Under the pieces are notes generated by a model. The model saw nothing but the letters and a program-made list of their open reading frames with translations, did no database searches and was not told where the DNA came from. Made by a program: the position numbers and the translations under genes. DNA of 34,455 nt from Candidatus Kapaibacterium sp. (lineage in GTDB: Bacteria > Bacteroidota > Ignavibacteria > Palsa-1295): NCBI GenBank assembly GCA_017882165.1, contig JADGPZ010000014.1, forward strand, positions 1 through 34,455, in the 5' to 3' direction. Positions 1 through 34,455 of this stretch are shown piece after piece. Numbering within the stretch: position 1 is the stretch's first letter; the number at the start of each line of letters is the position of its first letter.

Positions 1-2
1 TA

Positions 3-1019
3 ACCAATGCCAGCATTGGCGATCCGTCCTTTGGCTCGCGCGATGCGGGTTACGCCCTTGGCGGCGGTTGTGTCCTGGCTACCACCGATTGCGGAATCCA
101 TTGGAAAGCAGACACGATCCCGCAGCCCACGGTAAGTCCATATCCTGATTGCAAGGTCTATGAGGGCTCGCCGAAACAAGTATTCGCGCTCGATGCGCTC
201 CACGCTTTCGTCACCCTGCGTGTCGCGGACACTTTGATTGTGCAGCCTGGAAAGTCTTTTTATTATGGGGAGAAAATACACTATACGGTCTATCAGACGA
301 CCGATGGTGGCGCCTCGTGGACCGAACTCAGTAATCTTCCCGTCATCCACGCTCTGGGCGCGATCTATTTCCGCAGTGCTTCGGTGGGATTCCTTACGTG
401 CGACAGCGGCCGGATTTACCGGACATCGGACGGCGGACAAAATTGGGCGGTCGAACAACTCGCATCGATCAGTCATGGATTTGGGGACATCAAATTCCTG
501 AACGACCGCGTCGGATTTCTAACGGTCGATTCCGCAGCCGTGCTCGAAACGACCGACGAAGGTTTGACTTGGACGTGGATTCCCATTCCGACGAATCGCG
601 AGGAAGTCTCGATGACGACCGCGAGTATCTGCTTCCCCGATCCAACGACCATCCTCGTTTCGGAAGTGCGGACGATGTATCTCGTGCCTGCTGTGTATGA
701 GTTCGGATTCTATCGCGCGAAGATCCCGGCAAGCGCGGCCTCCGTCGCAGAGCACAAGCCGGGGGCCGATCCGAATGCGCTTTCGATCTCGACCTATCCG
801 AATCCCGCGCGCGATGCCGTTCGCGTCCAGGTTGCGATGCGCGCTCCGGCTCCGATGCGAGTCGATCTCCTCGACATTCTCGGGAAGACGGTCTATTCGT
901 GCGCGGAAACGAATGCGGATTTCACGCTCGATGTCGCATCGTTACCCGATGGAGTCTATACGTTACGCTGCGCAGCGGGCGGCGAGTCTGCGACGGCACC
1001 ATTCACCCTTGCGCGTTAA
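3..1019 (+). CDS. Secreted YCF48/BNR-repeat protein with T9SS sorting domain (5' truncated)
   Basis: The frame is open from base 3 with no stop, so the gene begins upstream of the window; 338 residues are visible. Several Asp-box/YCF48-type blades are seen (TTDCGIHW, TTDGGASWTEL, TSDGGQNW, TTDEGLTWTW), which indicates a WD-like beta-propeller as in photosynthesis-assembly YCF48 and BNR proteins. The last ~80 residues carry STYPNPARDAV, then DLLDILGKTVY and LPDGVYTLRCAAGG, the pattern of a T9SS type A C-terminal sorting domain. The protein is therefore predicted to be exported across the outer membrane and released or attached at the surface. The substrate is unknown. Only 4 nt separate its stop from the next gene, so the two are probably co-transcribed. 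The TTG at 234 sits inside a propeller blade and is not a real start. Confidence 0.85.
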   Translation, partial: TNASIGDPSFGSRDAGYALGGGCVLATTDCGIHWKADTIPQPTVSPYPDCKVYEGSPKQVFALDALHAFVTLRVADTLIVQPGKSFYYGEKIHYTVYQTTDGGASWTELSNLPVIHALGAIYFRSASVGFLTCDSGRIYRTSDGGQNWAVEQLASISHGFGDIKFLNDRVGFLTVDSAAVLETTDEGLTWTWIPIPTNREEVSMTTASICFPDPTTILVSEVRTMYLVPAVYEFGFYRAKIPASAASVAEHKPGADPNALSISTYPNPARDAVRVQVAMRAPAPMRVDLLDILGKTVYSCAETNADFTLDVASLPDGVYTLRCAAGGESATAPFTLAR

Positions 1020-1023
1020 GCAC

Positions 1024-4000
1024 ATGAAACACGCGAACACCGGAATATTCCTGCTACTGCTTCTCGCTTCGAGCACAAAGGCGCAAGTTCCCCGCTTCGA
1101 AGAGAATAGAGGGCAGTGGGACGCATGCGCAAAGTACCTGCTACGCTCGGGCAACGTGAATCTCTGGATCACCGACTCGGGGATGGTCTATGATCTCCAC
1201 AGCATTCAGCACTCTGAGCCAACACTGTCATTCCCGCGAACGCGGGAATCCAGGTTTCGTGAGGTTTATCGTATGGGTCTGGATTCCCGGCTCGCGCCCA
1301 CGCTTCGCGGGAATGACAATTACGAGCACGCAAGCGGACACGATTCGATCACAAGAATCGGCCACGTTGTCCGTATGTCCTTCTTGCACACTGGAGAGCC
1401 ACGCGTAGTTGCTTCCGAAGCGGAGTCGGGCACGACGAATTATTTCATCGGCAGCGATCCAAAGAAGTGGGCAACCGGCGTTCGCTCGTTCCAGGGTGTA
1501 ACGGTTCAGAACCTCTATCCTGGTATCGACGCCGTATTCTCTCTCGATCGTGGCGAACCTCGCTATGATCTGGTGATCGAACCGGGTTCCGATCCCTCGC
1601 AGATCGAAATGGCGATCGACGGCGCGGATAGCATTGCACTGGCCGGTCCGAACACGCTCGTAATAAGAACTTCGATGGGCAATATCGAAGAGCATGCGTT
1701 GCTTGCCTATCAGGATGCGGACGGCGTGCGCCGGCCCGTTGAGTGTGCATTCCAAATCTCGGACGGAAATCGGATTTCATTTCACGTTGGTGTGTTCGAT
1801 CGTTCCAAGCGGCTCGTGATCGACCCGCTCATTTACTCGACGTACCTCGGTGGTTCCGCTCACAGCTACGGCAGTGCAATCGCCGTCGATCGATCGGGCA
1901 ATGCGTTCGTCACCGGCACAACGTACGCGACAGACTTTCCCGTAACTGCCGGAGCGTATCAGTCATCCAATAATGGCGCGCCGGGATACAACGTGTTTAT
2001 CACGAAGCTCAATCGAGGTGGGACTAATGTGCTCTACTCGACCTATCTCGGAGGTTCGGAAGGAAACTGGGGCGATGCGGGCACCGGGATTGCTATCGAC
2101 ACGGCGGGCAATGCCTACGTGACTGGCTTCACGAATTCAACGGACTTTCCGACAACGCCAGGAGCACTTCAAAGAAGGAGCAAATCTACCACTTACAATT
2201 ACGGCAATGCCTTCGTCGCAAAACTAAATGCGACCGGCACCGCGCTGCTCTACTCGACATACTTAGGCGGATCGGATGGCTATTTCGATGGCGATGGCGA
2301 AACCGCGTCCGGCATCGCGGTTGATTCGATTGGAGAAGCGTATGTGATTGGCACCAGTTCGTCTTCTGATTTTCCCACCACGAAGGGGGCATTTCAGACC
2401 AAGAATCCCGCGTTCTCATACAACATTGAAAGTGATGGCCGGTCGGCGTTCGTCACGAAGCTGAATGCGCGGGGTAACGGACTGATCTATTCGACCTATC
2501 TTGGTGGCTCGAAGTCCCCTCCACCGTCTCTGCCGGGACTTGCGCCGAGCGGGGGAGCAGCCATCGCGCTGGACAGATCTGGTAATGCGTTCGTGACCGG
2601 ATGGACCGCCGCGATCGACTTCCCAGTCACTCCGGGGGCCTATCGAACTTCGAACGGTAGCGATGAAGTGCTTGCGTTTGTAACGAAGCTCAATGCGTCA
2701 GGAACGGGCCTTGTTTATTCCACCTATTTGGGTGGTTCGGGCTACAAAAACACCACCGAGGGCGATGTGCCTTCGGGTATTGCAATCGATTCCGTTGGAG
2801 AAGCTTTCGTCACGGGCGGGACCGAGTCCTCTGATTTTCCGGTCACACCTGGCGCCTTCCAATCCACCAATCACGCGCTCTCGAATGCGTTCGTCACGAA
2901 GCTGAATGCAGCGGGGACCGCGCTCGTCTATTCGACCTATCTTGGCGGATCGGGCCATGACGCCGCGAGCAGCATCGCGATCGACCGCGCGGGAAATGCC
3001 TTGATTGCGGGCTCCACATCATCGAGTGATTTTCCCGTCGTTCCGGGCGTCATCGAGTTCTTCAATCCTAACAAGGGATATCGATCTGGCTTTATCACCA
3101 AAATCAACACGACCGGATCGTCACTCATCTACTCAACGTATTTGGGTGGCTCTGGATACGATCAGGCAACCAGTATCGCCGTCGATTCTGGTGGTAGCGT
3201 CTTTGTAACGGGTGCGGCGGGTTCCCCGGATTTTCCGATCACTGCGGGCGCATTTCAAACGACCACTCCCGATCTACACGGAAGCGCCTTCGTCACCAAA
3301 CTCTCGCCGCTAACATTGTATCTTGTCGCCGATTCATTGCATGATCTCGGTGTGGGTTCGCTCTGCCGCGTTGTCGATACCACGATCACGCTCACCAATG
3401 CCGGCACGGACACACTGCTCATCAAACACATTGAACTCACGGGCCGAGGGTATGCGATGGCTCCGCAGCAAGACTCCGTGCTGCTCCTTCCGGGCGCGAC
3501 GAGGACTGTTATACTCGAGTACCATCCGATCCTTGTCGGCTCCGACACTGCCATCCTCACGGTTGCGACCAACGCCGCCAACGATAGCATGATGACGATC
3601 CAGTTTGTGGCAAGGACTGGAACGACACCATTACTGCACGTTCTGTCTGCACTCACAAAGATAAGCGTGGCAGCATCGGACACAACGACGCTGCTGCTGA
3701 GTCCAGACATTGCCGTCTCCAACCTCGGCTTGAACTCACTCGAGTTTACCATCCATTGGAATAGCGATCTGTTGACGCCAATTAGCATCACAAGCGCGGT
3801 GCCGGGCGCGAATTTGAGTATAACATCGACGACGACGGACGACCTGACAAGCCTGCACCTTACACTTACGGGTACAAACATGACGCTTGATCCGAGCCAG
3901 CCGATCGCTCAGATTGTCTATCAAGCGTCCATCGCTGATTCTGCATCGTCACAAATCATGGTCGGCAATCCCGTCTTGAATGGTGGGGCCGATTCGTCGT

Positions 4001-4344
4001 ATGCGCGTTGTACGCTGGCTGCCAGCGGTAGCTCGACGATGTTCTCGCTACAATTCGGTTGCCGCGATTCTCTGATGATGGAGGCGCTCAATCAATCGCT
4101 CCGGTTTGACATCGTTGGTATTTATCCTGATCCGGCATCGTCGTTTGTGCGTGTCGAATCCAACTTCTCCGGCCCAGCATCTTTCGAACTCTTCGATCCG
4201 CTCGGCAGGCCTGTCTCATCACAGCCATTGCTTTCGGCTGGTGATTTCATTTTTGACACACACCTGTTGCCAGATGGAGTCTATACTGTCGTCGCAAAGA
4301 GCAATGGGCAGGCAGTGCGCGGTCATTTCGTGATCGGACGGTAG
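1024..4344 (+). CDS. SBBP beta-propeller T9SS cargo protein, 1106 aa
   Basis: The ATG at 1024 gives a clean signal peptide (MKHANTGIFLLLLLASSTKA, then QVPRFEENRGQWD). The frame is open upstream to 697, but that part overlaps the preceding gene and is rejected. Residues ~20-265 match the N-terminal domain usual in SBBP proteins (FEENRGQWD...). Residues ~270-760 hold seven SBBP units, each with YSTYLGGS, an AIAVDSxGNAFVTG stretch, DFPxTxGAxQ and FVTKLN, enough for a closed seven-bladed propeller. An ASPM/Hydin-like Ig domain (~765-865), a cohesin-like domain (~870-1005) and a T9SS sorting domain (VGIYPDPASS, LLPDGVYTVVAKSNG) follow. Residues ~68-99 are encoded by an inserted palindromic element (see repeat). 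It is probably a large surface or secreted protein; no ligand or enzymatic residues are recognisable. Confidence 0.92.
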   Translation: MKHANTGIFLLLLLASSTKAQVPRFEENRGQWDACAKYLLRSGNVNLWITDSGMVYDLHSIQHSEPTLSFPRTRESRFREVYRMGLDSRLAPTLRGNDNYEHASGHDSITRIGHVVRMSFLHTGEPRVVASEAESGTTNYFIGSDPKKWATGVRSFQGVTVQNLYPGIDAVFSLDRGEPRYDLVIEPGSDPSQIEMAIDGADSIALAGPNTLVIRTSMGNIEEHALLAYQDADGVRRPVECAFQISDGNRISFHVGVFDRSKRLVIDPLIYSTYLGGSAHSYGSAIAVDRSGNAFVTGTTYATDFPVTAGAYQSSNNGAPGYNVFITKLNRGGTNVLYSTYLGGSEGNWGDAGTGIAIDTAGNAYVTGFTNSTDFPTTPGALQRRSKSTTYNYGNAFVAKLNATGTALLYSTYLGGSDGYFDGDGETASGIAVDSIGEAYVIGTSSSSDFPTTKGAFQTKNPAFSYNIESDGRSAFVTKLNARGNGLIYSTYLGGSKSPPPSLPGLAPSGGAAIALDRSGNAFVTGWTAAIDFPVTPGAYRTSNGSDEVLAFVTKLNASGTGLVYSTYLGGSGYKNTTEGDVPSGIAIDSVGEAFVTGGTESSDFPVTPGAFQSTNHALSNAFVTKLNAAGTALVYSTYLGGSGHDAASSIAIDRAGNALIAGSTSSSDFPVVPGVIEFFNPNKGYRSGFITKINTTGSSLIYSTYLGGSGYDQATSIAVDSGGSVFVTGAAGSPDFPITAGAFQTTTPDLHGSAFVTKLSPLTLYLVADSLHDLGVGSLCRVVDTTITLTNAGTDTLLIKHIELTGRGYAMAPQQDSVLLLPGATRTVILEYHPILVGSDTAILTVATNAANDSMMTIQFVARTGTTPLLHVLSALTKISVAASDTTTLLLSPDIAVSNLGLNSLEFTIHWNSDLLTPISITSAVPGANLSITSTTTDDLTSLHLTLTGTNMTLDPSQPIAQIVYQASIADSASSQIMVGNPVLNGGADSSYARCTLAASGSSTMFSLQFGCRDSLMMEALNQSLRFDIVGIYPDPASSFVRVESNFSGPASFELFDPLGRPVSSQPLLSAGDFIFDTHLLPDGVYTVVAKSNGQAVRGHFVIGR
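1226..1318. repeat. In-frame double-palindrome (REP/RPE-like) element inside the SBBP gene
   Basis: The left arm 1226-1253 begins TGTCATTCCCGCGAA and ends GGGAATCCAG. The right arm 1279-1318 is its inverse, starting CTGGATTCCCG and ending CGCGGGAATGACA. The left arm is itself a hairpin (ATTCCCGCG, AA loop, CGCGGGAAT). The element spans 93 bp, a multiple of three, and is read through without a stop as the Arg-rich peptide FPRTRESRF...LDSRLAPTLRGND. The flanking protein sequence is the poorly conserved N-terminal domain. Repeats with the TCATTCCCGCGAAxGCGGGAATCCAG-like consensus are known in many bacterial genomes as extragenic palindromes, and in-gene insertion resembles Rickettsia palindromic elements. 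The family assignment is inference. Confidence 0.88.
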
Positions 4345-4396
4345 AAGTCCCGCACGTCTGTACCTTTTGGTGCCGTGAAGTGTTGGCATTAAACCG

Positions 4397-6115
4397 ATGA
4401 AACGCTCCGGTTTTTTGGTCATTGCGGTTTTGCTTTCTCTCGCACTTCCCACTCGCGCGACGTGGAACCAGCTTGCCCAATTCAACTCGAAACTCTCCTG
4501 CGGATTCTTCTTCGATGCGCAGCACGGTCTCATCGGCAGCGGTTATCGGTTCGACTTCTCGTCACCTGCCAAGATCTACCTTACGAACGACGGCGGAGCA
4601 AACTGGAGCACGGCAAACACTCCGGTGGAGTCTGGAGCCGTGACCTCCATTAGCATGATCGATCGGATGAGGGGCTATGCCTCGATCTTCGGGTTGTCGC
4701 AGTCGCTCTGGGTCACAACGGACGGCGGCCAGGACTGGAGCGACCTTTCGCCCGCTGGCTTCGATCGCGCAACAAGCGTTTTTGCAAATGCGAATATCAT
4801 AGCGCTGACGACGTGGTCGGATCTGAACGGCATTTCCACCGATGGCGGCATGACGTGGCGGGCCGGAGTTCTCGGCGCTGGGCATACAAATATGGTTACG
4901 TTTGCGAATGCGACGCATGGCGTTACGATCATGCGCTCAGCGGATCCGCCCTATTCCACGACCGACGGTGGCGCGACGTGGCTCCAACCCGCTGGCATCG
5001 TTCCGGAAGCATGGTCTATCTTTGCGGATACCCTGGCGGGTGCATATTATCTGGCGAATGAAGGAGACATGCTTAGTCCGCTTCGCTCGATCCTTCGCTC
5101 GATCGACAACGGCATGACGTGGAATGCACTTTATACATTTGCCGATCCGCAGCTTTCGCTAACCGGTCACATAACTGGCGCTGCTGGCCGCCTCTATATC
5201 CAGACCGTCACTGGCTCGTCCGGACTCTATCGCTCCAATGACGGCGGGACGTCGTGGATTCCGATCGGTGGGCCATTTGGCGCACGCGATATGCGGTTTG
5301 TGACCGCCGGCTGCAATGGCGGGGTGATCTATGCGTTCGATGATAGCGGAGGCATCTGGCAGACGACCGATGGCGGTGATGGCACGCTTGAGGACGCAAA
5401 AATGTGGACCGAGTTGCATCCCGCAAATATCTCGACTCCAGCAGGAGACACAATTTCTATTCCAATTTATCTTTCGACCAACGCGACAAAACCAATCGAG
5501 ATTACCGGTCGTGCAAACGACACGATCATTTTTATCCTGAATACCGATTTTCTCACGCCCGTTGGGCTCGACTCCACTCTTTCACCACTCATCCTCCGCA
5601 GTCTCGATATGTCAGGCGATACCGTGCGGCTCATTGTCGATGCTTCCGGAATTATCGTTATGAATGGGGGCAAGGTTAATACCAAGCTCGGAAATCTTCG
5701 TTTTGTCGTGAGAGTAGCGCCCGTGCTATCGTGTAATATCACACTTGCCTCGAGTTCGATTGCCGTCAATTACTCCGGCTGTTCGCCTTCGGCGATCACG
5801 AACGACTCCGTCCTTGTCACGCTTGCGCCCCGCTGCGGAGACTCGCTGCTTTGGATGTTGTTGCGGATGGGTGAGTTGGAACTTCGCATCAATCCAAATC
5901 CTGCCGCAACATATATCCACTGCGAACTCACTGGTCACGGTGAAGGTGCGGCAACTATAACGATTCTCGATCGACTCGGCCGAACGGTGATGACACAAGA
6001 GGCTGATCGCCGTGAAGTTACGTTGGATGCGCGGTTGCTTTCGGCTGGAATCTACGGTGTCGTTGTTCGGCTTGATGGGTGTATCGCGAGGGGGAAATTC
6101 GTCGTGGATCGGTAA
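4397..6115 (+). CDS. Secreted YCF48/BNR propeller protein with cohesin-like and T9SS sorting domains
   Basis: Starts at ATG 4397 with signal peptide MKRSGFLVIAVLLSLALPTRA. Residues ~25-330 contain repeated Asp-box blades (LTNDGGANWS, TTDGGQDWSDL, STDGGMTWR, TTDGGATWLQ, SNDGGTSWIP, TTDGGDGTLED). Residues ~340-470 form an Ig/cohesin-like sandwich (FILNTDFLTPVGLDS...), followed by a linker with LAPRCGDSLLWMLL, RINPNPAAT and a terminal T9SS sorting domain ending in LSAGIYGVVVRLDG. The N-terminal third is strikingly like the 1150-aa protein at 12702 (both have SxxCGFFFDxxHGLxGSG and GYASIF), so the two are paralogues with different accessory modules. It lies 52 nt after the SBBP gene and could belong to the same transcription unit. 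Exported location is well supported; the ligand is unknown. Confidence 0.9.
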   Translation: MKRSGFLVIAVLLSLALPTRATWNQLAQFNSKLSCGFFFDAQHGLIGSGYRFDFSSPAKIYLTNDGGANWSTANTPVESGAVTSISMIDRMRGYASIFGLSQSLWVTTDGGQDWSDLSPAGFDRATSVFANANIIALTTWSDLNGISTDGGMTWRAGVLGAGHTNMVTFANATHGVTIMRSADPPYSTTDGGATWLQPAGIVPEAWSIFADTLAGAYYLANEGDMLSPLRSILRSIDNGMTWNALYTFADPQLSLTGHITGAAGRLYIQTVTGSSGLYRSNDGGTSWIPIGGPFGARDMRFVTAGCNGGVIYAFDDSGGIWQTTDGGDGTLEDAKMWTELHPANISTPAGDTISIPIYLSTNATKPIEITGRANDTIIFILNTDFLTPVGLDSTLSPLILRSLDMSGDTVRLIVDASGIIVMNGGKVNTKLGNLRFVVRVAPVLSCNITLASSSIAVNYSGCSPSAITNDSVLVTLAPRCGDSLLWMLLRMGELELRINPNPAATYIHCELTGHGEGAATITILDRLGRTVMTQEADRREVTLDARLLSAGIYGVVVRLDGCIARGKFVVDR

Positions 6116-6117
6116 GC

Positions 6118-6171
6118 AATCCATCCCAAAAATCCCAATAATCTCGGAAATCCCGGTTCAGACGGTTATCT
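6118..6171. repeat. 9-nt phased repeat before glycosyltransferase start
   Basis: Six consecutive nonamers can be read from 6118: AATCCATCC, CAAAAATCC, CAATAATCT, CGGAAATCC, CGGTTCAGA, CGGTTATCT. They are degenerate but share a C-(A/G)-(A/G)-x-x-A/T-TC-C/T pattern. The run fills the intergenic gap between the stop of the YCF48 gene and the glycosyltransferase start, ending 8 nt before its ATG. No other promoter-like feature is visible in the gap. Confidence 0.6.
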
Positions 6172-6179
6172 TTGTATGA

Positions 6180-7520
6180 ATGAATATCGACCTCCTCGAA
6201 CCGGGCGCCGCGCCGGGACTCAATGTGCTCGTCATTGCCTACTACTTCCCGCCGATGGGACTCAGCGGCGTGCAGCGGACTCTCAAGTTCGTCAAGTACC
6301 TGACGCAGTTCGGCTGGCGGCCCATCGTACTGACGGCCGGTGATGCGCCATACTACGCGCACGATCCCTCGCTGATGGCAGAGATCGAGCCGCTGATCGA
6401 GAAGGATTACATCCGGATTGTCCGGACTGCGGAGAGTGGCGCACCTGCTCCGAAGTTGGCGAAGAAAGATGGTCAGAAGCTGAAGCTTCCCAGCGCCCGC
6501 TGGCAGCGCATTCGCACGAAGCTCATGCAGACGGTCTATCAACCCGATAGCCGCATCAAATGGATGAAACCGGCGCTGGTAGCAGCCGAGGAAATCTTTA
6601 AGTCCGAGCGCATCGACGCGATCTTTACGACCGCGCCGCCCTATACCGATTTCCTCATTGCCCGCGAGTTACATGAGAGGCACAACGTGCCGGTCCTCAT
6701 GGACTATCGCGACGCCTGGGTCTCGAATCCCGTGCTCAACTTCTACGCAACGCCATTTCATAAGGCGTATGCCCGAAAGCTCGAAGATGCGTGTCTCCGC
6801 GCATCGAGCGCAATCACAGTGGCGAGCCGCCGCATGAAGGAAGTCTTGCTCCGCGATTACAACTTTCTGAGCCACGAGGATGTCGCAATCATTTCGCACG
6901 GCTACGACCCGGAAGACTTGCGCGATGCAATGCCATTGGTCGATAAGTATCGTTCGCCGGAGAAATTCCGTCTGACCTATGGCGGCGCTTTTTATGTTGG
7001 CCGGACACCGGTGCCGATGTTCGAAGCGGCGCGTCTGGCCATCGAGCGCGAGCCAGCCCTGGGAAAAGATTTGGAGCTGGTATTCGCCGGAATTCTCCAG
7101 CGCGAGTATATCCGCGCCGCCGAAAAACTGGGGCTTGCCAGTATAGTCCGCTCGACCGGCTATTTGCCGCACGTCGAAGATCTTGCGCTGCTGCTTTCGA
7201 GTGATGTGCTGTGGATGACGATGTCGGACGACCTAAGTGCTCCCGGTAAGCTCTATGAGTATCTCGGCACTGGCAAACCGATCCTGGGGCTCGTGCCAGA
7301 GCAGAGCGAGGCGGAAAAGATATTGCGCGATTACGGCGCCGGCATCACCGTGCGTCCACGGGATGTCACGGCGATCAGCGGTGCGCTCATCGAACTCCAC
7401 CGGGCGTGGCGCAAGAGGACGCTACCGCACAACATCAACCAGCAGATGGTGCAAGCCTTCGACCGCCGGACGCTCACGAAGGAACTCGCGCGGCAACTGG
7501 GTCTTATGCTTGACCGATAA
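6180..7520 (+). CDS. Glycosyltransferase, family 4-like (GT-B fold)
   Basis: 446 aa. Probably transfers a sugar from a nucleotide-activated donor in cell-envelope polysaccharide or glycolipid synthesis at the cytoplasmic face of the inner membrane. The N-terminal Rossmann half begins NVLVIAYYFPPMGLSGVQR (residues 15-33), the usual GT4 acceptor-side motif with a glycine-rich loop. The C-terminal half has GGAFYVGRTPVPMFEAA and the donor-binding helix with SAPGKLYEYLGTGKPILG and EQSEAEKILRDYGAGI, corresponding to the E-x7-E region of GT4 enzymes. Start ATG 6180 is chosen because the conserved fold begins 15 residues later; there is no ribosome-binding site and a phased repeat lies just upstream. 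The 3' end overlaps the convergent aminotransferase gene by 17 bp. Donor and acceptor cannot be told from sequence. Confidence 0.88.
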   Translation: MNIDLLEPGAAPGLNVLVIAYYFPPMGLSGVQRTLKFVKYLTQFGWRPIVLTAGDAPYYAHDPSLMAEIEPLIEKDYIRIVRTAESGAPAPKLAKKDGQKLKLPSARWQRIRTKLMQTVYQPDSRIKWMKPALVAAEEIFKSERIDAIFTTAPPYTDFLIARELHERHNVPVLMDYRDAWVSNPVLNFYATPFHKAYARKLEDACLRASSAITVASRRMKEVLLRDYNFLSHEDVAIISHGYDPEDLRDAMPLVDKYRSPEKFRLTYGGAFYVGRTPVPMFEAARLAIEREPALGKDLELVFAGILQREYIRAAEKLGLASIVRSTGYLPHVEDLALLLSSDVLWMTMSDDLSAPGKLYEYLGTGKPILGLVPEQSEAEKILRDYGAGITVRPRDVTAISGALIELHRAWRKRTLPHNINQQMVQAFDRRTLTKELARQLGLMLDR

Positions 7521-8688
7521 GCCCGACCGCGCTTTCGATTGCGTTGGCGAGTTCCTCCGAGTGCTTCCGTTCGAAGATCAGCGGTGGCAGCATCCGCAGC
7601 ACTTCGCCGGCAGTGACATTCGTGATGATCTGCTTCCCGAAGAGATGCTGCTGGACTTGCTTGGCATTCGCGGCGAACTCGATGCCGAGCATCAACCCAC
7701 GTCCACGGACGTCGCGAATCAGCGCCGGATATTTCTGCTTGAGCGATTCGAAACGCGACTTCAGGTAGTTGCCTTCGCGTGCGGCGTTCTCCATGTAGGT
7801 CTTCTTGACGAGATCGAGCATGACGGCTCCCGCGACGCACGCGAGAGCGTTGCCGCCGAATGTCGTGCCGTGAACTCCAGCCTTCATCACATCAGCGATT
7901 TCTTGGCGAGAGAGGATCGCGCCAAGCGGAAGTCCGCCGCCGATGGCCTTCGCGCACACGACGATGTCGGGCTTCAGTCCAAAATGTTCGTAACCAAAAA
8001 ACTTTCCCGTGCGGCCAATGCCGGACTGAATCTCGTCCGCGATGATGAGAAAGTTGTGCTTTGCACATAGCGTCATGAGCGCCTCAACGAATTCGCGCTC
8101 GATCTCTACGATGCCGCCCTCGCCCTGAATCGGCTCCACTATGACGGCCGCCGTACCGGCAGAGACAGCTTTCTCCAACGAGGCAACGTCATACGGGATA
8201 CAAGAAGCTTCGCCGAGGAATGGACCGAACGTGTCCCGGTACTTTGCTTTGTCCATGACGGAGAGTGGACCATACGTCCGGCCATGGAATCCGTTGGCTA
8301 CACCGATCACTTCAGTCTTTGCACCGTTCGAGAAGTAGCGTCGTGCCAGTTTAATCGCACCTTCGACTGCCTCTGTACCGGAGTTGGTGAAGAACACTCG
8401 CTCGAAGCTGGAAGCCTTCGCAAGTTTCTCCGCCAGCACGACCTGTGGCTCCTGCAGATAGAGATTCGAGAGATGCATGTACTTACCGGCCTGCTCGCAA
8501 ATCGCGGCAACGATGGCCGGATGCGAATGTCCGAGTGCGTTCACGCCAAGTCCGGCAATGGCATCGAGATAGGTCTTGCCTTCATCGGTGTGGATATGCA
8601 CGCCTTCAGCATGCGTCACGGCGCCGATGGGAAGTCGGTCGTATGTCGGAAACAGAGCAGCTTTTTCGCGGTCGAGAAGATTCGTCAT
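7504..8688 (-). CDS. argD: Acetylornithine/succinyldiaminopimelate-type aminotransferase (class III)
   Basis: 394 aa, the normal ArgD length. PLP-dependent aminotransferase of fold type I, class III, expected to convert N-acetylglutamate semialdehyde to N-acetylornithine in arginine synthesis, or the related lysine-pathway step. Visible landmarks: substrate/PLP loop TNSGTEAVEGAIKLAR (residues 101-116), FHGRTYG (134-140), VEPIQGEGG (184-192), the IIADEIQSGIGRTG motif with Asp218 that binds the PLP ring nitrogen, the Schiff-base lysine K247 in CAKAIGGGLPLGA, and HGTTFGGNALAC (273-284). Start ATG 8688 puts the fold at the expected distance. It is the last gene of a run on this strand, 34 nt after lysS. 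ArgD, LysJ and ornithine aminotransferase are close relatives, so the exact substrate remains open. Confidence 0.87.
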   Translation of the reverse strand: MTNLLDREKAALFPTYDRLPIGAVTHAEGVHIHTDEGKTYLDAIAGLGVNALGHSHPAIVAAICEQAGKYMHLSNLYLQEPQVVLAEKLAKASSFERVFFTNSGTEAVEGAIKLARRYFSNGAKTEVIGVANGFHGRTYGPLSVMDKAKYRDTFGPFLGEASCIPYDVASLEKAVSAGTAAVIVEPIQGEGGIVEIEREFVEALMTLCAKHNFLIIADEIQSGIGRTGKFFGYEHFGLKPDIVVCAKAIGGGLPLGAILSRQEIADVMKAGVHGTTFGGNALACVAGAVMLDLVKKTYMENAAREGNYLKSRFESLKQKYPALIRDVRGRGLMLGIEFAANAKQVQQHLFGKQIITNVTAGEVLRMLPPLIFERKHSEELANAIESAVGLIGQA

Positions 8689-8722
8689 GTAGGTGTATCA
8701 AACAAGAATAAAGAATGAAAGG

Positions 8723-10336
8723 CTACTGTGCTCGTTCTGGCCGCATGGCTGGAAAGAGCACGACGTCGCGGATAGATTCTTCGCCAGTCATCATCATGGT
8801 GAGGCGGTCCACGCCGAATCCGAGTCCGGCCATCGGCGGCATCCCATATTCCTGTGCGCGCAAGAAATCCTCGTCGAGCACCATCGCTTCTTCATCGCCC
8901 TTCGAGCGCAAGCGCGATTGCTCCTCGAATCGTGCGCGCTGATCGAGCGGATCGTTCAGCTCGCTGAACGCATTCGCAAGCTCCTGGCCGTTCACGTACA
9001 GCTCGAACCGCTCGACGAGTCCAGGCTTCGTGGGATGCTTCTTCGCCAGCGGCGACATCGAGAGCGGATAATCGGTGATGAATGTCGGCTCGATCAAATG
9101 GTGCTCGATCTTGGCCGAGAATATTTCGTCGATGATCTTTCCAGCACCGTCCGAGGGTTCGAGTCTGATCTCGAGTTGCTTCGCAGTCGCCCGAAGTTCA
9201 TCCTCGTTCATCTCGCTGACATCCACACCGGCATATTGCTTAATTGAATCGTACATCGAAAGCCGGCGGAATGGCGGCGTGAAATTCAGAACTGAGGTGT
9301 CCGGTTGCGAAACCTGCGTTGAGCCGCCCGTCACCTCACGGGCAATCTCCGCGAGCATCTCTTCGGTGAATGTCATCATCCACTCGTAGTCCTTGTAGGC
9401 AACGTAGATTTCGGCCATCGTGAACTCAGGGCTGTGGTTCTTGTCCATCCCCTCGTTCCGAAAATCCTTCGCAATCTCATACACGCCCTCGGCCAGACCG
9501 CCAACGATCAATCGCTTGAGATACAACTCATCGGCAATACGCAAGAAAAGATCGAAATTGAGCGCATTGTGGTGCGTGACGAACGGCCGCGCATACGCGC
9601 CACCATAAATTGGCTGTAGCACCGGAGTCTCGACTTCAAGATAACCACGCGAATCAAAATATCTGCGGATCGTGGAAATAATCTTTGCGCGTGTCCGAAA
9701 CGTCTTGCGAATCTCCGCATTGACGATGAGATCGACATAGCGCTGCCGGTAGCGAAGTTCTTTGTCGGAGAACGCGGCGTACCGAATTGTCTCTCCAGTC
9801 AATGGATCGGTCTCCTCTTTGACCACCGGCAGCGGACGAATTGCCTTTGCAAGAATCTCGAATGATGTGGCGTGCAGCGTAACCTCGCCTGTCCGAGTGC
9901 GGAACATGAAGCCGCTCACGCCAACGATGTCACCAAGATCGAGGAATCGCAAGAGGTCGTACCGCTCTCCAAGATCGTTGGTCTTGAAGTAAAGCTGGAT
10001 CTTGCCGTACTCGTCCTGAATGTGGATGAAACTGGCTTTACCCATCCGACGGATGCCCATGATGCGGCCCGCAACCGAAACGGTCGGGTGTGCATCCGGT
10101 GCATTCTCATCGAAGAGCGCCATCGCTTCGAATGAGAGGTGCGTGCGGTCGAACGAAGTCTGCGCGAACGGATCGACTCCGAGCTTGCGAAGTTCTTCGA
10201 GCGAACTGCGGCGCTCGCGCTCCTGATCGGTAAGGGCGTCGGGGTTAGCGCCCACGCTGAGCTCGGCTTCGGCGTTGTGGCGCAGCGCGTCCTTGATCTC
10301 TTCCGCGTGCTCTGTGGGCGGGGTATGAATGGTCAT
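8723..10336 (-). CDS. lysS: Lysine--tRNA ligase, class II
   Basis: 537 aa. Charges tRNA-Lys with lysine in the cytoplasm. An anticodon-binding OB fold lies at about residues 86-165 (VSVAGRIMGIRRMGKASF). The class II catalytic core follows with motif 1 around RYFDSRGYLEVETPVL (225-240), motif 2 FRNEGMDKNHSPEFTMAE (292-309) and motif 3 GLGFGVDRLTMMMTG near the C-terminus. The N-terminal ~40 residues (acidic, Ala/Glu-rich) are longer than in E. coli LysS. A ~12-residue insert precedes the DKELRYRQRYVDL segment. Start ATG 10336 is supported by an AGGAGG at 10340-10345, three bases before it, the best Shine-Dalgarno match in the window. It lies 60 nt downstream of the VWA gene and 34 nt upstream of argD on the same strand. 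Confidence 0.97.
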   Translation of the reverse strand: MTIHTPPTEHAEEIKDALRHNAEAELSVGANPDALTDQERERRSSLEELRKLGVDPFAQTSFDRTHLSFEAMALFDENAPDAHPTVSVAGRIMGIRRMGKASFIHIQDEYGKIQLYFKTNDLGERYDLLRFLDLGDIVGVSGFMFRTRTGEVTLHATSFEILAKAIRPLPVVKEETDPLTGETIRYAAFSDKELRYRQRYVDLIVNAEIRKTFRTRAKIISTIRRYFDSRGYLEVETPVLQPIYGGAYARPFVTHHNALNFDLFLRIADELYLKRLIVGGLAEGVYEIAKDFRNEGMDKNHSPEFTMAEIYVAYKDYEWMMTFTEEMLAEIAREVTGGSTQVSQPDTSVLNFTPPFRRLSMYDSIKQYAGVDVSEMNEDELRATAKQLEIRLEPSDGAGKIIDEIFSAKIEHHLIEPTFITDYPLSMSPLAKKHPTKPGLVERFELYVNGQELANAFSELNDPLDQRARFEEQSRLRSKGDEEAMVLDEDFLRAQEYGMPPMAGLGFGVDRLTMMMTGEESIRDVVLFPAMRPERAQ

Positions 10337-10339
10337 GGC

Positions 10340-10345
10340 CCTCCT
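10340..10345 (-). promoter_or_regulatory. Shine-Dalgarno site of lysS
   Basis: AGGAGG on the minus strand, separated by GCC from the ATG at 10336. It is notable because most genes here have no recognisable ribosome-binding site, as is common in Bacteroidota. The spacing is shorter than the usual 5-9 nt. Confidence 0.6.
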
Positions 10346-10396
10346 AACACACGGCGGCGAGTTGGGGGTTCGGGATGTAAGGTAGAGCCCAAGAAA

Positions 10397-11317
10397 TCAA
10401 TGAAAACCACTACTCGGCCCGAGTGAGGGAAAGCGATAGGTTACATGATACTCCCGCGTGAGCGAAAGTCCGATCTTTCGGAGCTGCGAGCGAAGAGAGG
10501 AGAGGCCATCAGCAACAAAGAGCTTGCCGCCGGTATGACGCGCAAGCCACTGGAGGCGGTTATCGGCTTCGGTGCGGAAGTTGATCGCGAAGAGCCGCAG
10601 ATGTTCCACCGACAGGAGTTCTTTGAGCGTTTCGATTGAAGTCCGGCTGGCATTGTCATCACCATCGGTAATGACGAGGAGTACATCCGAGCGGGCAGCG
10701 TCCCGATGCATGGACCTTCTCTCGTGGATATTCGTGGCCGCAGCCGCGATTGCGTCATAGAGCGGCGTGTATTGTGTGCGAATCGTATCATAGAAATGCC
10801 AGAATGCGCGAAGGGGAGCGAGACTATCCCGGAAGCCACTCTGGGCAATGAAGACCGAGGCGCGTCGCGTGTAGAGATGGTTCTCCGTCCTTGCCGCATT
10901 GTCGAACGTCACGACCTGCGCGCTGACGCCGGGCGGAAGTCCGGCGATCATGGAATCGCAATACTTCGTGAGCGAGTCATAGGCATGGAACATCGAGCCG
11001 GAGTTATCGAGCACGAAGCTGAGCGCCAGGTGACTTTTGTATTTTGCGCCAATCGAATCGACGGAAAGCACTTCGGCAACACGGTCGCGGCCGCTGACAA
11101 CAAGATCCGTGACGCCCAGCGCCTTTGCACCCGGCATTGCACCGTCGATCTCAATCCATGCCTCATTCCAGTTCGTGCTGTCCGTGCAGAGGAGAGCGAA
11201 CGATGAATCTTTGAGCGCAATCGAAATCGGCTGGGCCGTAACGAGTAACGAGTGATGAGTAACGAGTAAAATTACTAGTATTCCGGCTCGCACCCAGTGC
11301 CTTATCTCGTTACTCAT
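10397..11317 (-). CDS. Secreted von Willebrand factor A domain protein
   Basis: About 306 aa. A short N-terminal hydrophobic segment (RAGILVILLVTHHSLLVTAQ) looks like a signal peptide. It is followed by a ~60-residue beta-rich stretch and a VWA domain from about residue 95. The metal-ion-dependent adhesion site is complete: DNSGS (105-109), Thr in QYTPLYDAI (~185) and Asp in VITDGDDN (~219). VWA domains bind protein ligands through a divalent cation, so an extracytoplasmic binding or scaffold role is likely; the partner is unknown. ATG 11317 is preferred, with GTG 11320 immediately upstream. The start and the signal peptide lie inside an inverted heptamer repeat (11238-11332), so the hydrophobic core is partly encoded by the repeat. 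The upstream LytM gene stops ~21 nt away, suggesting co-transcription. No T9SS sorting domain is visible at the C-terminus. Confidence 0.85.
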   Translation of the reverse strand: MSNEIRHWVRAGILVILLVTHHSLLVTAQPISIALKDSSFALLCTDSTNWNEAWIEIDGAMPGAKALGVTDLVVSGRDRVAEVLSVDSIGAKYKSHLALSFVLDNSGSMFHAYDSLTKYCDSMIAGLPPGVSAQVVTFDNAARTENHLYTRRASVFIAQSGFRDSLAPLRAFWHFYDTIRTQYTPLYDAIAAAATNIHERRSMHRDAARSDVLLVITDGDDNASRTSIETLKELLSVEHLRLFAINFRTEADNRLQWLARHTGGKLFVADGLSSLRSQLRKIGLSLTREYHVTYRFPSLGPSSGFH

Positions 11318-11332
11318 CACTCGTTACTCATC
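11238..11332. repeat. Inverted 7-nt-phased repeat over the VWA gene start
   Basis: On the plus strand the left arm (11240-11266) and the reverse complement of the right arm (11306-11332) match at 25 of 27 positions. Both are built from alternating heptamers GATGAGT and AACGAGT. A 39-nt spacer separates them. The right arm fills the gap after the LytM stop and includes the GTG/ATG start of the VWA gene. The left arm encodes LLVTHHSLLVT of its signal peptide. Confidence 0.85.
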
Positions 11333-11338
11333 CACTCA

Positions 11339-12592
11339 CTACTTGAGCCATCCGAGCGGATTCTGCTTAGCGCGGCCTTTCCAGACTTCGAAGTGCAGCA
11401 CCGGGCCGTTCTCCTCGTTGGCGCCGCTCCGACCGATTGCTTGCCCTGCCCGCACCCGCTCGCCGGCGTGGACGCTGGCCGCTGCAAGATCGGCATAGAC
11501 CGTGTGCAATCCGCTCGAATGCTTGACGACCACGATCGTCCCGTAACTTGGCAGCGAAGAGACGAGCGAGGTCACGCCATCGGCCGCCGCGAGGACGGAC
11601 GAGCCGTTTGACGCGGCAATATCGATGCCGAGGTTCATCGTGATCGTGTTTAGCTCCGTATTGCGGTGCTCGCCGAAGCCTTGCACGATGTGGTGCGAGG
11701 ATGATGGCCAATTGAGCGAGTGCGGGCCATGCGCCGGACCAGCTACAACTTCTTCTTCTGGAACAGCCTTGTGAGATTTCCGGGCCTTGCGAGTCGCTCG
11801 TTCCTCGCGCGAAACCAGGTTCGCGATCATCGCTTCGAGCTTATTCGCGCTGGCGCGCCGTTCAGCGAGCAGTTTTCGAAGGCGCTCCTTGTTCGCTTGA
11901 ATTTGCTTTAGCTGCTTGGCTTCCTCGGCTTTGCGCTGCTCGATTGTCTGCGCCTCCGAGGTCCGCTTGCCGATTGCCTGATGTTCGGAAGCAATGGAGC
12001 CGGCAAGCTGCGTGCTCGATTCACCCAGCGCAGCCTTCATCGAATCGAGTTGCGTGCCGGTTGCTCGGTGGGCGCGGCCAATGGCCTGCGCGTAATACCG
12101 CATTCGAAGTGAGGAGTCTTCACGTTCCGGCATCAGCAGGTATTGGCTCTCGTCATGTTCTTGAAGAGAACCCGACTCGTAGAGATAGCGCACGCCACGG
12201 GCATACGCGCTTTTCATCTGATCGAGCTTGATCGCCGTGTGCGTCAATTCCGTATCCACCTCCGATTTTTGTTCGGTGAGCGCGTCGGCCTCCGCCTTGA
12301 GCCGTTGGATGGTCTGTTGAAGCTGCCGGGAGCGAGCATCGAAGACCTTCAGGTGCTTCTTCGATTGCACCTCTCGCGCCTCATGATCGCGCAATTCCTT
12401 CTCGTATTTGGCGATTTCAGCCCTAATGCGGGCCAGTTCTTTGTTTGCTTGGGCGGCTTGTTGGGGAGCGTGTTTCGCGGGTTTGGCCTTGTGATGAGGC
12501 TTCCGGCGCGCAATGGTTGGCTCGGCCAAACTGGCGAGAACCATCAGAACGCCAGCGAGGGCGGCGAGTGTTACAATCGTGACTTTGTTCAA
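11339..12592 (-). CDS. EnvC-like LytM/M23-domain protein with coiled coils (probably catalytically inactive)
   Basis: 417 aa, periplasmic. Signal peptide MNKVTIVTLAALAGVLMVLASLA, a basic His/Lys-rich linker (residues ~29-48), then a long coiled coil (~48-265), and a C-terminal LytM domain (~295-417). This is the EnvC/murein-hydrolase-activator layout. In active M23 enzymes the zinc site is HxxxD plus the second His of HxH. Here the first position is Asn (MNLGID), the Asp is kept, the catalytic YxHL His is Asp (VYADL) and HxH is VLH. The protein is therefore probably an amidase activator rather than a hydrolase, as known for EnvC, which would act with FtsEX in septal wall splitting. The TTG at 12592 is taken as start because it precedes the signal peptide. 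It opens the run LytM, VWA, lysS, argD. Confidence 0.88.
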   Translation of the reverse strand: MNKVTIVTLAALAGVLMVLASLAEPTIARRKPHHKAKPAKHAPQQAAQANKELARIRAEIAKYEKELRDHEAREVQSKKHLKVFDARSRQLQQTIQRLKAEADALTEQKSEVDTELTHTAIKLDQMKSAYARGVRYLYESGSLQEHDESQYLLMPEREDSSLRMRYYAQAIGRAHRATGTQLDSMKAALGESSTQLAGSIASEHQAIGKRTSEAQTIEQRKAEEAKQLKQIQANKERLRKLLAERRASANKLEAMIANLVSREERATRKARKSHKAVPEEEVVAGPAHGPHSLNWPSSSHHIVQGFGEHRNTELNTITMNLGIDIAASNGSSVLAAADGVTSLVSSLPSYGTIVVVKHSSGLHTVYADLAAASVHAGERVRAGQAIGRSGANEENGPVLHFEVWKGRAKQNPLGWLK

Positions 12593-12701
12593 CCTTCGGC
12601 GTTCATCAATGAGTCAAGGAGCCTGCGCAATGCAGGACTGACACGGTAATGTACCAAATACCCACCATCCCTAACGCACGCAACGCGGAAGTTGTGTCAC
12701 G

Positions 12702-15700
12702 ATGACCGCTTGGCGTAAGATCGGATTGATGGCACTCCTCGGCGTGATGATCGCAGCCGGGAGTTCGGCTCACGCCCAGCAAGCAAATACCTGGAAGCGC
12801 ATCTCGGATTTTGGCCGGTCCATCGGGTGCGGATTCTTCTTCGATAAGGATCACGGCCTCGTCGGCTCCGGTGTACGATGGGCGCAGGACTACGCAGGGC
12901 CGCATTGCTTCATCTACAAAACGACCGATGGCGGCGCCACCTGGACTCCGTCTGTTGTACCCCTATTGATCAACGGCGCGGTCAGTTCGATCTGGATGCA
13001 GGACACGCTCGTCGGATATGCGAGTATCTTCCCATCCGCGCTCTACGATGCTGGAGCCACATTCGGCGGATCGTCGCTCTGGAAGACGACCGATGGCGGC
13101 AACACCTGGTTCGATCCATTCGCGCTCGATCATGTGATCACAAGTGTCTACGGGCAGAATGGACTCATCGTCTTTACAATGTGGGACAATTGGCAGTTCA
13201 AGAACATCACACCACCGAATCTGAGTGGTGCCGCCTACTCCACCGATGGCGGCGCGACATGGACCAGCGCCTTCCGGCGATGTAATGGCATCGCTTTTTC
13301 CGACAGCCTCAATGGGGTGGTCACGGAAATGAACCCAAATATCGGCGGGAGTAATTTCTGGTGTACGTTCGATGCCGGCCGTTCGTGGCAGCAGACGGCA
13401 TCGCAATACGAATCCTGGTCGGTCTATAGTCCGCCCGGATCGCGCACCTACTTCTGCGCAAACGAGTCCCAGATTAATGTTCCGCACCAATCCATCAACT
13501 GGTCCACCGATGGAGGCCTGACGTGGCGGGAGCGATACCAATTTGGATCTATGCGATTCACTGGTACGATTGCGGGCAAAGGGAGCACGCTTTATATCCA
13601 AACGGATACGAGTCGCTACCTCTATAGTAATGATAGCCTTCCGACTCCGATACAGAGTTATGGTCTCTTCCGCTCGGACGATCTCGGGGCGAGTTGGCAC
13701 TATATCCACGGTCCATCGAACAGCCGCGACACGCGATTCTGCGTCACCGGTTGTTCCGGCGAAGTCGTCTATGCCTTCGATGCGTACGGCGGTGTGTGGA
13801 AGACGACCGATGGTGGCGACAGCACGCTGGTCGGCGGAAATCCCCGGGACGCAAGCTTTATTCTGAGCACCGACACGATCGTTTGGACGCCAGATCCCTG
13901 CGGCGATTCACTCTCATTCCTTGCTACGTCCTCCTCGTGTGTTCCAATGATCCTCGATTCCGCCGCGTGTCTTCGCGGCGATATGCGGTGGCCGGCCGAT
14001 AGCGCGTTACCCATCGCTCTGGCGCAGAACGACAGCGCCCGCATCGCAATGCGCTACGATCCATTCCACATGGCGAACGACACGTCGCTGGTCCGCGTGT
14101 ATGGTCATTCCGGTGCGCATCCAATTACACGCGATCTCCGTCTCTTCATCAGCAACAATTTCGCCGAGGGCGTCACCCTGACACGAGATTCGAGCACGAT
14201 GCGAATTCCCGGTTGCAGCGTCGGTGAGGATACGATCGGAATCGGCAGCTTTGGTTGCGGCAGTTTGGTCGTCGATTCCATCATTATTCCTTCCGAAGAA
14301 GTGACTGTCTCGAATCATTTCCCGGATACTGTACTGGGAAAGAGCCTTTACTTGCTTCGTTTTTATTTTGCTCCCGACAGCGTCGGTCTTCACGTGCTGC
14401 CTGCGCGTGTTTATGCCCATGCCGGGCGAAGACGGTACGACACAACGATCACAGTGACCGCAGAAGCCATCGCCACACCACCAACTTTCGTGTTCGACAG
14501 CGCTTTTCTCACTTACGCTACCAAGTATTGCGTCCCGCAGACGAAGGCGATTGAGATCACGACGAGTGGCTGCGACACGATCACAATCGATTCCGTTGCC
14601 ACTTCAAATGTCGCGTTCCAAGTGGAGCACGTGCCTGACACCGTATTGAGTTCAACACGAGATTCGATTCGGATCGTCTTCGGTCCCGACACTATCGGAA
14701 ACGTAGGCGCTACGCTCCACGTATTCGGTCACACGAGAAAGCAATCCGTTGATACGATCATTACTCTTGTCGGAATCAACGCGGGGCACCCAGAGGCGCT
14801 TACGCTTACGCGCCCCGCGCTCGCGCTGCAATCCACAGCGTGCAAAACGGTGCTCGACAGCCTCGTGCTCAGCAATCAGTGCTGTGAGTTACTATATATA
14901 GATTCCATCGTCGCGCCACCTCCGCTGACGCTCATATTCGATACAACGCGGTTCCCGATGGCGAGCAATGATTCGCTGAGGCTCTTGGTGCAATTCATTC
15001 CGCAGGATAGCACCGACCAGTTGCTGCCGGTGCGGCTCGTCATGCACACCTCCAAGCGGAAGGTTGATACCACGCTCTGGGTCACCGTCTCCAACCACAT
15101 TCCGGCGAATCCACTTTTGCTTTCGACCGATTCCATTCGGCTCTTCACAAAGTATTGCCAGCCGATCTCGACGCAACTCGGAATTGCGAACGAGGGCTGC
15201 AATTCAATGACGATCGACTCTCTCATACTCGTGGGCGATACGCGGCAGGAGTTCCACACGACGCTCTCGACTATGTCGATCGCTTCACAAGGCTCGGCCA
15301 CCGGAAACATTCTTTTCCTGTCGGATACTTCTGGATTGCGAGCGCTCCAAATGCATCTCTATCTCCATGAGGGAGCGAAAGCCCGCGATACCGTGATCCC
15401 ACTCCGAGCATCGAACCACACAGCGCCCGAGCCATATCTCGCAACGGTGCCCAGTCGCTCGGCCGGCGCAGTCGTGCGGATTCCTGTGATGCTCCGCCCT
15501 ACGCTCGACACCTTCACGCTCTTTAGCTACGTTTTCCACCTGCGTCACAATACCGATCTGCTGACGCCCTTCGCGCTCGACTTTACCGGCACCTGCTCGC
15601 AGTTTGTGACAGGCGACACGCTGACGCTGGAGCCGGGTTCGGGCATGTCCGTTCGCGTGCATCTTTCAAACCCGATCACGAGTCTCTCGCGTTTGGACCT

Positions 15701-16154
15701 GCCGCTCGTGTATGTGCTGGACAGCGTCCGGCTGGCGGCAGACACGATCACGACTATCACGATCGACTCCTTCGCGACCGATGTTGAGCCACAGGTCGTC
15801 GCGTGTAGCATTCCGGGCACGACATTCGCGCTTGCACCGGCCTGCGGGAATCCGATGATGCTCGACCTGCTCCGCTCGAAACCGTTGTTGTTTGACATCA
15901 CTGGAATAAGCCCGAATCCATCCGGCAGCGCGAAGACGTGGAAGCTGGATTACATTCTCCGTCAGGCGCCGAACGACCTTTCCGTTACGCTCTATGACTC
16001 GCGCGGCGAGCAAGTGTATCGCTCCGCCATTACACCGAGCAGCGCCGGCAGCCAATCTGTTAATGTGCCAGTGCCGGTTGCCGAAGGCGATTACTTCCTC
16101 GTGCTCGCCAGCGCAACCGAACGCACCGCACGCAAACTGACCGTCCGGAATTAA
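12702..16154 (+). CDS. Giant secreted YCF48 propeller protein with five Cys-paired Ig-like repeats and T9SS domain
   Basis: 1150 aa with signal peptide MTAWRKIGLMALLGVMIAAGSSAHA. Residues ~27-385 are a YCF48/BNR propeller (TTDGGATWTPS, TTDGGNTWFD, STDGGATWTS, STDGGLTWRE, SDDLGASWHY, TTDGGDSTLV) closely related to the protein at 4397. Residues ~390-905 hold five tandem ~100-residue ASPM/Hydin-like beta-sandwich units, each opening with a Cys pair spaced by 12-13 residues (for example YCVPQTKAIEITTSGC and YCQPISTQLGIANEGC), followed by IDSI/IDSL. A cohesin-like domain (~915-1055), a linker with LAPACGNPMMLDLL and ITGISPNPSGS, and a T9SS sorting domain ending in VAEGDYFLVLASATE follow. The gene diverges from the LytM operon (109 nt between starts). 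It is predicted to be a long surface stalk or secreted adhesin-like protein; ligand unknown. Confidence 0.9.
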   Translation: MTAWRKIGLMALLGVMIAAGSSAHAQQANTWKRISDFGRSIGCGFFFDKDHGLVGSGVRWAQDYAGPHCFIYKTTDGGATWTPSVVPLLINGAVSSIWMQDTLVGYASIFPSALYDAGATFGGSSLWKTTDGGNTWFDPFALDHVITSVYGQNGLIVFTMWDNWQFKNITPPNLSGAAYSTDGGATWTSAFRRCNGIAFSDSLNGVVTEMNPNIGGSNFWCTFDAGRSWQQTASQYESWSVYSPPGSRTYFCANESQINVPHQSINWSTDGGLTWRERYQFGSMRFTGTIAGKGSTLYIQTDTSRYLYSNDSLPTPIQSYGLFRSDDLGASWHYIHGPSNSRDTRFCVTGCSGEVVYAFDAYGGVWKTTDGGDSTLVGGNPRDASFILSTDTIVWTPDPCGDSLSFLATSSSCVPMILDSAACLRGDMRWPADSALPIALAQNDSARIAMRYDPFHMANDTSLVRVYGHSGAHPITRDLRLFISNNFAEGVTLTRDSSTMRIPGCSVGEDTIGIGSFGCGSLVVDSIIIPSEEVTVSNHFPDTVLGKSLYLLRFYFAPDSVGLHVLPARVYAHAGRRRYDTTITVTAEAIATPPTFVFDSAFLTYATKYCVPQTKAIEITTSGCDTITIDSVATSNVAFQVEHVPDTVLSSTRDSIRIVFGPDTIGNVGATLHVFGHTRKQSVDTIITLVGINAGHPEALTLTRPALALQSTACKTVLDSLVLSNQCCELLYIDSIVAPPPLTLIFDTTRFPMASNDSLRLLVQFIPQDSTDQLLPVRLVMHTSKRKVDTTLWVTVSNHIPANPLLLSTDSIRLFTKYCQPISTQLGIANEGCNSMTIDSLILVGDTRQEFHTTLSTMSIASQGSATGNILFLSDTSGLRALQMHLYLHEGAKARDTVIPLRASNHTAPEPYLATVPSRSAGAVVRIPVMLRPTLDTFTLFSYVFHLRHNTDLLTPFALDFTGTCSQFVTGDTLTLEPGSGMSVRVHLSNPITSLSRLDLPLVYVLDSVRLAADTITTITIDSFATDVEPQVVACSIPGTTFALAPACGNPMMLDLLRSKPLLFDITGISPNPSGSAKTWKLDYILRQAPNDLSVTLYDSRGEQVYRSAITPSSAGSQSVNVPVPVAEGDYFLVLASATERTARKLTVRN
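13899..15415 (+). repeat. Five tandem ~300-bp protein-coding repeats (Cys-paired Ig-like units)
   Basis: Units begin at about 13899, 14200, 14515, 14830 and 15145 within the 1150-aa protein. Each encodes C-x(12 or 13)-C, then a strand with IDS, and later a beta strand with D-T or V-D-T preceding the next unit (RRYDTTITVTAEA, KQSVDTIITLVGI, RKVDTTLWVTVS). The unit 1 pair is DPCGDSL and SSCVP. DNA identity between units is low, so they are old or diverging repeats recognisable only at protein level. Confidence 0.7.
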
Positions 16155-16167
16155 TGTGGATGATCGC

Positions 16168-17232
16168 TCATCCACTCGGCATGAGCTTCATGAGCAGCAT
16201 CTCCATCAGGAGTTCGTCGTTGGTGTGGCCTCGGCGGGACATTTCTTCGGCCTGGACGATGGCACTCGTGGCCGCATCCAAGCGCTCGCGCGAGTAGCGG
16301 CGGGCGGCGGCGATTGTATCCTTCACGAAGTAGGCCGCGCCGCCATAGAGCCCCAGTGCTTCGGCGATGGCTTGCTCGCTTTTGCGTTCGGCGGCGAGTT
16401 CGCGCGCGAGCGTGAGTTGCTCGAAATACCGCGCCAGCATGATGAGCACGAAGGTGCGCTGGTCCTTACCGGTCCGCAGAATGCGGAGCAGAATCGTGGC
16501 CGCCTGTTCTCGGTTCGCCGTTCCAATTGCTTTCGTGAGTTCGAAGACGCTTCGCTCGCGGGATGCGCCGGTCATGGCCTCGACGTCTTTGGAAGTGATC
16601 TCGTCGCGCTCGCCGGCGTAAGTGGCAAGCTTATCGAGTTCGCTTGCCAGCGTGCCAAGCCCAATGCCAAGCTGCGCAACCATCAGCCGCGCCGCTTCGG
16701 CTCCAATTTTCTTCTTGTGCATTGTGGCGCGCGACCGGACCCACTCGGTAGCCTCGGCATCCTTCAGCACTGCGAACTCAACGACTTCGGCTTTTGCAGC
16801 CAGCTCCTTGAACGGGGATTGATTCTTCGCGCCGAACTTCTCCATGTCGAATATCAGGACGCAGTCCTGGTTTGGATGTTCGAGATATGAGAGCAGGGGA
16901 TCAACGGTGCCGTTGGCCTTCTTCTTGCTTCGTGCGGCAGGCTGGCCTGCGGGTTTCGCTCGCAAAAGTTTTTCGGCCTCGCGGACGATCACGACTCGTC
17001 GCTCGGCCATCATCGGGTAGCCCGACGCCATGGTAACGACGTCCGGCAAGGTGGTATCCGAGCCGTAGAGCTGATCGAAGTTAAACGAGCGGGTTGCCTC
17101 ATCCGGCACGAGCGTTTGCGCGGCAAGGTGCAGCAGCTCGCTCCGTAGGAATTCCTCTTCCCCATAGAAAACATAGACCGGCGCCACCTTTCCGGTGCGC
17201 CACGCTTTCAGGATGTTCTCGGTCGATCCCAT
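16168..17232 (-). CDS. holA: DNA polymerase III subunit delta
   Basis: 354 aa from ATG 17232, the usual length of HolA. Delta opens the sliding clamp in the clamp-loader complex during replication. The N-terminal part has PVYVFYGEEEFLRSE, the hallmark of the family (normally LxGxExxL), followed by SFNFDQLYGSD, a MASGYPMMAERRVVIVREAEKL segment read here as the clamp-binding region, and an internal Lys-rich insert (ARSKKKANG). The lid/collar region has ELDKLATYAGERDEITSKDVE and FELTKAIG. The frame stays open to a TTG at 17280, but the ATG at 17232 sits just before the conserved block and is preferred. The gene converges with the giant propeller gene (13 nt between stops). Confidence 0.88.
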   Translation of the reverse strand: MGSTENILKAWRTGKVAPVYVFYGEEEFLRSELLHLAAQTLVPDEATRSFNFDQLYGSDTTLPDVVTMASGYPMMAERRVVIVREAEKLLRAKPAGQPAARSKKKANGTVDPLLSYLEHPNQDCVLIFDMEKFGAKNQSPFKELAAKAEVVEFAVLKDAEATEWVRSRATMHKKKIGAEAARLMVAQLGIGLGTLASELDKLATYAGERDEITSKDVEAMTGASRERSVFELTKAIGTANREQAATILLRILRTGKDQRTFVLIMLARYFEQLTLARELAAERKSEQAIAEALGLYGGAAYFVKDTIAAARRYSRERLDAATSAIVQAEEMSRRGHTNDELLMEMLLMKLMPSG

Positions 17233-17452
17233 GTAATGTTGCTCATCGTTGACGATTTTCCTTGCATCCCAACCAATCAATTCGTAGATTTGTGGCAGTC
17301 CCGATTACCGCTGAGCCAACGCCCTCGCAAAGTGGGCGATGGCTGAGGGGGAAAACGGGCCGATTTCAAGCGAAGCCGCCTTTAATTTATTAGTTTCGTA
17401 GGAAATAGTTGGACACGAATCGAGCGCGGCGCCGCGCGAATGAGATATTATT

Positions 17453-18214
17453 ATGCACTTTACCACAGAACAGGGCGACTCGAACACCGTATTCCGGCTC
17501 AAGGAAGATAAACTTGACTCGCGGAATGCCGGCCAATTGAAGGCCGAGTTTCTCATCCTCGCGCAGCCCGATATCGATGCGCTCATCGTCGATTTGAGCG
17601 AAGTCAAGCACATCGATAGCGCCGGCATTTCGGCACTGCTGCTGGCGCAGCGCCAAATGAAGATCCACGAGGGCGAACTGCGCCTCGTCGGCGTTCGGCC
17701 GGACGTCATGTCCATGCTCCGGCTCACGCAGCTCGATCGAATATTTCCGATTTTTAACACAGTCGAGGAAGCACTTGCAGCCGAACTTGCGTTACCGGAT
17801 GAAGAAGAAGAATTTCGGAGTGAGACCGAGTTCGAGGAGGGCGATGAGCCAGAACTTTCGCTCGGATCCGGCGCTCCGACTACAAAAGCAATTAGAGCCG
17901 GCGCCATTGTGGCCGGCGGTACATTAGGTGCAGTAGCAATAGCAAAAATTATGATGACCCCTTACGACGACGAACTTTCAATTGACCCGCTCCATGCCTC
18001 GGCGCTCGGCGATGACGAAGGTTTAGTGGATGACGATTTCGATGATGACGACGATCTCGACGAGGACCTCGAAGAAGAGGATGATGACCTCGACGAAGAG
18101 GACGATGCCGAAGACGTCGAAGAAGTTGCCGATGATGTCATCGAAGAGGACGACCTCGAAGACGACGACTTCGACGACGAGGAGTTAGAAGAGGACGAGG
18201 AAGACGACTTTTAG
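17453..18214 (+). CDS. STAS-domain (anti-sigma factor antagonist-like) protein with hydrophobic segment and polyacidic tail
   Basis: 253 aa. Residues 1-110 form a STAS domain: DSRNAGQLKAEF, IVDLSEVKHIDSAGISALL and a LRLVGVRPDVMSMLRLT helix. Ser56 in HIDSAG is the position phosphorylated in SpoIIAA-type antagonists, so partner switching with an anti-sigma kinase is plausible but unproven. An acidic linker (115-135) leads to a Gly/Ala-rich hydrophobic stretch (147-168, AGAIVAGGTLGAVAIAKIMM) that could be a membrane helix. Residues 187-253 then contain 50 Asp/Glu out of 67, with no Lys or Arg. No anti-sigma kinase gene is adjacent. Start ATG 17453 gives the normal STAS N-terminus. The gene is monocistronic, converging on the sialidase-like gene. 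The acidic tail could bind cations, mimic nucleic acid or anchor a basic partner. Confidence 0.82.
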   Translation: MHFTTEQGDSNTVFRLKEDKLDSRNAGQLKAEFLILAQPDIDALIVDLSEVKHIDSAGISALLLAQRQMKIHEGELRLVGVRPDVMSMLRLTQLDRIFPIFNTVEEALAAELALPDEEEEFRSETEFEEGDEPELSLGSGAPTTKAIRAGAIVAGGTLGAVAIAKIMMTPYDDELSIDPLHASALGDDEGLVDDDFDDDDDLDEDLEEEDDDLDEEDDAEDVEEVADDVIEEDDLEDDDFDDEELEEDEEDDF

Positions 18215-18245
18215 TCCTCGATCTCGCATGTCTTGATCGCCGGAC

Positions 18246-20288
18246 TCACTCGCTTGGTTTGGCGAGCAGTCTTCCCGTTTTCTGCCAAACCCCATCGGAC
18301 GTTGCTACGCGCAGCACATAGAATGAAACTCCAGTGGATACTGGGGTGAACGGGAGCACGTGCTTATTTGAGAGGAAAGCATCCTCGATCGGTTCACCGA
18401 TTGCGCGGCCAAGCTCGTCATAGAACAGAAGTGTGACCGAGCAGGGCCGTTCGCATTCGATTGTGATCGCATCCGGCAATCCAACGGTCGCCGGCTGCCG
18501 CAAAATGGCAACCCGAACGCCCGAGGTGCTCCCGCCACCTTGCACCGAGCGCGGCAGATTCGAAACGCTATCGCGCACGCTCTCAAGGCCATTCGCGAGG
18601 ACGCTCACCTTGTAATAGCCAAGCCCGGCGCTCGTATCCACAAACTGCATCGTCGATGAATTGATCGAGTCAAGCTTGCCAGAATTCTTCCTCGTCAGAA
18701 AGATGTAGCCATTCAAAAGTGGGTAGCCGAATGTCGTCTCCGGCGTGTAGTCCCAGCTAATAACGGTAGCCTTCTTGTCATTCACCATTGTATCTCGCGC
18801 GACAAGATTACTCACCGGCATCGGAGCGAACGGCTGAACCGTCGCCGTGTAGATATCGAGATCGGTCACGCTACGCGAGTCTGCCCAGACCGGATGCCAG
18901 GTGTTGTTCCAACCAGCGATATTGATGTAGTCGCCGATGAACCAGAGCGTGTGGCCTTCGGGCTGGCGCGGCGCCCCCTCTTTTACTGAAAGGCTTGAAG
19001 ACAGGCTTGAAATCTGTCTTGCCGCGAATGTCGTCCCGCCATCGGTCGAGTGCTCCATGTAGAGATCGCTCAGAATACTGGATGGACCGTTTGGCGATAC
19101 GTAATAGTCTATCCCGACATCACCGGATTGTGGATCGGTCGCAATCCACGAAAAATAGCGTGAATAAGCATTGGGCACCAAATCAATATCTACGATCTTC
19201 GGCATGCTCCAGGTTTTGGCGTCATCGCTCATCGAAAGCCAGACATGAGGGATGTTATCTATCCCCTTGCCACACCAGCAAACGTAAGCCAGGCCTTTGT
19301 GTGGGCCCGCCGCCGAGACTGCAACGGAAGCAAAGCTATTAATCATCACCAAATCCGTATCCGTACCAAGCGTCTCGTATCCATTATTGTCATTTGGAGT
19401 CGGAGTCGCAAGATTCTTGTAGGTTCCAAATACTCCCGGCGTGGAGAAACTCGCGCCTCCATCGGCCGAATGCGCGATCCAGATTGCAGTCGAGTCCCAG
19501 TACTGCGTGAACGTGACCAGCAAGGTTCCGTCCGGTGCGACGGCTGGAATAGGAGCGGTGAAAAATCCTGGGTTCGTCAGGTACACACGATGCGACCAAC
19601 TTGACCCACCATCGCTCGAATGCGAACTGACGATTCGCGGATGAGGATCGTTTTGGCCGTAGTCCACCCATACTGCATACATCCGGTCGCGATACGGGCT
19701 GGCCGGATTCACATCAATGGTAAGATAGTACTTATCAGCGAGAGTATCAGCAGAGCCAAACAAGACGGTATCGGCAAAGACATCACTTTTCCACTGCCAC
19801 GTTTGGCCGTGATCGGACGATTGAAACAGCGCGACATCATTTTGTGGCTGAGGGGTGCCATCGTTGGCCGAGCGGCCGCAGAGGAAGTACGCGGTACCGA
19901 AGCGATCGAATGCAATCGAGGGATCGTATGCCAAGTCGTTCCAGGAAGAGCTGTTCGGCAAGAACTGATTCAGCCACGTCAGTCCGCCATCCGTCGTAGA
20001 ATAGACACCCATCTGGTTATAGATGCGGTCATCGTTCGCGCCGATGATTATGTTCAGCGAGTCGAGTGGATTAATTGCAACCGCCGGCTCATTCTGGCTG
20101 AAGTATGGACTGGATGTGACATTCACATTTGGGAAGAGCCAGTTGTGCGGCTCCGGTTGCGGCATCGCAAGAGGACGAAGACCTCTGTGCCGCGCCACCG
20201 CGTGCGGCCGGTCGAAATCGCCGCGCGCAAGCCAGCCCTGCGGCGGTACGAGCCACTGCGCCCTGGCCTCAACCGTCAGGCAGATCAA
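18246..20288 (-). CDS. Secreted sialidase-fold (BNR) protein with FN3 and C-terminal sorting-like domain; start disrupted
   Basis: 680 aa from the TTG at 20288. Residues ~50-480 are a BNR/sialidase-like propeller with many Asp-boxes (TTDGGLTWLN, SSDHGQTWQW, SSDGGSSWSH, SADGGASFST, STDGGTTFAA) and the opening NEPAVAINPLDSLNIIIGAND. An FN3-like domain (~485-575) and a terminal domain (LLFYDELGRAIGE ... SFYVLRVATSDGVWQK) follow; this resembles a T9SS sorting domain but lacks the PNP linker. The real signal peptide probably runs upstream: ATG at 20310-20312, AAG, then an in-frame TAG (20304-20306), then CTG TGG TGC GCG ATC TTG, giving MK-stop-LWCAILICLTVEARAQW. So translation needs the CTG or TTG, or the gene carries a nonsense codon. 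Sialidase catalytic residues were not identified, so no enzymatic activity is claimed. Confidence 0.82.
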   Translation of the reverse strand: MICLTVEARAQWLVPPQGWLARGDFDRPHAVARHRGLRPLAMPQPEPHNWLFPNVNVTSSPYFSQNEPAVAINPLDSLNIIIGANDDRIYNQMGVYSTTDGGLTWLNQFLPNSSSWNDLAYDPSIAFDRFGTAYFLCGRSANDGTPQPQNDVALFQSSDHGQTWQWKSDVFADTVLFGSADTLADKYYLTIDVNPASPYRDRMYAVWVDYGQNDPHPRIVSSHSSDGGSSWSHRVYLTNPGFFTAPIPAVAPDGTLLVTFTQYWDSTAIWIAHSADGGASFSTPGVFGTYKNLATPTPNDNNGYETLGTDTDLVMINSFASVAVSAAGPHKGLAYVCWCGKGIDNIPHVWLSMSDDAKTWSMPKIVDIDLVPNAYSRYFSWIATDPQSGDVGIDYYVSPNGPSSILSDLYMEHSTDGGTTFAARQISSLSSSLSVKEGAPRQPEGHTLWFIGDYINIAGWNNTWHPVWADSRSVTDLDIYTATVQPFAPMPVSNLVARDTMVNDKKATVISWDYTPETTFGYPLLNGYIFLTRKNSGKLDSINSSTMQFVDTSAGLGYYKVSVLANGLESVRDSVSNLPRSVQGGGSTSGVRVAILRQPATVGLPDAITIECERPCSVTLLFYDELGRAIGEPIEDAFLSNKHVLPFTPVSTGVSFYVLRVATSDGVWQKTGRLLAKPSE

Positions 20289-20303
20289 GATCGCGCACCA
20301 CAG

Positions 20304-20361
20304 CTACTTCATGTTTGGCTAACACTTCACGGGCACTAAGCACTTCATGCCAGACACTTCA
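20304..20361. repeat. TGAAGTG repeats overlapping the sialidase-like gene start
   Basis: On the minus strand TGAAGTG occurs at 20361-20355, 20347-20341 and 20329-20323, and a variant TGAAGTA at 20311-20305. Successive starts are 14, 18 and 18 nt apart, consistent with 9/18-nt phasing. The variant copy supplies both the ATG (with AAG) and the following TAG of the disrupted gene start. Confidence 0.65.
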
Positions 20362-20634
20362 CACCCGAGAAAAAGAGGCCGATTCCTCTGCCGCTCATTT
20401 CAATTGACTGGACCCCTGGCTTACGCTTGGAGCTGTTACCCCAGTGCGCGCCTAACAGGTGAATGTCCCATTGAAATTGGAAGCAGAAGATCAATGACCC
20501 CCTCTACATATTAGGAGATGGGAAACGGTGGTTTGTGACAAGGCCTGTGAAGAATTCTTTAAAGCGGCGATTGCGAGCCAATTTCAATGCTTTTTTGATG
20601 CATTTTTCTGAATCAACTTCAATCGCTTGGCGGG
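20362..20634. other. Gene-free interval between two secreted-protein genes
   Basis: About 270 bp (345 bp counting the repeat-covered start region) with no convincing ORF, tRNA or terminator. It contains a 12-bp exact inverted repeat: CATTGAAATTGG at 20469-20480 and CCAATTTCAATG at 20578-20589, separated by 97 nt. It is more AT-rich than its surroundings towards 20560-20620. It probably holds the promoter of the sialidase-like gene; no clear promoter hexamers were recognised. Confidence 0.5.
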
Positions 20635-22632
20635 TTACCTCGCTACAACCACCCGCAAGTTCGTCACACCTGCCGCTGACTTGACCCGCAGATAATACAT
20701 CCCCGCGCCCAGCGTGGGCGCTTGCGGCAGAGTTAGATGCGCCGGTGCATCCTTTGCCAACGTGACTGCGATCGAGCCGCGCTTCATTCCGAGGATGTCG
20801 TACATTTCGACCGAAGCATCACCAAGATTCAGCGAAGATGTAAGCTCCACATCGCCCGTGGTCGGGTTCGGACGAATGCCGAACGTTGGGATTTGGCCGG
20901 ACTGGAGATAATGCGAGAGGAACGGCGTGCCGCAACCTGCGGGAGGTGTGATCGTGCTCGTGACGGCCGCAGGCAGTGTGTACTCACATGGCGAAACCGC
21001 AGAGAGCACCGTAAGCGAATCGAACGTAACTTGCGGCTTCGCGCCGGAATCTGCGAAGACAGTGAAATGCGCATACCCTGCAATCACACCGGAGGCCGCC
21101 TGCGCGATGTGCAGCTTCGATCGCCCCGGCCACTGCTCGCCGGGAATGTCAAGCTTGATGTTCGAGGGATCGACTGAACTGTCATAGACAAGCATGGGAT
21201 CGTAGTGCAAGACGAGATCGATATTCTCCGGGCGAGCAAGCCCGCTGATACTGATCGGGACAAAGATAGAACCGCCCAGAGTATCCGATGTTTCGTTAGA
21301 ACTCGAAAGACTGAGTGGGACCGATGGAATGCCGTAGCCGAGAAGTGGAATGGGGATCGTCATTCCGTTGTCCAGTGTCAATTCATATTGTGCGGTCCGT
21401 TTCCCGGAATCGGACGGAGTGAATGTTACTTCAAGTGAATCGTAACCCGACACGAAGCCGACCCTTTTCGCTATTCGATAGTCTTCGGAATCGCCTCCGA
21501 TGATTCTTTCCGAAATAATTTTGGAAGGTGCACACTCCCATGATCTTATGAATGTCTTTGTACTCGATGATTGGCAAAGGAAGATACTGTCACTCGAGAA
21601 AAGATGATCGGGACTCACTGTGAAGGTGTATGCTCCGTTCCGAGCAAACTCGCCGCTATCGAACCAAGCCCAGATGCTGCCGCTCTTATCAATTCCAAAC
21701 ACCGTGCTGTCATCAAATGCCACAATATTGCGTACGTCCCAACCTACCGATGGGCCTCCTATTCTCCTCCAAGTTCTGCCACGATCAAGCGAACAGAGAA
21801 CTCCATCTGAATCCATTGTCCCAGCGTAAATGGCTCTGGCACCTGCTGAGATGCTGCCCGCGATTACCCCAATAGGCGCAGTAAAGCCTGCCTGCCAAGA
21901 CGCGCCGGCATTTGTACTAACAAATATTTGTGAGAGGTTGTCATTAGTCTGAGCATAGTCTTCATTAGCTAGGTACAGCCAATGTGTGTCGCACGAATCT
22001 CTAATCAATGTATAAGAGTCACCGTCGATCAAATTGCCGTTTGATGTCCATGTTTGCCCTAAGTCGGTTGAGGAATTGATCCATCCTCCGAGCCCCACCC
22101 CTATGCGGCGGAACGAGAAGACATAGATCGTCCCAGCCTTGTCAAGCGTAAAGGTGGTAGCCTCAGAACGGCCAAACCCGGTCCTTCGCCAAGAGAGCCC
22201 CATATTGGTTGTAGCATAGAGACTGTCAGCGGCTCCTAATGCGTAGACAACGTTTACTGAACTCCCGAACGCGACACTTCTGATCCATGATCCGCTTAAG
22301 AGATTTCGCCAAGTCTTCGCACCATCTGAAGTCAAATAGACCCCATCATGGGCTCCAATAACGCCTATGCTTGTATCGAAGAAGTTGATGTCACAAATGA
22401 CTCCCGTAAACGAGGACGGCTGCCAGCTCTTTCCCGTATCCCGCGAGCACATCATCGAATTGACGCCGGCCCAAATGATGCCATCCTTTACGTGCAGTGC
22501 GCCGAAAAAAGTCCAACCACCGCCCGGAAACAAATTCGGCGCCACAATCTTCCACTGCCCCCGCAACCCATCCCCTCTCGCAGCGAGGAGCGCGAGAAGC
22601 ACGAAGACGCCGCGTTGAACGAAAGCTCTCAT
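20635..22632 (-). CDS. Secreted YCF48-type propeller protein with cohesin-like and T9SS sorting domains
   Basis: 665 aa. ATG 22632 gives signal peptide MRAFVQRGVFVLLALLAARG. Residues ~25-335 are a YCF48/BNR propeller (SRDTGKSWQPS, TSDGAKTWRNL, TTNMGLSWRR, STDLGQTWTS, STNAGASWQAG, SLDRGRTWRRI). An Ig-like domain (~340-430), a cohesin-like domain (~440-580, GGSIFVPISISGLARPEN) and a linker with PPAGCGTPFLSHYLQSG and GIRPNPTTGD follow. A T9SS sorting domain ends in LGAGMYYLRVKSAAG. The propeller is more divergent and codon use looks more AT-rich between 21450 and 22400 than in neighbouring genes. It lies upstream of the sialidase-like gene with a 346-bp gap, and downstream of asparaginase with a palindromic repeat between them. 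Exported; ligand unknown. Confidence 0.88.
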   Translation of the reverse strand: MRAFVQRGVFVLLALLAARGDGLRGQWKIVAPNLFPGGGWTFFGALHVKDGIIWAGVNSMMCSRDTGKSWQPSSFTGVICDINFFDTSIGVIGAHDGVYLTSDGAKTWRNLLSGSWIRSVAFGSSVNVVYALGAADSLYATTNMGLSWRRTGFGRSEATTFTLDKAGTIYVFSFRRIGVGLGGWINSSTDLGQTWTSNGNLIDGDSYTLIRDSCDTHWLYLANEDYAQTNDNLSQIFVSTNAGASWQAGFTAPIGVIAGSISAGARAIYAGTMDSDGVLCSLDRGRTWRRIGGPSVGWDVRNIVAFDDSTVFGIDKSGSIWAWFDSGEFARNGAYTFTVSPDHLFSSDSIFLCQSSSTKTFIRSWECAPSKIISERIIGGDSEDYRIAKRVGFVSGYDSLEVTFTPSDSGKRTAQYELTLDNGMTIPIPLLGYGIPSVPLSLSSSNETSDTLGGSIFVPISISGLARPENIDLVLHYDPMLVYDSSVDPSNIKLDIPGEQWPGRSKLHIAQAASGVIAGYAHFTVFADSGAKPQVTFDSLTVLSAVSPCEYTLPAAVTSTITPPAGCGTPFLSHYLQSGQIPTFGIRPNPTTGDVELTSSLNLGDASVEMYDILGMKRGSIAVTLAKDAPAHLTLPQAPTLGAGMYYLRVKSAAGVTNLRVVVAR

Positions 22633-22641
22633 GTTCGTTGA

Positions 22642-22690
22642 GTGGGCCGGGTTTTAACCCGGTCGTATGGCCGGGCTAAACCCGGCCTAC
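22642..22690. repeat. CCGGG double palindrome between asparaginase and YCF48 gene
   Basis: Two arms, each itself palindromic (CCGGGTTTTAACCCGG within 22642-22662; CCGGGCTAAACCCGG within 22671-22690), are inverted copies of each other with the outer ends GTgGGCC and GGCCTAC. An 8-nt spacer separates them. Repeats of the GTAGGCCGGGTTTAGCCCGG type are found in many genomes. It could act as a terminator for asparaginase, although no T-run follows on the minus strand. Confidence 0.75.
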
Positions 22691-22736
22691 GCCACTAACA
22701 TGCGAAGAACCGGAGCGGTTTGCCTGAATTCTGGCC

Positions 22737-23813
22737 TCACCCCGCCCACAGCCCCCTGATCTGCTCCTTGTCCATCCCGGCGGCGAGCGCGACCATCAGT
22801 TTGATGCGTGCTTTGGGGCCGGTGAGATAGGGGGCGAAGATGCAGCCGAGCTTTTCGAGTTCGCGGCCCGCGCCTTCGTAGGCGTAGTAGGGGCGGACCG
22901 GTCCAGAGAGACAGCGCGACGTGATGACGACTGGAATCTCCATTTCGCGCGCGCGAGAAATGCCGTTGACGACACCCGGCGGCACGTTGCCCTGTCCCAT
23001 CGCTTCGATAACGATGCCGCGCGCGCCGGCCTTCAGCGCAGCGATGAAGAGCGAGTCGTCCATGCCGGAATAAGTCAGCAGCAGTTCGACATACGGAAGC
23101 TCCGCATCTTCCGAGAGCGGGATGTGCGTGCGGTTTCTGGGATTGCGGTTGCGGCGCGGCTCATCGAGCGCGAGCGTGCTCACGGTGCCGAGCGGACCGA
23201 AATCGGCCGAGTGGAACGTGTCCGTGCGCATCGTGTGCATTTTCGTCACCTCGTTTGCAGCGTGGACGAGCCCGTTCATCACGACGACGGTGCCGACACC
23301 GCGAAACTCCTCACTCGCTGCGACTGCCAGCGCATCGACCAAATTGCGTCCGCCGTCCCATGCGGCGTCGGTCGAGGGGTGCATCGAGCCGGTGAAGACG
23401 ATTGGGCCGTCGGTGTTTGAGACAAGATCGAGGAAGTATGCGCACTCCTCCATCGAATCGGTGCCGTGCGTGACGACGATGCCATCCATGTGTTCCGTGG
23501 ATGAACCATCATCCATGCAGGTCGCACGGAGGAATCCGGCGAGCGTGAGCATCATCTCGGGCGACATGTGCGGTCCCGGCAGCATCGCAAAGTCGTGTAC
23601 CTGGACTTTCAGCGATGGCAGGTACTGCGCGATCTCGGGCACGCGGTCCAAAATCTCGCGGCCTGAGAGCACCGGCACGACGGTGGATTTCGTGTTCGCG
23701 CTGACGGCGATGGTGCCGCCGGTAAAGACGGCGGCAACGCTCGCGCGGCCCATCGCGCGGCGATCAGACGCCGGCAGCGATTCTATTTGCGGTTCTTCTG
23801 TAACAAAATTCAT
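22737..23813 (-). CDS. L-asparaginase (type I/II family)
   Basis: 358 aa. Hydrolyses L-asparagine to aspartate and ammonia. The first catalytic threonine motif is FTGGTIA (Thr34 in residues 30-36). The second is VVTHGTDSMEE (113-123), with Thr118-Asp119, and the conserved lysine is K191 in NEVTKMHT. YFLDLV, GPIVFTGSMHPST and GARGIVIEAMGQGNVP also match the family. There is no signal peptide, so the enzyme is probably cytoplasmic. An N-terminal ~20-residue extension (MNFVTEEPQIESLPASDRRA) precedes the core and a start at Met21 is possible. The gene is transcribed away from the small exported protein gene at 23937, leaving a 123-bp divergent promoter region. Type I versus type II cannot be settled by eye. 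Confidence 0.92.
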   Translation of the reverse strand: MNFVTEEPQIESLPASDRRAMGRASVAAVFTGGTIAVSANTKSTVVPVLSGREILDRVPEIAQYLPSLKVQVHDFAMLPGPHMSPEMMLTLAGFLRATCMDDGSSTEHMDGIVVTHGTDSMEECAYFLDLVSNTDGPIVFTGSMHPSTDAAWDGGRNLVDALAVAASEEFRGVGTVVVMNGLVHAANEVTKMHTMRTDTFHSADFGPLGTVSTLALDEPRRNRNPRNRTHIPLSEDAELPYVELLLTYSGMDDSLFIAALKAGARGIVIEAMGQGNVPPGVVNGISRAREMEIPVVITSRCLSGPVRPYYAYEGAGRELEKLGCIFAPYLTGPKARIKLMVALAAGMDKEQIRGLWAG

Positions 23814-23936
23814 CGGATGCGATTATTAGGAGGATACACCGGTAATAAGAATGGTGTTTGCACCATGCCGAAGTACAGAACCTTTAGTAGCCGAATTCCG
23901 ATTCCGTACCATTGCATTTGCATTCAAATAGACTTC

Positions 23937-24488
23937 ATGCGAATCCTCCTGTTTCTCACCCTCACCACACTCCTCCTGGCAACGCACACGGCGGACGCGC
24001 AACACGTGAAAAAGCATCCCGCCAAAAAGATGACGGCGGAGGAGTCGGTCGCGGAGTATCACCCGCTGCACCTGCTCGGCATCCGTCCGGGCATTTCGCT
24101 CGATAGCATCCGGCGCGTGATCCACGATGCCGGCGCACCTATCCGCGAAGCGAAAGAGGATACGCTGACGCATTCATACGGCGATGCGAGCGTGCATGTC
24201 TACGTCGTGGACTCGATCATCTGCCGCCTGACCTACATGCGCATGGTATTCGTTACCGATGCCGCGAACCGGTTGCGCCGGCTTTCGATCACGCCGCGTG
24301 TGAGCTCGATTGCCGTTGGTGCGAGCGACGATGTGGAGAACGTGCTCCTGCTCTATTTCGGCCAGACGTGGGGCAAGCCGGAACTCACCCTCGAGCCGCC
24401 GCTGGCCCACTTTCGATGGAAGACCGGCAATATCGAGGTCCGAGGGTTTATCCGCCGCGGATGCCCGCTATGGGTGCTTGAAGGCTAA
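23937..24488 (+). CDS. Small exported protein of unknown function
   Basis: 183 aa. ATG 23937 gives signal peptide MRILLFLTLTTLLLATHTADAQ. The frame is open upstream to 23787, but that stretch has no domain character and overlaps the asparaginase start, so it is rejected. The mature part begins with a basic linker (HVKKHPAKKMTAEESV), then has LGIRPGISLDSIRRVIHDAGAP and a beta-rich repeat-like body ending RRGCPLWVLEG. The G-x-S-L-x-x-I-x-x-x-I-x-x-x-G-x-P pattern resembles BamE/SmpA-like periplasmic folds. That is only a shape resemblance and no function is claimed. It lies 77 nt upstream of ruvB on the same strand, with a heptamer repeat between them. Confidence 0.75.
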   Translation: MRILLFLTLTTLLLATHTADAQHVKKHPAKKMTAEESVAEYHPLHLLGIRPGISLDSIRRVIHDAGAPIREAKEDTLTHSYGDASVHVYVVDSIICRLTYMRMVFVTDAANRLRRLSITPRVSSIAVGASDDVENVLLLYFGQTWGKPELTLEPPLAHFRWKTGNIEVRGFIRRGCPLWVLEG

Positions 24489-24493
24489 TCCTC

Positions 24494-24559
24494 AATGACG
24501 AATGACAGATTGGGGAACGTGATTCATCATTTGTCATTTGTCATTCGTAATTTGTCATT
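24494..24559. repeat. Inverted 7-nt-phased repeat immediately before ruvB
   Basis: Left part 24494-24507: AATGACG, AATGACA. Right part 24525-24559: five heptamers CATCATT, TGTCATT, TGTCATT, CGTAATT, TGTCATT. The left part is the reverse complement of TGTCATT, CGTCATT. The array ends 6 nt before the TTG start of ruvB at 24566. Confidence 0.85.
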
Positions 24560-24565
24560 TCAATT

Positions 24566-25591
24566 TTGGCCAAGCGTAACGAAACCGTAGCCCCCGAGCG
24601 TCTCGAATCCGAGTTCGAGAAGTCGCTGCGTCCCAAAGAATTCGGAGAGTTCACGGGGCAGGTCTCGATCATCGAGAACCTGCGGGTCTTTATCACGGCT
24701 GCGCGCGCGCGCGGTGAGGCGCTGGATCATGTGCTCTTCACGGGTCCGCCCGGTCTTGGCAAGACGACGCTCGCGCACATCATCGCGCACGAAATGCAGG
24801 CCGAAATCCGCACGACCTCTGGCCCGGTGCTCGAACGCGCTGGTGATCTGGCGGGACTGCTGACCACGTTGGAATCGGGCGATGTGCTCTTCATCGACGA
24901 GATTCACCGCCTCTCGGCTGTCGTCGAAGAGTATCTTTACTCGGCGATGGAGGACTATAAGCTCGACATCATGATCGACTCTGGCCCGAGCGCGCGATCG
25001 GTGCAGATCGAGCTGCGGCCGTTTACGCTCATCGGCGCGACGACACGCGCAGGATTGCTCTCGGCGCCACTCCGCTCGCGCTTCGGCATCACCAACCGTT
25101 TGGATTACTACAACGCAGCGGCGCTGAAGCTCATCATCGAGCGGAGTGCGCGGCTGCTTGGAGTCGAAATCGAAGAAGACGGCGCGCTCGAACTTGCACG
25201 CCGCTCACGCGGTACGCCGCGTATCGCGAACCGCCTACTGAATCGCACAAGGGATTTCGCGCAGGTCAAAGGCACTGGCCGCATCACACGCGAGATCGCG
25301 CTCGTCGCACTCAAAGCGCTCGAAGTCGACGAGCACGGCTTAGACGAGATGGACAAGCGCATCCTGCTGACCATCATCGAGAAATTCTCCGGCGGACCCG
25401 TCGGGCTGAACACGATCGCCGTCGCCGTTGGCGAGGAAGGCGGGACCATCGAGGAAGTCTACGAGCCATTCCTAATACAGGAAGGCTTTATCGCTCGCAC
25501 GCCGCGTGGCCGGGAAGCGACAAAACTGGCCTACAAGCACTTTGGCATCCGGCCTCGCGCGGATGCTTCACTCTTCACTGAAGATCAATAG
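24566..25591 (+). CDS. ruvB: Holliday junction branch migration ATPase RuvB
   Basis: 341 aa, standard length. AAA+ motor that drives branch migration of Holliday junctions with RuvA and RuvC in recombination repair. Walker A is GPPGLGKT (60-67), Walker B is LFIDEIHRL (Asp111-Glu112) and sensor 1 is IGATTRAG (157-163). The arginine finger is Arg170 in APLRSRFG. The C-terminal winged helix includes [18 protein letters not shown] and [12 protein letters not shown]. The start is TTG at 24566 ([12 protein letters not shown]), needed for the usual N-terminal length; there is no ATG alternative, no ribosome-binding site, and a heptamer repeat abuts the start. ruvA and ruvC are not in the window. The O-methyltransferase gene follows after 36 nt. 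Confidence 0.97.
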
Positions 25592-25625
25592 GACTTATCG
25601 GTCCTATTCGTCCGATTGTTATTGA
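25587..25625. repeat. Hairpin with 9-nt phasing between ruvB and O-methyltransferase
   Basis: An 8-bp perfect stem AATAGGAC (25587-25594) and GTCCTATT (25601-25608) with loop TTATCG encloses the ruvB stop codon. Continuing rightwards the sequence reads in nonamer steps TAGGACTTA, TCGGTCCTA, TTCGTCCGA, TTGTTATTG up to the ATG at 25628. No T-run follows the stem, so a simple rho-independent terminator is unlikely. Confidence 0.6.
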
Positions 25626-25627
25626 CT

Positions 25628-26287
25628 ATGAAAGGCACCCCCCTTAACGACCAGCTCTTCGAGTACATCGTCCACAACTTCGCAGAGAATGAGCGTACGC
25701 TGCTGGAGCACATGGCCGCTCGTGCGCAAGCAGCCGGAATGCCGATGATTATGATCTCGGAGGAGCAGGCACGGTTCGTAGGGGTGTTTCTTCGCGCGAT
25801 CAAGGCGCGGCGCGTACTCGATGTTGGGACGCTCTTTGGATACAGCGCGGCGATCATGGCTCGGTCCATTGGGGCAGAAGGGGACGTCATCAGTCTGGAA
25901 TTCTCGGAGAAGCATGCACTCGTGGCAAGGGAGAATCTGGCAGATCTGGGGATTCCGAATGTCACGGTCAGAACCGGCCCGGCACTCGACGCGATGCAAA
26001 AGATGGCCGACAACTCCTTCGACTTCATCCTGATCGATGCCGACAAGCCGAACTATTCGAACTACCTGAAGGAATCGCTACGACTCATCAAAAATGGCGG
26101 TGTGATCGCGGGTGACAATGCGCTCGCATGGGGCAAGATTGCATCAACGCTGACAAACGATGACTCTGACTACGCGAGTGTAACCGCAATCCAGCAGTTC
26201 AATCAAGCCTTCGCGCATGAGGGCGCACTCTTCGGCGTTATCTGCGCGATCGGCGATGGGATGGCGATCGGGGTCGTGAGCAAGTGA
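25628..26287 (+). CDS. Class I SAM-dependent O-methyltransferase (methyltransferase 3 / COMT-like)
   Basis: 219 aa from ATG 25628 (the frame stays open to 25616 but lacks a better start). Transfers a methyl group from S-adenosylmethionine to an oxygen, usually a catechol-like hydroxyl, with divalent metal. SAM motif I is RVLDVGTLFGYSA (62-74), the motif II acidic residue is SLEFSE (89-94), and the metal-binding block is FILIDADKPNY (133-143) with GDNALAWG (162-169). The N-terminal helix has LLEHMAARAQAAGMPMIMISEEQARF, normal for the family. The acceptor is unknown. It follows ruvB by 36 nt with a hairpin/phased repeat between, so co-transcription is possible but may be interrupted. Confidence 0.9.
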   Translation: MKGTPLNDQLFEYIVHNFAENERTLLEHMAARAQAAGMPMIMISEEQARFVGVFLRAIKARRVLDVGTLFGYSAAIMARSIGAEGDVISLEFSEKHALVARENLADLGIPNVTVRTGPALDAMQKMADNSFDFILIDADKPNYSNYLKESLRLIKNGGVIAGDNALAWGKIASTLTNDDSDYASVTAIQQFNQAFAHEGALFGVICAIGDGMAIGVVSK

Positions 26288-26393
26288 AGATTTGTCAGGA
26301 TCGGCATGTAACTTTCGTCTCTACCTTGTGTTCTTAGTCCTACACGGTCACTCGTCAGGACCGCACCCTTCATCCCATAACATTCTAATATCT

Positions 26394-27176
26394 ATGCACC
26401 GAAGGATTGTTTGCCTTGCCGCAGCTTTTGCTTTGTCGATAGCCGTTTCACCACTTCACGCGCAGCAGATTGCGCGGCAACTTGCGAACGTCGTTGCGCT
26501 GGTCAAGGGTGAGGTGACCACCACCGATGGCTCGCATCCCGGCGGGCTTCCGCTCGCATTCTTTAAAGGCACGGAACGTGTGACGTCATCGAAGACAAAG
26601 AGCGATGGCAAGTTCACGATGGTGCTCAATCCGGGTGCGACCTACCGGATTGTCTTTAACGATCCGCAATACATGTACCACGAGGATACACTGGTGATCC
26701 CGCCGCTCACAGCATATCAGGAGATTCCGGTCGCGGTCACGCTTACCCCATTACACGATGGGCAGCGCTTCGAGATCGGCACGCCGGTGTTTTTGCCGAA
26801 GACCACCACGATCGATCCTCGTGGCGCGATCGCGATCGACAAAATCCTGAGCGAGATGAGGCACAATGCGAAGCTCTCGCTTTCGATCACGGTTTATCCA
26901 GACAAGCCGGTCACGTCGAAGAAGGACGCGATGCAGGAGAAGATCGCCACAGCACGCGCCGCAAGCCTGCGCTCGTGGCTGCTCAGTAAGAACATTCCTT
27001 CGAATCGCTGTGAAGTCACCAGTGTAACCACAACGATTCCTGCTGGCCGGTTCGATCTTGGTCCTGCTTACGCTACGAGTGACGAACCCGCCGGCAAGAA
27101 AAAGAAGAAAGCCGCGCCGCAAAAGCCCGCGCTCGTGCCGCAGTATGTCGAGATTACCGCGCATCTGGCACAGTAG
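26394..27176 (+). CDS. Exported protein with CarboxypepD-like Ig domain and OmpA-like C-terminal domain
   Basis: 260 aa. ATG 26394 gives signal peptide MHRRIVCLAAAFALSIAVSPLHAQ; the open frame upstream to 26292 is not used. Residues ~38-125 look like a carboxypeptidase-regulatory-like Ig domain (KGEVTTTDGSHPGGLPLAFF, KSDGKFTMVLNPGATYRIVFND). Residues ~130-260 resemble a compact OmpA C-terminal peptidoglycan-binding domain (IDPRGAIAIDKILSEMRHN, KIATARAASLRSWLLSKNI, NRCEVTSV). A Lys-rich insert (EPAGKKKKKAAPQKP) precedes the last strand. The protein is predicted to be periplasmic or outer-membrane associated and tethered to the cell wall. Conserved Asp and Arg of classic OmpA-like domains are not clearly aligned, so the call is moderate. 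It converges on the Cys-rich small protein gene (7 nt between stops). Confidence 0.75.
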   Translation: MHRRIVCLAAAFALSIAVSPLHAQQIARQLANVVALVKGEVTTTDGSHPGGLPLAFFKGTERVTSSKTKSDGKFTMVLNPGATYRIVFNDPQYMYHEDTLVIPPLTAYQEIPVAVTLTPLHDGQRFEIGTPVFLPKTTTIDPRGAIAIDKILSEMRHNAKLSLSITVYPDKPVTSKKDAMQEKIATARAASLRSWLLSKNIPSNRCEVTSVTTTIPAGRFDLGPAYATSDEPAGKKKKKAAPQKPALVPQYVEITAHLAQ

Positions 27177-27183
27177 TTCATCA

Positions 27184-27381
27184 TTAGCGGGGAAGCTCGA
27201 TCAGGATAGGGAGACTCCCACGGGAGTCTTCTTTGGGGGCATAGCCGCAGTTGCCGCAACCGGTCGCGCAGCCGCTTTTGGAGTCGAGTACGCCACGCAC
27301 CATGCCGCGAACACGTTTCCCGACGTGCCACGCCGCAACGGCCACCAAGAGCCACACGATGAGTGATTGAACGATCATCAT
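27184..27381 (-). CDS. FeoB-associated Cys-rich small membrane protein
   Basis: 65 aa. An N-terminal membrane helix (VQSLIVWLLVAVAAWHVGKRV) is followed by a cytoplasmic basic turn and a Cys-rich motif GCATGCGNCGY, then a polar tail. This is the pattern of FeoB-associated Cys-rich membrane proteins (the group known from PF12669), found as the last gene of feo operons. The start ATG at 27381 overlaps the feoB stop in an ATGA, so translation is coupled to feoB. It probably assists ferrous iron transport, for example by metal or redox sensing; that role is inference from context. It is short but well supported by position and motif. Confidence 0.85.
   Translation of the reverse strand: MMIVQSLIVWLLVAVAAWHVGKRVRGMVRGVLDSKSGCATGCGNCGYAPKEDSRGSLPILIELPR
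27213..27228 (+). terminator. Possible terminator hairpin for the OmpA-like gene
   Basis: Perfect 7-bp stem GACTCCC and GGGAGTC with a two-base AC loop, followed on the plus strand by TTCTTT. It lies ~37 nt past the OmpA-like stop, but inside the coding region of the Cys-rich small gene on the other strand. The two-base loop is tight and the T-run is short, so this is tentative. Confidence 0.4.
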
Positions 27382-29405
27382 TGCAACCCTAACAATTTAC
27401 CACCCTGATAGACGCCGAACGTGACGACCCATGCCAGCACGGTCATGTAGCCAAGTTGGAAGAGCGGCCATTTCCAGCTATTTGTCTCGCGCCGAACGAC
27501 CGCCAGCGTGGAAATGCACTGCATCGCCAGAACGTAATACACCATCAGCGCAATCGCAACCAGCGGGGTGAATACTTTTGCGCCGGTCGCAGGGTTGACG
27601 TCTGCCTTCATTCGTTGTTGTAAGTCGAACTGAGCTTTCTCGGTGCCGATGTCTCCGACGCTATAGACTGTGCCCATCGCGGAGACGAACACTTCACGCG
27701 CTACGAAGGATGAGATGATGCCGATGCCCATCTTCCATTCGAACCCAAGCGGGGCAATCGCCGGCTCGATTGTGCGGCCAAACATGCCGACGAACGAGTG
27801 CGCCGCGCGATCCGCTTGCGGGAGTTCTTGATGTTTCGGGTACGTCGCTAACGCCCAGAGCACGATGGAAACAGAGAGGATCACGGTTCCGGCACGTCGC
27901 AGAAAGAGTCCGGCGCGCTCGAGCATCTGCAACATCACATTCTTAAGGTTCGGAGCATGATACGAGGGCAATTCGAGTACAAACGTCGGTGCTTCACCGC
28001 GAATGAGCGTCCGGTGGAAGAGCCACGCGATTGCAAATGCCGCGACCATCCCGAGCAAATACATCGAGAGGAGCACGAGTCCCGGAAGCGTCAGCACCAC
28101 AAGCGGACCGATCGTGAGAATGGCTTTACCAGGAATGAAGGCTCCGATCATCAGCGCATAGACCGGTAGCCGTGCTGAACACGACATGAGCGGCGCGACC
28201 AGAATCGTAATCAAACGCGCTTTGCGGTCCCCGATCGTGCGCGTCGCCATGATGCCAGGAATCGCGCATGCAAACGAAGAAACCAAAGGGATAAATGATT
28301 TGCCGTGTAGCCCGACGCGACTCATGAGGCGGTCCATGAGGAATGCCGCGCGCGCCATGTAGCCGGTGTCCTCAAGTAGAGTAATAAAGAAGAAGAGGAG
28401 CAGAATCTGCGGCAAGAATACAAGCGTATTGCCAACACCAGCGATGACTCCATCTTGCAAAAGGGCGCGCAAATCGCCAGCAGGCAAAACGCTGCCGATG
28501 GCAACGCCGAGCGTTTGCATTGCCGCACGAATCCAGTCCATTGGCGCTTGCACCCAGGAGAAGATCGCTTGAAAGAGGACCGCCATCGTGACCAAGAAGA
28601 TCACATATCCCCACACCGGATGCATCACCACGCGGTCGATCTTCTCATCGACCGCTCGGCGCTCGTGCCGCGTCACCGTGACGCGCTCGACGACACCCTC
28701 CGTGATTCCGGCGATCCACGTGTAACGGCCTTCGATGATCGTAGCAGCGTGTTCGAGATCGTTTTGAAACCGAGTATCATCGTGTCCGGAAGCACCTGCG
28801 ATGTTGTGATCGCGCGGTGTTGTTGTTGCGATCAGGCGTTTTAGCTGATCGAGTCCATGTTTGCGCGATGTAACGACTTCGCACACCGGGACGCCAAGAC
28901 GTGCGGAAAGCAACTCCGCATTGACGCGATGTCCGTCACGCTCCAGAAGGTCGGTCATCGTGAGTACGACAATCACTGGTACACCCAGCTCGAGCAATTG
29001 TCCGGTCGTGTAGAGATTACGATCGAGATTGGTCGCGTCAACGATGTTCAGAACGAGGTCGGGCATCGGTGTATCGCTTCGCAAGCCGAGCAATACCTCG
29101 CGCGCGATCGCTTCGTCCGGCGAGCGTGGTGTGAGCGAATAGAGTCCGGGCAGATCGAGCACGATCGCGTTGTGGCCATGACCCAAATGCACGGTGCCTT
29201 GCTTCTTCTCGACCGTGACGCCGGGATAGTTTCCAACCTTTTGCCGGAGTCCAGTGAGAGCATTGAAGACCGTCGTCTTGCCGGAATTTGGATTGCCGAC
29301 CAGCGCGATGGTGTTGACCACACGAGACTGACTTGGGACAAGGCTCTTGGTGTCGCTTTTGAAATGCGATAGGTTCTTCTTGCGATCGTGAGTGATCTGG
29401 TTCAC
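27378..29405 (-). CDS. feoB: Ferrous iron transporter B
   Basis: 675 aa, inner-membrane Fe(II) uptake protein. The cytoplasmic G domain has G1 GNPNSGKT (37-44), the G2 region GNYPGVTVE (58-66) and G3 DLPG (84-87). G4 reads TMTD (149-152) instead of the expected NxxD. A helical NFeoB linker follows and then the membrane core with GYMARAAFLMDRLMSRVGLHGKSFIPL, SSFACAIPGIMATRTI and the second Gate motif APLMSCSARLPVYALM, plus FVAREVFVSAMGTVYSVGD. GTG 29405 is taken as start; no Met lies before the G1 motif except the start codon. feoA ends 14 nt upstream and the Cys-rich gene overlaps by 4 nt, forming a feoA-feoB-Cys operon. Regulation is discussed at the operator 29836-29850. Confidence 0.96.
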   Translation of the reverse strand: MNQITHDRKKNLSHFKSDTKSLVPSQSRVVNTIALVGNPNSGKTTVFNALTGLRQKVGNYPGVTVEKKQGTVHLGHGHNAIVLDLPGLYSLTPRSPDEAIAREVLLGLRSDTPMPDLVLNIVDATNLDRNLYTTGQLLELGVPVIVVLTMTDLLERDGHRVNAELLSARLGVPVCEVVTSRKHGLDQLKRLIATTTPRDHNIAGASGHDDTRFQNDLEHAATIIEGRYTWIAGITEGVVERVTVTRHERRAVDEKIDRVVMHPVWGYVIFLVTMAVLFQAIFSWVQAPMDWIRAAMQTLGVAIGSVLPAGDLRALLQDGVIAGVGNTLVFLPQILLLFFFITLLEDTGYMARAAFLMDRLMSRVGLHGKSFIPLVSSFACAIPGIMATRTIGDRKARLITILVAPLMSCSARLPVYALMIGAFIPGKAILTIGPLVVLTLPGLVLLSMYLLGMVAAFAIAWLFHRTLIRGEAPTFVLELPSYHAPNLKNVMLQMLERAGLFLRRAGTVILSVSIVLWALATYPKHQELPQADRAAHSFVGMFGRTIEPAIAPLGFEWKMGIGIISSFVAREVFVSAMGTVYSVGDIGTEKAQFDLQQRMKADVNPATGAKVFTPLVAIALMVYYVLAMQCISTLAVVRRETNSWKWPLFQLGYMTVLAWVVTFGVYQGGKLLGLQ

Positions 29406-29419
29406 GGGAGGATGACTCG

Positions 29420-29794
29420 CTACGAATGGCTCGGTTGAAGCAGGATCGCTCGCGCCTCCTCGCGGCGTAGCGAGAGACGGTATCCCCGAACTTGAATATC
29501 AAGTGGGCCGCCGAAGACGGCCAGACGAACGACCCGCACGCGCGTCCCTGGTGTCAGTCCCATCTCCATCAGGTGTAGCCGCGCTGTCGATGTGCCACCG
29601 ATGCTCTGGATCGTCCCCGAATCGCCTCGGTGCAGGTCTGCCAAGGTCGTGTGGGGCTTGCGAACGTGCGGGTCGGAATGGTGGTGGGCTGTTGTGCCTG
29701 CGCCAATGCCCTCGGGTGTAGATGCACCGCTCCGCTGACGTCCGAGAAAGATCCGCGGAAGCCCACCAAGCAAGTTCATGTTCCGGCTTTTCAT
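29420..29794 (-). CDS. feoA: FeoA-domain protein with His-rich N-terminal extension
   Basis: 124 aa. The SH3-like FeoA domain spans ~50-120 (TLADLHRGDSGTIQSIGG, LHLMEMGLTPGTRVRVVRLA, GPLDIQVRGYRLSLRREEA) and supports FeoB-mediated Fe(II) import from the cytoplasmic side. FeoA proteins are usually 70-85 aa. Here ~48 extra residues precede the core, including TAHHHSDPHVRKPH with five His. Two starts are possible: ATG 29794, giving the extension, or TTG at 29644 (Leu51), giving a standard-size FeoA. Neither has a ribosome-binding site. The longer form places the operator just upstream of the ATG. It is the first gene of the feo operon. Whether the His-rich segment is translated is unresolved. 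Confidence 0.88.
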   Translation of the reverse strand: MKSRNMNLLGGLPRIFLGRQRSGASTPEGIGAGTTAHHHSDPHVRKPHTTLADLHRGDSGTIQSIGGTSTARLHLMEMGLTPGTRVRVVRLAVFGGPLDIQVRGYRLSLRREEARAILLQPSHS

Positions 29795-29835
29795 GGGAGG
29801 TGGTTCAAATGAGCAATGTTATCTATTGCGCTTAA

Positions 29836-29850
29836 TAAGACTGAGTCTTA
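29836..29850. promoter_or_regulatory. 7-1-7 palindromic operator candidate for the feo operon (Fur/DtxR type)
   Basis: TAAGACT-G-AGTCTTA is a perfect 7-1-7 inverted repeat, 42-56 nt upstream of the feoA ATG. Iron-responsive repressors (Fur, DtxR/IdeR/MntR) bind palindromes of this layout and feo operons are common targets. The sequence matches no textbook Fur box exactly, so the regulator is inferred. An outer pair TTGCGCT (29826-29832) and AGCGCAA (29867-29873) brackets it. Confidence 0.6.
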
Positions 29851-29878
29851 ATACAAATAGTTCCATAGCGCAAGCCAA
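29850..29878 (-). promoter_or_regulatory. Candidate promoter of the feo operon
   Basis: On the minus strand TTGGCT (29878-29873), a 17-nt spacer and TGTATT (29855-29850) resemble -35 and -10 elements. The operator palindrome begins at the -10 box and would cover the start site, which fits repression by steric block. The hexamers are imperfect and the Bacteroidota TAnnTTTG consensus is not met. Confidence 0.35.
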
Positions 29879-29956
29879 ATTGTCGTAATTGAGTCAATTC
29901 GGCTCTATAATAGGCTTAGACCGGAGAGACCTGATGAAGATAGCGGTACTTCGAGC

Positions 29957-29979
29957 CGCCCGAATGAGGAACTCGGGCG
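29957..29979 (-). terminator. Weak hairpin after sdhD
   Basis: Inverted repeat CGCCCGA (29957-29963) and TCGGGCG (29973-29979) with a 9-nt loop lies 25-50 nt beyond the sdhD stop. No T-run follows on the minus strand, so it may be a pause or processing site rather than a rho-independent terminator. Confidence 0.3.
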
Positions 29980-30004
29980 AACCGGCAAAACGGTCTTTCT
30001 CGAA

Positions 30005-30406
30005 TTATGGCTTCAGCGGGTCGAACGTCAGGATTGTATTCCAGCCGACCGCCAGAAAGATAATACCGGCGATCACAAGGACTCCGAAGATCGTCATGCC
30101 GACGGCGGGCTTAAACTTGTAGTCACGGACGATGTTCCAGATGCCGATCAGGCCATGGTACATCCCGATCGTTATGAATGCGAGGTAGAGTCCCTTGAAC
30201 CAGGGCGATGCAAGGCGCGAGGCCGTCTCGCCATAATCGTGACCGCTCGCCGGATTGTAGTGCATCAGAATGTAGTGCCCGACTAAGAGCGGAATCAGAG
30301 CAAGTCCGGTGATCCGGACGAGCCACCAGGACGAAGCACCTGAACTCTTGGGGCGAGAGTAGCTCCGAAAAAACCGCGCTTCCTCTACAGGTTGAATTTG
30401 TGCCAT
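30005..30406 (-). CDS. sdhD: Succinate dehydrogenase membrane anchor subunit D
   Basis: 133 aa with three predicted membrane helices: RITGLALIPLLVGHYILMHY (~31-50), a middle helix around GLYLAFITIGMYHGLIGIWN and a last helix around MTIFGVLVIAGIIFLAVGW. The RITGLxxxxLxxGH pattern with His near the end of helix 1 is typical of the small anchor of complex II, which holds heme b and the quinone site. GMYHGLIGIWNIVRDY matches the second SdhD signature. It starts 3 nt after the sdhC stop, so the two are translated together. The catalytic flavoprotein and iron-sulfur subunits are not adjacent. Confidence in the SdhD rather than generic anchor call rests on this pairing. Confidence 0.85.
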   Translation of the reverse strand: MAQIQPVEEARFFRSYSRPKSSGASSWWLVRITGLALIPLLVGHYILMHYNPASGHDYGETASRLASPWFKGLYLAFITIGMYHGLIGIWNIVRDYKFKPAVGMTIFGVLVIAGIIFLAVGWNTILTFDPLKP

Positions 30407-30409
30407 AGC

Positions 30410-30817
30410 TTATTTCCCGAAGAGTTCGTTACTGAAGATGAGACAGAACATGAGGAGCACGGTCGCGACCGAAAGAATCCACACGCCGACGAGCAACTGC
30501 TTATGGTAGCGTGCGCCTTCGGCCAGATCGACGATCACGACGCGGATGCCGTTGAACGCGTGCCACATCACGAGCGCGCCCAAAGCCCATTCGCCGACCT
30601 TAAAGACCGGCGAACTGAACGTCTTCATCTCTTCGGCGAAGACCGCTCGGCCATGCGTTAGCGAGGAAAGCGCCCAGATGTGGAGGAAAAGATATGCGAC
30701 TAAACCGATGCCGGTCAGCCGCTGGAGGAGGTAGGCCCAGGAGCCGGAATAACGATGATACGCAAGTATCAGCTTATTCCATGCACCGAAAGGCTCGCGG
30801 TTCGGTGTGTATGCCAT
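30410..30817 (-). CDS. sdhC: Succinate dehydrogenase cytochrome b556 subunit C
   Basis: 135 aa from ATG 30817. An open frame continues to 31030, but it runs into the preceding gene and contains no SdhC sequence. Three helices: LTGIGLVAYLFLHIWALSS, VGEWALGALVMWHAFNGI and LLVGVWILSVATVLLMFC. The signature WHAFNGIRVVIVDL is the SdhC H-x-x-x-G-x-R-x-x-x-x-D motif, with the heme-ligand His in the LHIW segment. It anchors complex II to the inner membrane and passes electrons to quinone. It lies 67 nt after the stop of an upstream sialidase-fold protein gene, in the same direction. Confidence 0.88.
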   Translation of the reverse strand: MAYTPNREPFGAWNKLILAYHRYSGSWAYLLQRLTGIGLVAYLFLHIWALSSLTHGRAVFAEEMKTFSSPVFKVGEWALGALVMWHAFNGIRVVIVDLAEGARYHKQLLVGVWILSVATVLLMFCLIFSNELFGK

Positions 30818-30884
30818 GTTAGCTCTTAACAATCGCGCGGGCAGGAAGGGTTGCCCATTATCTGTAATCACAATCAGCATCTCG

Positions 30885-32681
30885 CTACCGGAGAACAACA
30901 AGAGTTCGTTCGAGACTTTGATTGTCATCCGACACGATGGTGTGGTAGACGCCCGCCGGGAGACGGCTGAGATCCAGCACCGCCACGTTCTTCGAACCGT
31001 TACGCTTAAGAACCTCTCGCCACACCTCACGTCCGGTCAGGTCAACAAGGCGAATGAACACTATCCCTACTGGATTTGCTGATACGGATATTTGCGCAGT
31101 ATTGCCCATCACGGGGTTCGGAAAAGGACCATCCATTGAAAGCTCGCTCGGACTGATCTGTTCCACGCTTCGAGCGCCCTGCGGCGACTCGACATAGGCG
31201 AAGACATCGGGATCGGAGTGGCCAGGCCGGTTCTCCGTCCATGCGGCTGCGTACGTTCCATCAAACGCATCACTTCCGGCGTAGTCTCCCATGAAGTGGA
31301 ACCCGGCCGCTGTAAGACACGAACGAGGATCGAAGAGATCGGCGCCCACAGCTTGAAACGTATCGACGGCCGGAAGTGCCACACGCGAGAAACGAGATCG
31401 AACGTTCTGTGCGTCTTCCTCCGAACTATAGAACGAGGCAAACGCTCTGTTGCGCGATGTGTCGAAACTGACCCAGGGGAAGAAGTGATCGCGTTGCTGG
31501 TTTCCTGGTGTGGCGATCGATTGCGGTGTCGTCCAGGTGGCCCCCTCATCGTGCGATTCAATATAGTAAAGCACAGCGCAGGAGTCAATATCGTCCCAAG
31601 TGCCATAGACGCCATAGAGAGAATTATTGCGCGAATCGACATCGAACGCAACATAAGGAAAGGCCCGGACGCCCCTCATACCCTTCAGACTATTCGTCCA
31701 GTCGAGGCTAGAGGGAAAGTCTACATAGTTTGCAAAATCATACCGGGAGAAGGTCAGTCCTCCATCGTGGGATACGAGCATCGCATGGGTCATCCCACCG
31801 ATGTCACTCTCGGCGAGAAAGACGACGCCATCCTTTCCGATCCGAAGCAGAGGAAAGTAATAAGCGCTGGGATCGGGGATGATAGGACTGGACCAGGATG
31901 TTCCGCCATTATCACTCCACGCAAACTGCGGCAGGACATCACTTATTGAATCATAGTGATTCCATTCGACATAGAGCCGGCCGAAGAAGGGACTTCGCGG
32001 ATCTTTGTCTACCGCAATGGTCTCCTTGTCTTCGAATCCCATGGTGGGCGCGGTGTCTCCGACGACTCTGGAACCGAGCGTCCAAGTTACACCATCCCCA
32101 GTGTGTGCGACCATGATGTCAGTCACCGACGGGAAATGCTGCTGCTCGGCCAGGGAGTCATAGATCAGGAATGCATAGAAAAATCCACCCATGGTATCCG
32201 GAATAATCATCGGATCGCCGCCCGATTGCACGCCGTTACCGAGCGCCATCGGCAACCGGACTGTGTTCCACGACGCACCTCCATCCGTGCTCGTATATGC
32301 TGGCATCCCGAGCCGAAACATCTGGTCATCATTGGTACCGGCCACGATGAGCTTCGGATTCGTCCGACTAATGGCGATGCTGGTTTCGTCTTCCGTGGAG
32401 GGCGTTCCCGAGATGTCCATCGCGGAGGTACCCTCTGGTACAACTCCCGAGGAGAGGTCTGGTGCTGTCCCTAAGCGGCCCGCAATCCGGCGTTCGACGA
32501 TGCGCCGGAAAATGTCGCAGCGATTCCAAAGGAACTCTCCATTCTTATATGAGGAAAGCTCTTCCTTGAGCGCCGCCCGAAAAGCAGCGGATTGGCTTTG
32601 CGGCAGCGAAGCAAGGGTCGACTGCTGGGCAACCGCACTGGATGCCATGAGAAGAACGAGAAGCGCGAACGCGGCCTTCAT
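30885..32681 (-). CDS. Secreted sialidase-fold (BNR) T9SS protein, downstream member of a tandem pair
   Basis: 598 aa from ATG 32681 (TTG at 32684 is adjacent). Signal peptide MKAAFALLVLLMASSAVAQ. A helical pre-domain (ELSSYKNGEFLWNRCDIFRRI, ~40-60) is followed by a BNR propeller (~85-500): SIAISRTNPKLIVAGTNDD, STDGGASWNTV, WSDNGGTSWSSP, SHDGGLTFSRY, SHDEGATWTTP. A conserved WVSFDTSRNRAFASFYSSEE block and GDYAGSDAFDGTYAAAWTENR follow. The C-terminal sorting domain has DGPFPNPVMGNTAQ, DLTGREVW and RLPAGVYHTIVSDD. It is closely related throughout to the gene directly upstream (12 nt away), indicating a tandem duplication. The substrate is unknown and no catalytic sialidase Arg triad was identified. 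Confidence 0.88.
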   Translation of the reverse strand: MKAAFALLVLLMASSAVAQQSTLASLPQSQSAAFRAALKEELSSYKNGEFLWNRCDIFRRIVERRIAGRLGTAPDLSSGVVPEGTSAMDISGTPSTEDETSIAISRTNPKLIVAGTNDDQMFRLGMPAYTSTDGGASWNTVRLPMALGNGVQSGGDPMIIPDTMGGFFYAFLIYDSLAEQQHFPSVTDIMVAHTGDGVTWTLGSRVVGDTAPTMGFEDKETIAVDKDPRSPFFGRLYVEWNHYDSISDVLPQFAWSDNGGTSWSSPIIPDPSAYYFPLLRIGKDGVVFLAESDIGGMTHAMLVSHDGGLTFSRYDFANYVDFPSSLDWTNSLKGMRGVRAFPYVAFDVDSRNNSLYGVYGTWDDIDSCAVLYYIESHDEGATWTTPQSIATPGNQQRDHFFPWVSFDTSRNRAFASFYSSEEDAQNVRSRFSRVALPAVDTFQAVGADLFDPRSCLTAAGFHFMGDYAGSDAFDGTYAAAWTENRPGHSDPDVFAYVESPQGARSVEQISPSELSMDGPFPNPVMGNTAQISVSANPVGIVFIRLVDLTGREVWREVLKRNGSKNVAVLDLSRLPAGVYHTIVSDDNQSLERTLVVLR

Positions 32682-32693
32682 CAATTGGGCGGC

Positions 32694-34455
32694 TTAGTGG
32701 AGCACAATGAGGTTTCGTTCGAACGACTCATCACCGGCCGTCACGGTCGCGCGATAAATGCCCGCCGGCAAACGGAGCAGGTTCAGTTCAATACTGTTCT
32801 CGCCGGATGCAAGAGTTGCCTGTGTGCGGAGCACCTCTCTGCCACTCAAATCCACGAGGCGGATGCTTGCACTCGTGGCTTCGCTCGATTGAACCGCAAG
32901 ACGTGCGGCTTTCGTCATTGAAGGATTCGGATAGACCTCGCTCACAGAGACCTTACGTGCATTGATCTGGCTCCCCACGCCAGAGCCAGTCGTGTTGGAT
33001 ACATACGCAAAAATATCTCCGCCAGTCGTGCCCTGCGCATCGTTCTGAGTCCAGACTGCGACATAAGTACCGCCATACGCATCGCCGCCGGTATAGTCTC
33101 CGATGAACGACCCGCCCCACGGGTTCATCACCGAGTTCGGATCGAAGAGATCCGATCCCAGCGGTTCGGCAATCCCAAGCGCATCAAAATCGAATCGGAC
33201 CATCCGGCTCAGTTGGTTCGCGCCGCGATCCTCCTCGGAGCTATACATGGAAACCCGCGCCTTACCAATCACCGGATCGAACGTGACCCAGGGCTGAAAG
33301 TGATCGACGGTCAGCATTCCAGGTGTTCCGATCTGCTGCGACGCGCTCCAGGTAGATCCTTCGTCGGTCGATGTAACCCCATACTGGACCGCGTAGCCAC
33401 GCCCTCCCGACGGGAGATCCGGGACTTTATAGTCGCCGTACACTGCATAGAGTTTGTTGTTCGATGGATCGACATCAAACGTCGTATAGGCGTACGCCTT
33501 AATTCCGCCTTTCAGTGAGTTCGGAAGATAGCTGGCTGGTATTGGTGGATAATTAGAGTATGATGCGAAATAATGGTCCTGAAAAGTTTGGCCGCCGTCA
33601 CGCGAGACTGCAATCCCATGCATTCCAGTGTCATTGTCAAAATTCGCGTAATCAATATTCCGAGAGTTCGTCACGAGGAAGACGGTTCCGCCTTTACCCA
33701 CGCGGATTTGTTCGAAGTACCCGTATTTGGATGTCCTTGACTTGGCCTTCGACCATGTCATCCCATGATCGTCGCTATAGGAAAGCTCGTATTTGTTCGG
33801 GCTTGAGGTGTGGCGCCAGGCGATATAGACCCGACCATGGTGCGCGCTTGCAGGATCGCAATCGACCGCGATTGTTTCTTTGTCCTCGTCACCGGTAGTA
33901 TGCACCTTATTCCCGGCGACGGGTTTGCCGAGCGTCCAATTGATACCATCCGAGCTGTGCGCGACCATGAGGTCGGAGATATACGACGAGGGATTATCGT
34001 TGGCGGAAGAAATCAGGAAGGAATAATAGAACATACCCTGATCGTCGCAGGTGATCATCGGATCGCCAAACGCGAGGATTGGAAAGCTCTGGTCATCCAA
34101 CTGGGTGACGACGGGCAGGTAATGCGTTTGCCATGAACGGCCGCCGTTCGTGCTAACGAACGCGGGCATCGAGTAGTCGTACATCGCGTAGAGATCGTTT
34201 GCGCCAGCGACGATCAAGTTCGGGTTCGTGCGGCTAATCGCGACCGTCGTCTCGTTCTCATCGCTGGTGTCAGGGCTGATATCGGAAACTTGAGAGAAGC
34301 TTGTTGGGCGCGGACTTGTGGACTTTGTGCCCTGCATCATATCGCGAAAATCATCGCGCGTCATGCCCAGCTTGTGCGCCGCCAGCGCCTGAATGAGGCG
34401 CCGGAAGTTATCGACTTCTCGGTAACGCTCTTCGCCGTTCGGATAGCTCGCGATG
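32694..34455 (-). CDS. Secreted sialidase-fold (BNR) T9SS protein, upstream member of tandem pair (5' truncated)
   Basis: The frame is open to the window edge, so the N-terminus lies outside; 586 residues are visible. The visible start SYPNGEERYREVDNFRR aligns with the pre-domain of the downstream paralogue. The propeller contains VAISRTNPNLIVAGAND, STNGGRSWQTH, YSDDHGMTWSKA, SRDGGQTFQD and STDEGSTWSAS. It also carries WVTFDPVIGKARVSMYSSEED, GDYTGGDAYGGTYVAVWTQND and a C-terminal sorting domain with SEVYPNPSMTKAARLAV, DLSGREVLRTQ and RLPAGIYRATVTAGD. The Met at 34364 is internal to the pre-domain and not the start. Exported by T9SS; ligand unknown. Confidence 0.88.
   Translation of the reverse strand, partial: IASYPNGEERYREVDNFRRLIQALAAHKLGMTRDDFRDMMQGTKSTSPRPTSFSQVSDISPDTSDENETTVAISRTNPNLIVAGANDLYAMYDYSMPAFVSTNGGRSWQTHYLPVVTQLDDQSFPILAFGDPMITCDDQGMFYYSFLISSANDNPSSYISDLMVAHSSDGINWTLGKPVAGNKVHTTGDEDKETIAVDCDPASAHHGRVYIAWRHTSSPNKYELSYSDDHGMTWSKAKSRTSKYGYFEQIRVGKGGTVFLVTNSRNIDYANFDNDTGMHGIAVSRDGGQTFQDHYFASYSNYPPIPASYLPNSLKGGIKAYAYTTFDVDPSNNKLYAVYGDYKVPDLPSGGRGYAVQYGVTSTDEGSTWSASQQIGTPGMLTVDHFQPWVTFDPVIGKARVSMYSSEEDRGANQLSRMVRFDFDALGIAEPLGSDLFDPNSVMNPWGGSFIGDYTGGDAYGGTYVAVWTQNDAQGTTGGDIFAYVSNTTGSGVGSQINARKVSVSEVYPNPSMTKAARLAVQSSEATSASIRLVDLSGREVLRTQATLASGENSIELNLLRLPAGIYRATVTAGDESFERNLIVLH

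Follow-up and report, generated by a model that had tools for sequence, protein, structure and literature searches.

Palindromic repeats that are read in frame inside protein genes were initially described as a peculiarity of Rickettsia. The Rickettsia palindromic elements RPE-1 to RPE-7 occur in frame in unrelated genes, nearly half of those of R. conorii being genic (PMC3767692, PMC10969869), and orthologous genes can carry different RPE groups (PMC3767692). One of them, RPE-6 of R. conorii, belongs together with dRS3 of Neisseria to the CGTC-1 REP superfamily. In-frame REPs within ORFs have been reported for CGTC repeats, for which no linked transposase is known (PMC3733652). Two further systems are comparable. 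REPINs are inverted REP pairs with a spacer that form one hairpin, and they are tied to a RAYT gene adjoining the same REP (PMC3116915). MITEs, such as the 107-bp Correia element, ERIC and YPAL, are small mobile repeats that can be fused in frame with ORFs; for instance, a YPAL copy makes up part of a signal peptide (PMC2229807).

The stretch of DNA analysed here (34,455 nucleotides, hereafter the window) corresponds to the 34-kb contig G000:C189 in the draft genome of a Candidatus Kapaibacterium sp., which comprises 3.46 Mb in 249 contigs. The host gene is an intact open reading frame (1024-4341) coding for a protein of 1106 residues with a signal-peptide-like N-terminus. The protein matches the Pfam families DUF7948 and SBBP (six beta-propeller repeats); Ig-like and Por_Secre-tail matches are below the Pfam cut-off. 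The features of the locus are:

1024 to 4344, plus strand: host gene for an exported 1106-residue protein, from Pfam matches and the translation
1096 to 1830, plus strand: DUF7948 domain (residues 25-269) into which the element is inserted, matched by Pfam without a break over profile positions 1-214
1226 to 1318, no strand: whole element of 93 bp or 31 codons, inserted in frame; two CGTC/TGTC-tagged REP hairpins arranged head to head (HH)
1226 to 1253, plus strand: left REP with tag TGTC, stem ATTCCCGC, loop GAAC, stem GCGGGAAT and tail CCAG, after the CGTC-1 definition in PMC3733652
1254 to 1278, no strand: variable spacer between both REPs, differing from copy to copy where the arms are conserved
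1279 to 1318, minus strand: right REP with tag TGTC, stem ATTCCCG, enlarged loop, stem CGGGAAT and tail CCAG
1225 to 1317, plus strand: element-encoded peptide LSFPRTRESRFREVYRMGLDSRLAPTLRGND, codons 68-98, in the length-variable DUF7948 loop between VYD and GHVV

The original prediction described a 93-bp inverted pair of hairpins that keeps the reading frame, and the sequence, the arms and the frame are all as it stated. The outer sequences of the pair are TGTCATTCCCGCG...CGCGGGAATGACA, and its layout is TGTCATTCCCGCGAACGCGGGAATCCAG - 25 nt - CTGGATTCCCGGCTCGCGCCCACGCTTCGCGGGAATGACA. As a single strand, the element has a fold energy of -53.3 kcal/mol. Its first base is the second position of codon 68, and the protein gains 31 residues from it (68-98). 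The right arm carries an enlarged loop instead of the usual 4-nt loop and its stem pairs over 7 bp; this arm type is also present in several further copies of the family. The repeat arm is far beyond chance, a 27-mer of it having no match in 100 shuffles of the window. A search of Rfam with the element gave no family match, and a literature search for its own sequence returned nothing relevant.

In its sequence features, the element fits a CGTC-1-type REP dimer of REPIN-like organization and would belong to the published superfamily that includes RPE-6 and dRS3. The terminal tag, CGTC or TGTC by definition, is TGTC in both window arms and in 148 of 158 arms overall. The 8-bp stem starting with AT is found in the left arm (ATTCCCGC/GCGGGAAT), the right arm having 7 bp. 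The 4-nt loop is GAAC in the left arm and four is the commonest loop length (85/136 parsed arms), from which the right arm departs. The CCA tail is CCAG in both arms and is conserved in 130 of the 136 parsed arms. Most copies (88/130) are HH dimers, none of the 31 Y1 transposase loci scanned revealed a dedicated repeat-flanked transposase, and occasional copies lie in frame within ORFs. As in the RPE class, these ORFs are unrelated protein genes: the window gene, a dehydrogenase, an AddB-like nuclease and PBP4. Since the arms conform to the definition of CGTC-1 REPs, a group that includes RPE-6, the comparison with Rickettsia palindromic elements comes close to membership, and the resemblance first proposed is more than an analogy, the kinship with RPE-6 being that of the published grouping.

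There are also differences. The host lineage of the window family is a different one, an uncultured Ignavibacteria/Kapabacteria-type genus of Bacteroidota, and one arm type of the family has the enlarged loop ..CGTGGGCGCGAGC... Unlike the RPEs (PMC3767692, PMC10969869), the family does not live in a reduced intracellular genome and only about 3% of its copies are genic. In contrast to REPINs, no linkage to a RAYT gene was found for it, and it differs from the Correia, ERIC and YPAL MITEs by the absence of a target-site duplication and by its termini and architecture.

The element is repeated, as had been anticipated, both in its own genome, with 95 blastn matches, and across the genus, with 130 copies. 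Its 12-mer head, allowing at most one mismatch, occurs 92 times in the genome of the window versus 5 times for a reversed control pattern, and the 23 hairpin elements retrieved from this genome differ in their flanks. A search of 61 genomes gave arm counts of 61 (G003), 33 (G000, the genome of the window), 22 (G002), 19 (G006), 16 (G005), 4 (G001) and 2 (G004); the arm is common in the genus, and the rest of the class has few copies of it or none. All genomes in the genus comparison are metagenome assemblies. The 130 copies examined come from these seven congeners, those of G002 being among the matches listed. A copy was called gene-internal when it lay in an open frame with at least 30 codons on each side, using inspection and coding scores whose codon usage was trained on the long ORFs of the same loci. 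Insertion in frame into a gene is real at the window, but it applies to a small minority of the family, 4 of 130 copies with the window's own included. The other copies (about 97%) are in 5' regions or between genes, or yielded no convincing frame. A further hairpin family of CGTC-tag style, GTCATTGCGAG...GACGAAGCAATC, was seen at L017:1540-1575 and at loci of G003, and it once directly adjoins a window-family copy.

A first search of the genome contigs with the SBBP protein gave no match. In 15 aligned DUF7948 homologues, the peptide LSFPRTRESRFREVYRMGLDSRLAPTLRGND is absent from all 15, as expected from the proposed insertion, and the loop between VYD and GHVV has 13-39 residues versus 58 in the window protein. 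The suggestion that the element entered a variable part of the N-terminal domain thus agrees with a length-variable DUF7948 loop. The nearest homologues of the window gene are at most about 48% identical over DUF7948; given this and the variability of the loop, they do not reveal exactly what preceded the insertion.

A matching empty site, as expected of an orthologue lacking exactly the inserted residues, is seen for a sister copy in PBP4; for the window gene, the homologues offer none at the nucleotide level. The PBP4 gene (Peptidase_S13) of G005 (C33) carries a 96-bp window-family copy inside its signal peptide (L188:2093-2186), contributing MLCLMLILWIPAFAGM. From the initial Met to the motif LDSLF there are 37 codons in the empty gene of G006, and 18 codons before plus 19 after the element in G005. 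This appears to be the clearest sister copy, the two G005 flanks together equalling the length of the empty gene. Because the orthologues have diverged (43% identity), the exactness of the insertion is deduced from length. The element codes for the only hydrophobic stretch of the G005 signal peptide: the best 12-residue hydropathy is 2.56 with the element, -0.12 without it and 2.30 in the empty G006 gene. The original hydrophobic core may thus have been replaced by the element.

The two remaining in-frame copies are in the genome of the window. In an FAD-oxidase_C/Fer4/CCG dehydrogenase (FAD/Fe-S; C220), the element codes for VIPAKAGIQAPSQPLQYPNLDPRLAPTLRGDD between KF and LHCHH, in a different frame from that of the window copy. 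About 10 loop residues gave way to this element, which measures 98 bp including its T...A ends, so that clean insertion does not describe all cases. In an AddB-like nuclease (C94), half an element, ..GLDSRLAPTLRGNDKSERGND, lies in a linker where orthologues are shorter.

With respect to movement, the boundary T...A is conserved in 84 and 83 of the 88 HH pairs. A target-site duplication was rejected for the window family, since none recurs in the 88 pairs at any offset tested. The T...A ends without duplication, together with the PBP4 site, suggest that insertion leaves no duplication, in the manner of tyrosine transposases (IS200/IS605, RAYT). Both IS200-type and RAYT-like genes exist in the genus (RAYT-like L034 scores below the cut-off, L369 and L374 above it). 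Mobilization of a REPIN by a linked RAYT was rejected, as no RAYT gene is flanked by window-family REPs and no copy lies within about 1.5 kb of L034, L369 or L374. Among the 31 Y1 transposase loci, one IS200-type gene (L364) has a pair about 430 bp away and the others have none. No reliable link between a transposase gene and the family was found, a situation published for CGTC repeats (PMC3733652). Selection for stop-free elements was also rejected: copies have 2.65 open frames each, no more than shuffles (3.09) or random genomic stretches (2.93). This lack of enrichment indicates that tolerance comes from the insertion site and selection, not from the design of the element.

The window element is therefore very probably a non-autonomous CGTC-1-type REP dimer that spread through the genus and inserted in a flexible loop of a secreted protein. 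Its hairpin would have been mobilized in trans by a tyrosine (IS200/IS605 or RAYT-like) transposase, and the dimer, so spread, would have entered the flexible, length-variable loop of the exported protein. The length of 31 codons and a stop-free frame would have kept the host gene open, and the cell would presumably make the protein with its 31-residue decoration, which is most likely neutral.

Other explanations have to be weighed against this one. The element could be mainly an RNA hairpin acting in mRNA stability, attenuation or ribosome pausing, its position in the coding sequence being regulatory. The very stable fold, the majority of copies outside genes and the view that REPs are transcribed and act as RNA (PMC3733652) agree with such a role. 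However, the decorated genes share neither position nor function, insertions are in loops with the frame kept, Rfam holds no match and homologues do without the element, so that this explanation is unlikely. The peptide might instead have been exapted and contribute to the function of the host protein, as the hydrophobic signal-peptide core that PBP4 of G005 owes to the element could suggest. In the window gene, however, the loop varies in length among homologues without the peptide and nothing suggests a function, and selection is not measurable in a single copy; exaptation at this locus is considered improbable.

Inverted ends and compact size would also suit a MITE derived from a classical DDE transposon, whose transposase would recognize those ends and move it. 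The absence of a recurring duplication in the 88 pairs and of extra codons at the PBP4 insertion speaks against it, and each arm by itself is a REP hairpin that fits CGTC-1, which makes this origin very unlikely. Finally, repeats can mislead assemblers and the genome is a draft, so the element could be an assembly artefact, or ordinary native coding sequence, that resembles a repeat. Yet Pfam aligns DUF7948 continuously across the element, which makes a chimeric assembly unlikely at this point, independent assemblies have the same repeat in frame in genes that are unrelated, and shuffling predicts no occurrence of the arm. An artefact or chance resemblance is extremely improbable, and the inserted REP dimer is retained as the preferred reading.

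Other palindrome families of the genus enter genes as well. The dehydrogenase loop that holds a window-family copy in G000 contains GGCGGGGAAACCCCGCCGCTA in G001 and CTCCTCTGATAAGAGGAGGGGG in G003, both of which are repeat families; the CTCCTCTGATAAGAGGAGGGGG family is also in a second loop of the enzyme in G003 and, diverged, in G002. The loci concerned are:

L126:1498-2922 (G001), L128 (G003), L125 (G000) and L129 (G002): orthologous FAD/Fe-S dehydrogenases with differing palindrome families

None of 32 sequences from other bacteria has an insert in this loop (alignment A2; one has a single extra residue). In the modelled G003 dehydrogenase, residues 361-380 have a pLDDT of about 45-58 and loop 1 of about 52-66, the neighbouring core being above 90; the insertion loop is thus predicted with low confidence, although most of the model's core exceeds 90. 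A search of the PDB with the dehydrogenase half gave no match.

An untagged palindrome family (CCTCCTCT/AGAGGAGG), written CCCCCTCCTCT-loop-AGAGGAGGGGGCTGGGGGGTGGTG, is absent outside this genus among the 61 genomes. About 32 of its 44 sites are in frame inside genes, as judged by ORF, codon score and inspection, a count in which a few borderline cases at N-termini were decided by eye. According to family models or solved homologues, its hosts include DnaG, TsaD, QueA, CoaBC, IspE, XseA, Lnt, Mfd, Cas1, UbiE and a XerD-like recombinase; an E1 dehydrogenase and a GH38 mannosidase are further in-frame hosts. Its loci include:

L239:1501-1522, L401:1982-2001, L404, L407, L415, L416, L417, L418, L328, L324, L242, L240, L234 and L237: untagged palindrome

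In the Cas1 of a type II CRISPR system, two congeners have an in-frame inverted pair of this palindrome at the same place (L412:2000-2091 and L416:1980-2071). It also lies at apparently the same site of a CCG-type-motif protein in G003 (L402:1959-1979) and G004 (L413:2001-2021), by either an old common insertion or a repeated hit. A GTAG-tagged REP palindrome, TAGCGGCGCGGTTTCCGCGCC, is in frame three times in a large protein (L337:1435-2217) and once in an acyltransferase-like linker (L332:2843-2864). Tandem heptanucleotide repeats are likewise read in frame, QHSALSTQHSALSTQHSAL in the XerD-like protein of L242 (residues about 80-100) and CCCTATACCCTATACCC in a linker of the L340 dehydrogenase. 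When all palindrome families of the genus are counted, the host list overlaps with that of the RPEs in QueA, a recB/AddB-type nuclease and a penicillin-binding protein.

With moderate confidence, we propose that several unrelated palindrome families (CGTC-tagged, GTAG-tagged and untagged CCTCCTCT/AGAGGAGG) repeatedly enter conserved genes in frame, that they converge on the loop of one enzyme across species and that one of them took over a signal peptide. The genus would be a free-living counterpart of Rickettsia, and the untagged family a mobile palindrome that is mainly protein-coding.

In-frame palindromes are naturally attributed to relaxed selection in reduced intracellular genomes. This genus makes that explanation doubtful, since it has genomes of 3.5-4 Mb, intact housekeeping genes and several element families and shows the same thing. 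It also offers natural tests of insertion tolerance in DnaG, TsaD, Mfd, QueA, CoaBC, IspE and Cas1. The empty and filled PBP4 genes bear on how CGTC repeats move, because they indicate insertion with neither duplication nor loss. The window element belongs to a known kind, the CGTC-1 REPs, and its setting is unusually rich.
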